64,000 nt of DNA. Origin: an uncultured Coriobacteriaceae bacterium. Its GTDB lineage: Bacteria > Actinomycetota > Coriobacteriia > Coriobacteriales > Atopobiaceae. Below the pieces are notes generated by a model. That model saw only the letters and a program-made list of their open reading frames with translations. It did not search any database and had not been told where the DNA came from. The stretch covers positions 1 to 64,000 of the forward strand of contig CADCPM010000096.1 in NCBI GenBank assembly GCA_902803315.1. Direction: 5' to 3'. Each line of letters starts with the position of its first letter. The first letter of the stretch is position 1. Positions 1 to 64,000 of this stretch are shown piece after piece. Position numbers and translations under genes: made by a program.

Positions 1-606
1 GAGCGCGCGAAGGTAGACCCCGAGGTGAAGAACGTCGTTATCGACGTGAGCAACGACGACGGTGGATCGGATGATGTGGTTCTGTTCATATCGAGCATCA
101 TCGCCAATCGTCAATACGAGAGGTTCCAAAACCCGCTAACGCGTCAGACGATTACCGAGCGCTACGACGTGGACCGCAACCTGGACGGTAAGTTTGACGA
201 CAAGGACGCGCAGGTGGACTATTCCGACCTCAACTTTGCCCTGCTTACCAGTAAGTACTCTTTTTCGTGCGCCAATATGCTCGCCTGCGTTTTAAAGGAC
301 GCAGGCATACCCATTCTGGGCGAGCGCTCCGGTGGCGGGAGCTGCAGCGTGCAGTTGCAGATGACGGGCGATGGCCCCACATATCAGAATTCATCGTGGC
401 TTGTCAGACTCATAAACGACGCAGGCGAGGATATGGACGCAGGTGCGCCGTTGGACGTAGACCTTATTGAGCGTGCTGGTTCGAAAAAGGTGCAGCGCGA
501 GTTCGATGACAAAACCACGGGCAGACATTTGAAGGCCGAGATATACGACTACTCGAACTTCTATGACGTGGGCGTGCTCAACCAGGTAATGAACGAGCTC
601 TACTGA
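1..606 (+). CDS. S41 family peptidase, C-terminal part (5' end outside window)
   Basis: The reading frame is open from base 1, so only the last 201 or so residues are visible; the GTG at 25 is unlikely to be the true start. The segment YSFSCAN followed by GERSGGG matches the catalytic-serine region of C-terminal-processing (tail-specific, S41) peptidases, whose serine acts with a downstream lysine or related residue on the C-termini of substrate proteins. No membrane segment is visible in the part present. A terminator hairpin lies about 100 bases downstream. A Nif11-type peptide gene lies 300 bases away on the other strand, so a role in peptide maturation or in immunity is possible, but that is inference from position only. 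Confidence 0.8.
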   Translation, partial: ERAKVDPEVKNVVIDVSNDDGGSDDVVLFISSIIANRQYERFQNPLTRQTITERYDVDRNLDGKFDDKDAQVDYSDLNFALLTSKYSFSCANMLACVLKDAGIPILGERSGGGSCSVQLQMTGDGPTYQNSSWLVRLINDAGEDMDAGAPLDVDLIERAGSKKVQREFDDKTTGRHLKAEIYDYSNFYDVGVLNQVMNELY

Positions 607-678
607 GCTGAGCTCTCCGACGACGAGATTGAGGCGATTTCTGGCGGCCTAACCAGCATGTTGGGAGCTAGAGCATAG
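607..678 (+). pseudogene. Remnant of a Nif11-type leader peptide
   Basis: Immediately after the peptidase stop codon, in the same frame, the sequence reads AELSDDEIEAISGG then LTSMLGARA and a stop. The first part is typical of the end of Nif11-type RiPP leaders (acidic helix then Gly-Gly). There is no start codon or ribosome site of its own, and the piece after Gly-Gly has no Cys and only two Ser/Thr residues. I read it as the 3' end of a second precursor gene joined to the peptidase gene by deletion; alternatively it could be translated by readthrough of the TGA. Confidence 0.5.
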
Positions 679-709
679 CATTCAAATTCAAAGGAAACGG
701 TACCCTTAT

Positions 710-749
710 GCAGCGCGAAGCCACTTGCTTCGCGCTGCGCTCTCTTTTT
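710..749 (+). terminator. Intrinsic terminator after the S41 gene
   Basis: A 12-bp perfect stem (gcagcgcgaagc pairing with gcttcgcgctgc, loop of 5) is followed by a T-rich stretch (tctcttttta). It ends transcription coming from the peptidase gene. Confidence 0.75.
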
Positions 750-890
750 AGGGCCAGGCATCGGTGCCCTACGACAGTACGGCTTCTTCGTCTGCCGCGG
801 CATCGCTTTCATGATTGGCGCCCCCATGCCCTTCGCTAGGCCTTCGACATACGGCAACCTGCTGGGAACCGTGCTCGCTGTCCGATGGGT

Positions 891-1097
891 TTAGCACCAA
901 TAGATGGTTACGCATCCTTTGGTCTGGCACGGGTCTGTGTAGCCGTCGCATGAGCAGCTCCAACCACCGGATATGCCCTGCAGCTGTTCTTCGGTCAGGT
1001 CGTAACCCTCCTCCTTGGCCAGAGCCAGCAGCTCTTCGGGTGTCTTGCAGGCCCTTGCCTTCTCCAGTTGTTCGGGTGAAAGGTCTTCGTACCTCAT
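891..1097 (-). CDS. Nif11-leader RiPP precursor peptide with Cys-rich core
   Basis: This is a 68-residue peptide. The start chosen is the ATG at 1097, preceded by AAAGAGG six bases upstream; a longer open frame upstream has no ribosome site. Residues 1-45 form an acidic leader with the pattern LSPEQLEKARACKTPEELLA, then a helix ending LTEEQLQGISGG, which is the Nif11-type leader (TIGR03798-like) with a double-glycine cleavage site. Residues 46-68 are the core: five cysteines (48, 50, 57, 62, 68), two serines, three threonines, and aromatic residues at both ends (Trp46, Trp67). Such precursors are normally modified (lanthipeptide, thioether or azoline chemistry) and exported by a leader-cleaving ABC transporter. 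No modification enzyme or transporter is in the window; they may lie left of base 1. Confidence 0.82.
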   Translation of the reverse strand: MRYEDLSPEQLEKARACKTPEELLALAKEEGYDLTEEQLQGISGGWSCSCDGYTDPCQTKGCVTIYWC

Positions 1098-1211
1098 TGC
1101 TGGCCTCTTTAGTCGAATTATGCCTTTTGCACATAGTACGCGTGAGCTGGAACTACGCCCCGAAGAATCGCCAACAGTTCGGGGGCGATTCGCGTGACAC
1201 AAGGCCATGTT

Positions 1212-1762
1212 CTATTCGGTGGCACAACCGTCAAACTCGTCGAAGTACTTTTTGGGAAGCAGTTTTGGCCTCCAGTCCTCGACCAGGGACTCGCAGTCGG
1301 TCCAGAGCCGTTCCGAAGAGATATCGATTTCATCCGTCCGTCGCTTCGGCATTGCATTAAGCATGCGCACATCACTGCGCATTGACGTTCGCCAATGCGT
1401 GATAGGGCTGTCAGCTTGCCAAGGTCCCATCCCGAGACGATGCCACCAACGCTCGTGTCCATGGAAACGAAGCCGGCCCGCGTGAAGAGGACGAGAACCC
1501 ACACGACGAGGCAGATGATGGCGATGAACCACCATGCGACGTTGTTCTTGCTCATACGACGGCCTCGGCTGAGGCCAGTTGATATAAACAGGGCAAGAAG
1601 CATTCCAACTGCGCCTCCCGCTATGGGAAACACGGCGAGAACAGGTGAGATCGCGGCCGTACCGTCTGGCCCTGGCTTCCGCATGCGGCTCAGAAAAACT
1701 ACGGCGAACACCAAGAGCGTAGCTACGTTGATTGCGGTTAGGTAGACAAAGAACGGGTCCAT
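1212..1762 (-). pseudogene. Small membrane protein (possibly DUF1294-like), apparently frameshifted
   Basis: The start is the ATG at 1762, preceded by GAAGGGA. The first 120 residues or so give three to four hydrophobic segments, with a GGAVGMLLALF stretch resembling DUF1294-type membrane proteins. After GWDLGKL near base 1390 the frame loses coding character and runs on to 1118. A shift of one frame gives a convincing hydrophilic tail (RRTDEIDISSERLWTDCESL to FDEFDGCATE) ending at 1212. I therefore read one gene broken by a frameshift near 1385-1400. It lies just upstream of the RiPP precursor on the same strand and could be an immunity or transport helper, but nothing in the sequence proves this. 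The uninterrupted frame 1118-1762 is the alternative reading. Confidence 0.45.
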
Positions 1763-1871
1763 TGCAATCCCTTCGGTGCCCGTGAATTCGTTTGCGAACG
1801 CCGTTCGCACACCCTTTGAACCTGATCAAGCAGATGTGTGTGAGGGGCGCTCTCTGCTTGGAAGCGATTCA

Positions 1872-2198
1872 TCACCGTTTCGTTAGCACGCGTCTACGCC
1901 AGTTTGAGGTGGCGTAGAAAAGCGTCAGAAGCACAACGGCCTGCGTGTTGGGATCTGCGCGATAGATGGCAATGTACGAGTCGATGCGCACCCAACGCAA
2001 GGGATGCGTGTCGCTGGTTTGCGCGTCACCGTCTACGAGCGCGCCCATAAGAGGGGATTCCGCAAGCAGCTCCCGTATCGCATCCACGGAGTCGATGAGC
2101 CTACGTGCGCTTCTGAGCCCGTAATTGTCCACTCGGTAGGCAACCGCTTCGTCCAGGCGAGCGGTGAACTCTTCGGAGGTCTGCACCTCACAGCCCAT
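1872..2198 (-). CDS. RelE/ParE-type toxin of a toxin-antitoxin pair
   Basis: This is a 108-residue basic protein with the ParE/RelE fold pattern: an N-terminal helix pair (SEEFTARLDEAVAYRVDNYG, then SARRLIDSVDAIRELL), then strands PLRWVRIDSYIAIYRA and AVVLLTLFYATSNWRRRV. Toxins of this family either cleave mRNA at the ribosome or inhibit gyrase, and the sequence does not decide between these. Its start overlaps the end of the upstream AbrB-type gene by 11 bases, so the two are translationally coupled and very likely form a functional pair. Confidence in the toxin fold is fair; the target is unknown. Confidence 0.8.
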   Translation of the reverse strand: MGCEVQTSEEFTARLDEAVAYRVDNYGLRSARRLIDSVDAIRELLAESPLMGALVDGDAQTSDTHPLRWVRIDSYIAIYRADPNTQAVVLLTLFYATSNWRRRVLTKR

Positions 2199-2463
2199 AC
2201 TTGACCCTCAGATCCTGGGTGACGTCTGCGAGGCTTTGCGTGCGATGTGCCGCAACATCCTCGTCCGCTCGTGCGACGCTCTCCCAGAACTCTTCCTTGG
2301 TGCCGAGCGTAAGGGGGTCCTTGGGCACGGCGACGATCTGCACACGCTCACCGTCGCTGAGGAACTCGACCTGGTCACGCGGTCCGACGCCCAAAATGTC
2401 GCGGATGACTTTGGGAATGCTCACCTGACCGGTCTGGGTGATGGTGCTCACTGCTGCTGGCAT
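2188..2463 (-). CDS. AbrB/MazE-type antitoxin
   Basis: This is a 91-residue protein. Residues 5-50 (TITQTGQVSIPKVIRDILGV then DQVEFLSDGERVQIV) form a swapped-hairpin AbrB/SpoVT DNA-binding domain. The acidic C-terminal region (EEFWESVARADEDVAAHRTQ) is suited to wrap a toxin. It is the first gene of the pair, with an AAAGGAGA ribosome site seven bases before the ATG. Antitoxins of this type repress their own promoter; a short inverted repeat, ctatt-N6-aatag, lies just upstream. AbrB-type antitoxins more often accompany MazF or VapC toxins, so the ParE-like partner is somewhat unusual. Confidence 0.82.
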   Translation of the reverse strand: MPAAVSTITQTGQVSIPKVIRDILGVGPRDQVEFLSDGERVQIVAVPKDPLTLGTKEEFWESVARADEDVAAHRTQSLADVTQDLRVKYGL

Positions 2464-2481
2464 GGTTTCTCCTTTGTCTGA

Positions 2482-2497
2482 CTATTAAATATAATAG
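2482..2497. promoter_or_regulatory. Probable operator/-10 region of the AbrB/ParE operon
   Basis: The inverted repeat ctatt-aaatat-aatag lies 19 bases before the antitoxin ATG in an AT-rich patch unlike its surroundings. It is suitable both as a -10 region and as an AbrB-domain binding site. Inferred from position and symmetry only. Confidence 0.4.
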
Positions 2498-2639
2498 CAT
2501 ATATCCAGAACGGGTCCGATACTCTTCTCTGTCTCGCCAACCGTCAGCATGGATTCTTGTGGGGCAGTGCGGCACGATGGGTTATTGTTGCTAAGGCTGA
2601 GTTGCGTGCTAATCATTTGAGCCTGAGGAGTGGAATGCC

Positions 2640-2908
2640 ATGGGATGGAGAAATGTAACCGAGGAGTTCACGAAGGGGCAGCGTCACTACAAGAACCTCT
2701 ACCTGGAGGAGTGCGAAGTGCTCGACGGCGTGGTGGAGGTGAGCCTCTTCGTTGCCGAATTCTCGTAGTCGCCAAACGAACCGTGGTAACGGGAAAGGTC
2801 GAAGGCACGCGTGCACCCTTGGTTTTCCTACATGAACTGGACGTTGAGCCCTGCTGGGTCCTTCACGAAGAAGAAGCGGACCTACTGTTCTTTTTTGATT
2901 TTGAATAA
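2640..2908 (+). pseudogene. Short hypothetical protein, frameshifted
   Basis: An ATG at 2640 with a GAGGAG ribosome site opens a 42-codon frame starting MGWRNVTEEFTKGQRHYKNL and continuing to CEVLDGVVEVSLFVAEFS, which ends at 2768. The next frame continues with coding-like sequence (AKRTVVTGKVEGTRAP, then HELDVEPCWVLHEEEADLLF) to a stop at 2908. The two parts look like one protein of about 88 residues split by a frameshift near 2750-2770. I do not recognise the family. Confidence 0.5.
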
Positions 2909-2946
2909 CCACAGAAATAGGGGGCGACACAATTTCGGTTCCTTGA

Positions 2947-3513
2947 TCACCACGATTTTTTGGCCACCGCTACCACCGCTAATGCCTTCGAGGTCATCGA
3001 GGTCAAGCTCTTCGGGATCTGCTGGTTCGAACCCGTGGGCTGTGCTACCTTTTCCATGGCGGCCTCCATAGCCTTTCTGGCTTCCTCCTCGAGCCCCTTC
3101 TCCTTGAGTAGATCGTCTTGGTGGACGTTCATGTTTTTCGCAACCTTTACTGCATCCTTCCCAAGAACGTTCTTGGCTCGCTCCGCCACATACCGTACGC
3201 GCTTTGCGCGCTTGCGCACGTCGTGCGTTCGCTCGGCGTCGGACAAGTCCAGGCCAACGAGGTCTGCTTTTACCGACTCGACCATGGCGTCAAACCGTGC
3301 CTGAATCACGCTCTTGGGAAGTCCGTACTCCAGGTAGCGTTTCTTCCATGCCACGCTTTTACAGAGGGACATGGCTCTTGCGAATGACTCCATAAGATGC
3401 TCGGACGTGAGGGCGTTAAGGACTTCACTCCGTTCGGCAGACGTCTCCTTCTTACAGAGCGCAATCAGCTCGTCGGAGGAGTCCGGATTGTGCCCCGTGT
3501 TTGCGATGCCGCC
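2947..3513 (-). pseudogene. CHAD-domain protein, 5'-truncated remnant
   Basis: The 3' part of a minus-strand frame encodes a His/Lys/Arg-rich helical protein: ERTHDVRKRAKRVRYVAERA, then DAVKVAKNMNVHQDDLLKEK. The conserved His and Arg/Lys residues match the second half of CHAD domains, which bind polyphosphate. A full CHAD protein would have about 250-300 residues in this domain; here only about 185 remain. The upstream side runs straight into a palindromic repeat (3487-3598) that supplies the apparent N-terminal frame. There is no start codon with a ribosome site, so this is a truncated gene. Confidence 0.7.
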
Positions 3514-3598
3514 CTCACGTGGCGACTCACGAAGTGAGCGAGCGAAGCGAGCGCGGAGCCGCATGCGGGCCGCACCGCAAGCGTCGAGGTATGGGCAA
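3487..3598. repeat. Variable-arm palindromic element, copy 1 (diverged arms)
   Basis: The 40-bp core (3521-3560) is identical to the family core. The arms on both sides (3487-3520 and 3561-3598) are only partly complementary, as expected of an old copy. It sits at the truncation point of the CHAD remnant. Confidence 0.8.
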
Positions 3599-3688
3599 TA
3601 GCCATGAGCTAAAGTGGCAACAAACTCCGCAGGCCTATCCGCTACAATGAACGAGCAATACGTGTGCAAGCGATTGAAGGGAAGTGCT

Positions 3689-3871
3689 ATGTCCAAGAGG
3701 GAGTACAAGAAGTTCATGCGTGCCATTCGTGACGACGTGCAGCTAGGCCAAAAGCTTCGCGAGCGCGTTGCCGAGGCAGGGGATACCAACGAGGTGGATG
3801 CGACCGTGGAGTTCGCACGTCGCCATGGCTTTGATATAGATGCAATGGACGTGCGCAGCGCACGCCGCTAA
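3689..3871 (+). CDS. Nif11-domain small protein without a peptide core
   Basis: This is a 60-residue protein starting at the ATG at 3689 (GAAGGGA upstream). The sequence SKREYKKFMRAIRDDVQLGQ, then a spacer and VDATVEFARRHGFDIDAMDV, follows the Nif11 domain pattern: a phenylalanine-started helix with DxxL, then a helix ending in GF.I. It stops soon after that helix with a basic tail (RSARR), without a Gly-Gly site or core peptide. It could be a stand-alone Nif11 protein, a decoy leader or the remains of a precursor. No partner gene adjoins it; a hairpin follows and then a GNAT gene on the same strand. Confidence 0.65.
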   Translation: MSKREYKKFMRAIRDDVQLGQKLRERVAEAGDTNEVDATVEFARRHGFDIDAMDVRSARR

Positions 3872-3925
3872 GTTGATCTGGCGGCTATGTGATAAGGTCG
3901 CGACCATCACAGGCCTGTTGTAGGG

Positions 3926-3956
3926 GGACCTCTGCATCCACTGTATGCAGAGGTCC
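3926..3956 (+). terminator. Hairpin after the Nif11-domain gene
   Basis: A 12-bp perfect stem (ggacctctgcat and atgcagaggtcc, loop of 7) lies 55 bases after the stop. The following bases (tcgtcctt) are only weakly T-rich, so termination is likely but not certain. Confidence 0.5.
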
Positions 3957-4007
3957 TCGTCCTTATCGTCGCAAAGGATAATTCGTTTAGGAGGAGTGTA
4001 GAACGAC

Positions 4008-4409
4008 ATGTGCAAACCGGAGATTCTGCCGAGCGGGCCAGCCGAGAAGGACGCCCTTGGAGGGTTCATTGATTCCCACGCGCGTGCTAAGGGCGTCAAG
4101 ATCAGGGTCTACGACTATCACGTTGAGCGTGACGGCCAGACGGTGGCGGGTATAAGTGCCTGGGCGATGGGTCCCCACCTGCACATCGACATGCTGGGCG
4201 TGGATGGGTCTGAGCGAAAGCGAGGGTACGGAAGCGCGCTCCTGGAGTACGTGGAGGACGTTGCTCGGCGTGATGGCTGCACCACGGCAAGCGTGGACAC
4301 CTTTTCCTACCAAGCGCCGGAATTCTATCCGCGCCATGGGTACGAGGTGGTGTTTCGCTACCCGCTCGAAGACGGAACGGAACGCATTTACTTCTCGAAG
4401 CAGCTGTGA
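4008..4409 (+). CDS. GNAT family N-acetyltransferase
   Basis: This is a 133-residue protein with AGGAGGA nine bases before the ATG. The central LHIDMLGVDGSERKRGYGSA matches strand 4 and the acetyl-CoA pyrophosphate loop (R-K-R-G-Y-G-S-A as the Q/RxxGxG/A motif). It is followed by SALLEYVEDVARRDGC (helix 3) and a C-terminal YPRHGYEVVFRYP segment typical of GNAT proteins. The substrate cannot be told from the sequence. The gene stands alone between a hairpin and a decayed esterase gene. Confidence 0.85.
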   Translation: MCKPEILPSGPAEKDALGGFIDSHARAKGVKIRVYDYHVERDGQTVAGISAWAMGPHLHIDMLGVDGSERKRGYGSALLEYVEDVARRDGCTTASVDTFSYQAPEFYPRHGYEVVFRYPLEDGTERIYFSKQL

Positions 4410-4453
4410 GCGGCTGCGGTCCCACCTTGGGACATTTCAGTCTAACGCTGTGA

Positions 4454-4937
<484 letters not shown>

Positions 4938-5000
4938 CCAAGTACTACTGCATCTAATAGGCTCCGTTAAGGCTCCAAGCCATTAGGCCGATTTCATGGC

Positions 5001-5034
5001 AACGGCGTCTCCTCTTCGGGGAGGCGCCGTTTTC
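5001..5034 (+). terminator. Intrinsic terminator
   Basis: The stem aacggcgtctcc / ggaggcgccgtt (one mismatch, loop tcttcgg) is followed by ttttcg. It lies after the esterase remnant and before the double-GNAT gene. Confidence 0.65.
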
Positions 5035-5082
5035 GTGTGCCGACAAGCTCTTAATGGGCAAGGGTGCATAGACTACTGGCCG

Positions 5083-5111
5083 TTATCGACTAAACGGGAC
5101 GGACGTATAAT
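5083..5111 (+). promoter_or_regulatory. Probable sigma-70-type promoter for the double-GNAT gene
   Basis: The sequence has ttatcg, a 17-base spacer and a perfect -10 box tataat. The -35 box is weak. It lies about 160 bases before the start of the next gene, in otherwise gene-free DNA (4938-5272). Confidence 0.45.
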
Positions 5112-5272
5112 CGACAATAAATCGAGACTCGGCCTTGAGACTGTATGGCCGTATGATTCTCAGAAAGAAGGAACGCGGTGGGGGATATCGGGCGGGTGGA
5201 GCTCAAGGAGCGATCTGCCAACGCGTCTCTTAAGACGAAGGTTTAACCGTTTCGGCTGGAGGGGGATGAGCC

Positions 5273-6217
5273 ATGGAATTCGACGTGCGGCGCATGGAGC
5301 CTGCGGAGTGGCCGTTGCTTGAGGATTTTCTCTATGAGGCGATTTATGTACCTGAAGGCTATACCGGAACAGTCCCGCGTGCTGTGATAGACGAGGACCC
5401 CAAGTGCCGTGCCGCTTACGTTGGGTTTGGCACGCGCCCTGACGACCGTGCCGTGGTGGCGACGGCAGACGGTGAGGTCGTCGGGGCTTGCTGGGTGCGT
5501 ACGACCGAAGAGTATGGGCACATAGACGACCAGACGCCGTCGCTCTCGATATCTCTCTATAAGTCGTATCGCGGCATGGGGCTGGGCACTGCCATGATGG
5601 ATGCTCTGCTCGATGAGTTGCGCGATGCTGGATATGGATGCGCATCGCTGTCGGTCCAAAAGGAGAATCCGGCGCTACGCCTGTACGAGCGCGTGGGGTT
5701 CCGCATAGTGGGGGATGGGGCAGACGAGACCGAATGGCTCATGATGTGCCGCCTCGATCGTCGGCTTGGCCTCGATTCACGTCGGCTGTCGGACGACGAC
5801 GTGCCTACCGCCATCGATATGCGCATAGAGCAGCTGCTCGAGGAGGGTGCGAGCGAGACCATCGACCTACGTCCGGCGCTTGGGGACTACTACGCACGCC
5901 ATCTTGCGGACGATACCTTCGTGTTGTGGCTGGCGCTCGACGACAATCGGATCGTGGCCACGAGTGGCATGTCCGTAGTCGAGAAGCCTCCGTACTTCGG
6001 CTGCCCAACGGGAAGGATCGCCCTCATATCGAGCGTGTACACCGAGCCCGCGTACCGCCGCCAAGGAATCGCCCGCGACTTGCTTTGCCGGGTGCTCGAC
6101 GAGGCGAAAGCTCGCGGGTGTGGCGTGGCGCAGATAAAAGCCTCGGACGCGGGCGTGCCACTCTACCAGGCAATGGGCTTCTTAGGCATACGCAACTTCT
6201 TCCAAGTCGAGCTCTAG
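5273..6217 (+). CDS. Tandem-GNAT acetyltransferase
   Basis: This is a 314-residue protein with two GNAT domains. Domain 1 (about 1-165) has SISLYKSYRGMGLGTAMMDA as its acetyl-CoA loop and NPALRLYERVGF as its C-terminal motif. Domain 2 (about 175-314) has SSVYTEPAYRRQGIARDLLC and VPLYQAMGF. Both domains keep the R/QxxGxG/A loop, so both may bind acetyl-CoA; in similar double-GNAT proteins often only one half is catalytic. The start ATG at 5273 has GGAGGGGG seven bases upstream. The gene stands alone and its substrate is unknown. Confidence 0.85.
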   Translation: MEFDVRRMEPAEWPLLEDFLYEAIYVPEGYTGTVPRAVIDEDPKCRAAYVGFGTRPDDRAVVATADGEVVGACWVRTTEEYGHIDDQTPSLSISLYKSYRGMGLGTAMMDALLDELRDAGYGCASLSVQKENPALRLYERVGFRIVGDGADETEWLMMCRLDRRLGLDSRRLSDDDVPTAIDMRIEQLLEEGASETIDLRPALGDYYARHLADDTFVLWLALDDNRIVATSGMSVVEKPPYFGCPTGRIALISSVYTEPAYRRQGIARDLLCRVLDEAKARGCGVAQIKASDAGVPLYQAMGFLGIRNFFQVEL

Positions 6218-6355
6218 TCTCATGGCGTTCTAGAGTGCATTTTGTTGCATAGCCGCTCAGGGATTGCGGACACCCTGCAAAACGGTTGGGCATAGTAAAG
6301 CTCGGGCAAGGCATGGGTATAATAATTCTTGCAGGAAGAGCGAGGGGGGACGCGC

Positions 6356-6487
6356 ATGATGTACCCGTTCATGACGTTGAACGACGATATGGAGATCACC
6401 CACTCCGAGGTGAAGCCCGATGGATCGGTGAAGGTTTTTGTTGAGATGCCTGACGAACGCGATGGCTTCCATAGCGCTGTCTGCTGA
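6356..6487 (+). pseudogene. N-terminal fragment of a conserved small hypothetical protein
   Basis: The ATG at 6356 is preceded by GCGAGGGGGG and a possible -10 tataat at 6315. It opens a 43-codon frame: MMYPFMTLNDDMEITHSEVK, then GSVKVFVEMPDERDGFHSAV, then a stop. From memory, this start resembles a widespread short protein that normally continues well past the HSA region. Here the frame ends where a gene fragment of the opposite strand begins, so the 3' part appears deleted. Confidence 0.45.
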
Positions 6488-6716
6488 TCATGTTGTTTTC
6501 CCAATACTCCCTTACCTTGTCGTAGTCGATTTGCTCTTTGGGAGTACCGCTATCCACCAGCGTGGCAACTACCTTGCCTGTTTCCATTAGCAGCGCGTAC
6601 TTTATTGCTGTTTTGGCATAGGCGCGCAAAAACTCCCTGCTCTTGTTGTTGGAAAGCTTGGTTGCAACAGCAGTTATTGCGTCATGGTACGTTGCAATAT
6701 CCTCCGTGGTCCTCAT
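6485..6716 (-). pseudogene. Unknown small protein, 3'-truncated
   Basis: A minus-strand frame from the ATG at 6716 gives MRTTEDIATYHDAITAVATK, then a helical, Lys/Glu-rich sequence to KVREYWENNMISRQ. Beyond base 6485 it only reads the antisense of the neighbouring fragment. The coding-like part is therefore about 77 residues and lacks its natural end. I do not recognise the family. Confidence 0.4.
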
Positions 6717-6997
6717 TGTGGGAGTAAGGATGAGGTTGTATTTTCGGCTGATTCCCTTAAGGGGCTACTCTTTGTTATTGGGTCGTAAAGGTGCTCCGCG
6801 CTCATCATCCATTTTGAGTCCGACCCGCCGGTTGGGACAACCTCTTTCCCATTCTTCTCCCGTTACCTATGGCAACGCCAAGAGAAAGAACTTCAAAGTT
6901 TGACGACTAGTATTACTCACCAGTAATTATACCCAAGAATACAGGTGTGGTACATAGCCGCAGATAAGCACCGAAACGTTGGCTAAAGAGGTTGCTC
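6717..6997. other. Intergenic stretch, no gene recognised
   Basis: About 280 bases of lower G+C sequence with several T-rich runs. The open frames here are short and lack ribosome sites. Nothing definite was found. Confidence 0.5.
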
Positions 6998-7098
6998 GCG
7001 CCCTCGCGCCTGCGTTCGTCCCGCATGCGGCGACTCACGAAGTGAGCGAGCGAAGCGAGTGCGGAGCCGCATTCGGGGCGGGCGCAGGCGCGAGGGCT
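6998..7098. repeat. Variable-arm palindromic element, copy 2
   Basis: The core is 7029-7068. The arms 6998-7028 and 7069-7098 are complementary over about 28 of 31 positions (for example gcgccctcgcgcctgcg against cgcaggcgcgagggc). The arm sequence is not shared with other copies. Confidence 0.85.
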
Positions 7099-7179
7099 TG
7101 GGTGGCTCTAAGAGAGAAAACCACATTATTCGGTCGTGGCTTCCAATCACATCAGTAATCCCGACGTCGAGCACCACAA

Positions 7180-7440
7180 TGCCTCCCTTCGATCGTTGAG
7201 CTCTTCGAGGAGCTTGGGTTCGAGCGTCGTCATACCAAGACGGCCGACAACATGCCCCAGGACCTCACGGCAATTCGCGTAAGCGTGCGCGACTTCGACG
7301 AGGCCTACAACTTCCTCACCTCCAAGGGCTTCGTGAATCCTCAGGGCGACAAGATTACCGATACGGGCACCTCCAAGTCGGCCCTTCTGATCTCGCCTTC
7401 TGGCTTTGCCATCAGCCTGTCCTATCACGTCCGCAAATAA
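7180..7440 (+). pseudogene. VOC (glyoxalase-fold) family gene with internal deletion
   Basis: In one frame the sequence reads IVELFEELGFERRHTKTADN, then MPQDLTAIRVSVRDFDEAYN to SALLISPSGFAISLSYHVRK. Compared with the two intact neighbours (7565-7936 and 7961-8347, opposite strand), about 40 middle residues are missing and the N-terminal start is lost. It is a decayed third paralogue. The piece from the ATG at 7252 alone is open but would be only half a domain. Confidence 0.7.
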
Positions 7441-7488
7441 GGTCTCGGCTATAAGGATTGATGGGCACTCGTAGAGCGCCTTAAGAAA

Positions 7489-7531
7489 GAAAGCGGAGGG
7501 CGGCGCTGCTAACACGCTGTCCTCCGCTTTC
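7489..7531. terminator. Bidirectional hairpin between convergent VOC genes
   Basis: An 11-bp perfect stem (gaaagcggagg and cctccgctttc) has a loop of about 20 bases. It lies between the end of the plus-strand remnant and the end of the minus-strand VOC gene. Confidence 0.55.
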
Positions 7532-7564
7532 ACTCTTACGATTATTGCTCGTCGCTGGAAGCCA

Positions 7565-7936
7565 CTACCTCAAGTGCTCGATGAGGTTGATGCCAAACCC
7601 AGAGGGGGCGATCAAAAAAGCGGACTTCGAGGACTTTGTCAGAACCGAGTCGTCGCCGTACACGTTCTTGAATCCGCGCGAGGTCAGGAGCTCATAGGCT
7701 TCATCGAAGTCGCGCACGTTCATGCGGATGCCCGTTGCGTCGGGGCGGTCGTATCCCTCGGGTTGAGAGATGTCCAGATAGAACCCGTTTGCATCCTTCA
7801 TTCGGATGTCACGAACGTCAAATTCGCCGATGCCCTTCTGGTCGTGACGTCGCTCGAATCCCAACTCCTCGAAGAGCGCGGCAACGGACTCCGCGTCCTT
7901 GGTGATGATCTGCGGGTTGAAGGTGGTGATTCGCAC
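7565..7936 (-). CDS. VOC family (glyoxalase-fold) protein
   Basis: This is a 123-residue protein with a GTG start (GAAAGGA upstream). It begins MRITTFNPQIITKDAESVAA followed by LFEELGFERRHD. A second strand set, GFYLDISQPE, then RMNVRDFDEAYELLTSRGFK and AFLIAPSGFGINLIEH, completes the paired beta-alpha-beta-beta-beta units of the vicinal-oxygen-chelate fold. Classical metal-ligand His/Glu positions are not obvious, so it may be a binding or resistance protein rather than a glyoxalase. It follows a paralogue by 24 bases on the same strand and probably forms an operon with it. Confidence 0.8.
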   Translation of the reverse strand: MRITTFNPQIITKDAESVAALFEELGFERRHDQKGIGEFDVRDIRMKDANGFYLDISQPEGYDRPDATGIRMNVRDFDEAYELLTSRGFKNVYGDDSVLTKSSKSAFLIAPSGFGINLIEHLR

Positions 7937-7960
7937 GGTAAACTTCCTTTCAAATCGTGC

Positions 7961-8347
7961 TTACTTGCGGATGTGCTGGCAGAGGTCGAATGCATAGCCA
8001 GAGGGAGAGGTGAGCATGGCCGACTTGTTGGTCTCGGTCTCTACGACTCTGCCGCTTTGGTGCGTGAAGCCGTGCGCGAGAAGGAAGTCATAGGCCTCGT
8101 CGAAGTCGCGCACGTTCATGCGGATGAGCGTCAGGTCCTGCGGCACAGCGTCTACCTCAGAGATGTCAACGTAAAAACCGCCCTCGTTCTTCATGCGGAC
8201 GTTGGTGGTATCTACGCTTGGCTTTGCGCCGCCCTCCGCCGTCGCTGACAGGGTGTGGCGACGTTCGAAACCAAGCGCCTCGAAGAGCTCGATAACCGGA
8301 GCGGCGTTCTTGGTTACGATGAGTGGATTGAACGAGGTGATCTTCAT
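7961..8347 (-). CDS. VOC family (glyoxalase-fold) protein, paralogue
   Basis: This is a 128-residue protein from the ATG at 8347 (GAAAGGAAAGAG upstream); the longer open frame to 8455 is AT-rich and lacks a ribosome site. It shares MKITSFNPLIVTKNAAPVIE, FEALGFERRH, RMNVRDFDEAYDFL and SPSGYAFDLCQHIRK with the next gene and with the remnant at 7180-7440. It is the first gene of a two-gene operon of paralogues. The ligand is unknown. Confidence 0.8.
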   Translation of the reverse strand: MKITSFNPLIVTKNAAPVIELFEALGFERRHTLSATAEGGAKPSVDTTNVRMKNEGGFYVDISEVDAVPQDLTLIRMNVRDFDEAYDFLLAHGFTHQSGRVVETETNKSAMLTSPSGYAFDLCQHIRK

Positions 8348-8458
8348 ACTCTCTTTCCTTTCGTTTGCTGGCGGCTGCCAGTATAGTCCAATAATATATT
8401 GTGCGAGGATACTTCCGAATATAAACAAAATGCAAACAAAGTGCGGGTTTTGCAACGC

Positions 8459-9934
8459 TTAGAACTCGAGTGTGTCCAGCTTCCTTGTAAGCTCGTCGAT
8501 CCTTGCGAGGCAGCGATCGATTATGGCCCTGGCCTCTTCCGACGAGGCGCCGCTCCTACGCACCTTACGAATCAGGCGCGTGCAGCACAACACCATGGCC
8601 TTGTCCTTTACCTCGGAAAGCCTATCCTCGTCGTCCGTTCCCAGATATTCTCGCAGGAAGCACTCGAAGAATTGCTTGGACGTTTCGTACGAGAAGCCCA
8701 TGAAGTTCTCGATGACAGATGGGTCGTCCTCGCCGAGAATTACGTAGAAATAGTACAGGTCGGAAAGCTCTACGATGGGGTGGCCGCGTGAGACACGATC
8801 CATATCGATGAGAAGGGGTTCGTCGTTCATTATGAACACGTTGTTGGTATGGAAGTCGCCATGCACGAGCGTGTTGCAGTCTGGCAGGGCGCCAACGAGC
8901 TTCATGCACATTTTTGCCAGGCGCTCGTCTTCGTAGGCAACGCCGCCGCGGATGTACTCCTGAATTCGCTCGTACGCCTCGGGGAAGACGTCGTCCTCAT
9001 CAGCCTCCACGGAGTGTATCTCATGGGCGACCCCGGCCATGAGCTTTGCGTATTCCTCCACGCGATTGGGTTCCGCGGCAATGTAGGACGAGAGCGTATC
9101 GGCGTCAACCAGCTCGTACATGGCACCATAGCGGTCGCCCACGGCCACGATGCCGAACGAGATTGCCGTGGGTACGCCCAGGACGAATGCCCTACGGGAG
9201 AGCGCAATCTCGCGCTCAACGTCCTGGTAGAGGTTGTTCTGGTTGAACACCTTGATTACCAGCTCGTCGTCGTAGCGATACACATCGCCCTTAGCGCCGT
9301 GCCCGATTTGCTCGCAGCCCTCGATCGAGACTTCCCGGTACTTTCTGTATCCGCCCTTTGCCGAGTCGAAGGTGCCGGGCCAGAGGAAGTTGATGTGTTT
9401 GACGAGTTCCTTGAACGCTCCCGTCCTGTTGAGCGAGAGCTCCAGCGCCTCGGCCACGCTCTTGTAGTACCAAAGCTGTCGCTCGGGTTTGCCGTGCAGC
9501 TCGGACCACATGGCATCACCCTGTTCCGAGTATATTTGGGAGAGCGAGCGTAGGTTCGAGAGCTTGTCCGCGAGCCACAGCATCTTTACGCCCACGTCGC
9601 GGCTTTTCCTGAGGGTAAGAAGCGAGCTCTCCTTGCGTCGCTGCCAAGTTGCGCTGCGATCCTCGCCGGGGTACTCGTCTTCCGACTCAGAGTCGACCAG
9701 ATGTGCTACGCGTTCGCCAAAGCGTTTCTCAATTTCGTCAAGCGTGCCGTCCGTGTCCTCCACGACGTCATGTAGAATGCCTGCCGCGATGACCTCCATG
9801 TCGTCGGTCATGGTAGAGAGGATCTGGGCTACCTCCATGGGATGCAGGATGAACGGCCGGCCCCCAAACTTTCGAACCTTGCCTTGGTGCATGATAGTCG
9901 CATAGACAATGGCTTCCTCCAGCATGTTCATCAT
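8459..9934 (-). CDS. HD-domain (SpoT hydrolase-like) / APH-type kinase fusion protein
   Basis: This is a 491-residue protein; the start ATG at 9934 has AAAGGA eight bases upstream. Residues 10-180 resemble the HD hydrolase domain of Rel/SpoT enzymes: H31-P, HDVVED at 55-60 (the (p)ppGpp-hydrolase-type HDxxED motif) and LADKLSNLRSL near 121. Residues 200-440 form an aminoglycoside-phosphotransferase-like kinase: a nucleotide loop IGHGAKGDVYRYDDELVIKV, catalytic HGDFHTNN at 358-365 and metal-binding IDMD at 376-379 (TIGR02172-like). Both catalytic sites look intact. The fusion suggests a nucleotide hydrolase joined to a small-molecule or protein kinase. No neighbour explains its substrate; it is transcribed towards the VOC pair. 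Confidence 0.8.
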   Translation of the reverse strand: MMNMLEEAIVYATIMHQGKVRKFGGRPFILHPMEVAQILSTMTDDMEVIAAGILHDVVEDTDGTLDEIEKRFGERVAHLVDSESEDEYPGEDRSATWQRRKESSLLTLRKSRDVGVKMLWLADKLSNLRSLSQIYSEQGDAMWSELHGKPERQLWYYKSVAEALELSLNRTGAFKELVKHINFLWPGTFDSAKGGYRKYREVSIEGCEQIGHGAKGDVYRYDDELVIKVFNQNNLYQDVEREIALSRRAFVLGVPTAISFGIVAVGDRYGAMYELVDADTLSSYIAAEPNRVEEYAKLMAGVAHEIHSVEADEDDVFPEAYERIQEYIRGGVAYEDERLAKMCMKLVGALPDCNTLVHGDFHTNNVFIMNDEPLLIDMDRVSRGHPIVELSDLYYFYVILGEDDPSVIENFMGFSYETSKQFFECFLREYLGTDDEDRLSEVKDKAMVLCCTRLIRKVRRSGASSEEARAIIDRCLARIDELTRKLDTLEF

Positions 9935-10091
9935 GAGGGCTGGTCCTTTCTATTGCAGTGGTGTTTTGCGAAACAATTATAGACACGAGGGCGCGTCCAC
10001 ACGAATGGGAGGTGCCATATGACGCATTCTTACATAAAGCCTGATGGCAACATTTAGGCGATGAGCTATAGACTGCATGCGCGTCACCGTG

Positions 10092-10206
10092 ACCGCTCAC
10101 ACCCCCGCGCCCACGCCGTCCCGCCTACGGCTCCGCACTCGCTTCGCTCGCTCACTTCGTGAGTCGCCGCAAGCGAGACGGCGTGGGCGCGGGGGTGCGA
10201 GCGGCA
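10092..10206. repeat. Variable-arm palindromic element, copy 3
   Basis: The core is 10129-10168, in the reverse orientation. The flanking arms match each other over about 37 positions with few mismatches (for example acccccgcgcccacgccgtc against gacggcgtgggcgcgggggt). It lies in the 9935-10313 gap, which otherwise shows no gene. Confidence 0.88.
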
Positions 10207-10313
10207 TCGTCGTTCTCTCCCGTCACAAGCTATCACAAAACGCCAATGCAAACGTTGCGCTACACTGATGTTGAGCATCACAAAGAACGCGGTCGGAACA
10301 AGGCAGGCCTGCT

Positions 10314-11630
10314 ATGACCTATTCCATCATTGGCATACTTGCAGCGATTGTCCTGGTTATCATCAATAGGGATGTGCTCTGGGGCAACGACGAGCGCAAC
10401 CAGAGTGTTACGAGACGAAACTACCGTAATTTTCTGCAAGGCGTATTGGGCTACTACATTACTGACATGCTTTGGGGCGTCTTGGAGTCCCATAGGCTCA
10501 CCGAGGTGCTCTACGCCGATACCGTCATTCACTATATGTTGGGGACGTGCCTGTTGCACAGCTACGTCGTGGAGGACGAGAAGGACGAGTACAACCTGGA
10601 ACTCGAGGAGTCGCTCAAAAGAGAGCGTGAGCAGAGGGAGGAGATACACGAAAGCAGGGAGGCCCTCAAAGACGCGCTTGCTACGGCGGAGGATGCGAAC
10701 AACGCGAAGACCGCCTTTCTTTCCAACATGAGTCACGAGATCCGCACTCCCATGAATGCGATCATAGGACTCGACAACATTGCTCTCAGACCCCCACGAT
10801 CAGTGACTCGATTCGCCACAATCTCCAGATGATCGACACCTCGGCGCATCATCTGCTTGGCATCATAAACGACATTCTGGACATGAGCCGCATCGAGAGC
10901 GGACGCATGGTAGTCAAGCACGAGGAGTTCTCGCTCATGCACGTGCTCGACCAAGTGAACGCCATCATTGGTGGGCAATGCAACGACAAAGGGCTGAAAT
11001 ACGAATGCCGCATTCCAAGCGACCTCTGTGACTACTGCATTGGCGACGACCAAAAGCTGAGGCAGGCGCTCATAAACGTATTGGGAAACGCCGTCAAGTT
11101 CACGCCCGAGGGCGGATCGGTAACGCTTGCCATCAAAACGACGATGCGTTATGAGGGTAAGTCTACCCTCCGCTTTACCATTACCGATACTGGCATAGGC
11201 ATGAGCGAGGACTACTTGCCTATGATCTTTGACCCCTTTAGCCAGGAGGACTCGTCTTCCGTAAACGCATATGGAAGCACGGGTCTTGGCATGCCCATTA
11301 CCAAGAGCATCGTGGAGCTTATGGGCGGCACGATTGAGGTGAAGAGCGAAAAGGGGAAGGGGTCAACGTTCGTAATAACGATCACGCTTACCGAGTCCGC
11401 GCGGCCGAACGAGGCGGGGTCCGAGGAACTCGACCTTCAAAGCCTGCGCCTGTTGGTAATAGACGATGACGATGGATCGCGAAGACGCGCAGACGATACC
11501 CATTATTGCGCTTACGGCGAACGCCTTTGACGAAGACGTTCGACAGAGCATGCAGGCAGGTCTTAACGCGCATCTGAGCAAGCCTGTCGAGCCCGAGACG
11601 TTGTTCCAAACGCTCGGGGACCTGATGTGA
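10314..11630 (+). pseudogene. Hybrid sensor histidine kinase, inactivated
   Basis: The N-terminus ([20 protein letters not shown]) has one clear membrane segment and then a shortened sensor part. A coiled coil follows, then the phosphoacceptor box [20 protein letters not shown] with His. The frame breaks near 10795; the next frame continues [20 protein letters not shown] through the N-box (NVLGNAVKFTPEGG), DTGIGMS, and the GSTGLGM box. After LRLLVIDDDD the receiver domain is mostly deleted, and a third frame supplies IPIIALTANAFDEDVRQSMQ and AHLSKPVE to a stop at 11630. So there is at least one frameshift and one deletion, and probably loss of several membrane helices. Confidence 0.85.
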
Positions 11631-11651
11631 CGAGGATGCAGGGGAAGGTCC

Positions 11652-11688
11652 TGACCCTAAATAGGGGACAGTCCCCTATTTAGGGTCA
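11652..11688. terminator. GGGACAG-type palindrome (bidirectional terminator)
   Basis: tgaccctaaataggggac and gtcccctatttagggtca form an 18-bp perfect stem with a one-base loop. It lies between convergent genes. It belongs to the same sequence family as the palindromes at 12531, 35117, 38150 and 44063. Confidence 0.7.
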
Positions 11689-11718
11689 AGAGAAACGTCC
11701 TCTGTCACGTATTGCGTG

Positions 11719-12516
11719 CTAAGACCTTACGTATACGACCTGTGTGGGGTTGAAGAAGCGAGGAGCGGGAGCGGTGTTGCACAGTCCTGCCGAGACCACT
11801 TGCCGCCCGTCGTAGATGCCCTTGGTGAGCTTAGGCCATACGCCTTGGCCCGGTGCGTATACCCCACGGCCGAAGAAGCGCCATTGCCCTCCGTGGGCGT
11901 GTCCCGACAAGATGAGCTCAACCTCCTTGGGAATGAGACGGCGATACTCGGGATGGTGAGATAGGAGGATGTGATAACCGGGCGTCGATGCGAACGACAT
12001 GAGCCAGTCATCGTCTGGCAGGCTCTCCATGAGGAGCTCTGCCGCCGTCTTTACGATGCCCGCCACTCCTCTTCCTCGGAGGTATCTGTGCGCACCCCGC
12101 TCCTCCTCCGAAAGGTTGCTCAGCGCACGCCTGTGTCTCATGACGTGCCCTGACGTCAATCCGCCAATCACGAGGCCATCATGCTCGATCCAGGTGTTGT
12201 CTAGAACGACCGCGCCCGTGGCGCGCATGTCGTCCAAGTCTTTCTGGTCGAGCATCCATTCATGATTGCCGAGGCTTACGTACGTAGGGGCAATGCTGGC
12301 GCAGGCCTTCAGGAGCGCGAGCGCGTTAGGTTGGGTCGCGAGTGGGGACACGTCGCCTTCTGGCATCGCTCCGACTATGATGTCGCCCGTAACGCAAATG
12401 AGCTCGGGTCTGTGGCGCAACAAGCTCTTCTCCACGGGTCGATAGTCCCGGTTGTGCAAGTCGGAAAGATGCGCCAAGAAGGGCGCCCCTGGTATGGTAT
12501 AGAAGGAATCGACCAT
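11719..12516 (-). CDS. Calcineurin-like metallophosphoesterase
   Basis: This is a 265-residue protein with all metal-binding blocks of the family in order: HLSDLHN (D-x-H), VTGDII (GD), SLGNHEWM (GNHE), LSHHPEY and SGHAHGGQWRFF (GHxHGGQ). The last motif, with its QxxxP-like follow-up, resembles the membrane-associated YaeI/YkuE phosphoesterases, but no signal or membrane segment is visible here. It is predicted to hydrolyse phosphoester bonds using two metal ions; the substrate is unknown. It is probably a single gene, between the epimerase terminator and a palindrome. Confidence 0.88.
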   Translation of the reverse strand: MVDSFYTIPGAPFLAHLSDLHNRDYRPVEKSLLRHRPELICVTGDIIVGAMPEGDVSPLATQPNALALLKACASIAPTYVSLGNHEWMLDQKDLDDMRATGAVVLDNTWIEHDGLVIGGLTSGHVMRHRRALSNLSEEERGAHRYLRGRGVAGIVKTAAELLMESLPDDDWLMSFASTPGYHILLSHHPEYRRLIPKEVELILSGHAHGGQWRFFGRGVYAPGQGVWPKLTKGIYDGRQVVSAGLCNTAPAPRFFNPTQVVYVRS

Positions 12517-12530
12517 TGCGAACTCCCATC

Positions 12531-12562
12531 AAAAAGCTGACAAGTGACCTGTCCCCTTGTCA
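12531..12562 (-). terminator. Intrinsic terminator for the epimerase gene (GGGACAG family)
   Basis: On the minus strand tgacaag-gggacaggtca-cttgtca is followed by gcttttt. The 32-base sequence is the same as the terminator at 44063-44097, showing that it is a dispersed repeat used as a terminator. Confidence 0.75.
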
Positions 12563-12607
12563 CATGTCACAAAAGGAATCTCGCCCCTTTTGACCCATTT
12601 TGCGTTG

Positions 12608-13537
12608 CTAGGGGAGCAGTCCCAGAGCCTCAAGGTGCTCGGCTACGGCATCCATGGTGGTTGTGGTGGTGTAGCCGAGTTCGCGCTCGGCCTTTGCGGG
12701 CGAGCACGACGGACTGCGATCGATATGCTCCAACGTGGTAACCGCGTTCACCGGGCCGACCTTGAGGGCAAATTCGTCATAGGGCGCAAAGTGCAGTCTA
12801 GCTGGCTTGCCGTAAAGGGCCGCCACCTCCTCGCAGTATCCGCGCAGGGTGATGGCACGTGGCGACACGGCATGATATTCCTCGCCAAAGGTAGACTCCC
12901 CAACGCGAATGGCTGCGTCTATGATGCCGGCGACGTCCTTGGCATGCACGTGATGGAGCGTCTCGAGGCCAAAGTTTGGCAGGAGAACCTTGAGACCCTT
13001 GCTGAGGGCGAGGAACACGGCCATGTCCCGGTTGCCCTGCGGGCCGACGATGGCAGAGTGTCCTGGTGCGATTATGTGCCCTGGATGCACGACAGTTGCG
13101 GGGAAGCGGATTTCCCGCCACTGCTTCATAAGGTAGTCGGTCAGTTCGAGCTTGTTTTTGCCGTACTCGTCAGGAGGATTTCGGTATTCGTCCTCGGCAA
13201 TGGGGACGTACCTCGCCGGGCCATGGATCCAAATGCTGCCAACCGCTACATAGTGCGCCACGTTACCCGAAAGGGCGCCAGCCATCCTCTCTGCCTGCCT
13301 CTTCGTGAAGCAGATAATGTCTACCAGCGCATCGCAGCCAAGTTCCGCGATCTTTTGCTCGAAGTCTGCCTCGTCTCGATTCAGGTGTACCTCACGAATC
13401 TCTGAAAGCTCTGCCGACTCGTGAACGTATTTGCTGGTACCGCGGCAAACGCAGGTTACGTCGTGTCCTTCCTGCACGAGCAGGGGTATCAAATAGCTTC
13501 CCACCTGACCGTTTCCGCCAATAATTGCAACCCGCAT
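12608..13537 (-). CDS. NAD-dependent epimerase/dehydratase family protein
   Basis: This is a 309-residue protein of the extended short-chain dehydrogenase type. MRVAIIGGNGQVGSYLIPLL is the Rossmann loop; DIICFTKRQAERM and HYVAVGSIWIHGP follow; YGKNKLELTDYLM carries the YxxxK-type pair (with Lys). The C-terminal half contains HHVHAKDVAGIIDAAI, as in nucleotide-sugar epimerases. ATG at 13537 with GAAGGGA upstream. The substrate cannot be assigned. It lies 27 bases downstream of the HD-domain gene on the same strand and may be cotranscribed with it. Confidence 0.85.
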   Translation of the reverse strand: MRVAIIGGNGQVGSYLIPLLVQEGHDVTCVCRGTSKYVHESAELSEIREVHLNRDEADFEQKIAELGCDALVDIICFTKRQAERMAGALSGNVAHYVAVGSIWIHGPARYVPIAEDEYRNPPDEYGKNKLELTDYLMKQWREIRFPATVVHPGHIIAPGHSAIVGPQGNRDMAVFLALSKGLKVLLPNFGLETLHHVHAKDVAGIIDAAIRVGESTFGEEYHAVSPRAITLRGYCEEVAALYGKPARLHFAPYDEFALKVGPVNAVTTLEHIDRSPSCSPAKAERELGYTTTTTMDAVAEHLEALGLLP

Positions 13538-13564
13538 GACACGTTCCCTTCGTATAACGTCTTG

Positions 13565-14377
13565 CTATTCGTACAAGTAATTTCGCACCTCTGCCGTAAT
13601 TTGCTGGAACTTCTCTTCCACTGCGGGATGCGTAAACTCGATGTCCATCATTTGCTCTAGGTAGCCCTGCTCCGCGACTCTGTGTCGCGCCGCCTTTGAC
13701 TTTAGGCCAAAGCAGAGCGCAATGTGTGCCAGATGGTAGCCGGCGTAGGTCGTGCGCTTTGAGTAGTCGGCCAGTTCATGGCAGAAGAATGCCTGCACGA
13801 TCGCATCCGAGAAGTCCGAGTCGAGGATCTCTTCCTTGGTATGGCCATAGATCGTCTCCCAGCCGGACTTCACGATGGTGCGGAAGATGTCGGTTTGGTC
13901 AGCCTCTTGGATGAGCGTGCAGAACGTGCGCTCGCGTGGCGTTAGATCCTCGGGCAGGCGGAAGTCACTGTGATGGTATACGGCCTTCTCCATTACGACG
14001 CGATCCTCTTCGTCCACTTCGTCCCAGTTGGAGATAAGGTCATCAACGAGCTCATGTTTAAAGAGCAGGCTGGCGCCGAGGTGTGCGTGGTTCCATTTAT
14101 CGGTGTCTCGGAAGGTTTTGGTAACCACGATTTGGCCAAAGCGTCCGAAGTCGTGCAGCTCGCCGATAATCCAGGCCAAGTCGGTATCGTAACGGTCAAA
14201 GTTGAGACCACGTGCAATGTTCTCGCAGTTGCTTGCGACAATACGAGAATGCTCGGTTTTCGCCTCGCACATTTTTCGCGTGCGTTCTTGCGTAAGGTCG
14301 TAAACCGAGAAGTACTCCTCACAACGTCGCTCGATTTCTTTGCGGTCGAACACGACTTCTTTCGGCGTGCCCAACAC
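13565..14377 (-). CDS. HD-domain phosphohydrolase
   Basis: This protein of about 270 residues is led by EHSRIVASNCENIARG, followed by IIGELHDFGRFGQIV (H-D of the HD motif), DKWNHAHLGASLLF, YHHSDFRLPEDLT and QEADQTDIFRTIV (the last Asp). These metal-binding residues match HD-domain phosphohydrolases. The substrate is unknown. The start is uncertain: the GTG/TTG at 14377/14374 overlap or nearly touch the GGAGG ribosome site, and no better-spaced start codon is present in frame. It is first of a likely two-gene unit with the epimerase. Confidence 0.78.
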   Translation of the reverse strand: MLGTPKEVVFDRKEIERRCEEYFSVYDLTQERTRKMCEAKTEHSRIVASNCENIARGLNFDRYDTDLAWIIGELHDFGRFGQIVVTKTFRDTDKWNHAHLGASLLFKHELVDDLISNWDEVDEEDRVVMEKAVYHHSDFRLPEDLTPRERTFCTLIQEADQTDIFRTIVKSGWETIYGHTKEEILDSDFSDAIVQAFFCHELADYSKRTTYAGYHLAHIALCFGLKSKAARHRVAEQGYLEQMMDIEFTHPAVEEKFQQITAEVRNYLYE

Positions 14378-14435
14378 CTCCGTTCATGTTGTTTCAGTAT
14401 AAGTATATATGCGAATTGGGTGGGCACGATAAACG

Positions 14436-14966
14436 CTACGGAATGTAGATGATTTCGGTGGGCTTGAGCGCCGAACCTATGCGCATGGCCGCCGAGTAGA
14501 ACAACCCAATACAGAAGATTGCGAGGATGACCTGCTCGGATCCCATGAACGCAAGGCTCAGTATTGCCAAAGCGAGGTTGATTACGCCATGGAATAGCCG
14601 TGGCTTCCATCGCGATTCCAGCCGCTTTGATTCCAGTCCTCGCACGATGCCGAATACGCCGGAGAGCGCGTTGTAGCCAACGAGGTAGAGCACGATGGAG
14701 ACGCGTGGTGCGTCAAGAAGCGTGATGGCGAAGAAGCCAACGTCCAGGGCCAAGACGCCCACGAGAAGTATGGAGAGGCTCTCGACCATGTGGCGTGCCA
14801 TCGTGAGGTAGTATACGAGCTTCTTTACCCCGTAGGCCATAAGGCCAATGCCCAACACAAGCGCTACCACCACGAGGCTTCCCTGAGGTTCGAGCAGCAA
14901 CGCAACGCCGCAGGCGATCATGGCTATGCCAATGAGGATGCTTATGAAACGTCCGACTCTACCCAA
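14436..14966 (-). CDS. DUF308/HdeD-like membrane protein
   Basis: This is a 176-residue protein with about six hydrophobic helices: ISILIGIAMIACGVALLL, VALVLGIGLMAYGVKKLVYY, LSILLVGVLALDVGFFAI, SIVLYLVGYNALSGVFGI, LFHGVINLALAILSLAFM and VILAIFCIGLFYSA. The repeated two-helix pattern with internal glycines is that of DUF308 (HdeD) integral membrane proteins, some of which are involved in acid stress. TTG start with GAGGTGA upstream; only two bases separate it from the DUF6765 gene, so it is the last gene of a three-gene operon. Confidence 0.75.
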   Translation of the reverse strand: MGRVGRFISILIGIAMIACGVALLLEPQGSLVVVALVLGIGLMAYGVKKLVYYLTMARHMVESLSILLVGVLALDVGFFAITLLDAPRVSIVLYLVGYNALSGVFGIVRGLESKRLESRWKPRLFHGVINLALAILSLAFMGSEQVILAIFCIGLFYSAAMRIGSALKPTEIIYIP

Positions 14967-14968
14967 GG

Positions 14969-16138
14969 TCAGTCACCTCGCTTGAGGTAGTCGACGAGCA
15001 GCATGAAGTCGCGTATCCCTGCGCGCCCCGAACCGTCGTATTCGATCGATTTGCCCGCAATCGGGTTACCAGAGGCGTAGATTCGGTTGGTGACCATGCC
15101 CTTTTGCGCGAGTGCGGCAAGGATGAACCTACCAAGGAAGGTCTTGTCCTTGTCTTCTGACGAAGCGTTTTGGTACTCGTCGATGTGAGCGTCCAGCTCG
15201 AAGTTGACTGTGGGCTGACCCGAAAGCGACTCCGCGAACGCCTTCCAGTCCTTGCAGGCGCCGACGTCTAGCTGGCGCGTCTTTAGGATTCGCATAATGG
15301 TTGGCTGATGGTTGGCCACCGCATCCGTAGCGTAGGTGTTGAGCTTGAAGGGTCCCTTGGGGTCACGCAGGTATTTTAGGGCATAGACCATCTGGCAAAA
15401 GGCCTGGTAATACTCTGTGGGATTGTCCTTGAGCGTCTCCTCGTAGTCGCCCCAGGCGGGTGCGTAGCGATATCGGATGAAGCTATAGTCGGGTAGGTGA
15501 CCGGCGCGCCCATGGCCGAGGTTCATGATGCTGTTCTCACTTGCCTGGTACACGCTGTTCGTGTATATGCCGTTCTCGATGTCGTCGGGCGCGCCGGCGC
15601 TGTGGCGGAAGCGCACTGGTCGCTCCTCATACGTGCCCTCTTTGGTGGGCAGCAGCTCCACGAAGTATCGGTTCGTGTTGTTGATAACCAGAGAAGGCGT
15701 GCCGGCGAAGTTGCGATGTGCCCAGGTGTCTGCCAGCACGTGCATGGCAATGCCTGTGGCTTGGGTTCCCTTGCCTTTGGCCAAATCAATCGTATCCACA
15801 AGCAGCTTGCCGTTTGGTCCGCAAATGAGCCGGTACTTGTTGCGATAGCGCCTTCCCCCTCTGGGCACGGGCGCCTTCAGATCGTGAGGCAGGAAGTGGA
15901 ACGAGGCCCATATGCGCGTGATGTCGGCAAGGCCGGCAAGATCGGTGCGTGCCTGTGCCATCTCGCCCGCAAGCTGGGTCGTTGCCGCGGCGAGCGGTGC
16001 GCCTACGCGTTCGAGGAACGTGCGCGAACAATGGTCCACCAGCTGGGCGCTGTAGCAGATCTGCTGACTTTCCTCATGGGAGTAGCCGGCCAGGTAGGCC
16101 GCGGAGTAGGTTGCGTAGTAGTGAAAGCTCATCTCCAT
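14969..16138 (-). CDS. DUF6765 family protein
   Basis: This is a 389-residue soluble protein. It opens with FHYYATYSAAYLAGYSHEES, followed by AQLVDHCSRTF, then later TGIAMHVLADTWAHRNFAGT. The His/Asp pattern (H, D-H, H-x3-D-x2-A-H) resembles the metal-binding helices of zinc-dependent phospholipase C-like proteins, and I recognise the HVLADTWAHRNFAG block from the DUF6765 family. Function unknown. It is the middle gene of a tight operon with two membrane proteins (gaps of 2 and 9 bases). Confidence 0.7.
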   Translation of the reverse strand: MEMSFHYYATYSAAYLAGYSHEESQQICYSAQLVDHCSRTFLERVGAPLAAATTQLAGEMAQARTDLAGLADITRIWASFHFLPHDLKAPVPRGGRRYRNKYRLICGPNGKLLVDTIDLAKGKGTQATGIAMHVLADTWAHRNFAGTPSLVINNTNRYFVELLPTKEGTYEERPVRFRHSAGAPDDIENGIYTNSVYQASENSIMNLGHGRAGHLPDYSFIRYRYAPAWGDYEETLKDNPTEYYQAFCQMVYALKYLRDPKGPFKLNTYATDAVANHQPTIMRILKTRQLDVGACKDWKAFAESLSGQPTVNFELDAHIDEYQNASSEDKDKTFLGRFILAALAQKGMVTNRIYASGNPIAGKSIEYDGSGRAGIRDFMLLVDYLKRGD

Positions 16139-16147
16139 GGCGACCGC

Positions 16148-16633
16148 CTATTCCGTAGCCTCGTTGAGCCGTCGCAGTTGTATGGCCGAGCGAATCATAA
16201 GTATGAGCGTGCCTAACGAAGTCGCCTCGATGGCAACGGTTACGATTGAGTCAATTACAGACGCAGTGACGGCATTGTTGGACACAACAAGGAAGATGGA
16301 CAAGGCGTTGGTTGCTGCCACGAATCCGGCAACGACGAGGTAGAACGAGCCACGCCGTTTGCCATTGCCCTCTGAGCGAGCAGACAAGCCCACGTACGTG
16401 CGTATGCCTAGGTCAATAAGCGTTATTGCGATGAGTGTGGCAAAGAAGGGAGGCATGGGAAAGTCGGCCTCGAGTTGCAGCAGTGCGCGTTGCGTCTCCT
16501 CGTTGTGGAGCAGAAAGAACATGGCCGTCTTTACTAGCGACCATGCGCTAAACGCAATGGTTCCCAAGCCTGCGATGGAAAGCGTGCTTTGGAGGTAGCG
16601 AATCTGTGCTGGTTGCGTTCTGTTCGATTTCAT
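16148..16633 (-). CDS. Four-helix membrane protein of unknown function
   Basis: This is a 161-residue protein with four hydrophobic segments (LSIAGLGTIAFSAWSLVKTA, FFATLIAITLIDLGIRTYVG, FYLVVAGFVAATNALSIFLV, IVTVAIEATSLGTLILMIRS) and a basic start. I do not recognise the family. No clear ribosome site precedes the ATG, which is also the first gene of the operon 16633-14436. Confidence 0.7.
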   Translation of the reverse strand: MKSNRTQPAQIRYLQSTLSIAGLGTIAFSAWSLVKTAMFFLLHNEETQRALLQLEADFPMPPFFATLIAITLIDLGIRTYVGLSARSEGNGKRRGSFYLVVAGFVAATNALSIFLVVSNNAVTASVIDSIVTVAIEATSLGTLILMIRSAIQLRRLNEATE

Positions 16634-16705
16634 GGCTCAACTGTAGCACAGTGGGCGCTGCTGCATTTTGCTGCGGAAGGGCCCTGCGACTTTTTTGGGA
16701 ATGGA

Positions 16706-16828
16706 GTCGCCGTTCGCACCCCAACGCCCACGCCATCCCCGCATGCGTCTTCGCGCTCGCTTCGCTTGCTCACTTCGTGAGTCGCCGCCTGCGGAGAGTG
16801 GCGTGGGCGTTGGGGTGCGAACGGCGAC
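16706..16828. repeat. Variable-arm palindromic element, copy 4
   Basis: The core is 16747-16786 in the reverse orientation. Arms of about 41 bases (16706-16746 and 16787-16828) pair nearly perfectly (for example gttcgcaccccaacgcccac against gtgggcgttggggtgcgaac). It is immediately followed by the first four-hairpin array. Confidence 0.88.
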
Positions 16829-16921
16829 GTGTAGGAAGTGGTTGACTTGCGCTATGCTTGCTGCAGATTGCTTATGTGTGCATGCCGAGCGCATGGCTTG
16901 GATGCGCTTGTCCTTGTAGTG

Positions 16922-17220
16922 AAAACCCGAACAAGTGGAAACTTTGTCACTAGATTAGGTGATTTTTACCGCTTGTTCGGTTTTCGTTTGTACAAAACCC
17001 GAATAAGAGACGATTTGAAAAACTTTTGTTCCGTATTTTTTCGTTTGTTCGGTTTTGGGGTTAGGGGGCAACTGCTCAAAAGTACTCTTAGGCTGAACAA
17101 GTGAAATTTACCGTCGATTAATTTGCACGTTCTGCCGTTTGTTCGGTTTTGGTTTGACTCAATACCGAACAAACGGCATTTTAGCGAAAAAGCGAAGCGA
17201 TTTTTCCGTTTGTTCTGGTA
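16922..17220. repeat. Four-hairpin array 1
   Basis: Four inverted repeats lie at 16922-16986, 16993-17059, 17091-17152 and 17161-17220. Each has a left arm like aaaaccCGAACAAACGG and a right arm like CCGTTTGTTCGGtttt around a 28-36 base loop. The starts are 71, 98 and 70 bases apart, almost the same as in array 2 (24418-24712). There is no coding potential beyond short frames through the repeats. The rest of the gap to 17430 holds only a presumed promoter for the EAL gene (agtataaaaag near 17392). Confidence 0.8.
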
Positions 17221-17430
17221 AGCCTCGATGGCGTCTCAACAGAATCGAAGCAATTCGTCTTCTTTGGTCTAAAGTGCAACAGAATACTGTTGGAGGAGTT
17301 ATAAAACGTAAGGTACTGCTAGGCTGGGATGCAAGCCGACCGAATGCTGAATCCTTTGGCGGCATCCGCACGAATCGCCTGCTAATCGAGTAGTATAAAA
17401 AGAACGTGATTAGGAGAGAGGGAGCCACCT

Positions 17431-18207
17431 ATGGACGCAAACGATATTCAGGCGATGGATGACCAACTTATTATTGAGGACGTCGCTCGTGCGGTTGAAG
17501 AGAACGAATTCGTTCCGTTCGTACAGCCAGTCTTTGAGCTTGCGACGAACAAGGTAATAGCGACCGAGACGCTGGTGCGTTGGACGCTTCCCGAGGACGG
17601 AACGGTGGTGCCCGCCAGTGCGTTCGTGCCCTCGCTTGAACGCACGCATACCATCTGCGGCCTCGACTGGTGTATGGCGGAGGCCATGTGTGACTTTCTG
17701 GGAACGACAAAGAGCGATGCGGCCAAGGTGTCGACGGGGCTAAACATCTCGTTCCAGCATGTTGAAGACAAGGGCTTTGCTCAGCGTCTTGCCGCTACGG
17801 CGGATTGGCACGAGGTTGCGCACGAACTGGTTGGTATCGAACTTAGCGCAGAGGCTATCCAACAGGACGAGAGGGTGGTAGGTCACTTGATCCCCTCGCT
17901 TATCGATGCCGGCTTTCTCGTAATCGTCGACAACTTCGATGCCGATGTGAAAGAGCTCCGTGAGGTGGCAGATATGGGCGTTAAAGTCGTTAAACTCGCC
18001 GCCTCCGTATGGCGCGACGGCACTGCCGAACAAGTTCGCCGGATTGTCGATGCTGCGCAGGAGCTGCAGTTGACGCTTGCGGCCGAGAACGTGGAAAACG
18101 ACGAAGAGCGCGCGGCGGTGGCAGAGGCAGGAATACCTGCGGCCCAAGGATATGGCCTCGCGCGTCCGATGAGCCTGGAAGACTTCGTGGCCCTTGTTGA
18201 GGCATAG
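17431..18207 (+). CDS. EAL-domain protein with altered active-site loop
   Basis: This is a 258-residue stand-alone EAL domain, ATG at 17431 with AGGAGAGAGGGAG upstream. Kept motifs are ETLVRW (46-51, the EAL box), LNISF (N-I-S), KLA (Lys) near 188, AENVE near 218 and QGYGLARP at the end. The DDFGTG loop, needed for metal binding and catalysis in c-di-GMP phosphodiesterases, is DNFDAD here (167-172). It is therefore likely to be inactive or altered and may serve as a c-di-GMP receptor. No GGDEF, PAS or membrane segment is present. Confidence 0.8.
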   Translation: MDANDIQAMDDQLIIEDVARAVEENEFVPFVQPVFELATNKVIATETLVRWTLPEDGTVVPASAFVPSLERTHTICGLDWCMAEAMCDFLGTTKSDAAKVSTGLNISFQHVEDKGFAQRLAATADWHEVAHELVGIELSAEAIQQDERVVGHLIPSLIDAGFLVIVDNFDADVKELREVADMGVKVVKLAASVWRDGTAEQVRRIVDAAQELQLTLAAENVENDEERAAVAEAGIPAAQGYGLARPMSLEDFVALVEA

Positions 18208-18264
18208 AGGCGGGCATACTATACCCCATGGTTGGTCGTTGGGCATGGCGTGGAAGGGGCGCGT

Positions 18265-19011
18265 ATGATACTCGAGCAAAAGCAACGCAGGCGCTTCTAC
18301 AAGCTCTTCGATCACGCCTCATAACTTACTGTACGGCGATTACCAGCTATTACCTGGTAGTGGGGTCGAGCATGCGGCTTGCGCTTACCGAAGAGGCTGC
18401 CGAATACTGCGCCACGGGTAAGCTTGTCCGCTCGGCCAAGGACTACGCTCGCGCAATACCCGAGGCCAGAAAGGAGGAGCTCGAGCGAGGCGTTTGCAAC
18501 CCTTACCAAAAAGGAGTTAGTGGAGTTTGCCAAGGCCTATGGCGTGAGGAGAGGCTTGTCCAAGCTCAACAAGGCGCAGCTCATTGACGAAATCGTGTAC
18601 ACGGTCAAGGACGATGGTCCGCTTTTCGTGGAGAGCGCACGCATGTACGGTCTCAAAACCCTCAGGGGTCTTAGAAAGGCCTGCATACACGGTGGGCGAG
18701 TGGACTATGCCGAGAAGGACCTGTTGCGATTTGACGACATTCCCACCTCAAGTTTTCAAGCAATGCTGCTCTATCACGATCGCAAGCAGGGTGTCTATAC
18801 GATGCGGGTTCCGCGGGAGGTTCTGGAAGCCTTGGACGAATGCCCTTGAGACAGCCAGATTGCTCTGGCAGAGGAGATAGAAAAGGTCATTCGTCGCCTT
18901 GAGCTCTTGGTTGACTACAGAGGCGTCGTGAGGTTCGAGGATGCCGTGCCCGAGCTCTTTGGCGACGATTTGGACGGACAACAACGGATGGAGTCCCGCA
19001 GAGCTTGGTGA
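18265..19011 (+). pseudogene. Degenerate gene containing a SAP/Rho_N-like segment
   Basis: The ATG at 18265 with GGAAGGGG starts MILEQKQRRRFYKLFDHAS and then stops. Further pieces in different frames read MRLALTEEAAEYCATGKLVR, then TKKELVEFAKAYGVRRGLSK followed by NKAQLIDEIVY (a helix-extended-helix resembling SAP or Rho N-terminal domains). After those come GLRKACIHGGRVDYAEKDLL and, in a third frame, LAEEIEKVIRRLELLVDYRG to a stop at 19011. At least three interruptions are present. The original protein would have been about 240 residues; I cannot name it. Confidence 0.6.
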
Positions 19012-19071
19012 GGATATACGGGAACGTTAGGCCACTCAACGAGTTTGATTATCCAGGAGTGCCTTCCTATG

Positions 19072-19110
19072 TGTTTGCACATGTGTTAAAATGTAATACA
19101 TGTGCAAACA
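19072..19110. promoter_or_regulatory. Palindromic operator/promoter of the DinJ-YafQ-type operon
   Basis: tgtttgcacatgt and acatgtgcaaaca are 13-bp perfect inverted arms separated by 13 bases (gttaaaatgtaat). The palindrome overlaps a TTGCAC and AT-rich -10-like region and ends 22 bases before the antitoxin ATG, as expected for autorepression by the toxin-antitoxin complex. Confidence 0.7.
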
Positions 19111-19132
19111 TCACAGATTGGGAGGACGAATC

Positions 19133-19402
19133 ATGACGGTGTCGTACGCCGTGCGTGTGGACGAGGCGACGCGCGATCGCGCGGCTGAGGTCGCTCGCAA
19201 TTACGGGCTTGACCTTGCCACCGCAACCCGTGCCTTCTGGACGCAGATGGCGCGAACGGGCAGCATACCCCTCTCGTTCAACTACGAAGAACCCAACGAG
19301 GCGAGCCTTGAGGCCATCCGCGAGGCCGAGGAGATCTTCGCCAACGGTGGAGGCAGACGCTTTGAAAGCGTCGATGAGCTTGTTGAAGCGCTGGAGGCGT
19401 AG
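19133..19402 (+). CDS. RelB/DinJ family antitoxin
   Basis: This is an 89-residue protein. The start at 19133 has GGGAGGAC; the frame is open further up but without a ribosome site. The N-terminal SYAVRVDEATRDRAAEVARN and GLDLATATRAFWTQMARTGS form the ribbon-helix-helix DNA-binding part of DinJ/RelB proteins. The acidic C-terminus (ASLEAIREAEEIFANGGGRR then ESVDELVEALEA) would bind and neutralise the toxin. The toxin gene starts three bases after the stop, and the palindrome upstream is its likely operator. Confidence 0.9.
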   Translation: MTVSYAVRVDEATRDRAAEVARNYGLDLATATRAFWTQMARTGSIPLSFNYEEPNEASLEAIREAEEIFANGGGRRFESVDELVEALEA

Positions 19403-19405
19403 GGC

Positions 19406-19702
19406 ATGGCACGCCTCGACCTCGAGTTCACCCCGCGTTTCAAGCGTGACTACAAGGCGATGGCAAAGCGAAGGGACGCAAAGCCGTTACGCGGGGTCTT
19501 TGAGCTCATTGCCCAGAACGACCTTGCCGCGCACGAAGAGCTTCTTCGTCGGCATAACATGCACAGACTCTCGGGCAAGTGGGCTGGCTCCAACGAGTCC
19601 CACGTGTGCAATGTTGGCGACTGGCTTTTGGTATGGGCCGTGCGTGATGGAGTCGCGGTACTCCAGCGTACGGGAACGCACGGCGAGATCTTTGGGCGGT
19701 AG
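19406..19702 (+). CDS. YafQ-type mRNA interferase toxin
   Basis: This is a 98-residue basic protein of the RelE/YafQ family. LEFTPRFKRDYKAMAKR is the N-terminal strand-helix; RRHNMHRLSGKWAGSNESHV and NVGDWLLVWAVRDGVAVLQR form the sheet; THGEIFGR carries the C-terminal catalytic His and Phe seen in YafQ. Such toxins cut ribosome-bound mRNA. It is cotranscribed with the DinJ-like antitoxin. Confidence 0.9.
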   Translation: MARLDLEFTPRFKRDYKAMAKRRDAKPLRGVFELIAQNDLAAHEELLRRHNMHRLSGKWAGSNESHVCNVGDWLLVWAVRDGVAVLQRTGTHGEIFGR

Positions 19703-19720
19703 CTGTCCCGCATCAGCGAC

Positions 19721-20419
19721 CTAGGCAGCCCTTGTGACCTCTTGGCTTATGAGCTCTGCGAGAAGTACGGACAGCCCGTCGCATTGCGCGCCGATGTTCA
19801 TGGAGCACGGCTTCTTTTCGTCGCGTAGCTCCTCGTCAATCCTTGCGCGGTGCGCCAGGAACTCTCCGGACGCCATTGTGTGGAAGACGTCTGCCGTCAT
19901 CTGCGCGTCATAGAGCGCGCGGTGCGCGGAAGCCTTGTCGTTCTGTATGCCGCACCAGTCGGCTGCTTCGCCAAGGGCGACCTTCCGCCTTTTGTTGATG
20001 CCCAGAAGGCGTGGATAGAGCCGCTGGATGTCCAACCATCTGCTCGGAAGGCGGTGTGCGATGCCCTTGGCGGCGCATTCCGCCCTTATCTGCTTGAGGT
20101 CGCTCTCGCTCCAGGTGACCATGCGAACCCTGCCAGGGCCGATCCACGTGGCCAGGGCCTCCAGCACCTCGGCGAGGGGGCGCGCACAGGTGAGGTCTGC
20201 GTCGTTGATGCCGGTGATGCGGCGCACCTTGCCCGATACGCAATGGGCCAGCTGTGGCTTTACCATGTGGCTAAACGTGCCGCATACCGTGCCGTCCGAA
20301 GAAAGCTTGACGGCGCCCACCTCAATGATCTCGTTCCTAAGGTCGCCGATCCACTTGCTCCTTGGCACGGGTGTGAACTCGAGGTCTATGACTACGTTGC
20401 AGGTGTATCTGTTATCCAT
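19721..20419 (-). CDS. DnaQ-like 3'-5' exonuclease family protein
   Basis: This is a 232-residue protein; ATG at 20419 with AAGGAGGAG. VVIDLEFTPVPR is the Exo I block (D-x-E); EIIEVGAVKLSSDGTVCGTF follows; RRITGINDADLTCARPLAEV, then VTWSESDLKQI, form the Exo II region; ASAHRALYDAQMTADVF is Exo III (H-x-A-x2-D-A). This is a DEDDh-type exonuclease, as in KapD/ERI-1-like nucleases acting on DNA or RNA ends. No polymerase domain is attached. It is convergent with the YafQ gene. Confidence 0.85.
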   Translation of the reverse strand: MDNRYTCNVVIDLEFTPVPRSKWIGDLRNEIIEVGAVKLSSDGTVCGTFSHMVKPQLAHCVSGKVRRITGINDADLTCARPLAEVLEALATWIGPGRVRMVTWSESDLKQIRAECAAKGIAHRLPSRWLDIQRLYPRLLGINKRRKVALGEAADWCGIQNDKASAHRALYDAQMTADVFHTMASGEFLAHRARIDEELRDEKKPCSMNIGAQCDGLSVLLAELISQEVTRAA

Positions 20420-21101
20420 CGTCCGCTCCTCCTTGCGCGTGTCCTGTGCGCAGGTTATCCAATGGACGGGACAAGAATTGCTTGATTGTGTACGGATTGT
20501 GGAGGGGCGTTGCACGACGGGCGGTAAGGTCGGCGGCTATGTGTCAGATCTGGTCTGGCCTCACGGTGTGGCCGCCGCTGCACTTGATGTACGGTCCGAA
20601 TCTGCTCACGCGCGCCGTGTCTCAAGTCTGATTGAAAGCTGCAGTTCGAAAGCCCGTGGTGGCATTGCCATGGAAGTAGGCGGATGCTCTTCGCTAGATA
20701 CATCAATACCAATATATGTAAGTAAATAGTCACATCAAATTATATAGAACATTGGTGTGTAAGTCCCGTTCCGCTGGGCCGTGCCTCAAAAAAGATAAGG
20801 CTGGAATACCATCACACGGACTCTCGGCCTGAAAAGCTAGAACGGCGCGGCCCAGCCCCACACGATGGGCATCACCGTTTGCCTTTATTATAACCATACG
20901 AATCTGGACATCAAACGTAACTGAACTGACGTGCGCTCGCGTGCGTTCGGAGCATACTTCTCGCACGCAGATCGCTACTTGCGTTTTGAGGAAGTCGCCT
21001 GCGGGGGGCGGGTGTCGTCGGCACGGGCAATTCTTGTCCCGCGCGCCTCGTATGATGGCATCGAACGCGGGGAGGTCCCGCACGATTGCAAGGAGGATGT
21101 T
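20420..21101. other. Long intergenic region with inverted repeats
   Basis: No gene is supported here. Two structures stand out. cgggacaagaattgc (20465-20479) recurs inverted as gcaattcttgtcccg (21027-21041). A 13-bp stem (gctgggccgtgcc at 20777-20789 with ggcgcggcccagc at about 20843-20855) encloses an inner aggct/ggcct stem, which could be a folded RNA on either strand. The region also holds the divergent promoters for the nuclease and the HIRAN gene. No known riboswitch signature was recognised. Confidence 0.45.
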
Positions 21102-21428
21102 ATGTACGAGATGTCACGTGAGTACCTGTCCTGCCACGTTGCTGGCTTTGGTCACTGGTATGGGCTGCAGGTAATGCACAAGCTGTGCCCGGGCAAGAAG
21201 CTCAAGCTGCGAAGCGAGCCAGACAACCCCTACGACCCCAACGCCATTGCCGTGTACTGTGGTAAGACCAAGATCGGATTCGTCCCCAGGGCCAGAAACG
21301 CCGAGCTGGCGAAGCTCCTGTTCTTCGGGCATGGGGATCTGTTTGACGTGCGCGTCCAATCAACCGATTGGACGCGGCATCCCGAGGCTCAGGTGAGGAT
21401 GACGATATTCCTCAAGGACGGCAGATAG
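21102..21428 (+). CDS. HIRAN-domain protein
   Basis: This is a 108-residue protein from the ATG at 21102 (AAGGAGGA upstream). CHVAGFGHWYGLQVMHKLCP, LKLRSEPDNPYDPNAIAVYC and KIGFVPRARNAELAKLLFFG match the HIRAN fold (the PYDPNAIAV core and IGFVPR), a domain that binds single-stranded 3' ends or stalled replication DNA when fused to helicases. Here it stands alone, as is common in bacteria, where its role is not established. Confidence 0.88.
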   Translation: MYEMSREYLSCHVAGFGHWYGLQVMHKLCPGKKLKLRSEPDNPYDPNAIAVYCGKTKIGFVPRARNAELAKLLFFGHGDLFDVRVQSTDWTRHPEAQVRMTIFLKDGR

Positions 21429-21534
21429 GTAAAGCCATAGCCTGGAGTCGGGCTAGCAGGTTCTTGGAAATAATCGTTCCTGCGCATTGTTGCTGCGCGC
21501 GATCAATATGGATGACTTGCAGTGTGCTCTGAGA

Positions 21535-21783
21535 CTACTCGCCGCCGTCGTATTCAATGTCTACGATGAGTTCCGACGCCGTAATGCCAAAGCCTTCGGC
21601 AATCTTCACAAGGTTATCGAAGGCGACGTTGCGTTTCCCGTGCTCGATTTCGCTTAGATAACTGCGATTGATACCAATCATTTGAGCAAAGTCGTGCTGG
21701 GACAAATGCTGCGCGTTGCGCAGGTCCCTAATCCGTGCGCCGAGCCTTACCCTTGCCTCTGCTATGTGCCCTTCGGTATGCAT
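21535..21783 (-). CDS. XRE-family helix-turn-helix regulator
   Basis: This is an 82-residue protein consisting almost entirely of a Cro/C1-type HTH: LGARIRDLRNAQHLSQHDFA, then QMIGINRSYLSEIEHGKRNV and LVKIAEGFGITASELI. It has a short acidic tail and no effector domain. The start region lacks a clear ribosome site. It is divergent from the broken 5'-nucleotidase gene. Its targets are unknown. Confidence 0.85.
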   Translation of the reverse strand: MHTEGHIAEARVRLGARIRDLRNAQHLSQHDFAQMIGINRSYLSEIEHGKRNVAFDNLVKIAEGFGITASELIVDIEYDGGE

Positions 21784-21998
21784 GCATCGAGGTTATTGCT
21801 ATTCCATGTTTGAATTGTTGGATAAGAGTGACACATAATAAAATGTCGAGTTTTTTCGATAGTCAACATAAGCTTGATAATGACTACGTAATTCGTAAAT
21901 GTGATAGTCCGATTCAGAGGGCATTCTGTCGAGTAATATGGGATAGCGATAATAGGGGATGGCGAGACTGCATAAAGCCGAGACAAGGGGTCCCGCCC

Positions 21999-22953
21999 AT
22001 GATTACTAGACGACAAGCGCTCAAACTCACGTCGACAACGGGTGCCGCTGCCCTTCTCTTTGGATGTGCCCAAGGGAGTGAGCGCCAGGCCGCCCAAGGT
22101 GGGACGGCTGAAGCCAAACGGCTGCGAGTGCTTGCCACGAGCGACATGCACGGCATGTTCGTTCCCTGGGACTATGCGCTCGACGTGGAGGATTCGTCGG
22201 GAAGCGTGGCTAAGCTTGCCACGGCAGTCAAGGATCTGCGGGACCAGGGCACCCTGTTGGTGGATGTCGGCGACACCATCCAGGACAACATGGCCGACCT
22301 CTTCCTTATGGATGAGGTTCATCCCATGATTGTTTGCATGAACGCGCTTGGCTATGAATTCGGCGCAACAGGCAATCACGAGTACAACTTCGGTATGGAC
22401 GTGGTACGCAAGACGATTGATTCGTTTTCGGGCACGGTGCTCACCGGTAACGTAAAGGACGAGCGCGGCAACCCCATCGCCGACGGATACGCCATCGTCG
22501 AGAAGGGTGACGTGCGCGTGGGGCTCATAGGCATGGTGACGCCCTATATCACACACTGGGATGAGGCCAATCTTAGAGGCTGCACAGTGGGCGATCCGGT
22601 TGAGGAAACGCGAAGGATCGTCGACCAAATCAAAGGCAACGTGGACGTGTTCATTGGTGTGATGCATATGGGGCTGGACAACGAGTACGACGAGCCCCAC
22701 ACCGGCGTGCGTGACCTAGCCCAGGCATGTCCCGAGTTCGACCTTATTGTTGCGGCACACCAGCACAAACTCGTGGAGGGCGAGGAAGTCAACGGCGTTC
22801 TGATAGTGGAGAACCAGTTTCACGCGCATGCATAAGCGCGCCGTCGAGCTGGTTGCGAACGGTACACTTGAGCTAAAGGGAGACCAAAAGCACTTGCCCG
22901 GTACCGCCATTACGGAGGGTGACGTTCGGCGCGTTGACGGCGGTGGACGTTAG
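21999..22953 (+). pseudogene. 5'-nucleotidase/UDP-sugar-hydrolase-like lipoprotein, truncated
   Basis: The ATG at 21999 (AAGGGG upstream) starts MITRRQALKLTSTTGAAALL followed by FGC, a twin-arginine-like start with a lipobox. The metallophosphatase domain follows: LATSDMHGMFVPWDYA, VDVGDTIQDN, GATGNHEYNFG, GVMHMGLDNEYDEPHTGVRD and AAHQHK. The frame stops at 22835 after about 278 residues. A shifted frame continues KRAVELVANGTLELKGDQKH to a stop at 22953, and the C-terminal nucleotidase domain is missing. Family members are 500 residues or more, so this copy is broken. Confidence 0.8.
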
Positions 22954-23027
22954 CGCGATGTTCGCAAGAGCATCGGTGCTTCTCTGCCCATTATGCCCGC
23001 ATATGCAAATCGGGATACAGTGAGCGC

Positions 23028-23231
23028 TTACCACCCAATCACGTCGTTGTCCGAGTCGTTGCGGTGCGTGTTTGAATCTATCCACATGTCGTCGGCGATT
23101 ATCCACAGCTCGTCTTCGTCTGCTACCTCTATCTCACCCAGCTGGGCCATCGCGGTCATGTTGCCGGCAAACGCGGCGGTGCCGTAGTAGTCGAGCAGCT
23201 CTTCTCGCAGATCCTCGGTTTCATCGCACAT
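23028..23231 (-). CDS. Small acidic protein of unknown function
   Basis: This is a 67-residue, strongly acidic protein (MCDETEDLREELLDYYGTAA, FAGNMTAMAQLGEIEVADED, ELWIIADDMWID). The AAGGAG ribosome site lies seven bases before the ATG, and codon use looks coding. No membrane segment or known motif. I do not recognise it. Confidence 0.6.
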   Translation of the reverse strand: MCDETEDLREELLDYYGTAAFAGNMTAMAQLGEIEVADEDELWIIADDMWIDSNTHRNDSDNDVIGW

Positions 23232-23364
23232 GTTTAGCTCCTTGTCGTTCGTTTGCTACGAGTATACGTGACGCATAGGACACGTACGCGAGCGACGCTT
23301 CCTGCGTAAGGTAGAATGTTGTGCAGAATTTGCAGGGATGTGTACGGAGGGGTTGGAAGGCATC

Positions 23365-23838
23365 ATGCAGCTCGGCTTTTCCGTAGTGGGTGTCGTGTTC
23401 TTGGCGATGCTGTTTATACCAAACATCAAATGGGCGAAGAACCAGCCACGTGGCTACGAGGAAATCTCGAAGCGTGAGAACAAGGCACTCCTTATGCTTG
23501 AGCGCATTGGCGAGGTTGCCTGCTCGTGTACGGCCGTCGTGTTTGTCTGCCCGCAGGGCTTCTCGTTTCCGTGGGTGCTGTGGCTTTTGATCGCATTTGT
23601 CTGCATGGTTCTTTATGAGGTCGCCTGGATTCGCTATTTCAAAGGCGTGCAGAGTCTTATTGCAATGTATTTGCCCCTTGGTCCCATACCCGTGCCCTTG
23701 GCGTCACTTCCCGTGGTCGCCTTCTTATTACTGGGCATTTGGCATCAGTCGCCGCTAGCCGTAGCGGCCGCCATGGTCCTTGGCATCGGCCACATTGGGA
23801 TACACCTCGGCCATCTGCGTGAGCTTTCTGCTGAGTAA
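23365..23838 (+). CDS. Small multi-pass membrane protein
   Basis: This is a 157-residue protein; the ATG at 23365 with GGAAGG five bases upstream is preferred over the earlier GTG at 23338. Hydrophobic segments: FSVVGVVFLAMLFIPNI, ACSCTAVVFVCPQGFSFPWV, LWLLIAFVCMVLYEVAWIRY, VPLASLPVVAFLLLGIW and LAVAAAMVLGIGHIGIHLGH. A conserved-looking WAKNQPRGYEEISKRENK loop lies after the first helix. I do not recognise the family. It is a single gene. Confidence 0.75.
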   Translation: MQLGFSVVGVVFLAMLFIPNIKWAKNQPRGYEEISKRENKALLMLERIGEVACSCTAVVFVCPQGFSFPWVLWLLIAFVCMVLYEVAWIRYFKGVQSLIAMYLPLGPIPVPLASLPVVAFLLLGIWHQSPLAVAAAMVLGIGHIGIHLGHLRELSAE

Positions 23839-23956
23839 CGGGTAACTGTGCCTATAATGCATACATGGCCAGCGAATCGGCGAACACGCCAACCGTGATC
23901 AACTGCCATGCGTTTCGTATTAGGATTTCTACTGAGGTCATATGGGAGGTACCAGC

Positions 23957-24397
23957 ATGGATTACAGAAGGTTTGCCGACACCTACTACATCCGGCTCGA
24001 CAAGGGTGACGAAATCATTTCCTCTTTGATGGACATGTGCAAAAGGGAGGGAATTGCCTCTGCGATTTACAGCGGCATCGGCGGATGCCAGGAGGCGCAG
24101 ATCCAGACGTTCATTCCCGATGCCGGCAAATTCGAGACCCAGACGATAGGCGGTATGCTGGAGCTCGTATCGCTAACCGGTAACGTCATCTCCGACGATG
24201 AGGGAGGGCTTTGCCACCATACCCATGCGGTCTTTTCCTATAAGGAGGACGGAGAGCATCGTCTGGCGGCAGGGCACATGAAGTCAATCACCGTGCTGTA
24301 CACGGCCGAGATCGAGCTGCGCCCCGTAGTTGGAGGCGTTATAAAGAAGCAATTTGACCCCGTGACTGGCACGGGCTTTTGGAGCTTCTCGGAATAG
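23957..24397 (+). CDS. PPC (DUF296) domain protein, PD1-like
   Basis: This is a 146-residue protein starting at the ATG at 23957 (GGGAGG upstream). The whole length is a PPC domain: YYIRLDKGDEIISSLMDMCK, SAIYSGIGGCQEAQIQTFIP, GMLELVSLTGNVISDD, CHHTHAVFSYKEDG and LAAGHMKSITVLYTAEIEL. Bacterial members are small trimeric proteins with a metal site made from His residues, often annotated as PD1-like DNA-binding proteins; the function is not settled. It is followed within 20 bases by the second four-hairpin array. Confidence 0.88.
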   Translation: MDYRRFADTYYIRLDKGDEIISSLMDMCKREGIASAIYSGIGGCQEAQIQTFIPDAGKFETQTIGGMLELVSLTGNVISDDEGGLCHHTHAVFSYKEDGEHRLAAGHMKSITVLYTAEIELRPVVGGVIKKQFDPVTGTGFWSFSE

Positions 24398-24417
24398 GAA
24401 AAGCGTATGGGCTAAGA

Positions 24418-24712
24418 CCCGAACAAACGGCATTTTAGGCACTTTTTTTGCGCGGATTGCCGTTTGTTCGGTTTTGGATTGAGTGGAACCCGAATAAACG
24501 GCACAAATCGACTTTTGCGAACAGCATTTTCCGTTTATTCGGGTTCGGCATGCTTTTGGAGATGGTGGTAAAGCGCAAAAAACCGAACAAACGGAATAAT
24601 CGAGTCGAAATCCTCTAAAGAATCCACTTATTCGGTTTTGACTAAAACGGAATCCGAACAAACGGCAAAACCGGATGCATTTCGATGGGTCTTTGCCGCT
24701 TATTCGGTTTTT
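24418..24712. repeat. Four-hairpin array 2
   Basis: Four inverted repeats lie at 24418-24476, 24487-24545, 24580-24640 and 24651-24712. They share arms cccGAACAAACGG / CCGTTTGTTCGGtttt, with the variants GAATAAACGG / CCGTTTATTC. Loops of about 28-36 bases differ. The starts are 69, 93 and 71 bases apart, mirroring array 1. The array fills the gap between the PPC gene and tag. Confidence 0.8.
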
Positions 24713-24750
24713 CGAAACCCCAATATTGCGTTGTGCGGGAGGAGAGTCGC

Positions 24751-25323
24751 ATGGAGTCGCAAGAATCGGTTCCTGGCAAATGCAGAGCCTGGTATGAGGG
24801 TGACCCATTGCTTGAGGCGTATCACGACAACGAGTGGTGCAAGCCCAATCACGACGATCGCTTTCAGTTTGAGATGCTCTGTTTGGAGGGAGCCAGCGTA
24901 GGCCTCTCATGGAAGACCATCGTGCACAAGCGCGAGGCGTATAGGCGTGCGTTCCATGGGTTTGACATAGACGCGTGCGCGTCTATGGGTGACGACGAGC
25001 TTGAGAGGCTCCTTCTGGATCCAGGCATCGTGCGCAATCGTGGCAAGGTGTACAGCGTGCGAACGAACGCACAGGTCGTGAGGGACATCCAGTCGGAGTT
25101 TGGGAGCTTTGACGCATATCTGTGGGGATTCACTGCGGGCCAGGTAATCGACGGCGGGTGGCGGACGACCGACCAGATGCCAGCGGAATCAGATGTCTCG
25201 CGTGCCATGAGCGCAAACATGAAGAAACGGGGCATGCGATTCGTGGGGCCAGTGATTACCTACTCCTTCATGCAGGCCATCGGCATCGTGAACGACCATC
25301 TTGTAGATTGCGCATATCGATAG
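24751..25323 (+). CDS. tag: DNA-3-methyladenine glycosylase I
   Basis: This is a 190-residue protein; ATG at 24751 with GGGAGGAGAG. The family signature is present throughout: CRAWYEGDPLLEAYHDNEWC (zinc ligand Cys and the YHDxEW motif), RFQFEMLCLEGASVGLSWKT, then HKREAYRRAFHGFD, LLDPGIVRNRGKVYSVRTNA and MKKRGMRFVGPVITYSFMQA with GIVNDHLVDC (His/Cys zinc ligands). It removes 3-methyladenine from alkylated DNA. It lies beside an MGMT-like gene on the opposite strand, making a small alkylation-repair neighbourhood. About 190 residues is the normal length. Confidence 0.95.
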   Translation: MESQESVPGKCRAWYEGDPLLEAYHDNEWCKPNHDDRFQFEMLCLEGASVGLSWKTIVHKREAYRRAFHGFDIDACASMGDDELERLLLDPGIVRNRGKVYSVRTNAQVVRDIQSEFGSFDAYLWGFTAGQVIDGGWRTTDQMPAESDVSRAMSANMKKRGMRFVGPVITYSFMQAIGIVNDHLVDCAYR

Positions 25324-25369
25324 GGTTAAGGGGCCAACGGGTACCGGCGAGGCTTAACGCCGCACGCAG

Positions 25370-25678
25370 CTACGCCTCCCATTGATAGCGCGCCATGTCC
25401 ACGCGTCCGTTGTCCAGAAACTCGATTCCCTCTGCCAGCAGCAGGCGCCGCTGCTCACCCTCGCCGCCAAAGGCAAAGCCGGGTGCGAGCGATCCGTTCT
25501 TGAACACCACGCGATGACAAGGCGTAATTATGGGCTCTGGATTCACGTGCAGGGCATATCCCACAAAGCGGGCGTTACGAGGCTTTCCCACCATTCGTGC
25601 CACTTGCCCATAGCTGGCAACGCGTCCTTTGGGAATCTGGCGTACGACCTCGTAAACGGCATCGTTAAAAGCGCCCAT
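25370..25678 (-). CDS. MGMT family (methylated-DNA cysteine methyltransferase / alkyltransferase-like) protein
   Basis: This is a 102-residue protein made of the C-terminal alkyltransferase domain only: IPKGRVASYGQVARMVGKPR is the recognition helix, then IITPCHRVVFKNG carries the PCHRV active-site Cys. Because the Cys is present it could accept alkyl groups, unlike ATL proteins in which it is replaced; the missing N-terminal domain and short length resemble the small MGMT-like proteins. It is cotranscribed with the Cys-rich gene upstream (two bases apart) and convergent with tag. Confidence 0.88.
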   Translation of the reverse strand: MGAFNDAVYEVVRQIPKGRVASYGQVARMVGKPRNARFVGYALHVNPEPIITPCHRVVFKNGSLAPGFAFGGEGEQRRLLLAEGIEFLDNGRVDMARYQWEA

Positions 25679-25680
25679 GG

Positions 25681-25902
25681 CTATCCGTGCGTATACTTTG
25701 TGGCTGCATGGAGCATGTTCACTTCTGCAAGCTCCAGCTTGCCGTCAATATAGGGTGCATACATGGCGTCGATACGTGGTGCCCCCATGCTGCATCCGCT
25801 GCATACCTCGCAGCTGGAGTCGTCGCACCACGAAAGCCCCTTGGCGACGATCTGCATTCGCTCCTCGCGCGTGGTGTCTTTGATGAGCACGCTTTTCGGC
25901 AT
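25681..25902 (-). CDS. Small cysteine-rich protein
   Basis: This is a 73-residue protein from the ATG at 25902 (AGAGGAG upstream). The central sequence GLSWCDDSSCEVCSGCSMG has four closely spaced cysteines (C-x4-C-x2-C-x2-C) that could bind a metal ion. The C-terminal part (DAMYAPYIDGKLELAEVNML) is helical. I do not know the family. Cotranscription with the MGMT-like gene hints at a role in repair or redox sensing, which is inference. Confidence 0.65.
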   Translation of the reverse strand: MPKSVLIKDTTREERMQIVAKGLSWCDDSSCEVCSGCSMGAPRIDAMYAPYIDGKLELAEVNMLHAATKYTHG

Positions 25903-25953
25903 GGGGGCTCCTCTCTTCAAAAGAACTGTCGCCATTGTACGCTACGCCAATAA

Positions 25954-25988
25954 CATCAGGCAATGGGGAGTATCCCCATTGCCTGATG
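25954..25988. terminator. Perfect 16-bp hairpin after the SDR gene
   Basis: catcaggcaatgggga and tccccattgcctgatg pair perfectly around a gta loop. The hairpin lies just past the SDR stop codon and before the start of the Cys-rich gene. Confidence 0.6.
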
Positions 25989-25995
25989 CCGTACC

Positions 25996-26832
25996 CTATG
26001 CGTCGAAATCGGTGGTCTTGGAAACCTCGGCCCACTTGTTGAGCTCGGCGAGGCGGGCGTTGAGCGCTCCGGTAACGGCTGCGATGGCGTCGGATCCCAG
26101 GTAGAGGCGAAGCGGCGTCTCATCGCTCTGCAGTGCCTTGATGATGGGGTAGCCCGCCTTCAGGGGATCGCCCGGCTGTTGGCGCGTGTTGACGTTTTGC
26201 GCGACGGAACGCTTGTGTGCCGTTTCGGCGTAGTCGTCCAATGTATTGTCGGAGCCCTTGAGCGAGGTGTCGTAGAAGTGCGTGCGAAACGCCCCTGGCT
26301 CCACGATCATCGCCTTAATGCCCAAGGGTGTAACCTCCGCGGCCAAACCCTCGGTCATGAGCTCCAAGGCGGCCTTGGTGGCGGCATAGTAGCCTGACGC
26401 GGCGCCGGTGCGCACGGCACCAATGGAGCTCACGTTTACGATGGCGCCATCGTGACGCTCGCGCATGCCGGGAAGGACCTTCTTGATCATGGCAATGGCG
26501 CCAAAGAAGTTTGCGTCGAACATGGCCTGCACGCCTGCGGGATCGGCCTCCTCCACGGAGCTGCGATAGCAGTAACCAGCGTTGTTAACGAGCACGTCCA
26601 CCTGGCCGAACCGTTTGACTGCGGCCTCGTAGGCGGCGTCCACCGAGGCTTGGTCGCTTACGTCGAGCGCAACCGCGAGCGCGGTGTTGGGATAGTCGGC
26701 CACGATGCCCTCCACCTTTTCGGCTGTACGGGCGGTTACGACGGCATTGTCGCCACCCTCAAGCACGGCTCGTGCGATGCCCTCGCCAATGCCACCTGCG
26801 GAACAGCCGGTAATGATCCAAGTCTTTGCCAT
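25996..26832 (-). CDS. Short-chain dehydrogenase/reductase
   Basis: This is a 278-residue classical SDR: TGCSAGGIGEGIARAVLEGG is the cofactor loop, DVLVNNAGYCYRSSVEEA the NAG motif, NVSSIGAVRTGAASGYYAAT with the catalytic Ser, Tyr and Lys (YxxxK), then EPGAFRTHFYDT. ATG at 26832 with GAGGATCG. It is divergent from a LysR gene 143 bases away, a standard regulator-target arrangement. The substrate is unknown. Confidence 0.92.
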   Translation of the reverse strand: MAKTWIITGCSAGGIGEGIARAVLEGGDNAVVTARTAEKVEGIVADYPNTALAVALDVSDQASVDAAYEAAVKRFGQVDVLVNNAGYCYRSSVEEADPAGVQAMFDANFFGAIAMIKKVLPGMRERHDGAIVNVSSIGAVRTGAASGYYAATKAALELMTEGLAAEVTPLGIKAMIVEPGAFRTHFYDTSLKGSDNTLDDYAETAHKRSVAQNVNTRQQPGDPLKAGYPIIKALQSDETPLRLYLGSDAIAAVTGALNARLAELNKWAEVSKTTDFDA

Positions 26833-26907
26833 GATGCGATCCTCTCTGCTTGTTTTCCTTGACTCTTAGTATGAATGAGCAACGCGTGGAAGTACAATGA
26901 CTAGTGA

Positions 26908-26921
26908 GCAACTCAGGTTGC
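26908..26921. promoter_or_regulatory. Candidate LysR binding site in the divergent promoter region
   Basis: gcaac-tcag-gttgc is a short perfect inverted repeat centred between the SDR and LysR genes, about 55 bases before the LysR start, matching where LysR-type regulators usually bind. Inferred from symmetry and position. Confidence 0.45.
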
Positions 26922-26975
26922 GTACCATGCAATCTATAGTCATCGCGAAAACGCGAAATAGCGGGAGACAAGACC

Positions 26976-27821
26976 ATGGAACTAGAGCAATTAAGGCAGT
27001 TGGACACTGTTGAGCGCATGGGCACGCTTCAGGCAGCGGCTGATCAGTTGCATCTATCGCAATCAGCTCTGTCACGATCGCTGCGTAGGCTCGAGGCGGA
27101 CCTGGGTCGAGAGCTCTTTGACAGGACGCGAAACTCCATGAGCCTGAATGCCGCGGGAAGGCTCGCCTTGGGGCATGCGAGGCTCATGCTTGCAGAGGAG
27201 CGTCGCCTGATCGACGACTTTGCCCAGTTGGACAGGAGGGCGAGAACGCTACGCGTGGCAAGCGTGGCACCAGCTCCCACCTGGCGTTTGAGCGCGCTGG
27301 TACTGGAGCAGTTTCCAACAACCATTCTCGAACCAGACGTGATGGAGCGAGACGAGGTTCGCGGTCGCCTGCTCAATGGGTCATGCGATTTGGCGATTGC
27401 TGTAGAACCTCCATCACTTCCTACCGTGGAGGCATTCGAGTTCATGAGCGAGGACCTCTATGCAAACGTCCCGGAAGGTCACGAGCTGTGGAACAAGGAC
27501 GAGCTGTCATTCGCGGATTTGGACGGACATTCGTTTTTGGTGTATGGCCAAATTGGCTTTTGGCACGAAATACATAGCAGGATGCTTCCGTTCGCGAAGT
27601 TTGTGGTGCAAAACGACCGAACCATCTTCCTGCAGCAGATGCGTACGAGCGATCTTTTGACCTTTACCACCAACGCCCCGGAGAACACCAGCAAACACGA
27701 GTCGCGCAAGGCCATTCCCATCGTGGACCCAGAGGCCCACGCGACGTTTTACCTGTGCAAGCAAAGGGACGTGCCCGACCGCGTCGCCGCGGTGTTTGAC
27801 CTCGTGCGACAGTCGGTTTGA
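26976..27821 (+). CDS. LysR family transcriptional regulator
   Basis: This is a 281-residue protein. The N-terminal winged HTH reads ELEQLRQLDTVERMGTLQAA, HLSQSALSRSLRRLEADLGR and ELFDRTRNSMSLNAAGRLAL. The remaining 200 residues form the periplasmic-binding-protein-like effector domain (RTLRVASVAPAPTWRLSALV; CDLAIAVEPP). ATG at 26976 with GGGAGAC. It probably controls the divergent SDR gene and itself. Confidence 0.92.
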   Translation: MELEQLRQLDTVERMGTLQAAADQLHLSQSALSRSLRRLEADLGRELFDRTRNSMSLNAAGRLALGHARLMLAEERRLIDDFAQLDRRARTLRVASVAPAPTWRLSALVLEQFPTTILEPDVMERDEVRGRLLNGSCDLAIAVEPPSLPTVEAFEFMSEDLYANVPEGHELWNKDELSFADLDGHSFLVYGQIGFWHEIHSRMLPFAKFVVQNDRTIFLQQMRTSDLLTFTTNAPENTSKHESRKAIPIVDPEAHATFYLCKQRDVPDRVAAVFDLVRQSV

Positions 27822-27961
27822 GTTTGGGCCGACCGCGGACGCAGAGCATGTGTGCGTGGCGGCAATTATGCGTAGCACGCCTGCCATTGGGGGAGTCCAT
27901 GCATAAGAGCAGGTGCGTGGGATACCATAGAGCAAGACCGCAACACGAGGGGAGACCGAAC

Positions 27962-29386
27962 ATGGCGCAGGATGCCTTTGACTTTCGCAGTTGGATTCGC
28001 GATCAGCCTCAGCGGGGCTTTGAGGCAGATCTTTCCGATGACGACCACTTCGTACTGCAAACCGATTGGGCCATTGCGCAGATAAACTTCTATGCCATGG
28101 ATCCGGACCCTGAGGTCGTGGAGTTCAACATCGAGGAGAAGAGAAGCGGAGAAGTGCGCTTCTTCCTGCACTTTCATGCCGTGGAACGCGACCATGCTGT
28201 CCAGCTGTATCACGAGATGACCGACACGCTGGTCCAGCTTCGCGACCAACAGTCAACTGAGGTGCTGCTGTGTTGCACGGCTGGGATGACCACATCCTTC
28301 TTTGCCGACAGGCTCAACCAGGTGGCCGAGGCGATGGGACTCGACTATACCTTCTCGGCGGTGAGCGTAAACGAGGTGTATGAGAACGGTCAGAACAAGG
28401 CCGCCGTCCTCATTGCTCCGCAGATTTCCTATCAGGCCGATCGGGTGCGCGCGGCCTTGGGAAATGTGCCGGTGCTCGCCATCCCCACCGCGATCTTCGC
28501 TGCCTACGATGCCGGCGGATGCGTGGAGTGGCTCCGCGAGGAGTTGCGTCAGCGTGCGCAGACGGCCGAGGAGCGTGCGATCGAACAGGCAACGCAGGGA
28601 TTCGACAGCGACAAGCGCATCGTCGTGGTTGCGGTGCACGCCGCCACCAAAGAAGTGAACCTCCACTATCGCCTGGTCGACCATGGCAACGTGGAGCAGG
28701 AACGCAAGGTAATCAAGCGATGGCTTACGCTCGATGACATTACCGACGTCATAGACACTCAGGTGTGCATTTGCAAGGGCGGCGGGACGGTGGATGCTAT
28801 CGGCATTGCGTTGCCTGGGTCTCTGCACAATGGGAGATTGGATCTTAAGACCCGTAACGTTAAGCTCACGGATGGCACCGACGACTTCGTGCTCGCAGAC
28901 TACCTGCGCGAACGCTATGCGGCGCCCGTCGTGTTGTGCAACAACGTAAACGCTGCGGCACTGGGTTGGTATGCGAGCCAAGACGAATACGAGAACGTGA
29001 CCTTCTACTCCCAGGCCACGGGCTGGGCAGTGGGTGGCCAGGGTCATGTGGTTAGCGGCAAGCTCGTCGAGGGAGCGCATGGCAACGCGGGCGAGGTGAA
29101 GTACGTGGTAGACCGGTTTAGCTATTCTCATCCACTGCACTACAACCCTTACGACCCTTCGGACGTAATTGAGATGGTAGGCCAGATGATTGCTATGGAC
29201 TGTGCCACCCTAGACCCGGAGGTCGTGGTTCTTCGCTGTGACTTGCTGCAGAACATGGACGAGGTGGCAGCGGAGTTGGAGAAGTATGTGCCACGCGAGC
29301 TCCAGCCAAAACTCGTGAAGGTGCACGATTACAACGAGTGCATCCTGCGTGGCATGCTCATCGACTGCATACAAAAGCTGTTCTAG
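27962..29386 (+). CDS. PTS lactose-type EIIB / ROK domain fusion
   Basis: This is a 474-residue protein; ATG at 27962 with GAGGGGAG. Residues 1-95 are of unknown type. Residues 98-195 form a PTS IIB domain of the lactose/cellobiose class: VLLCCTAGMTTSFFADRL with the phosphorylatable Cys105 in the CxxGMxTS motif, and VLIAPQISYQADRV. Residues 215-474 resemble ROK sugar kinases/repressors: GIALPGSLHNGRLDL, PVVLCNNVNAAALGW and GKLVEGAHGNAGEVKYV. The ROK catalytic Asp (normally in N-D-x-N) is Asn here, and no Cys-rich zinc motif or HTH is seen. It is probably a PTS-controlled sensor rather than a kinase. It stands upstream of an ABC transporter operon but is separated by 181 bases. Confidence 0.78.
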   Translation: MAQDAFDFRSWIRDQPQRGFEADLSDDDHFVLQTDWAIAQINFYAMDPDPEVVEFNIEEKRSGEVRFFLHFHAVERDHAVQLYHEMTDTLVQLRDQQSTEVLLCCTAGMTTSFFADRLNQVAEAMGLDYTFSAVSVNEVYENGQNKAAVLIAPQISYQADRVRAALGNVPVLAIPTAIFAAYDAGGCVEWLREELRQRAQTAEERAIEQATQGFDSDKRIVVVAVHAATKEVNLHYRLVDHGNVEQERKVIKRWLTLDDITDVIDTQVCICKGGGTVDAIGIALPGSLHNGRLDLKTRNVKLTDGTDDFVLADYLRERYAAPVVLCNNVNAAALGWYASQDEYENVTFYSQATGWAVGGQGHVVSGKLVEGAHGNAGEVKYVVDRFSYSHPLHYNPYDPSDVIEMVGQMIAMDCATLDPEVVVLRCDLLQNMDEVAAELEKYVPRELQPKLVKVHDYNECILRGMLIDCIQKLF

Positions 29387-29567
29387 ATTTCTTTGAACGC
29401 GATGACAGGCTGAGGACCCCGAGTTTGCTCCACGGGCAAATTCGGAACCCCGCTTGTGACATCTATCTGTTTTACAAATGCGGGACAAAACCGCCATACG
29501 TTGCGTATTATTACCGAGTGTATCAACAATAGGTGTGGGTTCAATAGGTAAGCGCAAGGAGACGAAG

Positions 29568-30461
29568 ATGATAGAGTTAACGGGTCTTACCAAATCCTAC
29601 GGCGGCAAAAAGGTGCTGAACAACGTGTCGTTTAGCGCGAAGGACGGCTGCGTGACTGGATTCGTTGGGCCAAACGGAGCGGGCAAGTCCACCACCATGC
29701 GCATGGTAGTGTGTTTGGAGCGTCCCGACGCTGGCACGGCGCTGGTGGACGGCGTACCATTTGACCAGGCGTCAAACCCCGTTCGCACCATGGGCACCTA
29801 CCTGGGACAAGGATACTTGCCGAGCCACATGACCGGTAAGGAGTACCTGTCATATGTATGCGACGTCGCGGGAGTGAGCAGGCAGCGCGTAAGCGAGCTG
29901 TTGCAGATGGTGGAGCTTGTGGGTTCGGAGAACAAGCAGATTTCCTCGTATTCGCTGGGTATGAAGCAGCGTGCCGGCATTGCCGCTGCACTCGCAGGCG
30001 ATCCCACCACGCTCATGCTCGACGAGCCGGTAAACGGGCTTGATCCCATGGGCGTACAGTGGCTGCGAGACGTGCTGCGCAAGCAGGCGTCTGCTGGAAA
30101 GGCGGTCCTGCTCTCCTCGCATCTGCTCTCGGAGCTTGAGCTGGTTGCCGACTACGTGGTTATGCTTGACAAGGGCCGCGTGGTGTCTCAGGGCGCCATG
30201 GATGAGCTCGAGCTCGATGGAAATGGTTCTGTAATCGTCGCCACGACCGACGACCAGGCGATGAGACTCCTGCTCCAGAAGGCAGGCGCAGACGTTCGCG
30301 ATGGCGATCACGGTTTGATTGTTGGTGGTCTGACGGCACGCGATGTTGGAAAGGTCGCGTTTGAGGGTGGCCTTCTGGTGGAGCATTTGGAGCAGCGACG
30401 CAGTTCGCTGGAAGAGGTATTCATGGCAACGGCTGCGCGTTCGCAGCAGGAGGGGGAATAG
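29568..30461 (+). CDS. ABC transporter ATP-binding protein
   Basis: This is a 297-residue ATPase; ATG at 29568 with AAGGAGACG. Walker A is GPNGAGKSTT, the Q-loop region is TYLGQGYLP, the signature SYSLGMKQRAGIA (a variant LSGG), Walker B LMLDEPVNGLDP and the H-switch SSHLLSEL. This is the drug/peptide or antibiotic-exporter (type 5 / ABC-2-like) class with a roughly 80-residue C-terminal extension. It is followed after one base by its membrane partner. The substrate is unknown. Confidence 0.92.
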   Translation: MIELTGLTKSYGGKKVLNNVSFSAKDGCVTGFVGPNGAGKSTTMRMVVCLERPDAGTALVDGVPFDQASNPVRTMGTYLGQGYLPSHMTGKEYLSYVCDVAGVSRQRVSELLQMVELVGSENKQISSYSLGMKQRAGIAAALAGDPTTLMLDEPVNGLDPMGVQWLRDVLRKQASAGKAVLLSSHLLSELELVADYVVMLDKGRVVSQGAMDELELDGNGSVIVATTDDQAMRLLLQKAGADVRDGDHGLIVGGLTARDVGKVAFEGGLLVEHLEQRRSSLEEVFMATAARSQQEGE

Positions 30462-30462
30462 C

Positions 30463-31284
30463 ATGTCTAGTTCCATTACAGGCACCGCTGTGTCTTCTCA
30501 ATCTTGGGGATCGGTGTTCGTCGCTGAGTTCAAGCGCATAGTCCTTCGCCCGCGCGCGCTCGTGGCGCTGGCGATCTTTGCAGCAGCGGCCATTCTGGTA
30601 ACCGTGGGTCTGACTTCCGCCACGGACTGGGCGCAGCAGCAGATGGCTGCGGAGGGTGGACCTGCTCCGAGCAACACCTTCATGGGGCTCGGCCTTTCGG
30701 TGTCCGTGCTCTCGTTCACGCTGGGGCTGCTGTGCGTGTCCTCGTCCGCACGCGACTATACAGACGGTGCTGCGGCGGCGACGCTAACGGTGGTGCCCAA
30801 ACGCAGCAAGCTTCTCTCAGCACGTATGGTAGTGTGGGCGGCTGTGGCCGTGGTTGTCACGTTCGTCACGTTGCTTGTGGCGGCGTTGATTTATATGTCA
30901 CGCATTGGCAGCTTTGGCGATGCGCTTAAGGAAATCGCGTGTTACACGCTTGGTGTGTGCATGCTTGTGCTGGTAGCCTTTGCCTGCGCCACCCTAATGC
31001 GGCGCGGTTCTCTCGCTGTGCTGGCATTCTTGGGCGTGGATCTCTTGCTGCCGATGATCCTCTCTCTTGTGAGCAATTTCCTCCCCCTGAATGTTGGTGA
31101 GGCTGTGCATACGATTACCAAGGCGCTACCGGGTGAGGTGTGTTCGGCCGTGGGCAACATTGGTGGAAGTGCGACTGATCCAGGAGCGTGGACGTTTGCC
31201 ATGGTGGCGCTTGTAGCGTGGATCGTGGTGTCGGGAGTCGTGTCGTACTTCTCGTTCAATCGCTACGCTGGCGCAAGTGACTAA
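30463..31284 (+). CDS. ABC-2-type transporter permease
   Basis: This is a 273-residue membrane protein with about six helices (LVALAIFAAAAILVTVGLTS, LSVSVLSFTLGLLCVSSS, VVWAAVAVVVTFVTLLVAAL, CYTLGVCMLVLVAFACATL, LAVLAFLGVDLLLPMILSLV, AMVALVAWIVVSGVVSYFS). The arrangement (E-x-K-R near the first helix, a large loop, then paired helices) is that of ABC-2 permeases. It is the partner of the ATPase; the pair ends at a strong hairpin. Confidence 0.88.
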   Translation: MSSSITGTAVSSQSWGSVFVAEFKRIVLRPRALVALAIFAAAAILVTVGLTSATDWAQQQMAAEGGPAPSNTFMGLGLSVSVLSFTLGLLCVSSSARDYTDGAAAATLTVVPKRSKLLSARMVVWAAVAVVVTFVTLLVAALIYMSRIGSFGDALKEIACYTLGVCMLVLVAFACATLMRRGSLAVLAFLGVDLLLPMILSLVSNFLPLNVGEAVHTITKALPGEVCSAVGNIGGSATDPGAWTFAMVALVAWIVVSGVVSYFSFNRYAGASD

Positions 31285-31312
31285 TTTCCGGAGTCTGGAA
31301 AAGGGCAGGTTC

Positions 31313-31362
31313 GAAGTCCCCGTGCACCGCTCGCTAAGGCGGCTAGAGCACGGGGACTTTCG
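31313..31362 (+). terminator. Hairpin terminating the ABC operon
   Basis: gaagtccccgtgc and gcacggggacttt form a 12-13 bp stem around a 22-base loop that has its own ccgc/gcgg pairing. It lies 29 bases after the permease stop. Confidence 0.6.
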
Positions 31363-31383
31363 CGTTGCGCGTGGCGCGCAGGC

Positions 31384-31433
31384 GGCGACTCGCGATGTGG
31401 GCGAGTGAAGCGAACGTGAGCGACATGTGAGCC
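31384..31433. repeat. Degenerate copy of the variable-arm palindrome core
   Basis: ggcgactcgcgatgtgggcg then agtgaagcgaacgtgagcga then catgtgagcc preserves the order of the core with many changes and an insertion. The arms are barely complementary. It is a decayed copy in the 31285-31548 gap. Confidence 0.5.
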
Positions 31434-31548
31434 GGGCGTTGACGCGTGCTATGGGTCAGGCTCCTTGCCTTTACCGACCTCGTGGCCACGAAGAGACGCT
31501 TTGTGGCAAACTATAGAACATAATCAATCCAACGTAGCGAGGTTGCGA

Positions 31549-33192
31549 ATGTTCTGTCCAAAGTGCGGGGCGAAAAACGACGATACCAGCATGAAATGCT
31601 CAAAATGTGGCGCGGAGTTGGCAGGCGCTGCAGCGGCCATGGCAATGGCCACGGGATCACTGCCGTTTGAGGAGGGCCTAACTAAGGCGCTCAGAACGTT
31701 TGGCGCGGGAATGTTGCGCGAGCCTGCGAAACTCAAGTCGACGGTTGCGGACGAGTGCGATCACAACAAGCGAGAGTACATCGTTTTCCAGCGGAACTGC
31801 GACTCTGACTTGCTGGAGCCCTATGCGCAAGCCGTAGACAAAGACGACGCGAGCGAAATGGCGAGGGCGGCGACGCTGGGAGAGCTGCACCTTAACGAGC
31901 GGAGGGCCGAGGACGCGCAGACTTCTCGCAACGTTGCGCAGGGCATCGCGCGATCCCTGGCACAGATCTGTGGGATGGGGCCACTTGACCTGCATTCCGA
32001 CTTAGGCGAAAAGCACGAGGTACAACCTCCGGTGCAACCTGCGTCCCAAACAACCGCAATGCCCCAGGTGGATGCAATACCGGCGGCTGTCATGGCGGCA
32101 TCGCAGACTTCGTCCCAACAGCCTGTGCAGTCACCGCAGCAGACGCCTTACGACGCGCAGCAACCCAAGAAGGGCAAAGTGCCGATTATCATAGGGGCGA
32201 TTGCGGCCATTGCCGCGGTGCTTGTCGTTGCCTTGCTGGTGGTGCCACAAATAACCTCTGAGTCGAGTAGCGCAAGATCGTCGAGCACGGTGACCGGCGC
32301 ATCTGGCAATACGATAACGGTCTCCTTCGATGGCGGTGGGGCCGATGGTGGCTCCATGTCGCAGATTACCTGCAACAGCGGTGACAGCGTGTCGGTGCCA
32401 AAGTGCGGCTTTACCAATAAGGGCTACTCGTTTGATCGCTGGAAGGGAGACGACGGCAAGACGTATAATCCTGGCGACACGTTGATGCCCAATCGAAGCG
32501 TCATGCTCACGGCAATCTGGAACGCGGATTCCTGTACGATCAAGTTCCTGGGTGCTGGTGCCGACGGTGGGTCTACCGAGTCGATATCCGCCACCTCCGG
32601 CTCGAGTGTGGAGCTGCCTCAGTGCGGATTCTATAGGACGGGTTATGACTTCGATTGCTGGGAGGGTGAGGATGGCAGCTCGTATGATCCCGGCGACACT
32701 GCAACCGTAACGGGCGACACGACGTTTGCGGCACAGTGGAAGGCCCGGTCCAAGAGCACCAGCTCGAGCTCGACTTCGTCTTCGAGCACGAGCTCCTCGT
32801 CGGATTCCATTACCCCGTCCAATATGCCTCGCAATTGGAAGGGCTCTTACGAGGGATACACCACTCACACGGCGGAAGGCGTAATCACGCGCGCGGTTAC
32901 CATCACCTTCAAGGAGATCTCCTCAAGCGGATACATATCGGGAATCGTATACGTTGGAGAGGCCGAGATGGTCGAAGGCGTCACCCATGGCAGCTATAAC
33001 TTCGAGGGTTCGCTCGACTTCAAGACTGGCAAGATCCACATGGAGGGCACGACTTGGGTCGACAAAGGCGGACTCATTGGCGTCGGTGGATTTAATGGTA
33101 CCGTCAACTCCAGCAACTGGACCATGAGCGGCGAGTGGTATGACCCGGAAGGCGAAGCGCAAAACGGAGCATGGTATATGAGGGCTTCATAG
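31549..33192 (+). CDS. Zinc-ribbon, membrane-anchored protein with two InlB-type repeats
   Basis: This is a 547-residue protein starting at the ATG at 31549. Residues 1-25 are a zinc ribbon (MFCPKCGAKNDD then CSKCG). Residues 40-135 are a cytosolic helical region, then a linker rich in Pro/Gln. One membrane helix lies near 225-250 (PIIIGAIAAIAAVLVVALLV). Outside, two Listeria-Bacteroides (InlB B-type) repeats follow, marked by FDGGGADGGSMSQITCNSGD and the later FDRWKGDDGKTYNPGDTL, and by FLGAGADGGSTES with FDCWEGEDGSSYDPGDTA. A Ser/Thr-rich spacer and a C-terminal beta domain complete it. It is probably a surface protein with an intracellular zinc finger. It heads a run of three envelope genes. 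Confidence 0.78.
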   Translation: MFCPKCGAKNDDTSMKCSKCGAELAGAAAAMAMATGSLPFEEGLTKALRTFGAGMLREPAKLKSTVADECDHNKREYIVFQRNCDSDLLEPYAQAVDKDDASEMARAATLGELHLNERRAEDAQTSRNVAQGIARSLAQICGMGPLDLHSDLGEKHEVQPPVQPASQTTAMPQVDAIPAAVMAASQTSSQQPVQSPQQTPYDAQQPKKGKVPIIIGAIAAIAAVLVVALLVVPQITSESSSARSSSTVTGASGNTITVSFDGGGADGGSMSQITCNSGDSVSVPKCGFTNKGYSFDRWKGDDGKTYNPGDTLMPNRSVMLTAIWNADSCTIKFLGAGADGGSTESISATSGSSVELPQCGFYRTGYDFDCWEGEDGSSYDPGDTATVTGDTTFAAQWKARSKSTSSSSTSSSSTSSSSDSITPSNMPRNWKGSYEGYTTHTAEGVITRAVTITFKEISSSGYISGIVYVGEAEMVEGVTHGSYNFEGSLDFKTGKIHMEGTTWVDKGGLIGVGGFNGTVNSSNWTMSGEWYDPEGEAQNGAWYMRAS

Positions 33193-33252
33193 CAAGAGGG
33201 TCCGCCTTCAAAAATATATCACCCGCAAAAGATGGGATGAGAGGTGATTCGT

Positions 33253-34239
33253 GTGTATTGCAACGAGTGTGGGAATGAGGTCGGCCCCGACCAAGCGTTT
33301 TGCAACCATTGTGGTGCGGCGCTGAGTCATGAGACTGACTCTGAGCCGCAAATGGATTCTTCGGCACAACATGGGCAGCATGATACAGATCCGCCCCGAC
33401 CTTCAAATGCGTGTCCGCACTGCGGGTCGCCGGTGCGTGACCAGAGCTCCTTTTGCCTGAAGTGCGGAGCACCGTTGAAGACGAACCAGGCACAGGCGCC
33501 AAGTGTCCCCGCCACCTCTGCGGCCAAGGCAAGCGGCGCTAAGGCCAACATCGCACCAATCGCGGGCGGCATTGCATGCGGCCTCGTGTTTGCCCTGGTG
33601 CTCATGTTGGTGATTCTTCCGGCTGCGGGCATACCGGCGAAGGGAAATCAAGGTGAAAAGCCGTCCGTCTCGGCTGTAGTCTCTTCCTCCTCGAGCGAAA
33701 AGGCAGAGGATAAGGTCGTCGCCTCGGTGCAATCCGGCAGCGCACCGTCCGTTGCGTCTAGCAGTTCGTCGTCACAGAAGAAGGAGCCTGAGCTCGAGCA
33801 AAAGACTCCTCCGAAGTTCTCGGACGCGCAGGCGAGCTCGGAGCTTCCTCCCGACCAATACACGAGCTATTACGGCCCCCTTAACGTCATCGACGGCAAC
33901 ACGATTACCGCATGGAACGAGGGGGCGGATGGCGACGGCACTGGCGAGTGGGTCGAGCTGTCTGCCGGCAGTCCACAGGTTCTTCGTGGGTTGCGCATAA
34001 TGACAGGATATGCGAAGAAAGAGGAGACCTACTACAAGAACAACCGCCCGACCAAGGTGACCATCGCGCTGTCTGACGGCTACTCGGTGCAGGCGAATTT
34101 GGATGACACGTTCTCCACTTGGAGCGATGTGCCGTTTGACAAGCTGCACCAAACAAACTCCGTTCGCATTACCGTGGATGAGGTTGCCGCTGGCAACACA
34201 TACAACGACGTGGCCATATCCGAGGTTGAGGCGTATTGA
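33253..34239 (+). CDS. Double zinc-ribbon membrane protein with NADase-type glycan-binding domain
   Basis: This is a protein of about 328 residues. The GTG at 33253 is preferred because GAGAGG lies eight bases upstream; the GTG at 33244 is also possible. Two zinc ribbons (YCNECGNEVGPDQAFCNHCG and CPHCGSPVRDQSSFCLKCG) precede one membrane helix (IAGGIACGLVFALVLMLVIL), then a Ser-rich linker. The C-terminal 140 residues resemble the discoidin-like NADase-type glycan-binding domain (YYGPLNVIDGNTITAWNEGA, then GEWVELSAG, RPTKVTIALSDG). It lies between another zinc-ribbon protein and a peptidase gene that overlaps its stop codon. Confidence 0.8.
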   Translation: MYCNECGNEVGPDQAFCNHCGAALSHETDSEPQMDSSAQHGQHDTDPPRPSNACPHCGSPVRDQSSFCLKCGAPLKTNQAQAPSVPATSAAKASGAKANIAPIAGGIACGLVFALVLMLVILPAAGIPAKGNQGEKPSVSAVVSSSSSEKAEDKVVASVQSGSAPSVASSSSSSQKKEPELEQKTPPKFSDAQASSELPPDQYTSYYGPLNVIDGNTITAWNEGADGDGTGEWVELSAGSPQVLRGLRIMTGYAKKEETYYKNNRPTKVTIALSDGYSVQANLDDTFSTWSDVPFDKLHQTNSVRITVDEVAAGNTYNDVAISEVEAY

Positions 34240-35099
34240 GCTGGCAGCGTGGTAGAGGCATTGTTATAGCGCTTGGCGTGGCCGTGGGACTTGTGGGCTG
34301 CACACCTATGCTGCCGCAAGCTAGTGGAACGGACAGCTCTGGCGGTACGTCGTCGAATGCCCAGTCGCACGTCCAAGACTCGCACGAAGGCTCGACAGAC
34401 GTACTCGACTCGTCCGTGCAGGCCACATCTGAGGTTAAAAGCCCTCCTGACCCGCACGAACTGGCTGCGGGCGACGTGCTGTCCGCCGAGCAAATTGCTG
34501 ATGGCGGGGGAGTGCCGGCGTTCTTCTACAACGAGCCCATTCCAAATGAGGTGTTTGCGCGAATGGAAGATCGCTCGTTTGGGGAAGACTGCACGGTTTC
34601 GCGCGAGGACCTGCGCTATGTGCGCGTGTTGCACATGGATGCAGACGGCGTGACGCACGTGGGTGAGCTGGTGGTAAACCAGGCCGTTGCCGATGAGGTA
34701 ACCCAAATCTTTCGCGAGCTCTATGATGTCAAGTATCCCATTCGCAAGATGCACTTGGTGGACGACTATGAAGCCGACGATGCGGCAAGCTGTTCCGATG
34801 ACAATACCTCGGCATTCAACTTCAGGACCATTGCGGGTACGTCCAGGCTCTCAAATCATGCCTGGGGCCTAGCGATTGACATAAACACGTTCGAGAACCC
34901 CTACTACATCATGTCGACTGGGCATCTGTGGCCTCCTGAGGCCGAACGTTACTTGGACCGTAGCGTGGACGATCCGTACGTGCTCCATGTGGGTGACGCA
35001 TGCTATGAGGCGTTCGTCTCGCGAGGATGGACGTGGGGTGGTGACTGGCCGGACACTCACGACTACCAGCATTTCGAGAAGCCCTCGGCCCTGGGGTAG
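34236..35099 (+). CDS. M15 family D-Ala-D-Ala carboxypeptidase-like lipoprotein
   Basis: This is a 287-residue protein with a TTG start overlapping the previous stop (ttga), so it is translationally coupled. The N-terminus MSWQRGRGIVIALGVAVGLV then GC is a lipoprotein signal. After a 70-residue Ser-rich linker comes the peptidase: SRLSNHAWGLAIDINTFENP gives the His and Asp zinc ligands (H-x6-D) and DTHDYQHFEKP the third ligand His. This matches peptidase M15C (VanY-like), which trims peptidoglycan peptides outside the membrane. A GGGACAG-type terminator follows. Confidence 0.88.
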   Translation: MSWQRGRGIVIALGVAVGLVGCTPMLPQASGTDSSGGTSSNAQSHVQDSHEGSTDVLDSSVQATSEVKSPPDPHELAAGDVLSAEQIADGGGVPAFFYNEPIPNEVFARMEDRSFGEDCTVSREDLRYVRVLHMDADGVTHVGELVVNQAVADEVTQIFRELYDVKYPIRKMHLVDDYEADDAASCSDDNTSAFNFRTIAGTSRLSNHAWGLAIDINTFENPYYIMSTGHLWPPEAERYLDRSVDDPYVLHVGDACYEAFVSRGWTWGGDWPDTHDYQHFEKPSALG

Positions 35100-35116
35100 G
35101 GCTGTCGCGAGCAAAA

Positions 35117-35161
35117 GGACAGGCCCCAAGTTTGCTCATTGAACAAACTTGGGGCCTGTCC
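35117..35161. terminator. GGGACAG-type palindrome, bidirectional terminator
   Basis: ggacaggccccaagtttg and caaacttggggcctgtcc pair perfectly over 18 bp with a nine-base loop. It is located between the convergent peptidase and Bax-inhibitor-like genes. Confidence 0.7.
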
Positions 35162-35191
35162 CTAACTCGGGGGCGCAGTCAACCGATCGAC

Positions 35192-35872
35192 TTACCTGCG
35201 ATCCAGAATGTCGAGCACGCGAATGAGGATGTTGACCATATCGATGTAGATGTCGGCTGCATAGAAGATGGCGTTGGGCACCGTGGGCCGATCAATAGAC
35301 ATACGATAAGAGTCATAGCCCAAGAATCCGCAGAATATCAGAATCACAAGGTAGTCGAAGATCGTCTGGTTTACATGGAAGAACATCGTGGCCACGATCT
35401 CGGTAATGATAATGGCGATGAGCGCGATCACAAGTACGCGACCAATCTTCGAGAAGACCTCGGGGAAGGTGACGCCTGCGATGAGGAAGATGCCGGAAAC
35501 GCATGCGGTGATGGCAAATGCGTTGGTTATGGTGCCAATGTTATAACGCGTAAGGATGATGGAGAGCGAACCACCAAAGGTAAACGTAAACAGCAAAAGG
35601 CCGACGATCGACAAGGGAACGCTCTGCTTGCTTTTTCCCACCGACATTATGATGATGCCGCCGATGGATCCGGCGAGGTAGATGACCAAGTAGAGGATGG
35701 GGTTCATGTTGGCGAATACGCGCCCGAGGCCACCGCCCTCCACGAAGTTGTACATACCCCAGGTGACGATGAACGAGAGCGTTACGATGCCGTAGGTTAG
35801 GAGATTGTATGCTCGGCGGCTGATGGTGGCAGCCTCAGGTTGCTGAGTCATAGACTGTTCGTAGCGTGCCAC
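35192..35872 (-). CDS. Bax inhibitor-1/YccA family membrane protein
   Basis: This is a protein of about 226 residues with seven hydrophobic helices. The motifs YLVIYLAGSIGGIIIMSVGK, FAITACVSGIFLIAGVTFPE, IGRVLVIALIAIIITEIVAT and IFCGFLGYDSYRMSIDRPTV (with the Asp of the pore region), followed by FYAADIYIDMVNILIRVLDI, match the BI-1/YccA (TMBIM) family, which in bacteria acts as a pH-dependent calcium leak. The start chosen is the GTG at 35872, eight bases after AAAGGA; the ATG at 35899 lacks a ribosome site. It is divergent from htpG. Confidence 0.85.
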   Translation of the reverse strand: MARYEQSMTQQPEAATISRRAYNLLTYGIVTLSFIVTWGMYNFVEGGGLGRVFANMNPILYLVIYLAGSIGGIIIMSVGKSKQSVPLSIVGLLLFTFTFGGSLSIILTRYNIGTITNAFAITACVSGIFLIAGVTFPEVFSKIGRVLVIALIAIIITEIVATMFFHVNQTIFDYLVILIFCGFLGYDSYRMSIDRPTVPNAIFYAADIYIDMVNILIRVLDILDRR

Positions 35873-36058
35873 GATCCTGTTCCTTTCTACTAGATTCATA
35901 CTATGGTGCTATTGTACCCATATTTTACGTGAGAAATTGCGGTGTCTGTTTCGAATCTTTGGCAATGGGGTATAAGCCTTCTGGCGAAGAGAGAGGCTTG
36001 CCAACGGGTCGGCTCCCCAAGGCAAACCCCCTTGCACGAAGAGGAAAGGAAGCACTTC

Positions 36059-38041
36059 ATGAAGCAGTTCAAGACCGAGAGCAAGAAGCTCTTGGACCTT
36101 ATGGCCAACTCCATCTACACGAATCGTGACATCTTCCTGCGCGAGCTGGTGTCCAACGCGTCGGATGCCATCGACAAGCTGTCGTTTAAGAGCCTTACCG
36201 ACGCCTCGGCAAAGCTGGGCGACGAGGACCTGGAGATTCTGCTGGCTTATGACGAGGACGCCCGCACCATTACCATCTCCGACAACGGCATTGGTATGAC
36301 GAGGGAAGAGCTCGAGGAGAACCTGGGCACCATCGCCCATTCCGGCAGTGAGGAATTCAAGGAAGCGAACGCGCAGGCGCAGGGTTCCGAGGTAGATATT
36401 ATCGGCCAGTTTGGTGTGGGCTTCTACTCCTCGTTCATGGTGGCCAAGCAGGTACGCGTGGTAAGCCGTGCCTTTGGCTCGGACGACACCTACGTGTGGG
36501 AGTCCGACGGAGCAGAGGGCTACACCATTACCAAGGCCGATGAGCCGCGGTCTACGCACGGGACTGACGTGGTGCTCTACCTACGTGACGAGCCCGAGGC
36601 GCCGGCAGACGGCGAGGAAGCCGAGCAGGGCTTCGACAAGTACCTCAGCGAGTGGGGTCTCCGCGATTTGATTACGCGCTATTCCAACTATGTGCGCCAT
36701 CCGATTCGCATGATGGTTACCAAGAGCCGCGAGGTGCCCAAGCCCGAGGATGCGCCAGATGACTACAAGCCCGAGTACGAGGACTACGAGGAACTCGAGA
36801 CGCTCAACTCCATGACGCCCATTTGGCGCAAGCGCAAGCAGGACGTGGAGCAGGACGACTACGACGAGTTCTACAAGTCCACCTTCCACGACTGGGATGC
36901 TCCAGCTCGCACGATTCCCTTCCACGTGGAGGGCACGCTCGACTTCTACTCGCTCTTGTTCGTGCCTGGCCGAGCGCCGTTCGACCTGTATAGCAAGGAC
37001 TACGAGAAGGGTCTTGCGCTCTACTCCTCCAACGTGCTCATTATGGAGAAGTGTGCCGACCTGCTTCCGGACTACTACAACTTCGTGCGCGGCGTGGTTG
37101 ATTCGCCGGACGTGAGCCTCAACATCTCGCGTGAGACGCTGCAGCAGAGTCGTCAGCTTCGCGCCATGGCACGCTCCATCGAGCGCCAGATCACGCGCAA
37201 CCTGCAGGACATGCGCGATAACGACCGCGAGGCATACGAGAAGTTCTTCGAAGACTTTGGACGAGGCCTCAAGTTTGGCATATACAACAGCTATGGCACC
37301 AAGGCTGATCCCTTGGCGGACCTGCTGCTGTTCTGGTCTGCCAAGGAAGAGAAGATGGTCACGTTCGCCGAGTACGTGGCGGCCATGCCAGAGGGCCAGG
37401 ATGCCATTTACTACGTTGCCGGCGACTCACGCGATCGCCTGGAGAAGATGCCCATTGTGCGTACGGTCGTCGACAAGGGCTACGACGTGCTCCTGTGCAC
37501 GCAGGACGTGGATGAGTTTACGTTCCAGGCCATGCGCACCTATCATGCGGCTGCTGTCGCAGGCGACTCCGAGAATGCTGGCAAGGACGCTCGTGACCTC
37601 GAGCTCAAGAACGTTACCTCTGGCGACCTGGACCTCGCGACCGATGAGGAAAAGGAGGCGGCCGAGAAGGCGACTACTGAGCACGAAGATCTGTTCAAGG
37701 CACTGGCAGAAAAGCTTGGAGACAAGGTAGAGAAGGTAGTGGCCGCAGCCAACCCAACCGATGCACCCGCACGCATTACCACCGAGGGACCCGTTTCTTT
37801 GGAGATGGAGCGCGTGCTTGCCCAAGGTCCCGAGGGCATGGAGGCACCGCATAGCCGTCGCGTGCTGGAGCTCAATGCGGGCCATCCTGTGTTCGAAAAG
37901 CTCACGGCAGCCCAGGAAGCCGGCGATGACGAGAAGCTCGCTCTGTATGCTAGCCTGCTCTACGACCAGGCATTGCTGGTCGAGGGATTGAGTGTGGACG
38001 ATCCAGTGGCCTTCGCGCAGAACGTTTGCGCTCTGATGTAG
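36059..38041 (+). CDS. htpG: Molecular chaperone HtpG (Hsp90)
   Basis: This is a 660-residue protein from the ATG at 36059 (GAGGAAAGGA upstream); the open frame upstream to 35942 is not needed. The GHKL ATPase domain has SIYTNRDIFLRELVSNASDA, ISDNGIGMTREELEENLGTI, AHSGSEEFK and GQFGVGFYSSFMVAKQVRV. The middle domain includes LYSKDYEKGLALYSSNVLIM and PDVSLNISRETLQQSRQLRA; a C-terminal dimerisation domain follows. Normal length for the family. It refolds and stabilises client proteins using ATP. No CIRCE or HAIR element was seen upstream; a tataag -10 lies near 35970. Confidence 0.97.
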   Translation: MKQFKTESKKLLDLMANSIYTNRDIFLRELVSNASDAIDKLSFKSLTDASAKLGDEDLEILLAYDEDARTITISDNGIGMTREELEENLGTIAHSGSEEFKEANAQAQGSEVDIIGQFGVGFYSSFMVAKQVRVVSRAFGSDDTYVWESDGAEGYTITKADEPRSTHGTDVVLYLRDEPEAPADGEEAEQGFDKYLSEWGLRDLITRYSNYVRHPIRMMVTKSREVPKPEDAPDDYKPEYEDYEELETLNSMTPIWRKRKQDVEQDDYDEFYKSTFHDWDAPARTIPFHVEGTLDFYSLLFVPGRAPFDLYSKDYEKGLALYSSNVLIMEKCADLLPDYYNFVRGVVDSPDVSLNISRETLQQSRQLRAMARSIERQITRNLQDMRDNDREAYEKFFEDFGRGLKFGIYNSYGTKADPLADLLLFWSAKEEKMVTFAEYVAAMPEGQDAIYYVAGDSRDRLEKMPIVRTVVDKGYDVLLCTQDVDEFTFQAMRTYHAAAVAGDSENAGKDARDLELKNVTSGDLDLATDEEKEAAEKATTEHEDLFKALAEKLGDKVEKVVAAANPTDAPARITTEGPVSLEMERVLAQGPEGMEAPHSRRVLELNAGHPVFEKLTAAQEAGDDEKLALYASLLYDQALLVEGLSVDDPVAFAQNVCALM

Positions 38042-38048
38042 AGGCTAT

Positions 38049-38138
38049 CGGCGTCCTCGCCTATGGCGGCGTGCTCGGCAGTCCTCGCAGTCCTCGCTTC
38101 GCTGCGGAACTCGCACGGCGCCATAGGCGAGGGCGCCG
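38049..38138. repeat. Long palindrome with a different core (type B)
   Basis: Arms cggcgtcctcgcctatggcg (38049-38068) and cgccataggcgagggcgccg (38119-38138) pair at 19 of 20 positions around a 50-base centre. The centre contains tcgcttcgctgcggaactcgc, vaguely like the type A core. It lies 8 bases after the htpG stop. Confidence 0.7.
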
Positions 38139-38149
38139 TCCACCTCAGG

Positions 38150-38219
38150 CCTAAATTGGGGACAGTCCCTAAGTCGCGGTTTTTTAAAATCGCAACTTAG
38201 GGACTGTCCCCAATTTAGG
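38150..38219. terminator. GGGACAG-type long palindrome, bidirectional terminator
   Basis: A 25-bp perfect stem starts cctaaattggggacagtccc and continues taagt, with its complement at 38195-38219. The 20-base loop contains ttttttaaaa. It separates the convergent htpG and hypothetical genes. Confidence 0.75.
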
Positions 38220-38223
38220 GTCA

Positions 38224-38751
38224 CTAAGCCTTAACCGATGCGCCCTCAACGTATGCGAGCCCACGCTCGCTCAGGCAGAAGGTCTTGCGGGAACGCTCGC
38301 CGTCACCCAGGCGTTCGAGCTCCATGATTAGCGGGCTGTCAACCTTGACGGCGTTGGTGAGCACGATGGATATTGAGCTCACCTTTACGTCGATGGACTT
38401 TAGCAGCTTATTGACCTCGGAAGCTTTCCAGGAACGCTTTCCCTCTTTGGTTTCGAGCCAGTATCCGGCAACGGCAGCCTTCTGTGCCCCCTTCTTGGGA
38501 GCGACGGTGGAATAAAGATCGCCAAAAGTCGCGAATTGCTCTTCCTGAGATTCGTCTGCGGCGTCGTAAGACGCATCGTTAATTACGTTATCGTTGTCGT
38601 CGTCCATTTCTTCCACATCTGCAGGCGCCTCTTGCGATGCGTACTCAACTAGCCACGAGGCAACACGTTTGCGCTCTGCCGCCGAAAGGTTTGCCACGAT
38701 GTCGGCAATTTGTTGCATTGCAGTTAGCTCGGGAAGGGCGAATTGAGTCAT
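38224..38751 (-). CDS. Hypothetical protein with winged-helix-like C-terminus
   Basis: This is a 175-residue protein. The N-terminal 45 residues are helical (QIADIVANLSAAERKRVASW). An acidic linker (EEMDDDNDNVINDASYDAAD) follows. The C-terminal 95 residues (QKAAVAGYWLETKEGKRSWK, ASEVNKLLKSIDVKVSSISI, SRKTFCLSERGLAYVEG) have the order of a winged-helix domain, so DNA binding is possible. I do not recognise the family. Single gene. Confidence 0.7.
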   Translation of the reverse strand: MTQFALPELTAMQQIADIVANLSAAERKRVASWLVEYASQEAPADVEEMDDDNDNVINDASYDAADESQEEQFATFGDLYSTVAPKKGAQKAAVAGYWLETKEGKRSWKASEVNKLLKSIDVKVSSISIVLTNAVKVDSPLIMELERLGDGERSRKTFCLSERGLAYVEGASVKA

Positions 38752-38903
38752 TTCGTTCCTCTCTAAAACATAATATGTGTCTTTATGTACTCAATACAAC
38801 AAAAGTTACCATAATCTATGCGTTGGCAATGCTAAGAATTTCCGTTTAAGAACAAAAATTAGACAACGTAACTATTATTGACAAAGGCTTATTGTGTATT
38901 TAA

Positions 38904-38948
38904 TAAAAAAAGGCGGCCCTTCCACTCCCGCTGGAAGAGCCGCCTTTT
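38904..38948 (-). terminator. Intrinsic terminator of the acyl-CoA synthetase operon
   Basis: On the minus strand aaaaggcggctcttcca and tggaagggccgcctttt pair around gcgggag, followed by a run of T. It begins 20 bases after the stop codon. Confidence 0.85.
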
Positions 38949-38968
38949 GCCGCTTGGAAAGGAAAAGC

Positions 38969-40702
38969 CTATCTGTTGTGCCAGCTCTCGTCGGCATGGC
39001 TCTTGTCCACGCCGTGCGAGTGGGTCTTGCTTTCCAGCATGCCATCGCGCGTGCGAATGAGCTTGCGCTTGATCTTTCCGCCCACGGTCTTGGGCAGCTC
39101 GTCCACGTACTCCACGATGCGCGGATACTTATAGGGTGCCGTCTCCTTTTTGACCCAGGTCTGAAGTTCCTTGGTGAGCTCGTCGGAGGGCTCGTAGCCG
39201 CGCGCGAGCACGATGGTGGCCTTTACTACCTTGCCGCGGATAGGATCGGGAGCGGCCGTAATAGCGCATTCCACAACGGCTTCGTGCTTCACGAGCGCAC
39301 TTTCCACCTCGAAGGGCCCAATGCGATATCCCGAGCACTTGATGACGTCGTCGTTGCGTCCCACGAAGAACACGTAGCCGTCGACGTCGCGCCATGCCAT
39401 GTCATGCAGGTTGTAGTAGGAGCCGCCCACGGCCTCAGCCGTGGCCTCGGGGTTGTTTACGTAGCCGACGAAGAGGCCGGGCGGATAGGCGCCCTTGAGG
39501 TTCGTGACGCAGATGGCGCCCTCCTCGCCGTCGTCCACCTCGCGTCCGTCGTCGTCGAGCAGCTTGATGTTGAGCAGGGGAGAGGGCTTGCCCATGGAAC
39601 CTGGACGAGGCTCGATCCAGGGGAAGGTGGCGAGCAGCACCGGTCCCTCGGTCTGGCCAAAGCCCTCCCGAATCTTCTTGCCCGTAAACTGCTCCCATCG
39701 AATGGTCACGTCGGCGTTGAGTGGTTCTCCGGCCGTGGCGAAGTTGTCGATGCTGGAGAGGTCGTAGGAGCCTACGTCCTCCTGCAACATGAAGCGGTAC
39801 ATGGTGGGCGGGGCACAGAAGGTCTTGAGGTTGTAGTCCTGCATGTGCTGAAGCAGCTTGGTGGGCACGAACTTGTCCATGTCGTAGCAGAAGATCTCGG
39901 CTCCGGCGATCCACTGACCGTAGATTTTTCCCCAGCCAAACTTAGCCCAACCGCTATCGGTTACGCTCATGTGCAGGCCGTTCTCCTGCACCTGCTGCCA
40001 GTACTTGGCCGTTATGATATGGCCCAAGGGATGCGCAAAGTTGTGCATGACGGCTTTTGGGTTGCCGGTGGTGCCGCTGGTGAAGTAGATGAGCATGATG
40101 TCGCGCGAAGTAGTGGCGTCCTTGCCGGTTGGGCGCTCCCATTCCTCCGACTCGTTTGCGATAAGTTCGTCGAACGAAAGCCAACCCTCGCGCTTGCCAG
40201 CGACGCATACTTTGTTTCGCACGGAGGGGGCCTCCTCAAGGGCACCCTCGGCCTGCGTACATACGTAATCGTCGTCCACGCACACGATCATGCGCACGTT
40301 TGCCGTGTTGGCGCGGTACTTTATGTCGTGCGAAGTGAGTTGCAGCGTGGCAGGAATGATTGTTGCGCCAATCTTGCAGAGCGCGCTGGCAACGACCCAG
40401 TACTCCCAACGACGACGTAGGATGCACATCACCACGTCTCCCTTGCGTATGCCAAGCTTGAAGAACGCGTTCGCCGCACGGTTGGAGAGCTTGCTTATGT
40501 CGGTAAAGGTGAACTCACGCTCGTTGCCGTGATCGTCGCACCACAGAAGCGCCTTCTTGTTGGGCTCCACATGCGCCCATTCGTCCACGACGTCGTAGCC
40601 AAAGTTAAAGTCCTCGGGGACGTTGATGACGAAGTTCTTGAAGAAATCCTCGTAGCTGTTAAAGTCGATGCGTGGACAATACTTGCTCAGAATGTGATTC
40701 AT
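38969..40702 (-). CDS. AMP-forming acyl-CoA synthetase (medium-chain type)
   Basis: This is a 577-residue ANL-superfamily ligase. LIYFTSGTTGNPKAVMHNFA is the AMP-binding P-loop. GWAKFGWGKIYGQWIAGAEI and REGFGQTEGPVLLATFPWIE are the acyl-pocket and A5 motifs; YVFFVGRNDDVIKCSGYRIG is the hinge region with GYRIGPFEVE; VGGKIKRKLIRTRD carries the catalytic C-terminal Lys. The pattern resembles medium-chain acyl-CoA synthetases of anaerobes more than acetyl-CoA synthetase. It follows an XRE-cupin regulator gene by 42 bases on the same strand; this pairing is common and suggests the regulator senses the acid or its CoA ester. Confidence 0.9.
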   Translation of the reverse strand: MNHILSKYCPRIDFNSYEDFFKNFVINVPEDFNFGYDVVDEWAHVEPNKKALLWCDDHGNEREFTFTDISKLSNRAANAFFKLGIRKGDVVMCILRRRWEYWVVASALCKIGATIIPATLQLTSHDIKYRANTANVRMIVCVDDDYVCTQAEGALEEAPSVRNKVCVAGKREGWLSFDELIANESEEWERPTGKDATTSRDIMLIYFTSGTTGNPKAVMHNFAHPLGHIITAKYWQQVQENGLHMSVTDSGWAKFGWGKIYGQWIAGAEIFCYDMDKFVPTKLLQHMQDYNLKTFCAPPTMYRFMLQEDVGSYDLSSIDNFATAGEPLNADVTIRWEQFTGKKIREGFGQTEGPVLLATFPWIEPRPGSMGKPSPLLNIKLLDDDGREVDDGEEGAICVTNLKGAYPPGLFVGYVNNPEATAEAVGGSYYNLHDMAWRDVDGYVFFVGRNDDVIKCSGYRIGPFEVESALVKHEAVVECAITAAPDPIRGKVVKATIVLARGYEPSDELTKELQTWVKKETAPYKYPRIVEYVDELPKTVGGKIKRKLIRTRDGMLESKTHSHGVDKSHADESWHNR

Positions 40703-40744
40703 AATGCTCTAATACCTTTTTCTGTTCTGTTCCTGCTGATCCTC

Positions 40745-41305
40745 TTACTCAGCGATGATGGTTACAAACCGTGCGGGAATGCCGCCGCCGCAGCGCTGGC
40801 CGTGGGGGATCGCGGGGTTGAAGTAAATGCTGTCGCCGGGGTTTAGGCGAAACTCTCGGTCACCCCATACCACGATGAGCGTGCCCTCCAAAACCAGGTT
40901 GAATTCCTGGCCCGTGTGCTGTACGAGCTTGGCAGGCTCGTCTGAGGGGTTGATGGTGACTTCTAGAGGTTGCATGATCTTGTTCTGGTAGCGGAAGGCA
41001 AGGTCCTCAAAGTGGTAGCCCGGATAGCGTTCCACCTCGCGGCCCTCACCCGCGCGTACTACCTGGTAGGTGTTGAGCTTCGCGGCCGTGCCGGTAAGGA
41101 TCTCGGTAAACTCGACGCCGAATCGCTGTGCCATGTGATAGATGGCGGAAATGGGTACGTCGGCACCCGATTCCTCCCATTTGGCGTAGGTCTCTACGCT
41201 TACCTCGAGGTCCGCCGCCATGTCCTCGCGCGAAACATCGCAGGCCTCGCGCAGTCCCTGGATGCGCTCGCCTATTTCGTGCATCGCCTTCTCGTCGGTT
41301 GACAT
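40745..41305 (-). CDS. XRE-cupin transcriptional regulator
   Basis: This is a 186-residue protein with GGGAGG before the ATG. Residues 8-65 form a Cro/C1 HTH (IGERIQGLREACDVSREDMA, LEVSVETYAKWEESG). Residues 110-186 form a cupin domain (GQEFNLVLEGTLIVVWGDRE, LNPGDSIYFNPAIPHGQRCG). HTH-cupin proteins sense small ligands. It is the first gene of an operon with the acyl-CoA synthetase, which it probably controls. Confidence 0.9.
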   Translation of the reverse strand: MSTDEKAMHEIGERIQGLREACDVSREDMAADLEVSVETYAKWEESGADVPISAIYHMAQRFGVEFTEILTGTAAKLNTYQVVRAGEGREVERYPGYHFEDLAFRYQNKIMQPLEVTINPSDEPAKLVQHTGQEFNLVLEGTLIVVWGDREFRLNPGDSIYFNPAIPHGQRCGGGIPARFVTIIAE

Positions 41306-41474
41306 GGATGCCTCCCTTACTGCAAGTTACAGACAAAGCATAATTCTCGCTCTTTTGAACGGGAATTCAAGTATGGAAGCACATTGGTCATAATGTGTGT
41401 ATATAGTACGAGGTTTGGTCGTGCGGGTTTTTTGACACCCGTTCCCGCCCCGCCGACTCACGTCTACGCGATTT

Positions 41475-41679
41475 CTGCGGTTGCGATAGAAAAACCGCAG
41501 GTCACGGAGGTGTGCCCGCAGTCCCGTTTGTAGATGTGAACTGCGAATGGCTGACAATAGTTCACATCTACAAAAGGAAGAGGCTAAGGCTTCGAAAAGT
41601 CCCAGTTAGGAACATAACGGATCAAATCGTCCGTGTAGATGTGAACTCTGACCGAGAAGATCGCAGTTCATATCTACAG
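41475..41679. promoter_or_regulatory. Three hairpins in the long region upstream of ilvBN
   Basis: ctgcggtt/aaccgcag (41475-41500) comes first. tttgtagatgtgaact with agttcacatctacaaa (41527-41574, 16-bp perfect stem) is second. tgtagatgtgaact with agttcatatctaca (41634-41679, one mismatch) is third. The last two share the same arms but not the loops. They lie in the 41306-41877 gap, which also contains a palindromic repeat. They could be regulator-binding sites or an intergenic repeat family; there is no leader-peptide attenuator or T-box signature. Confidence 0.5.
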
Positions 41680-41693
41680 ATTGGACCCCGTAT

Positions 41694-41806
41694 TGGTTCG
41701 CGCGCTCGCGCATACGACACCCCGCGACCGGCGACTCACGAAGTGAACGAGCGAAGCGAGCGCGGAGCCGCATGCGGGACGCCGTGTGCGCGGAAGCTCG
41801 AACGGC
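41694..41806. repeat. Variable-arm palindromic element, copy 5
   Basis: The core 41730-41769 has one change (gtgaacgagcg). The arms are complementary at roughly two thirds of positions (for example cgcgcatacgacaccccgc against gcgggacgccgtgtgcgcg). It lies 71 bases upstream of ilvB. Confidence 0.78.
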
Positions 41807-41877
41807 AACTAACGGCATGTGATCTGCAGGTAGTGGCGTATAATCGCGCTATGTCCTATGCGGAAAGGATTTGTGGG

Positions 41878-43551
41878 ATGCAGCTAACAGGGTCCGAAAT
41901 CGTCGTTCGTACGCTTGTGGAACAGGGAACAGACCTCGTGTTTGGGTTTCCTGGCGCAACGGTTATAGACATTTATGACGCGTTGCTGGCGCACGAAGAC
42001 CAGATCCGTCATGTGCTCGTCGCGCATGAGCAGGGAGCGGCGCATGCCGCAGACGGCTACGCACGCGCAACGGGAAGGGTTGGGGTATGTCTGGCGACCT
42101 CCGGCCCCGGATCCACCAACTTGGTGACGGGAATCGCCGCCTCCTTTATGGATTCGACGCCGCTCGTGGTCGTAACCGGCAACGTTGCCACAAGCCAAAT
42201 CGGTACCGACAGCTTCCAGGAAATAGACATCACGGGCGTGACGCTGCCCATTACCAAGCACAACTACTTTGTTGAGGACGCCAATGACCTTGCCGATACC
42301 CTGCGCGAGGCATTCCGTATTGCCAAGTCTGGCCGTCCTGGCCCCGTGTTGGTGGACATCCCCAAGGACGTTCAGCAGGCGATGGGCGGCTACGAACCGG
42401 AAGAGCCCGTCTTGGCTGACGAACCAACACTACAGGACGTCTCTTCGCTAGCGGCTGCCGCTGCGTGCATAAACGCCTGCCACCGTCCGCTCGTATATGT
42501 GGGCGGGGGAGTGGTCTCCGCTGGCGCTGAGCATGAGGCTATGGAGCTGGCGGAAAGGGCGGATGCGCCGCTGGTAAGCTCGCTCATGGGCTTGTCGGCC
42601 ATTCCCACCAACCATCCTCGCTTTTTGGGGATGGAAGGTATGCACGGGCGCTATGCCGCAACGAAGGCCATGAAGAATGCGGATTGCATAATCGCGCTCG
42701 GCTGCAGGTTCAACGACCGCTCAACCGGCGACCGGGAGCGGTTTGGCGCGGCGGTTCACATCGTGCATGTGGACGTGGACGGCTCCGAGATCAACAAGAC
42801 CACGAGCGATGACTTTGGCATCGTGGGCGATGTGCGCTTGGCTGTCTATGCCCTGCTTCCGTTGCTCGAACAAGCGGATCATCGTGGTTGGAGCGAGCTT
42901 CTGGCCAACCTGCGTGCGGACGAGATGTCGCAGCTCGACGAAAGGGGCGGGCTCACGCCTCGCGCGATCATGCTGGAGGTAGACAGACACAGGAATTCTA
43001 CGAGTCCGGTGGTAACGGATGTGGGGCAACATCAAATGTGGGCGGCGCAGCATCTTGCGTTTGAGCGCCCACGCACGTTCGTAACGAACGGCGGCCTTGG
43101 CGCCATGGGATTCGGTTTGCCCGCGGCCATAGGTGTGAGTTTGGCTACAGGCAGGCGCACGTTGCTCGTGGTGGGCGATGGGGGGCTGGGCATGAGCATA
43201 CAAGAGCTTGCGACTGCCGTGTCCACACAAGCACCCGTAACGGTACTGCTCATAGATAACGGTACGTTGGGAATGGTGCGCCAATGGCAGCGTCTGTTCT
43301 ACGACAAGCGGTATTCCAACACGACGCTTGCGGGATACAGGCAGACGGATTACGTTGCGCTTGCGCGGGCTTTCGGTGCCAAGGGAGCCCTTGCTCGCTC
43401 GCTCGAAGAGCTGGGCCATGCGCTCGACGCGGCAGAGCAGGCGTCGGGTCCGTATGTGATTGTGTGCAAGATTGACGCAGACGAGCTCGTGCTCCCCATG
43501 CTGGCGCCAGCGGGTGCCTTGGACGACATAATCGTGAAGGTGGAGGAATAG
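41878..43551 (+). CDS. ilvB: Acetolactate synthase large subunit
   Basis: This is a 557-residue ThDP enzyme. The start at the ATG at 41878 with GGAAAGGA is preferred; the frame is open far upstream but runs through a repeat. GSEIVVRTLVEQGTDLVFGF then PGATVIDIYDAL is the N-terminal PYR domain; HEQGAAHAADGYARATG holds the catalytic Glu; GDGGLGMSIQELATAVSTQA then VTVLLIDNGTLGM is the ThDP/Mg site (GDG...N). It condenses pyruvate units (or pyruvate with 2-ketobutyrate) for valine, leucine and isoleucine synthesis. One base separates it from ilvN. Confidence 0.96.
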   Translation: MQLTGSEIVVRTLVEQGTDLVFGFPGATVIDIYDALLAHEDQIRHVLVAHEQGAAHAADGYARATGRVGVCLATSGPGSTNLVTGIAASFMDSTPLVVVTGNVATSQIGTDSFQEIDITGVTLPITKHNYFVEDANDLADTLREAFRIAKSGRPGPVLVDIPKDVQQAMGGYEPEEPVLADEPTLQDVSSLAAAAACINACHRPLVYVGGGVVSAGAEHEAMELAERADAPLVSSLMGLSAIPTNHPRFLGMEGMHGRYAATKAMKNADCIIALGCRFNDRSTGDRERFGAAVHIVHVDVDGSEINKTTSDDFGIVGDVRLAVYALLPLLEQADHRGWSELLANLRADEMSQLDERGGLTPRAIMLEVDRHRNSTSPVVTDVGQHQMWAAQHLAFERPRTFVTNGGLGAMGFGLPAAIGVSLATGRRTLLVVGDGGLGMSIQELATAVSTQAPVTVLLIDNGTLGMVRQWQRLFYDKRYSNTTLAGYRQTDYVALARAFGAKGALARSLEELGHALDAAEQASGPYVIVCKIDADELVLPMLAPAGALDDIIVKVEE

Positions 43552-43552
43552 G

Positions 43553-44068
43553 ATGAACCGCTATACGTTTGCCATCCTGGTTCACAACCGTTTCGGCGTT
43601 CTTAATCGCGTGACGAGCATGTTCCGACGCCGCCGCTTTAACATCGCCTCGCTTACCGTATCGGAGACCGAAACCTCGGCCTACTCGCGCATAACTGCCG
43701 TGTTCGACGGCGATGACGCATCCAAAGAGCAGCTCATGCGCCAGCTGTACAAGCTTCCCGAGGTGAGCGTGGTTCGCGAACTGGACCAAGTGGATACGGT
43801 GAGCAGCGAGCTTTTGCTCATAAAGCTCTCAAATCGCGAGCGCGATCAGCGTAACGACATCCTGGATGCCGCAGGAGCCTTTGGCGCAACGATTATGGAG
43901 TACAACCGAGACGACATTATTTTGCAGTTGGTGGGATCGACCAACCAAATAGACAACTTCATAGACCTCATGCGTGACTATGAGATTTTGGAGAGCTGTC
44001 GAACGGGTGTGATCTCGCTTTCGCGTGATATGAGCTCCATGAGCGATGACGCAGCGGCGAAAAGCTGA
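43553..44068 (+). CDS. ilvN: Acetolactate synthase small (regulatory) subunit
   Basis: This is a 171-residue protein. The N-terminal ACT domain RYTFAILVHNRFGVLNRVTS then MFRRRRFNIASLTVSETE is the valine-binding module (N-x-x-G-V-L-x-R-x4-F-x-R-R-x-F-N-I). The C-terminal half (ELLLIKLSNRERDQRNDILD, QLVGSTNQIDNFIDLMRDYE) completes the standard small subunit. It confers feedback control on IlvB. Its last codons form part of the bidirectional terminator palindrome. Confidence 0.95.
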   Translation: MNRYTFAILVHNRFGVLNRVTSMFRRRRFNIASLTVSETETSAYSRITAVFDGDDASKEQLMRQLYKLPEVSVVRELDQVDTVSSELLLIKLSNRERDQRNDILDAAGAFGATIMEYNRDDIILQLVGSTNQIDNFIDLMRDYEILESCRTGVISLSRDMSSMSDDAAAKS

Positions 44069-44097
44069 CAAGGGGACAGGTCACTTGTCAGCTTTTT
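44063..44097. terminator. Bidirectional terminator overlapping both stop codons
   Basis: agctgacaag and cttgtcagct are 10-bp arms around gggacaggtca, flanked by aaaa and ttttt. The palindrome contains the stop codons of ilvN (TGA at 44066-44068) and of the convergent cyclo-ligase gene (44088-44090). The sequence is repeated at 12531-12562. Confidence 0.85.
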
Positions 44098-44711
44098 AGC
44101 CGTGTTACGTCAATGCGGCGGCATTGCCAGATACTTCCCTCGGAAATGAGCACGTCCACGGGGATATCGTGGTCTTCTCGAGGTAGGGGATTGCTGCTGA
44201 TTTGCACAGAGCGCACGAGCCCTATCTTGTGACCGGGGTAGAAGGCCAAAAACTCGTCGTAATATCCTGCGCCATATCCAATGCGGTTGCCTTCACCGTC
44301 GAAGACAAGCCCAGGCACCAGGCAAATGGACCCAAGGAAGTCCTTCTCGTCCAAGGGGGTGTCGCCAGGGTGTGGCGGTCGTGCCAACCCGCGTGCTCCA
44401 CGCGTAACAACGTCGAGCGACTCTATCTCATAGAAATGCATCTTGTTCGTTTTGGTGTCCAAGAGAGGGAGTGCCACGCGCTTTCCTGCGGCAAATGCGT
44501 CTTTGAGGATAGGCATGGTATCAATCTCCTCGTGAATGGGTACATAACCCAGTACGAGGTCCGTCTCTTTGTACAGGTCCAAACGCCCTAGCATTTGGCG
44601 TACTGTGCCATCTATGCGTGAGGAGAAATCCTTCGGCATGCTTTTGCATAGGTTCAGGTAGCCGCTTCGTAGCGAAGACTTGCTTGCGTCTGTTCCTTGC
44701 GAGCTGGGCAT
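44088..44711 (-). CDS. 5-formyltetrahydrofolate cyclo-ligase
   Basis: This is a 207-residue protein; AAAGGAGGG lies before the ATG. VLGYVPIHEEIDTMPILKDA (the folate-binding E-x-D-T region) and GKRVALPLLDTKTNKMHFYE are followed by CLVPGLVFDGEGNRIGYGAG with YYD, the GxGxGYYD phosphate loop of the family. It converts 5-formyl-THF to 5,10-methenyl-THF with ATP. Length normal. Single gene convergent with ilvN. Confidence 0.93.
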   Translation of the reverse strand: MPSSQGTDASKSSLRSGYLNLCKSMPKDFSSRIDGTVRQMLGRLDLYKETDLVLGYVPIHEEIDTMPILKDAFAAGKRVALPLLDTKTNKMHFYEIESLDVVTRGARGLARPPHPGDTPLDEKDFLGSICLVPGLVFDGEGNRIGYGAGYYDEFLAFYPGHKIGLVRSVQISSNPLPREDHDIPVDVLISEGSIWQCRRIDVTRLKS

Positions 44712-44813
44712 GGACCCTCCTTTCCATAGGCACTATAACAATAACTCATGTACGGCGATGTCGTAAGGTGAATTCTGCAAAATTTTAGTCGAACGAAGTT
44801 GGAGCAAGCAACG

Positions 44814-45527
44814 ATGGCAAAGAGAGAGAATCCGAGCTATGTGCTGGATTTAGACGGCATCCAAGTGCGCGTTACCAAAAAACGAGTAAAGAACGTGAAC
44901 TTTCGTATTGGCCCAAACGGCGAGGCGCTCATGAGCGTGCCTTGGAGCACCTCGAAGCAGAAAGCCGAGCAATACGCCCGCGGGCACATTGATTGGTTTA
45001 GGCGAGCGCTTGCCCGAAAGGAGGCCACCCATCATACATTGCCTAGGAGATGGGAATCGGGAGAGAAGGTAAGGGTATGGGGCGAGGAGGTGGAGCTTTG
45101 CGTACAAGAGACGTCTGACCATGCGTTCTGCTCTCTTGAGGGGAATCGCCTCGTGCTCTGTGTCCCTGCGGATTCGACGCCCGAGATCCGTTCGGCGCTC
45201 GTGGAGAGCTGGAAGCGGGATGAGCTGCGCATGCGTCTGGAAGATCTTTTGCCGGAGTGCGAGAAGCGCGTGGGGGTGCATGCAACATCCGTAACGCTGC
45301 GTCGCATGAAGACGCGATGGGGGTCGTGCACCACGAGCACGGGTCGCATACGCCTCAACACCGCTTTGGCGGAAGCTGTGCCAGAATGCCTGGAGATGGT
45401 GCTCGTCCACGAGCTTTGTCACCTGCACGTGCCCAATCACGGCCCCAAGTTCCATGCGCTCATGGACCTTCACTTTCCCAGCTGGCGGGTATATAGGCGA
45501 TACCTCAACAAGAGCGGTATCCTCTGA
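44814..45527 (+). CDS. YgjP-like metallopeptidase (M48-related, DUF45)
   Basis: This is a 237-residue protein; the ATG at 44814 (GGAG nine bases upstream) is preferred to the TTG at 44799. The C-terminal region has RRMKTRWGSCTTSTGRIRLN and MVLVHELCHLHVPNHGPKFH, giving the HExxH zinc motif plus the third-ligand His, exactly as in YgjP/DUF45 metalloproteins. The N-terminal half is the usual beta domain of this family. Substrate unknown. Between the cyclo-ligase and trpS, no operon. Confidence 0.9.
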   Translation: MAKRENPSYVLDLDGIQVRVTKKRVKNVNFRIGPNGEALMSVPWSTSKQKAEQYARGHIDWFRRALARKEATHHTLPRRWESGEKVRVWGEEVELCVQETSDHAFCSLEGNRLVLCVPADSTPEIRSALVESWKRDELRMRLEDLLPECEKRVGVHATSVTLRRMKTRWGSCTTSTGRIRLNTALAEAVPECLEMVLVHELCHLHVPNHGPKFHALMDLHFPSWRVYRRYLNKSGIL

Positions 45528-45594
45528 TGGGCGTCGTTGCAACAACATGTTATTATAGGCAGGTTTGCATCAGGTAGTCGAAAGGAATTGACAG

Positions 45595-46644
45595 ATGCCC
45601 AACGAGAGAAGCTATGAGGCGGCGCTGCGTCGCAGCAACCAGATCCAAGCGGACTTGCCCGAGCATCCGGAGAAGTACGTCATGCTTACGGGGGATCGTC
45701 CTACCGGGCGTCTGCATTTTGGTCATTACTTCGGAACGCTTGTGGAGCGGGTTCGCTTGCAAGAGCTCGGTGTTAAGACCAACATCATCATAGCCGACTA
45801 CCAGGTGATCACCGATCGCGACACTACCGAGCACATAGCCGACAACGTGCACAACATGGTGCTCGACTACCTTGCGTGTGGCATCGATCCCAACAAGACG
45901 ATGATATTCAACCATTCTGCCGTTCCGGCGCTCAACCAGCTCATGCTGCCGTTTCTCTCGCTGGTAAGCGAATCGGAGCTGCAGCGCAACCCCACCGTGA
46001 AGGCCGAGCAGGAAGCCAGTGGGCACGCACTCACGGGACTGCTTCTTACCTATCCTGTTCATCAGGCCTGCGACATCTTGTTCTGCAAGGGCAACATCGT
46101 TCCCGTTGGACGCGATCAGCTGCCGCACATCGAGCAGACGCGCCTTATTGCCCGTCGCTTTAACAAGCGTTTTGGCAAGGTGTTTCCCGACGTAGACGGG
46201 CTGCTCACCTCAACGCCGTTGCTGCCTGGCTTGGATGGACGCAAGATGAGCAAGTCGTATGGCAACGCAATTGCCATTTCTATGACCGAGGACGAGACGG
46301 CAAAGCTCATTCGCAAGTCGAAGACGGATGGCGACCGCAACATCACCTTCGATCCCGAGAATCGCCCCGGCGTGTCGGCACTCCTTACCACGGCCGCAAC
46401 GGTGACGAATCGCGATCCCGAAGAAATCGCAGCCGAGATTGGCATGGGTGGCGCGGGACAACTCAAGCGCTACGTTACCGAATCCGTGAACGAGTACTTT
46501 GCCCCCATACGCGAGCGCCGTCGCGAGCTCGAGAAGGACAGTGACTACATTCACGACGTGCTGGCCGAGGGCAACCGTCGCGCGAACGAAGTCGCCAACG
46601 CAACGCTCGACGAGGTGCGTGCTGCCATGGGCATGGTGTATTAA
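45595..46644 (+). CDS. trpS: Tryptophan--tRNA ligase
   Basis: This is a 349-residue class I aminoacyl-tRNA synthetase; AAAGGAA lies before the ATG. LTGDRPTGRLHFGHYFGTLV holds the HIGH motif as HFGH; IIIADYQVITDRD follows; GHALTGLLLTYPVHQACDIL and VGRDQLPHIEQTRLIARRFN bind Trp-AMP; LDGRKMSKSYGNAIAI is KMSKS. This protein belongs to the TrpRS subtype found in many Firmicutes and Actinobacteria. No T-box or attenuator is visible in the 67-base leader. Confidence 0.96.
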   Translation: MPNERSYEAALRRSNQIQADLPEHPEKYVMLTGDRPTGRLHFGHYFGTLVERVRLQELGVKTNIIIADYQVITDRDTTEHIADNVHNMVLDYLACGIDPNKTMIFNHSAVPALNQLMLPFLSLVSESELQRNPTVKAEQEASGHALTGLLLTYPVHQACDILFCKGNIVPVGRDQLPHIEQTRLIARRFNKRFGKVFPDVDGLLTSTPLLPGLDGRKMSKSYGNAIAISMTEDETAKLIRKSKTDGDRNITFDPENRPGVSALLTTAATVTNRDPEEIAAEIGMGGAGQLKRYVTESVNEYFAPIRERRRELEKDSDYIHDVLAEGNRRANEVANATLDEVRAAMGMVY

Positions 46645-46666
46645 TCGTTTTCTTCGTGATTACTAG

Positions 46667-46793
46667 GCTCCGAGAATGGCTGGACCTGCGAGAGGACGCT
46701 GGAAAGCCAACCGCGCGAGTTTCCGCGAAACGCGGACTGTTCGAGCGCGGTGCTTTCCACGCCTATCGCGGGTCCAGCCATTCTCGGAGCCAG
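46667..46793. repeat. Large nested palindrome between trpS and the EIIB-dehydroquinase gene
   Basis: The outer arms 46667-46692 and 46768-46793 (26 bases, 24 of them pairing or more) enclose a second stem (ggaaagc-ca-accgcgc with gcgcggtgctttcc). A terminal hairpin tccgcg-aaa-cgcgga sits at the tip. The 127-base unit can fold as one long, nearly continuous hairpin. It does not share the type A core. Confidence 0.8.
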
Positions 46794-46808
46794 ACACGCT
46801 TGGGATTG

Positions 46809-47678
46809 TTACGCGAGGTGGCTTGCCAAGCTGCTGATGGCAATCCTATATCCCTCGCTGCCAAGGCCGCTTATAACGTTCAGGCACGCCTTACCAACCT
46901 CACCTGCCTGCTTGAGCTTGTGGCGATGCACGTCCACGGCGGGGACCAAAACGGCTTGTAGGGCCTCGCCAAGTGCCTTCGAATCCTCGTAGGCCCCTGG
47001 GTTTATTACGATGGCTTCAAATGTGTCGAGACAATCCTGAATCATGTCCACAAGATCGCCCTCATGGTTTGACTGGTAACAGGAGCATTGAGAGAAGCCC
47101 GCCTCTTCTGCGGCTTGCTTGCACAGTTCGAGTAGGCCTGGATATTCGTCTGCCTCGCTTGCCACCTTTGAGGGGTCGAGGCCAAGCAGGTTGATGTTTG
47201 GCCCGTTGATAACGGCGAGACGCTTAGGCAAGGAATCAATATCCGTTTGGCGCTTCTCGCGCTCGTCGAATATGCTTTGCAGCACGTCCATTTCGTTTTC
47301 GTCTATGAGCGGCTTGTTGCTGCGTGCGGCGGAGAGGTCGGCCGCGCGCTGCTTGCTGGTGCGAATCTGCACGCGCATGTTGGTGTCTTGGCGCGACATG
47401 GGGAAGAGATCCTCGACTCCTCCCGAGATTCCCGTGAGCTTTATGAACGAGTGGTAGATGCCTTCTATGACGCGCGGTCCAAAGACGACCTCGAGCCCAT
47501 TGCGGCCACGCGTAGCCGTACCAAGGACTCCTTGAATCTCGCCGAGCGACTCGTAGTCCACCGACTGAGGATCGTTGAGCGTGACGCGGAGGCGCGTCAT
47601 GCACACAGTGTTGGAAAGCACGTTTTCGTGCCCTCCAAGCGCCACGAACACCTCGCGAGCCACCTCGTCCTTGTTCAC
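46809..47678 (-). CDS. PTS EIIB domain fused to a divergent type II 3-dehydroquinase domain
   Basis: This is a 289-residue protein, GTG start with GAGGGTG. Residues 3-85 form a glucose-class PTS EIIB domain: VALGGHENVLSNTVCMTRLR with phosphorylatable Cys26, and VFGPRVIEGIYHSF. A linker of about 65 residues follows. Residues 153-289 have the type II dehydroquinase fold order: RLAVINGPNINLLG, YQSNHEGDLVDMIQ, AIVINPGAY, VPAVDVHRHK, ISGLGSEGYRIAI. The usual catalytic Arg and Tyr after NLLG, the His of THTS (here EDS) and the Arg pair after the VH motif are missing, so normal activity is doubtful. It lies at the end of the aromatic operon, 140 bases after aroEK, with its own -10 box. Confidence 0.78.
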   Translation of the reverse strand: MNKDEVAREVFVALGGHENVLSNTVCMTRLRVTLNDPQSVDYESLGEIQGVLGTATRGRNGLEVVFGPRVIEGIYHSFIKLTGISGGVEDLFPMSRQDTNMRVQIRTSKQRAADLSAARSNKPLIDENEMDVLQSIFDEREKRQTDIDSLPKRLAVINGPNINLLGLDPSKVASEADEYPGLLELCKQAAEEAGFSQCSCYQSNHEGDLVDMIQDCLDTFEAIVINPGAYEDSKALGEALQAVLVPAVDVHRHKLKQAGEVGKACLNVISGLGSEGYRIAISSLASHLA

Positions 47679-47727
47679 TGCACCCTCATTCTTCGAACGA
47701 ATTCAAAATGTTAAATGCAATGATTAA

Positions 47728-47733
47728 ATTATA
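47728..47733 (-). promoter_or_regulatory. Probable -10 box (TATAAT) for the EIIB-dehydroquinase gene
   Basis: On the minus strand TATAAT occurs in a strongly AT-rich patch about 50 bases before the GTG start. A good -35 is not seen (tcaaat-like). It suggests a promoter separate from the aromatic operon. Confidence 0.45.
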
Positions 47734-47818
47734 GGTTTTACGTGCACTTTATTTGACACGATTCCAGAGCGAGCGGTGAACGACTGCGTGCGAGCCGCGA
47801 ACGCGAGCAACCGCAACG

Positions 47819-49099
47819 CTAGAGTCCCAAGAGCCTGCGAACCTCCATTGCGTCTCCAGCGGCCGACCCCGTGCAAGTGAGGTTGAGGTCTGCCCATTGC
47901 CTATAGAGTCCCATGCGTTGTTGCGCGAGCGCTTGGACGCCCTTTGTCTTTGAGAGAGGCCTGCCTTCGGTAGCGAGCTCATCCAGCGGACGGTCCAAAA
48001 AAACGATGGTACCGTTTTGGTGCAGCAGGTCGTAGTTGCGCTTGCGCGTAACGACGCCACCACCACAGGCGATGACAAGACCCGAACGTGCCCCATAGGA
48101 GGCCACGGTTTGTGTCTCCAGCTCCCTAAACGCCTCCTCGCCTCTTTTCTCTATGCATTCGGCAGGTGTGAGACCGTGGTCCACCACAAACAGGTCGTCG
48201 AGGTCTACGAAGGGTCGATCCACCATGTGAGCGAGTCGACGCCCCGCGGCCGTCTTGCCACAGCCTGGCATGCCTATGAACACCACGTTTCGCGTGGAGC
48301 ATCGAATGTCGTCCTCGATTCTGGGGATGAGACTTTGATCGATATCCTTGCCCTGGAAGAGCTGGCTGGAATAGAACGCCTGTGAGACGAGCATGGCCAA
48401 ACCGGACTCAAAGGCGATTCCAAGGCGTTCGGCCGCAAGGCAGATTCCGGTACGTTCGGGGTTGTATACCACGTCCAGCACGCCTCTTAGATGCGAGAGC
48501 GCCTGGAGCTGGCCATCTGTGATCGGAGAGGCAGGACAATTGGGATACATTCCCACAGGAGTGGTGTTGACCACCAACATGGCATCCGTATGACGCTCGG
48601 CAATCGTTTCGTATGTCTCGTCACCAGCCCTCGAGATCACGACCGCCTTTGCGTGAACGTCATGAAGGCATGCCTGCACCGCTTGGCTGGCCCCGCCCGA
48701 TCCAAGCACGAGCACCTTGGCATCGCGGAAGGCCTTGCTTGCCGAGCATCCCAGCTCACGCTGCGCAAAGCGCTCGAGCATCCAGCCAAAGCCCAGGATA
48801 TCGGTATTGTCGGCAAGGATCGAACCGTCCTGCCTGCGAACCAGCGTGTTGGCAACTCCAAGTCTCTCCACCCTAGGCGTCCGCTCGTTTGCAAACAGTG
48901 CAGCCTCGCGCTTGTACGGTATCGTTACGTTGATGCCGCGCCAGTCACCGTTGCGTATGAAGTCTTCCACGTCCTCGGGTTCGCGCTCAAACAACGTATA
49001 GGGAGCGCTGCCCAACGTGGCGTGGATTCGGGGGGACCAGCTGTGACCAAGCGTGCGCCCGAGCAGGCCAAAGCTTGCGTCAGCGGATTGGGTATCCAT
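47819..49099 (-). CDS. aroE: Shikimate dehydrogenase / shikimate kinase fusion
   Basis: This is a 426-residue protein; the ATG at 49099 is preferred, with GGAGG seven bases upstream, and it shares bases with the pheA stop (TGATG). Residues 10-260 are AroE: GLLGRTLGHSWSPRIHATLG, GINVTIPYKREA (catalytic Lys), ADNTDILGFGWML (Asp), VLGSGGASQAV (NADP loop), NTTPVGMYPN. Residues 268-426 are AroK: VVFIGMPGCGKTAAGRRLA (Walker A), VDLDDLF, ACGGGVVTRKRNYDLL and DRPLDELATEGRPLS (lid Arg). It catalyses two successive steps of the shikimate pathway, dehydroshikimate to shikimate 3-phosphate. AroE-AroK fusions occur but are not the rule. Confidence 0.92.
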   Translation of the reverse strand: MDTQSADASFGLLGRTLGHSWSPRIHATLGSAPYTLFEREPEDVEDFIRNGDWRGINVTIPYKREAALFANERTPRVERLGVANTLVRRQDGSILADNTDILGFGWMLERFAQRELGCSASKAFRDAKVLVLGSGGASQAVQACLHDVHAKAVVISRAGDETYETIAERHTDAMLVVNTTPVGMYPNCPASPITDGQLQALSHLRGVLDVVYNPERTGICLAAERLGIAFESGLAMLVSQAFYSSQLFQGKDIDQSLIPRIEDDIRCSTRNVVFIGMPGCGKTAAGRRLAHMVDRPFVDLDDLFVVDHGLTPAECIEKRGEEAFRELETQTVASYGARSGLVIACGGGVVTRKRNYDLLHQNGTIVFLDRPLDELATEGRPLSKTKGVQALAQQRMGLYRQWADLNLTCTGSAAGDAMEVRRLLGL

Positions 49100-50244
49100 C
49101 ACATTACCTCCGTATAGGAGCCAAGGTACCTAAATTCCTCGCATACGTCTGCCAGCGAATTCATGAGCATGCCAAACTCCGGCGCCGCAGCGGGACACTC
49201 GATGTCGAAGTAGAACATAAACTCAAAGTCCCTGCCCGGGATGGGGCGGCTCTCGAGCTTGTTGAGGTTGATGTCGAGCGCGTAAAAGCGGGCGAGTACG
49301 TTGTACAGCGCGCCCGGTTCGTGATTGATGACCACCATCAGGGAGCTTCTCTCGGCGCCGGGGTAAACGACGAGGTCCTTTGCGATCAGCGCGAATCGGG
49401 TGTAGTTGTTCTGGTTGTCCTGTACCGCAGAGTCTGCCACGTCGAGCTCGTAGAGTTTTGCGCATGAGCGCGAGGCGAGCGCTGCGACGTCGTCTCTGTT
49501 GGACGCCGCGACCATCTCAGCCGCTTTGGCGGTATTCTCGCAAACGTGCACGCGACAATTGGGAATCTTCGCAATGTAGTCGGCGCATTGGTTTATGGCC
49601 TGCTGATGGCTATACACTATGCGCACGTCCTCCTTGTGCGTGCCAGGCTTTACCAGCAGGTTGTGGTCGATCTTGAGCCGGCAGCTGCGTACGATATAGA
49701 AGTCGTGGCGCATCATGAGGTCGTACACGTGGTTGACGGAGCCTGCCGTTGAGTTTTCGATGGGCAGTACGCCAAAGTCGGCAGAGCCCTGCTCAACGGC
49801 CTCGAACACAGCCTCGAACGTGCTGTGATAGGCAATCGATGGCCGTCGGATCATGCGGTCCGCGGCGATTTGCTGGTATGCGCCCTCAACACCCTGGCAC
49901 GCCACGCGCGCTCTTCGGGGAAATACCGCGGGTGCGTTCTTAATGGCTTGCTCGATGCGTGCGGCGGTGGGGCTTTGGCGATGGAGCGCCTTGTACTGAG
50001 CCTCGCGTGACGCCTCCATGAGCACGGATTGGATAACGGTGGCGTAGCTTGCGAGCTCCTCGGGCACGCGCTCACTTGCGGCGAGGATGTTGGCCCGCTC
50101 GCGCTCGCGGTCGTATATGGGCTTTCCGGTGGCGCGCTTGTATTCGGCTACGTCCGCGGAGGCTTCCATGCGTTCCATAAACAGCGCAGAGAAGTTCTTG
50201 TCGATGCGATCTATCTGTGCACGGATTTCGTTGAGGTCTCTCAT
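49099..50244 (-). CDS. pheA: Bifunctional chorismate mutase / prephenate dehydratase
   Basis: This is a 381-residue protein. Residues 1-85 are an AroQ-type chorismate mutase (LNEIRAQIDRIDKNFSALFM, KRATGKPIYDRERERANI). Residues 110-290 are prephenate dehydratase (ACQGVEGAYQQIAADRM, PIENSTAGSVNHVYDL, NQNNYTRFALI with the TRF motif). Residues 298-381 are an ACT domain (SSLMVVINHEPGALYNVLAR, NKLESRPIPGRDFEFMFYFD with ESRP) for phenylalanine feedback. It converts chorismate to phenylpyruvate. In the aromatic operon, 57 bases after aroC. Confidence 0.95.
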   Translation of the reverse strand: MRDLNEIRAQIDRIDKNFSALFMERMEASADVAEYKRATGKPIYDRERERANILAASERVPEELASYATVIQSVLMEASREAQYKALHRQSPTAARIEQAIKNAPAVFPRRARVACQGVEGAYQQIAADRMIRRPSIAYHSTFEAVFEAVEQGSADFGVLPIENSTAGSVNHVYDLMMRHDFYIVRSCRLKIDHNLLVKPGTHKEDVRIVYSHQQAINQCADYIAKIPNCRVHVCENTAKAAEMVAASNRDDVAALASRSCAKLYELDVADSAVQDNQNNYTRFALIAKDLVVYPGAERSSLMVVINHEPGALYNVLARFYALDINLNKLESRPIPGRDFEFMFYFDIECPAAAPEFGMLMNSLADVCEEFRYLGSYTEVM

Positions 50245-50301
50245 GGTGTGCCAATCCTTTGCGGTTGCGGTCCTATGTGTGCGGGCTTGTGTCTGTGTAG
50301 C

Positions 50302-51435
50302 TCATCGGCTGCGAGCAGGTGGAAATGCGAGCCACAAGTCCAACAGCGCCAAGGCCATTGCAGCCTCAGCGATGGGGACCGCGCGTGCCGCAACGCACGG
50401 GTCGTGGCGGCCGCGCACCTGCAGTGTGGCGGGCTTCCCGCTCACAAGATCTACCGAATCCTGGGCAAGGCCAATGCTGGGGGTGGGCTTAACGGCCATG
50501 CGAAAGAGCACGGGCGCACCCGACGAGATGCCGCCAAGCGAACCGCCCGCGTTGTTCGTCCGCGGACAAGGCTTGTTGTTACGCAGCTCATAGGCATCGT
50601 TGTTCTGCGAGCCCCGCATTTGGGCAACTGCGAAGCCTGCCCCAAACTCGATGCCCTTGACGGCAGGTATGCCAAACACGATGCGTGCCACGCTTCCCTG
50701 GATGCCGTCGTAGCGAGGACCGCCCACTCCTGCGGGAAGGCCTGTGGCCACACACTCGACGGCACCTCCCACCGAATCCCGTCCCTGGCGAGCCTGCTCT
50801 ATGGCTTGCTTCATGCGATCGCCCGCCACGGGGTCTATGGTGGGAAACGCGCCCTTGTCTTGACCCGCGCGTAAGACGTCGATTTGGCGGTTGAGTGCCT
50901 GCTGTGACGCTTGGGTGTTTTCAAGTGCGCAGAATGGCTCGTCCGTGACGTGCTCCACCTGCGACACATGTGCCGCGATGCGCACGCCTCTTTGGCTTAG
51001 GACCTGCAACGCAATGCCGCCCGCCACGCATAGCGGTGCGGTAAGGCGTGCCGAGAAGTGCCCACCTCCGCGTATGTCGTGGACGTCTCTCCACTTTTCC
51101 CAAGCGGCGAAGTCGGCGTGTCCGGGTCGGGGGACACGTCGCATCTCGTCGTAGTCACCAGAGCGCACGTTGGTGTTCTGTATGATTGCCGCCAACGGCG
51201 TGCCGCAGGTTTGGCCACGTTCGTTGAGACCGCTTACGATGCTTGGCGCGTCCGCCTCCTTGCGCGGCGTCGACCAGGCATTGCGTCCGGGGGCGCGCCT
51301 GTCCATGAATCTCTGGAGCTCTTGGAGGTCCAGATGAAAGCCCGAGGGCAGTCCCTCAATTACACACCCGATGGCGGGGGAGTGCGACTGTCCGAAAATC
51401 TGAACGCGCAATGCGGTTCCAAACGTCGATGACAT
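50302..51435 (-). CDS. aroC: Chorismate synthase
   Basis: This is a 377-residue protein with GAAGGG before the ATG. FGTALRVQIFGQSHSPAIGC, RRAPGRNAWSTPRKEADAP, PRPGHADFAAWEKW, DIRGGGHFSARLTAPLCVAG and NNAGGSLGGISSGAPVLFRM are the conserved FMN- and EPSP-binding blocks. The GQSHS variant of the usual GESHG motif is, from memory, seen in chorismate synthases of some gut anaerobes. It makes chorismate from EPSP. Six bases separate it from aroA. Confidence 0.95.
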   Translation of the reverse strand: MSSTFGTALRVQIFGQSHSPAIGCVIEGLPSGFHLDLQELQRFMDRRAPGRNAWSTPRKEADAPSIVSGLNERGQTCGTPLAAIIQNTNVRSGDYDEMRRVPRPGHADFAAWEKWRDVHDIRGGGHFSARLTAPLCVAGGIALQVLSQRGVRIAAHVSQVEHVTDEPFCALENTQASQQALNRQIDVLRAGQDKGAFPTIDPVAGDRMKQAIEQARQGRDSVGGAVECVATGLPAGVGGPRYDGIQGSVARIVFGIPAVKGIEFGAGFAVAQMRGSQNNDAYELRNNKPCPRTNNAGGSLGGISSGAPVLFRMAVKPTPSIGLAQDSVDLVSGKPATLQVRGRHDPCVAARAVPIAEAAMALALLDLWLAFPPARSR

Positions 51436-51441
51436 GGCTTC

Positions 51442-52719
51442 TTACCCTTCGCTTTCGGAAGAGAGGCTGACTCTTCCCCCGAGGCTCGCATAGTCCTGCC
51501 AAAACGTGGGATAGGACTTGGCGACGCACTCGGCATCCGTGATGACAACGTCGCCTGTGGCATGGGTGGCCATCACGGCACCCATCATGGCGATGCGATG
51601 GTCGTTGCAGGCGTCTATGACGCCGCCACTCAGACATTCGACTCCTCGTATTACGAGGTCGTCCTCCATGATGCGGGCATGTCCGCCTAGGGCGTTGATG
51701 GCCGCGCTTACAGATGCGAGGCGATCGGATTCCTTGAGGCGCAGCCTGCTTGCATTGGTGAGCTTGCTGGTTCCTGGCGCGGTGGCGGCTATGGCGGCAA
51801 GGGGAGGAACGAGATCGGGTATGGCGCCAACGTCTATGCGTGCCGCACGCGGGTTGTCCAAGGTGGCGCGTACGGCATCCGTACGACGGGCGATGCGTGC
51901 GCCAAAGCCGGCGAGTGCAGCAAGGATGGCTCGGTCGCCCTGCGGGCTTGTGGGATCGAGCCCAAATACCGTGAGCCCCTCTTGCTCGAGCGTTCCTGCC
52001 GCCAGCCAAAAGGCCGCGTTGGACCAGTCGCCTTCCACAACGCACCTGATTGGGGCAACCAGTGTCTTGGGATCCACGAAGAATCGCTCGTAGGTAACGC
52101 CTTCGTATACTACGCTGCCACAAGACACGTCCTGTCCAAACAGCTCCAAGGCGCGTGTGGTTAGGGTTATGTAGGGCCTCGACTGCACGGGCGTGCTTAC
52201 CCAAATCTCCGAAGGCCTGCCAAGAACCGAGGTGGCGAGGAGCAGGCCGCTCACGTACTGCGAGGAGACGTCACCCGGCAACACGAACCGACCGGGCGTG
52301 AGCTTGCCGGTCGCGAGGATGGAATGCCCCTCCTTCCTAAGGGCTATGCCATGGTTGTAGAGCTCGCGGTCCAATGGCGCGAGCGGACGTTCCATGAGCC
52401 TTCCGTGGCACTCAAAGCGAGCGTGTATGCCCAGCGCACAGGCAACGGGAAGAAGAAACCTTAAGGTCGTGCCGGACTCACCGCAATCCAATACGCAGAA
52501 TTCGCCATCCTTGTGGCTTGGGTCTTGTGAGTGTCTAACGTCCTGTAAAGCCTGCAGGCAGCGGGCAGTGGCCTCGATGTCGAGCGAGGTCGTGTTGCAT
52601 ACGAACTCGCAGGGCTGGTCTGCCAGCATTGCCAGCACGAGCAGACGATGTGCCATGGACTTTGACGACACGGCCTCGACGGAGCCACGTAGCACGGAAG
52701 GGCGTATGCTCGCGTTCAT
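51442..52719 (-). CDS. aroA: 3-phosphoshikimate 1-carboxyvinyltransferase (EPSP synthase)
   Basis: This is a 425-residue protein; the ATG at 52719 overlaps the aroB stop (ATGA) and has GGAGG upstream, so it is preferred to the more upstream ATG. SVEAVSSKSMAHRLLVLAML (S3P-binding Lys-Ser), LDCGESGTTLRFLLPVACAL (the GxSGTT-like loop), GDVSSQYVSGLLLA, RLRLKESDRLASV and DHRIAMMGAVMA are standard. It condenses shikimate 3-phosphate with PEP. No glyphosate-resistance feature is asserted. Confidence 0.95.
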   Translation of the reverse strand: MNASIRPSVLRGSVEAVSSKSMAHRLLVLAMLADQPCEFVCNTTSLDIEATARCLQALQDVRHSQDPSHKDGEFCVLDCGESGTTLRFLLPVACALGIHARFECHGRLMERPLAPLDRELYNHGIALRKEGHSILATGKLTPGRFVLPGDVSSQYVSGLLLATSVLGRPSEIWVSTPVQSRPYITLTTRALELFGQDVSCGSVVYEGVTYERFFVDPKTLVAPIRCVVEGDWSNAAFWLAAGTLEQEGLTVFGLDPTSPQGDRAILAALAGFGARIARRTDAVRATLDNPRAARIDVGAIPDLVPPLAAIAATAPGTSKLTNASRLRLKESDRLASVSAAINALGGHARIMEDDLVIRGVECLSGGVIDACNDHRIAMMGAVMATHATGDVVITDAECVAKSYPTFWQDYASLGGRVSLSSESEG

Positions 52720-53825
52720 GACCGTGCCTCCGTGGTGCCGCATCCCAGGCGTACAACCTCTTCAAGCTCCTCGAGCGTTACGCTGCGCAAGGAAACCTTG
52801 CCGATGCGCTCGGGGACGACCAGGTTGACGGTAGCGCCATGACGCTTCTTGTCGTGGGTCGCGTAACGCATGATGGTCTGCGCCGGCAAGTCGGTGTCGA
52901 TGGGAAGGCCGTGGGCCTCGCAGGCTTGCTCGATAAGTCTCGCGCAGCCTTGTTGCGTCCATCCCAAGCGTTCGGCTCCGCGAGCCACGCAACAGAGCCC
53001 CGCGGCAACCGAGGACCCGTGGCCAAGTTGGTAGTCGCTTGCCGCTTCGATGGCGTGTCCCAAGGTATGCCCGAGGTTGAGCGTTTGTCTGAGTCCGCGT
53101 TCGTGCTCGTCGGCGTTCACGACGTCTCGCTTGATCCTTACGTTTTGGGCAACGATGCGCGCCATCTGCGTGTCGTCTGTGCTGGGATCATTTACGGGAT
53201 GCGCGACTATATGCTCAAAAAGTGCAGGGTCGGCCAGCGCGCCGTGCTTTACGATCTCACCGCATGAATCCGTAAGAAGTTCGTGGCTAAGGGTGTGCAG
53301 GCATTCTACGTCGGCCACTACCACGCGGGGATGCAGGAAGGCGCCGGCCAGGTTCTTCCCTGACCGCAGGTCCACGGCGGTCTTTCCGCCTACCGACGAG
53401 TCCACCATGGCCAAAAGCGACGTGGGAACCTGGGCCACCTTGATGCCGCGCAGGTAAAGGGATGCGGCAAGGCCAGCCATGTCGCCGCATACACCGCCTC
53501 CCAGTGCAACTACCACGTCGTCACGCGAGAGCTCGGCTTGCGCCAGCTCCTCGAGGATGCTCTCGAGCGTGGAGAATCGCTTGTTGCGCTCTCCCGCGGG
53601 GAAGGTAATGAGGCAGGTTCGGTAGCCTGCGCCTTCGAGCGAGGACATCACGCGCTCGGCATAGAGCGGGGCGACGTTTGAGTCGCTAATCACGGCGGCC
53701 ACCCTGCCTCCAGCGGCGTTGCGCACCAGTGGTCCCACATCGTCCAAGATGCCGCATCCGACGTGCACGTCGTAGTCGCTGGTAGGTGTGTGCACGCCTA
53801 CCACGTGCGCGCTTTGCTCACTCAT
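52716..53825 (-). CDS. aroB: 3-dehydroquinate synthase
   Basis: This is a 369-residue protein; the ATG overlaps the tyrA stop (ATGA) and GGAGG lies upstream. ALGGGVCGDMAGLAASLYLR, QVPTSLLAMVDSSVGGKTAV, GKNLAGAFLHP, SCGEIVKHG, DEHERGLRQTLNLGHTLGHA and LGHGSSVAAG are the NAD, zinc and substrate blocks, with the zinc ligands (Glu, His, His) present. It converts DAHP to 3-dehydroquinate. Confidence 0.95.
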   Translation of the reverse strand: MSEQSAHVVGVHTPTSDYDVHVGCGILDDVGPLVRNAAGGRVAAVISDSNVAPLYAERVMSSLEGAGYRTCLITFPAGERNKRFSTLESILEELAQAELSRDDVVVALGGGVCGDMAGLAASLYLRGIKVAQVPTSLLAMVDSSVGGKTAVDLRSGKNLAGAFLHPRVVVADVECLHTLSHELLTDSCGEIVKHGALADPALFEHIVAHPVNDPSTDDTQMARIVAQNVRIKRDVVNADEHERGLRQTLNLGHTLGHAIEAASDYQLGHGSSVAAGLCCVARGAERLGWTQQGCARLIEQACEAHGLPIDTDLPAQTIMRYATHDKKRHGATVNLVVPERIGKVSLRSVTLEELEEVVRLGCGTTEARS

Positions 53826-54739
53826 TGACCCTCGACCTCCTTCTTGCGCCGGTCTCCTTCTTCCAGCAGGCTCTTGAGTCGCTCGGCATCGTTGTTGTCG
53901 ATAGCGTCTTTGTACTGCTGGAGGTTGCGAATAAGAATGCCGATTTCCTCAGAGAGGTAGTCGCCATTTTCCAAAAAGAGCTCGGTCCACATTTGTGCGT
54001 TGAGGCGAGCCACGCGTGTGAGGTCACGGTAGCTCCCTGCCGAGAAGCCCTTGTGCACCTTTGCGGAAGGACTCTTTACATAGGCGTTGGACACCACATG
54101 GGCAAGCTGGGAGGTGAATGCGATCACCTCGTCGTGGTGTTCGGCCGTACTTAAGGTGTAGGAGCCAAATCCGCAGGGTTCGAGCAGTGTCTTAAGCCGT
54201 GCGAGGATGTCCACGCGCACGAAGTCGTCCATGTTTTCTGGAGGAACCACGACCATGGGCGCGCCATAGAACATGTTTGCGCGCGTGTATGCGAAACCCG
54301 AGTATTGCGTGCCGGCCATGGGGTGGCAGCCGATGAAGTGCCACTCGTAGTCTTGGGCGATGGCAAAGCAGTCGCGGCAGATGTTGCGCTTCACGCCAAC
54401 CACGTCGATGACGATCGCTCCCGGCGAGATCCTATCCCGCATCTTGCGAAGCCACTCCACCGATACCTGGGGGTAGCCTGCCAATATTATGAGTTCGCAG
54501 GTTGGAACGATGTCGTTGGTCAACTCGCCGTCCACGCATTCGGCCATGGCGAGCTCGACCGTCGAACGTGTGCGGTTCCAGGCAAACACCTCGCGTCCGC
54601 CCTCGTGCAGTCCTTTGGCGAAGGAGCCGCCGATGAGGCCCAGTCCTAGCACACCTACGCGGTTACGGACGAAGGTGGCATCTTCGGGAACGCTTGGCGT
54701 TACGTGCCCATTCATGCCATGCGTCGAATTCGCTGCCAT
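53822..54739 (-). CDS. tyrA: Prephenate/arogenate dehydrogenase
   Basis: This is a 305-residue protein; GAGGAA lies before the ATG, two bases after the DAHP-synthase-like gene. VGVLGLGLIGGSFAKGL is the NAD loop; ELIILAGYPQVSVEWL and IVIDVVGVKRNIC follow; FIGCHPMAGTQYSGFAYTRA contains the catalytic His; the helical C-terminal dimer domain completes the standard TyrA. No fused mutase or ACT domain. It makes 4-hydroxyphenylpyruvate or tyrosine; cofactor and substrate preference are not decided. Confidence 0.92.
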   Translation of the reverse strand: MAANSTHGMNGHVTPSVPEDATFVRNRVGVLGLGLIGGSFAKGLHEGGREVFAWNRTRSTVELAMAECVDGELTNDIVPTCELIILAGYPQVSVEWLRKMRDRISPGAIVIDVVGVKRNICRDCFAIAQDYEWHFIGCHPMAGTQYSGFAYTRANMFYGAPMVVVPPENMDDFVRVDILARLKTLLEPCGFGSYTLSTAEHHDEVIAFTSQLAHVVSNAYVKSPSAKVHKGFSAGSYRDLTRVARLNAQMWTELFLENGDYLSEEIGILIRNLQQYKDAIDNNDAERLKSLLEEGDRRKKEVEGQ

Positions 54740-54741
54740 GG

Positions 54742-55767
54742 CTATTCCTCACTTGTCTGTGTTGCCAGCGCTGAGCGTATGCCAAGCATGCCGCGCACCG
54801 TGGAGGAAAGCATATCTGTCGTAAGCGCCCGGTCGTCGTCCGAGAGGTCGTTGGGTTGTTCAGTGTGTACCTCCAGCTGAACGCCATCCGCACCTGCCGC
54901 CGTTGCCGAAAAGGCCAGTGGCGGTGCGTACCTCGCATAGTTCGCGGAGTGCGTGGGCTCTGCCAAGACGGGCAGATGCGAGAGGTACTTAAGGATAGGA
55001 ATGGCGTTCACGTCAAAGGTTCGCTGGGTGCGCGTCTCGAAAGTTCGAATCCCACTCTCACAGAGCATAACGTTGGGATTGCCCTCGCTCATTACGTATT
55101 CCGCTGCCATAAGCAGGTCGTCTATGGTGCCTGCGGGCCCTCGCTTGAGTAGCACAGGCGTGGTGGTCTTTCCTACCTCGCGCAAGAGACAGGGGTTCTG
55201 TGCGTTCCGCGCGCCAACCTGTATGACATCGATGCCCTTCTGAACGAACAGGGGAACGTCGCGCGTGTCGAGTACCTCCGCGATTACGGGCAGGTCGAGT
55301 TCATTTCCCACCTCGGCAAGCAAGTCGAGACCCTTATCGCCCATGCCCTGATAGGAATACGGGGAAGTGCGGGGGACATAGGCACGACCGCGCAGCATCG
55401 TGGCGCCAGCCTCTTTGGCTCGTACGCATGCCTCCAAGAGCGTGGTGTCCTCCATGGTGTCCATGCTGGCAACGACCGTAAGACTTCCGTCTCCCACAAG
55501 CACGTCGTGGCCGCAATCGACCACGGTGTCGTTGGGATGGAAGGATCGACTCGCCTTTTTGAACGGTTCCGAGACGCGCTGGACGCTGCGAATGATGCTC
55601 ATGGATTCGAGGAGGAAGGGGTCCATCTGAGAGGTGTCGCCAATGATGCCCACGATCGTCTCGTTGTCGCCGCGACTTACATGGGTTTTGAATCCCTGCC
55701 CGTGTATCCACTGTAATAGGTGGCCAAGCTGCTCCTCTGTGGCCGATTGCCTTACCACGGCTATCAT
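54742..55767 (-). CDS. aroF: DAHP synthase-family protein (class I, AroF/B. subtilis AroA type) with altered active site
   Basis: This is a 341-residue protein; AAGGAGGTAG lies before the ATG. Residues 1-75 resemble the N-terminal ferredoxin-like regulatory domain; residues 95-335 form the barrel: RGRAYVPRTSPYSYQGMGDK, DVIQVGARNAQN, PVLLKRGPAGTI, MLCESGIRTFETRTQ, LAEPTHSANYARY and GADGVQLEVH. Compared with the family consensus, the metal-ligand Cys of the GPC motif is gone (ASMD at 100-103), the PEP-binding Lys of KPRTSP is Val131, and DPSH is EPTH. His273, Glu299 and Asp310 remain. As the first gene of the aromatic operon it should make DAHP from PEP and erythrose 4-phosphate, but the changes make that uncertain. 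Confidence 0.82.
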   Translation of the reverse strand: MIAVVRQSATEEQLGHLLQWIHGQGFKTHVSRGDNETIVGIIGDTSQMDPFLLESMSIIRSVQRVSEPFKKASRSFHPNDTVVDCGHDVLVGDGSLTVVASMDTMEDTTLLEACVRAKEAGATMLRGRAYVPRTSPYSYQGMGDKGLDLLAEVGNELDLPVIAEVLDTRDVPLFVQKGIDVIQVGARNAQNPCLLREVGKTTTPVLLKRGPAGTIDDLLMAAEYVMSEGNPNVMLCESGIRTFETRTQRTFDVNAIPILKYLSHLPVLAEPTHSANYARYAPPLAFSATAAGADGVQLEVHTEQPNDLSDDDRALTTDMLSSTVRGMLGIRSALATQTSEE

Positions 55768-55925
55768 CGCGCTACCTCCTTGCTTTTGCTTTGAATCGGC
55801 CTATGGTAGCACGTGGCCGCGAGGGGGTATCGATTGTGCGCGAGCACGTAACAAAGCGGCCAAAGACCGCGCGTGCCCTTTGGTGGAGTGTTCGAGCGCG
55901 AGCCATTCGGCTCATGAAATGGATA

Positions 55926-55974
55926 ATGCCCGATATTGTCCGCAGTGTTGGGGACTGCGGACAATATCGGGCAT
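55926..55974. terminator. Perfect 20-bp hairpin between the deacetylase gene and the aromatic operon
   Basis: atgcccgatattgtccgcag and ctgcggacaatatcgggcat pair perfectly around a nine-base loop, just after the deacetylase stop. The rest of 55768-55925 probably holds the promoter of the aromatic operon; I could not fix its boxes. Confidence 0.6.
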
Positions 55975-55999
55975 CTTTCAGGCGAGCTTTGGCAAATGA

Positions 56000-57199
56000 C
56001 TAGGCGGCGGGCAGGCCGTAGGAGAGAAGCTCGTCCACGGTTACGAACGTATAGCCCTGCTCTGCGAGCTTGGGCAACGCCTTCTTAAGAGCCTCAACGG
56101 TCTGCGAGCGATCGCCGCCACCGTCATGCATGAGGATTACCTGACCTGGCTGAACCGACATGATCATGTTGTAAATGGCATCGGTGCCGGGACGCTTCCA
56201 GTCCTCGGTGTCCACGTCCCAACCAATCTCGGCATCCACGTAATCCCAAAGGATGGAGATGCTGTCGCCAAAGAAGTTGCCGCCGGGAGCGCGCAGGATG
56301 TGCGCGGGCTCTTCGCCAAGAGCATCCTTAATGGCGGCATAGCCCTTCTGGATCTCCTGCACCTGCTCGTCGGCGCTCATCTTGTTTATGCTCACGCCCT
56401 CTCCGGAACCTGCTGCGTGGTCCCAAGTGTGTGTGCAGACTTGGCAACCCATCTCTTTTGCTCGCTTTAGCGGGGCGGGAGTCGAGGCAATTTGGCTGCC
56501 GATGGTAAAGAACGTTGCCTTGGCGTTGTTCTGTTCGAGTACGTTTAGAATGGCGTCGGTGGTCTCGGGCCATGGGCCGTCGTCAAACGTGAGCGCAATC
56601 GCCCTGTTTGCGGGCTTTGCGGTATAGATGCGGTATCCAGCGTTAACGGGCTGTTCGGTAACCTCCTCGACCTTCTTTCCCGAAACATTGCCCGTCTTCG
56701 TTACGCGCTTGCCGTCCTTGCCGTCGGAAAGAAGGTGGATGGAGCCGTTCCAATAGGCAGAGAAGCTGCGATCGCCCTCGTCGGTTTGGTGGGGAATCGC
56801 TTCCTCGGAAACGGTAGCGTCCTCGGTGGCGTCTTCGCCATCGCCAATTTCCACCTTGGCGTTGTTGGTGAGGGGCGTGTTCACGTCGGCGGCGTTACCG
56901 TTAATGGTCACCGAGCACCTTTGGCCGCCGCCCTCCGTGAGCAAAGAGCCGTCCACGGCAAGTAGGTTGCCAGCCTTGGGAGACGCAATGCCTTGGTCCA
57001 GGAGCTTTTGAACCGTGTCGCCACGATGAAGCTTAACGGCCTGGCCGTTTGCGGTCACGGTAAACGTCATGAAGTGGTTGTAGGCAAAGTATCCTCCTGC
57101 GCCAAGGACGCCGAGTATGAGCACTACTACGAGGAAGACAACAAAGGGATTGCGCTTCTTACGTCGAGTTACCTGCTCTGCCATATGCTTTGCGGCCAT
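56000..57199 (-). CDS. Membrane-anchored polysaccharide deacetylase
   Basis: This is a 399-residue protein; AGAGGGA lies before the ATG. A basic start and one membrane helix (PFVVFLVVVLILGVLGAGGY) anchor it with the catalytic part outside. Residues 50-195 form two small extracellular segments. The NodB domain follows from about 200: AIALTFDDGPWPETTDAILN (motif 1, D-D), HTWDHAAGSG (motif 2, H-x3-H), LRAPGGNFFGDS (motif 3), DVDTEDWKRPG (motif 4) and ILMHDGGGDRSQTVEALKKA (motif 5, His). It probably removes acetyl groups from peptidoglycan or another wall glycan. It lies upstream of the aromatic operon on the same strand, separated by a hairpin. Confidence 0.9.
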   Translation of the reverse strand: MAAKHMAEQVTRRKKRNPFVVFLVVVLILGVLGAGGYFAYNHFMTFTVTANGQAVKLHRGDTVQKLLDQGIASPKAGNLLAVDGSLLTEGGGQRCSVTINGNAADVNTPLTNNAKVEIGDGEDATEDATVSEEAIPHQTDEGDRSFSAYWNGSIHLLSDGKDGKRVTKTGNVSGKKVEEVTEQPVNAGYRIYTAKPANRAIALTFDDGPWPETTDAILNVLEQNNAKATFFTIGSQIASTPAPLKRAKEMGCQVCTHTWDHAAGSGEGVSINKMSADEQVQEIQKGYAAIKDALGEEPAHILRAPGGNFFGDSISILWDYVDAEIGWDVDTEDWKRPGTDAIYNMIMSVQPGQVILMHDGGGDRSQTVEALKKALPKLAEQGYTFVTVDELLSYGLPAA

Positions 57200-57283
57200 G
57201 ATGTCCCTCTCTTCGTTTGTGGTTCGTATGGACTTGTGGCAAAACCGATTATAACGCTTTGCGCTTGTTGTGCACGTTTGGCA

Positions 57284-57402
57284 TTGTCGCCCTGCGCACC
57301 GCCCTGCGCCGTCCCCGCACGCGGCGACTCACGAAGTGAGCGAGCGAAGCGAGCGCGGAGCCCCGTGCGGGGACGGCGCAGGGCGGTGCGCAGGGCGGCA
57401 AA
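57284..57402. repeat. Variable-arm palindromic element, copy 6
   Basis: Core 57323-57362. The arms (57284-57322 and 57363-57402) pair almost perfectly over some 37 bases (for example cgccctgcgcaccgccctgc against gcagggcggtgcgcagggcg). Confidence 0.88.
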
Positions 57403-57416
57403 AGGTTCGGTGGCTG

Positions 57417-57516
57417 ACGCCCCGCACCCGAGATGCTGCCCGCACGCGGCGACTCACGAAGTGAGCGAGCAAGGCGAGCGCGGAGCCGCATGCGGGCAGC
57501 ATCTCGGGAGCGGGGG
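57417..57516. repeat. Variable-arm palindromic element, copy 7
   Basis: Core 57448-57487 with one change. Arms ccccgcacccgagatgctgc (from 57420) and gcagcatctcgggagcgggg pair closely. It lies only 14 bases after copy 6, in the same orientation, yet the arms are unrelated. Confidence 0.88.
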
Positions 57517-57606
57517 AGTGGACGGAGGCGTTCGGTATGCGCGTTCGACGTGGATTTGTTGGCAGGTTGCTTGCATGGCGGCTCAAGTGCTACACTGTGC
57601 CCAATT

Positions 57607-57683
57607 GCCCCCATAGCTCAGTGGATTAGAGCGTCTGCCTCCGGAGCAGAAGGCCGCAGGTTCGAGCCCTGTTGGGGGTACCA
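57607..57683 (+). tRNA. tRNA-Arg (anticodon CCG)
   Basis: The cloverleaf is complete. The acceptor GCCCCCA pairs with TGGGGGT (one G-T), the D stem GCTC/GAGC, the anticodon stem TCTGC/GCAGA with loop CTCCGGA, and the T arm GCAGG-TTCGAGC-CCTGT. The 3' ACCA is encoded. Anticodon CCG reads CGG. Confidence 0.95.
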
Positions 57684-57692
57684 GGAAAAACG

Positions 57693-57724
57693 GCAGGTCG
57701 CACGTACTGTTCGGCCTGCTTTTT
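57693..57724 (+). terminator. Intrinsic terminator after tRNA-Arg
   Basis: gcaggtcg and cggcctgc form an 8-bp stem (one G-T) around about 11 bases, followed by tttttg. It starts ten bases after the CCA end. Confidence 0.75.
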
Positions 57725-57879
57725 GTATGCGTCGGCTTTATCTGCCCCAATCGTATTGGCATATCACGGCCTAAATACCCAAACACGCAGCACAAATTCG
57801 CCAGTAACCAAAAGCCGCGAACCTGTACAATAGCGTGGTTGACATTGCAATTGCATGGTTTTGGATGGACGGTTGGTAC

Positions 57880-60279
57880 ATGAGTGAGGCTGTATTGGAC
57901 GAGAAAGATTTGCAAGGGTTAACCAGCGCGGAGGTGGCCGAGCGCGTGGCGCAGGGCAAGACCAACGCCAATACAGACGTTAAGACCAAAAGCGTAGGGC
58001 AGATACTCCGTGAGCACACGCTGACGCTCTTCAACTTTGTGAACGTCGTATTGGCAATATTGGTCGCAATAACCGGCCAGTATCGCAACATGACCTTCAT
58101 GGTTGTCGTTATCATCAACCTTGTGGTGGGTGTCGTGCAAGAGATTCGCGCCAAACGCATGGTGGACCAGCTCTCCATCGTGACTGCCAGCAAGGTTCGC
58201 GTGATTCGCGACGGGGTCGAGCAAGAGGTTGGCGTGGACGACCTCGTTCTGGACGACCTGTATGTGCTGTCGCATGGCGACCAGGTGCCTGCCGATGCCA
58301 TCGTGGTAAAAGGTGGGCCAGCGGTGGACGAGAGCTTGCTCACTGGCGAGAGCAACCATATAGAGAAGCGTCCAGGCGACGAGCTCTTCTCGGGCAGCTT
58401 CATTGTGGCGGGAGCGGTAACCGCACGCGTGTCGCGCGTGGGTTTGGATGGCTATGCGGCTAAGATCAACGCAGAAGCCCGATACGTTAAGGCCGTGTCA
58501 TCCGAGATCCTGAATACGCTCAACATGATTATCAAGTATGCCTCCATTGCCCTAGTGCCGTTGGGAGTGGGGCTGTTCCTACGCACCGTGTTTATGGAGG
58601 GGACGTCCTTCAACGATGCGATCCTTTCTACGGTGGCCGCCGTGGTGGGCATGATTCCTCAGGGATTGGTGCTGCTCACGTCGAGTGTCTTTGCCATAGC
58701 CACCACACGCCTGGGATCGCGCAAGGTACTGGTGCAACAGCAGTACTGCGTGGAGACGCTGGCTCGCGTGGATACCCTCTGTCTGGACAAGACAGGTACC
58801 ATTACCAGCGGAAAGATGGAGGTCACTGGCGTACGCGCGTCGGGCGACTCGCCCTTTGACGACGACAAGTCCCACGATCTGCTCCGATGTGCGACCACGG
58901 TTATGTCGGCTAACGGTGAGGACGCCAACGAGACTGCCCTGGCCATTCTTGCCTATGCCGACGAGATGGGCTTCGAGTCGTATCCCATTGCGCGCGAGGT
59001 GCCCTTCTCAAGCGCGCGCAAGTACTCAGGCTGCGTTACCAAGGACGGTCGCTGCATTGTGGTCGGCGCCGCTCAGTTTGTGCTGGGCGACCTGTTTTCG
59101 CGCTATGAATCTGAGGTGCGTTCGTTTGCCTCTAACGAGCGCGTGCTTACGGTCGCGGAGGTTGAGGAGTTCGGCCAGAAGAACGAGATCGTTGGTACGC
59201 CTGTGGTGCTTGGGTATTTGGGCATAAGCGACGAGGTGCGTGCCTCCGCGCCCGAAACCATTGACTTCTTCAAGGCACAGGGCGTGAACCTCAAGGTGAT
59301 TTCCGGCGACGACCCCGCAACGGTTTCGGCGATTGCCGACAGCGTGGGCATAGAGGGCGCGAAGGAATACGTGGACGCCACCACGCTCGTTACCGATGAG
59401 GACCTTCTTGAGGCCGCGCGTAACAAGACCGTGTTTGGCCGCGTGACGCCACAGCAGAAGCGTAGCCTCGTGCGCGCCCTTCATTCGGACGGGCACGTGG
59501 TGGCCATGACGGGCGATGGCGTTAACGATGTGCTGGCGCTCAAGGAGGCGGACTGCTCGGTGGCCATGGCGGCGGGATCCGCGGCGGCGCGTAACGTGGC
59601 CGAGATCGTGCTTGCAGACAACGACTTTGCTCACATGCCCGAAGTCGTGGATGAGGGTAGGCGCTCGATAAACAACTTGCAGCGCTCGGCATCGCTCTTC
59701 CTGGTGAAGACGGTCTTTTCGGCAGTGTTGGCACTGGTGTGCATATTCCTTCCGCCGTACCCGTTCATTCCCATTCAGATGACGCTGCTTTCATCCTCTG
59801 TGATTGGCTGGCCGTCGTTCGTGTTGGCACTCGAACCCAACCATGAGCGTGTGAAGGGCAGCTTCCTAACGAACGTGCTCAGACGCTCGCTGCCGGCCTC
59901 GGCCGCCATCGTGGTGGCCCTTGTTGGCGTCCAGGTGTGCGAGCGGCTGTTTGGCCTGGAATTTGCCGAGGCGTCGACGCTTTCCATGTACCTTGTGGGC
60001 ATCGTTGGCACGGCGCTTATCGTGAAGATCTCTCTGCCACTCACGCCACTTCGCGGAGCTCTTATAGTAAGCGTGGTTGCTTTGCTCTTGGGCGGCAGCA
60101 TCTTGTTTAGGGACTTCTTCAAACTCGCGCCTATGACAAGTGACATGATTATTTTCCTGTGTGTGGTTGGGGCGCTTTCGCTTGCGCTCTTCCTATATTT
60201 GTATACGCGCTTGGACGGTAAGGACGGCAAGTCAGACCCCGTCGCAAACATGGTTGCTAGGCTTAAGGAGAGGGTATGA
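57880..60279 (+). CDS. P-type cation-transporting ATPase (CtpE-like)
   Basis: This is a protein of about 799 residues. The start chosen is the ATG at 57880; ATG 57865 and GTG 57835 are also open and none has a strong ribosome site. LLTGESNHIEKRPGDELFSG is the actuator loop. VGMIPQGLVLLTSSVFAIAT is helix M4 with the Pro-Gln-Gly ion site. CLDKTGTITSGKMEV is the phosphorylation site, MTGDGVNDVLALKEADCSVA the hinge. Eight to ten membrane helices are seen. The M4 sequence and the short N-terminus resemble actinobacterial CtpE, a calcium-uptake ATPase, more than MgtA or heavy-metal pumps. It overlaps acnA by four bases. Confidence 0.88.
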   Translation: MSEAVLDEKDLQGLTSAEVAERVAQGKTNANTDVKTKSVGQILREHTLTLFNFVNVVLAILVAITGQYRNMTFMVVVIINLVVGVVQEIRAKRMVDQLSIVTASKVRVIRDGVEQEVGVDDLVLDDLYVLSHGDQVPADAIVVKGGPAVDESLLTGESNHIEKRPGDELFSGSFIVAGAVTARVSRVGLDGYAAKINAEARYVKAVSSEILNTLNMIIKYASIALVPLGVGLFLRTVFMEGTSFNDAILSTVAAVVGMIPQGLVLLTSSVFAIATTRLGSRKVLVQQQYCVETLARVDTLCLDKTGTITSGKMEVTGVRASGDSPFDDDKSHDLLRCATTVMSANGEDANETALAILAYADEMGFESYPIAREVPFSSARKYSGCVTKDGRCIVVGAAQFVLGDLFSRYESEVRSFASNERVLTVAEVEEFGQKNEIVGTPVVLGYLGISDEVRASAPETIDFFKAQGVNLKVISGDDPATVSAIADSVGIEGAKEYVDATTLVTDEDLLEAARNKTVFGRVTPQQKRSLVRALHSDGHVVAMTGDGVNDVLALKEADCSVAMAAGSAAARNVAEIVLADNDFAHMPEVVDEGRRSINNLQRSASLFLVKTVFSAVLALVCIFLPPYPFIPIQMTLLSSSVIGWPSFVLALEPNHERVKGSFLTNVLRRSLPASAAIVVALVGVQVCERLFGLEFAEASTLSMYLVGIVGTALIVKISLPLTPLRGALIVSVVALLLGGSILFRDFFKLAPMTSDMIIFLCVVGALSLALFLYLYTRLDGKDGKSDPVANMVARLKERV

Positions 60280-62930
60280 GAAACGAGTCGTTTGAGGCTG
60301 CCGTACGTGCGGCACGCATCCCAAAAGAATTGAGTGCGGGCGGTACGACGCGCCTGTACTACGACGTGTCGGGCATTCCGGGGGCGAGCGAGCTGCCGCG
60401 TGCCTTGGTTGTGCTGTTGGAAAACGTCGTGCGTAACGCAGGGAGCGACGAGGCGGCCATAGAGGCGGCAAGCCGCGTCGTGGAGGCCGGACGAGCCGGT
60501 GGCCAGGGCGAGGAGATCGAGTTCATGCCTGCCCGCGTGCTGTTCCAGGACTTTACGGGCGTCCCCGTGTTCGTAGACTTTGCCGCCATGCGCGACGCTA
60601 TGGTGGCGCGTGGCGGGGATCCGCGGAAGGTCAATCCCCGTATTCCCTGCACGTTGGTAATCGATCACTCCGTAATTGCGGACTGTACGGGATCGTGCGA
60701 TGCGGCCGCAAAGAACGAGCTGCTTGAGGCCGAACGCAATCGCGAGCGCTTTGCATTCCTCAAATGGGCGCAAAAGTCGTTCGATAACGTGGAGATCGTA
60801 CCGCCCGGCGGCGGCATTTGCCATCAGCTCAACATCGAACGCTTTTGCAGCGTGGTTACGCGCGATGCATTGGCGCCTGCGGGCACCGACGTTGCGTGTT
60901 TCGACACGCTGGTGGGTACGGACTCCCACACCACCACGGCAAATGGCCTTGGCGTCCTTGGATGGGGCGTGGGTGGCATAGAGGCGGAGGCGGCCGCGCT
61001 TGGCCAGTCCATCTCTATGCTCGTTCCGCCCGTGGTTGAGCTGCGCCTTTCGGGGAGCCTCTCTAACGGTATCTCGGGCATGGACCTTGCGCTTACGGTG
61101 TGCAAGTTGCTGCGCGAAGCCGGAGTGGTGGGCACTCTGGTGGAGGTCACGGGACCTGGTGTGGCAACGCTTACGGCAACGCAGAGGGCGGCCGTGGCAA
61201 ACATGACGCCCGAGTATGGCGCCACAACAACGCTCTTCCCGGTGGATGACGTGGTGTGCGATTACCTTGAGCTCACGGGACGAAACAAGACGGAAGTTGC
61301 CTTTGCGCGCGCCTTTGCCAAGGCTCAGGGTGTGTATGGTGAGGTTGCGGGTAGGACCTATTCGCGCACGCTCGAGCTCGACCTCGCGCAGGTGGCCACC
61401 TGCCTTGCCGGTCCCTCGCGTCCCCACAACTACGTGACGCCTGCAGGGCTTAAGGACCGCTTCCGCTCCGTCTGCGCCGAGCACGGTCGTTCGGACCTTA
61501 ACGAGCGCTTTGCCGTGAAATGCGGCGACAAGACCTACGACTTGGGTCATGGCACCATGGCAATCGCGGCCATTACAAGCTGCACGACGGCAACAGACCC
61601 CGCCATGATGGTGGCGGCCGGTCTCTGCGCGAAGAAGGCCGTAGATCGTGGGCTTGAGGCGAAGCCGTGGGTCAAGCGCATACTCGCCCCTGGCAGCCGT
61701 GCCACGGAGTTGATGCTCGAGCGTGCGGGCCTTACGGACTCGCTCTTTAAGCTGGGTTTCTATACCTGTGGTTTTGGGTGCATGAGCTGCATTGGGAACT
61801 CGGGGGACATTCATCCGGCGCTTCATGAGCTTGCTCAACAGATGGAGCTTACCAGCGTGCTGTCGGGCAACCGCAACTTCGACGGCCGCATCTCCGCCGA
61901 CGTTGCGCAAAACTTCCTGTGCCAGCCGGCGCTGGTGGTTGCCTACGCGTTGGTGGGCACCACGGACGTTGATCTTTCCTCGGAGTCCATCGGGCTCGAT
62001 CGCGAGGGAAACCCGGTTATGCTGAGCGATCTGCTCCCCACGAGTGACGAGATAGACGCGGTGTTGCGTGAGGTATTGACTGCGGATTTGTTCGAGGCGG
62101 GGTCCAAGGATCTCTATGTGGGCTCGGCTGCGTGGCAGGCAATCGAGTCTGCGGAGTCGGATACCTTTGCCTGGGACGAGGCCTCCACTTACGTGCGTCG
62201 TCCGCCCTATTTCGAGCAAGCGGTGAGGCGAGAGGACTTTGGTGTAGACGGCGCTCGCGCACTGGTGTTTGTGGGCGACTTTGTAACCACCGACCACATC
62301 TCTCCCGCAGGCAGCATTGCCGACGACTCTCCCGCAGCTCGCTATCTGAACGAGCGTGACGTGGAGAAAAAGGACTACAACACCTATGGAAGCCGTCGCG
62401 GCAACCATGAGGTCATGATGCGTGGAACCTTTGCCAACGTGCGTCTGCAGAACCTTCTTGCGGAGGGGAGAAACGGCGGTTGGACACGTGATCTTTTGAG
62501 CGGCGAGCTTACGAGCATCTACGATGCGGCTATGCATTATGCGAGCGAGGGAGTACCTCTGATCGGCGTAGCAGGCAAGCTTTATGGATCGGGTTCGAGC
62601 CGCGACTGGGCCGGCAAGGGCCCGGCTCTTCTTGGCATCCGCGTAGTGATCGCCGAGAGCTTTGAGCGCATCCACCGTTCTAATTTGGTGCAAATGGGCG
62701 TGCTACCTCTGGAGTTTATGGAGGGTCAAAGCGCGGCAACGCTGGGTCTAACTGGTGCCGAAACCTACGACATTTCGGTGCTGGATAAGGATTTGGCGCA
62801 TGTAGAGGCACGTGGCGACCAGGGCACCATTGCCTTCGACTGTAAGGTGCGCATAGACACGCCCATGGAGCAAGCCTTCATGGAGGCTGGTGGAATTCTC
62901 CCATACGTCCTCGATGGGCTGGCGGAATAG
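60276..62930 (+). CDS. acnA: Aconitate hydratase
   Basis: This is an 884-residue aconitase A; its ATG overlaps the ATPase stop (ATGA). LFQDFTGVPVFVDFAAMRDA, CHQLNIERFCSVV, GTDSHTTTANGLGVLGWGVG, AITSCTTATDPAMM (first cluster Cys), TCGFGCMSCIGNSGD (the other two Cys), NRNFDGRIS, GDFVTTDHISPAGSI and KLYGSGSSRDWAGKGPALLG (catalytic Ser) are all present, so the 4Fe-4S site and active site are intact. It interconverts citrate and isocitrate. An antisense frame of 972 codons on the other strand is a shadow. Confidence 0.96.
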   Translation: MRNESFEAAVRAARIPKELSAGGTTRLYYDVSGIPGASELPRALVVLLENVVRNAGSDEAAIEAASRVVEAGRAGGQGEEIEFMPARVLFQDFTGVPVFVDFAAMRDAMVARGGDPRKVNPRIPCTLVIDHSVIADCTGSCDAAAKNELLEAERNRERFAFLKWAQKSFDNVEIVPPGGGICHQLNIERFCSVVTRDALAPAGTDVACFDTLVGTDSHTTTANGLGVLGWGVGGIEAEAAALGQSISMLVPPVVELRLSGSLSNGISGMDLALTVCKLLREAGVVGTLVEVTGPGVATLTATQRAAVANMTPEYGATTTLFPVDDVVCDYLELTGRNKTEVAFARAFAKAQGVYGEVAGRTYSRTLELDLAQVATCLAGPSRPHNYVTPAGLKDRFRSVCAEHGRSDLNERFAVKCGDKTYDLGHGTMAIAAITSCTTATDPAMMVAAGLCAKKAVDRGLEAKPWVKRILAPGSRATELMLERAGLTDSLFKLGFYTCGFGCMSCIGNSGDIHPALHELAQQMELTSVLSGNRNFDGRISADVAQNFLCQPALVVAYALVGTTDVDLSSESIGLDREGNPVMLSDLLPTSDEIDAVLREVLTADLFEAGSKDLYVGSAAWQAIESAESDTFAWDEASTYVRRPPYFEQAVRREDFGVDGARALVFVGDFVTTDHISPAGSIADDSPAARYLNERDVEKKDYNTYGSRRGNHEVMMRGTFANVRLQNLLAEGRNGGWTRDLLSGELTSIYDAAMHYASEGVPLIGVAGKLYGSGSSRDWAGKGPALLGIRVVIAESFERIHRSNLVQMGVLPLEFMEGQSAATLGLTGAETYDISVLDKDLAHVEARGDQGTIAFDCKVRIDTPMEQAFMEAGGILPYVLDGLAE

Positions 62931-62932
62931 AG

Positions 62933-63898
62933 ATGTCCATAGCCTGCCCGAACTGTGGCACGAGCATAGATGATCCTAATGTCGAGGTGTGCCCCGCATG
63001 CAGGGCACACCTCAGACGCGGGTCGTCCACGGACGTGGAAGAGGATGTGCGCTGGTGCGAGAGCTGTGGGTCTCCCATACCGGCAAACAGCAAAGCCTGC
63101 CCCGAGTGCGGCATGCCGGTGGAAGGCGCGTTTGACGAAGAGCAGCGCGAGCGTTTCTCGGTGCGTCCCACCTATGACGCGGAAAGGGAAGAGAAGGAGC
63201 CTGAGCCCGAGCTCAACAGTGCCATTCCGCCAGCCCCGGAAGTGGGTGACAAGCGAGTCACTGCTGAGGAGCGCCATCGTCGCAATCGACTCATGATTGT
63301 CTCGGCGCTTGCGGCTATCCTGCTGGTTGGTGGCGTGACGCTCTACATTACCAGGCCATGGGACCCAGATGCCTACAAGACTCATGCGACAGAGGATGCC
63401 GACACCTCCATGGAGGGCTTCCCAGGCGAGAAGCCACACTTGAGTTCGCAAGACCTCAAGGAGGAGGAGGAGTATAAGGAGACGCTCAAAGCGTCTGAGA
63501 ATGCTATGAATGAGGTTCACGAGCGTCTGGGCACAATAGCGCAGGAGGCCAAGGACTCTCGCGATCTGCTCGTTTCCGTTGGCAGCAAACCATACCTTTT
63601 CGACGATGGGGCGTATGAGGGAGTCGCTCAAATGCAGCAGGACCTCAATGAGGCGAAGTCTAAGCTCGAGGGACTCTCGCTTGAGGATGCGCAAAGGGTG
63701 CGAAGGGACGAGCTGCTGGTACTTGTGGACTATTTGCGTGGTGCTACAGGCGTTCTTGCGGACGCGTGGTCTGCAGCTGGCCAAGATGCTGGCAAGCCAG
63801 ACCAGATGGTGCGCGCCAATGCGATCTTACGTGGTAGTGCGGGATCTCGCGGTTTCGACGAGTGGTATGAGCTTTTTAAGAATGCATATGCATCATAA
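62933..63898 (+). CDS. Double zinc-ribbon membrane protein
   Basis: This is a 321-residue protein beginning two bases after the acnA stop, so it is probably cotranscribed. Two zinc ribbons (CPNCGTSIDDPNVEVCPAC; CESCGSPIPANSKACPECG) and an acidic linker precede one membrane helix (LMIVSALAAILLVGGVTLYI). The outer part of about 180 residues is helical (EEYKETLKASENAMNEVHER, LGTIAQEAKDSRDLLVS, MQQDLNEAKSKLEGLSLEDA). No enzyme motif. It shares its plan (cytosolic ribbon, one helix, outer domain) with the proteins at 31549 and 33253. Function unknown. Confidence 0.8.
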   Translation: MSIACPNCGTSIDDPNVEVCPACRAHLRRGSSTDVEEDVRWCESCGSPIPANSKACPECGMPVEGAFDEEQRERFSVRPTYDAEREEKEPEPELNSAIPPAPEVGDKRVTAEERHRRNRLMIVSALAAILLVGGVTLYITRPWDPDAYKTHATEDADTSMEGFPGEKPHLSSQDLKEEEEYKETLKASENAMNEVHERLGTIAQEAKDSRDLLVSVGSKPYLFDDGAYEGVAQMQQDLNEAKSKLEGLSLEDAQRVRRDELLVLVDYLRGATGVLADAWSAAGQDAGKPDQMVRANAILRGSAGSRGFDEWYELFKNAYAS

Positions 63899-63919
63899 AT
63901 GGTGTTACTGTTCAGACCG

Positions 63920-64000
63920 TCGAGCCTTTGTCCGGTCCGCAAGCGGCGACTCACAAAGTGAGCGAGCGAAGCGAGCGTGGAGCCGCATGCGGGCTAGGCG
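63920..64000. repeat. Variable-arm palindromic element, copy 8 (cut by window end)
   Basis: Core 63945-63984 with two changes (tcacaaagtg, gcgtgg). The right arm runs beyond base 64000, so its full arm pairing cannot be judged. Confidence 0.8.

Follow-up and report, generated by a model that had tools for sequence, protein, structure and literature searches.

The described family closest to the protein reported here is AroQ, the type II dehydroquinase (PF01220): the fold family is common to both by profile, intact orthologues in the Atopobiaceae have all the catalytic residues, and the locus is the position at which sister families carry aroQ. Unlike AroQ, the protein has an N-terminal EIIB domain of the PTS, and in the genus studied here the essential residues have been lost. 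A dead dehydroquinase offset by an enzyme of the other type is already known from Candida albicans, in which the dehydroquinase domain fused within Aro1 is dead and Dqd1 supplies the activity (PMC9074039); there, however, the type I enzyme died and type II took over, the reverse of what is found here, and the partners kept in Aro1 are further pathway enzymes, whereas here it is a PTS domain. EIIB domains are also known as regulatory inputs, examples being Bacillus MtlR and E. coli EIICB-Glc with Mlc: besides moving sugar, or in place of it, such a domain has its phosphorylation state read by a partner (PMC3217849, PMC10305011), as may happen in our protein. In contrast to MtlR-type regulators, this protein has no DNA-binding or PRD domain and joins EIIB to a biosynthetic shikimate-pathway enzyme. 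A third known kind is the TpiA-EIIB fusion model NF011497, which likewise combines a metabolic enzyme with a Glc-family EIIB and whose EIIB region matches our protein at 25 bits, although there the enzyme is glycolytic (triosephosphate isomerase) and the EIIB is C-terminal; we found no functional study of that fusion. We are not aware of any case in which the PTS controls aromatic synthesis directly. An earlier sequence-only reading of the locus knew of no described EIIB-dehydroquinase fusion, and our search of the open-access literature likewise found no published description of one or of an EIIB-only descendant.

The fusion gene lies on the minus strand at positions 46809–47678 of the window, the whole 64,000-nucleotide stretch of Atopobiaceae DNA that was analysed, and encodes 289 amino acids from a GTG start; orthologues occur in nearly all Atopobiaceae genomes searched. 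Residues 1–85 (47424–47678, minus) are a glucose/sucrose-type EIIB domain, with a PTS_EIIB (PF00367) match over residues 9–41 (E 2.6e-11; 43.2 bits, curated cut-off 27) and sucrose and beta-glucoside EIIBC as the best NCBIfam families. Cys26, the expected phosphorylation site (47601–47603, minus), stands in the sequence CMTRLR, so the EIIB active-site motif C-x-T-R-L-R is intact; its C, T, R, L and R are invariant in 95 of 95 proteins. Two elements of the linker (residues 86–152; 47223–47423, minus) are conserved in the family alignment: an [LMF]xVxI stretch and an acidic motif of the LxxLF type, here ENEMDVLQSIF (residues 127–137; 47268–47300, minus), the pattern of which is present in 91% of linkers compared to 12% of composition-matched shuffled linkers. 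Residues 153–289 (46812–47222, minus) form a type II dehydroquinase-like domain that is catalytically degenerate by residue comparison, with a DHquinase_II (PF01220) match over residues 154–284 (E 4.9e-26; 91.5 bits, curated cut-off 23.3). Both halves of the architecture proposed from the sequence alone, an EIIB domain with Cys26 and a type II dehydroquinase fold, are thus recovered above their cut-offs. Against the AroQ equivalog TIGR01088 (NCBIfam) the protein reaches 89.9 bits, about half of the cut-off of 169.85 and therefore below it, as is expected for a degenerate member. There is no EIIC domain within the protein and none beside the gene, whose annotated neighbours are aro genes and trpS.

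Residues of the dehydroquinase half are numbered here after M. tuberculosis DHQ2, for which the essential residues are described (PMC6011038). Arg19 and Tyr24 are absent from the lid, which reads GLDPSKVAS; His81 is absent, EDS replacing THTS; Arg108 and Arg112 have gone through an eight-residue deletion; the Ser103 position is His and the Asp88' position Glu. Asn12, Asn75 and His101 are kept as N161, N226 and H251. The lid, the EDS substitution, the missing Arg pair and the retained His of the VH motif had all been read correctly from the sequence. An AlphaFold model of the protein and one relative has a pLDDT of 41. Cys186 and Cys200 of this domain, near the QSNHEG segment, are almost invariant in intact and dead family members alike, and Cys198, also near that segment, is common among fusion proteins across the family.

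By domain annotation the immediate upstream neighbour is an aroE-aroK fusion (shikimate dehydrogenase-shikimate kinase, aroEK; 47819–49102), followed by pheA (chorismate mutase-prephenate dehydratase; 49099–50244), aroC (chorismate synthase; 50302–51435), aroA (EPSP synthase; 51442–52743), aroB (dehydroquinate synthase; 52716–53825), tyrA (prephenate dehydrogenase; 53822–54739) and aroF (DAHP synthase with a ferredoxin-like regulatory domain; 54742–55767), all on the minus strand. In the window, 140 nt separate aroEK from the fusion (median 172 nt over 92 genomes), and a TATAAT box lies 49 nt before the fusion start codon (47728–47733, minus). This box is exact at 35–55 nt in 13 of the 16 genomes of the window's genus (g1), and exact TATAAT upstream of the fusion occurs in 15 of 96 genomes in the family set against 2.4 expected in shuffles, while a strict two-hexamer sigma-70 scan returned no full site. 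The fusion gene is likely to have its own promoter in the window's genus and, given the gap and the promoter-like box, it may not be co-transcribed with aroEK and could form a separate transcript. Its assignment to the end of the aromatic operon holds for its place beside aroEK, but may not extend to transcription. A CACGT(A/C)GA-like box directly precedes TATAAT in most genomes of the genus (about 47734–47750 in the window), and an operator could sit in that spacer. The trpS and fusion genes are convergent, and between them lies a 30-nt inverted repeat (46666–46695 and 46762–46791; 93% complementary, arms 66 nt apart), possibly a two-way terminator, the 18-nt core of which has no other copy in the genome.

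The Atopobiaceae are a family of gut and mouth bacteria. Matches to the window protein were found in 139 of 140 genomes of this family, most of them probably MAGs or drafts, the weakest matches covering EIIB only; PF01220 is present in 127 of the 140, in single copy each apart from one split match. We extracted 95 orthologues with flanking DNA for comparison. Across the family the fusion adjoins aroEK where the aro genes end; the local order is rarely rearranged, and in one genome (G033) the gene lies on the opposite strand. In lineages without the type I enzyme AroD, N12, R19, Y24, N75, H81, H101, R108 and R112 are intact in 69 of 69 proteins, while Asp88' was scored only as one column over 72 proteins (D in 59, E in 10). 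The culturable type strains Olsenella uli DSM 7084 (G036) and Atopobium parvulum DSM 20469 (G023) very likely carry the intact fusion. The missing residues are thus a trait of the window's genus and not of the fusion itself, and canonical residues in most of the Atopobiaceae rule out an intrinsically dead enzyme.

A search for the fusion elsewhere in the Coriobacteriia, proposed with the original observation, found it near-universal in Atopobiaceae and full-length nowhere else in the class: a profile of the intact fusion, run against 398 class-level and 396 phylum-level genomes, gave full-length matches in this family alone. In sister families of the order, a plain aroQ lacking EIIB ends the same operon (G258, G281, G347, G320, G318 and G275). 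Because plain aroQ occupies the same place in these families and full-length fusions occur only in Atopobiaceae, the simplest account is that EIIB was grafted once, onto a pre-existing aroQ, at the root of the family. Two genomes that seemed to be missing the fusion (G053 and G011) do so only apparently, as the contig ends inside the aro operon; four others (G008, G009, G010 and G030) have neither a dehydroquinase nor chorismate synthase and are uninformative. In G037 the EIIB and dehydroquinase parts lie in two separate frames (L164, 6331–7290); a frameshift or a misassembly could account for this, or the gene may truly be split. Its EIIB part contains an undetermined residue.

The aromatic operon had been described as otherwise lacking a dehydroquinase, which is true of the neighbouring aro genes but not of the genome. 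In the window's own assembly (G000; 2.95 Mb, 87% complete) the fusion is the single PF01220 match, and a canonical type I dehydroquinase, AroD (PF01487), is encoded on contig C12 (1.0e-61, 209 bits), which disposes of a genome without any dehydroquinase. This AroD carries the Glu of VEWRAD, the His of SNHDF, the Lys of PKLAVM, the Arg of MAMGAHGKLSR and the Gln of SAPGQ, which we take to be the landmark residues of type I enzymes, so the shikimate pathway can run without the chemistry of the fusion. A second dehydroquinase elsewhere in fusion-bearing genomes, for which a search had been suggested, proved to be restricted: type I AroD is present in 24 of 140 family genomes and in two of 35 genera, the window's genus (15 of 16 genomes) and a sister genus, g35 (9 of 18), and is absent from the other 33 by profile search of the 140 genomes.

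Decay of the enzyme half follows this distribution. PF01220 scores are at least 166 bits in nearly all AroD-free genomes and 69–104 bits in the window's genus; in the AroD-bearing genomes of the sister genus they are 120–175 bits in five, and four have no match (G122, G131, G135 and G137). In all 24 AroD genomes catalytic positions are changed or the dehydroquinase domain is lost, the mildest case being G126, where NGPN to NGPS is the sole clear change. An altered enzyme half is found in all 16 members of the window's genus and in part of the sister genus, and in no other genus. AroD went undetected in two altered genomes, G071 (77% complete) and G139 (73% complete), both deep inside AroD-bearing clades, which we put down to missing contigs. 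A tree of neighbouring aro proteins requires three changes in AroD, three in catalytic alteration and two for loss of the dehydroquinase domain that leaves EIIB only; AroD gain or loss and catalytic alteration are concordant in three of three independent pairs, too few for significance (sign test, p 0.25). It is well supported that AroD later replaced AroQ as the enzyme and that EIIB and the linker were retained each time.

The window's dehydroquinase domain is probably inactive. It is very improbable that dehydroquinase activity persists through a rearrangement of residues: the PF01220 match remains, at 91.5 bits, and the Tyr is not universal among active type II enzymes, Bacillus having Phe (PMC4314829), but Arg19, Tyr24, His81, Arg108 and Arg112 have been lost together, these positions vary freely within the genus, and a canonical AroD is present. 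Decay has also been local. Compared with near intact relatives, segment identity within the window's genus is 0.15 versus 0.71 for the lid, 0.25 versus 0.79 for the catalytic loop and 0.53 versus 0.95 for the THTS segment, whereas the alpha1-beta2-QSNHEG-alpha2 segment stands at 0.67 in both. This equality, together with a dN/dS of about 0.06–0.11 for the dehydroquinase half, means that the first half of the fold is still constrained in the genus. Such constraint could reflect a new ligand or activity of the degenerate fold, which might for example sense an intermediate of the shikimate pathway and signal through EIIB. In favour are Asn12, Asn75 and the NGPN and QSNHEG segments, which are invariant or almost so in the genus and constrained at a level near that of intact relatives. 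We regard that reading as quite unlikely, given that the lid is drifting, His101 is kept in only 5 of the 16 members, other substrate-binding residues vary, and other lineages have dropped the domain altogether.

The fate of EIIB is different. Five genomes of the sister genus (G122, G131, G135, G137 and G139) have at the same locus an EIIB-only gene of 145–162 amino acids, comprising EIIB and the linker; its C-terminus falls at or close to the acidic L-x-x-L(L/F) motif of the linker. The EIIB dN/dS of 0.024–0.037 (G131 versus G135 and G139) shows strong purifying selection, and in the window's genus EIIB has about 0.04–0.06; these are Nei-Gojobori estimates from a few close pairs. Mean pairwise identity in that genus is 0.69 for EIIB and 0.53 for the dehydroquinase half, against 0.46 and 0.67 in other genera, such that the dehydroquinase half is the better conserved in 1% of pairs within the genus versus 99% elsewhere. 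In intact fusions EIIB is therefore the faster-evolving half and under moderate constraint. If EIIB had regulated the fused dehydroquinase alone, the whole gene in the window's genus would be a disappearing relic, an idea with which the clear relaxation of the dehydroquinase half in both genera and its outright deletion in five genomes agree. Yet close pairs that have lost the enzyme still show an EIIB dN/dS of 0.02–0.06, the EIIB frame is unbroken throughout the enzyme-loss lineages of both genera, the dead half is itself constrained and the promoter-like box is conserved across the window's genus, all of which make the relic reading improbable.

Since EIIB is kept where the dehydroquinase half is dead or has been deleted, these patterns suggest that it is a regulator in its own right, and the evolutionary history of graft, enzyme replacement and EIIB retention is well supported. 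The proposal that the fusion is a PTS-phosphorylated sensor or regulator of aromatic synthesis is strengthened, because constraint on EIIB and the linker persists in full after enzyme decay and whole-domain deletion. The fusion is not inherently inactive, however, and the organism does have a dehydroquinase. A soluble transport EIIB, serving a sugar EIIC without its own EIIB, is also conceivable, in which case the aro location would be accidental and the dead dehydroquinase a mere carrier. The invariant C-x-T-R-L-R motif and the nearest families, sucrose and beta-glucoside EIIBC, would suit such a role; we consider it unlikely, because these genomes encode many other EIIB-bearing proteins, the gene adjoins aroEK with no EIIC gene adjacent among those annotated, and the EIIB was originally fused to an anabolic enzyme.

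We favour, with a modest degree of confidence, the reading that EIIB is a regulatory module linked to aromatic synthesis and phosphorylated by the PTS, that the gene descends from a working EIIB-AroQ fusion, and that the dead fold is kept as a scaffold. The working fusion would have arisen once, when the aroQ at the end of the aro operon gained EIIB and the linker. An AroD encoded elsewhere would then have taken over the dehydratase step in the window's genus, after which the dehydroquinase half would have lost its lid, catalytic loops and presumably activity, keeping the beta1-alpha1-beta2-QSNHEG half of the fold, perhaps as an oligomeric scaffold; the retention and scaffold role are suggested by conservation. 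At high PEP and scarce PTS sugar, EIIA~P would phosphorylate Cys26, and the phosphorylation state would alter binding of EIIB and the acidic linker motif to a partner in aromatic synthesis, for which DAHP synthase and AroEK are the likely candidates. Phosphorylation, the partner and the direction of the effect are what we infer from comparative evidence. PTS partners are widespread in the family, the EI N-domain being found in 126 of 140 genomes and a Glc-type EIIA in 134 of 140; the window's own MAG has an EIIA and no detected EI, which we attribute to incompleteness, most of its genus having EI. In B. subtilis, EIIA-Glc donates phosphate to EIIB domains that have no cognate EIIA of their own (PMC3217849).

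EIIB and the linker have survived repeatedly without leaving the aro locus, and the most economical explanation for their outliving the enzyme is a module that reads the PEP and sugar state and in turn acts on a pathway consuming PEP. PEP is used by the PTS and also at two steps of the shikimate pathway. The broader proposal, to which we give slightly less than even chances, is that a dedicated EIIB-linker module gives direct PTS control of aromatic synthesis, having been recruited onto a dehydroquinase in the Atopobiaceae ancestor and since become independent of that enzyme; one genus would retain it in fusion with a pseudoenzyme, the sister genus as a stand-alone EIIB regulator. The natural series of intact fusion, dead fusion and EIIB alone offers a setting in which the regulatory part can be told apart from the enzyme part, and is an example of an enzyme being outlived by the domain fused to it.

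The type I enzymes of the two genera occur in some further arrangements. In three genomes of the sister genus (G131, G132 and G135) the type I dehydroquinase lies within a frame of about 577 amino acids, and in G131 (L185, 2678–4405) it is fused to shikimate dehydrogenase (PF01487 and PF08501), though aroEK is also present; plants also have a dehydroquinase-shikimate dehydrogenase fusion. Near aroD in the window's genome there is a 737-amino acid protein (L181, 12950–15160); it has ROK-like as well as lactose-type PTS_IIB matches and may be a further EIIB-containing regulator.
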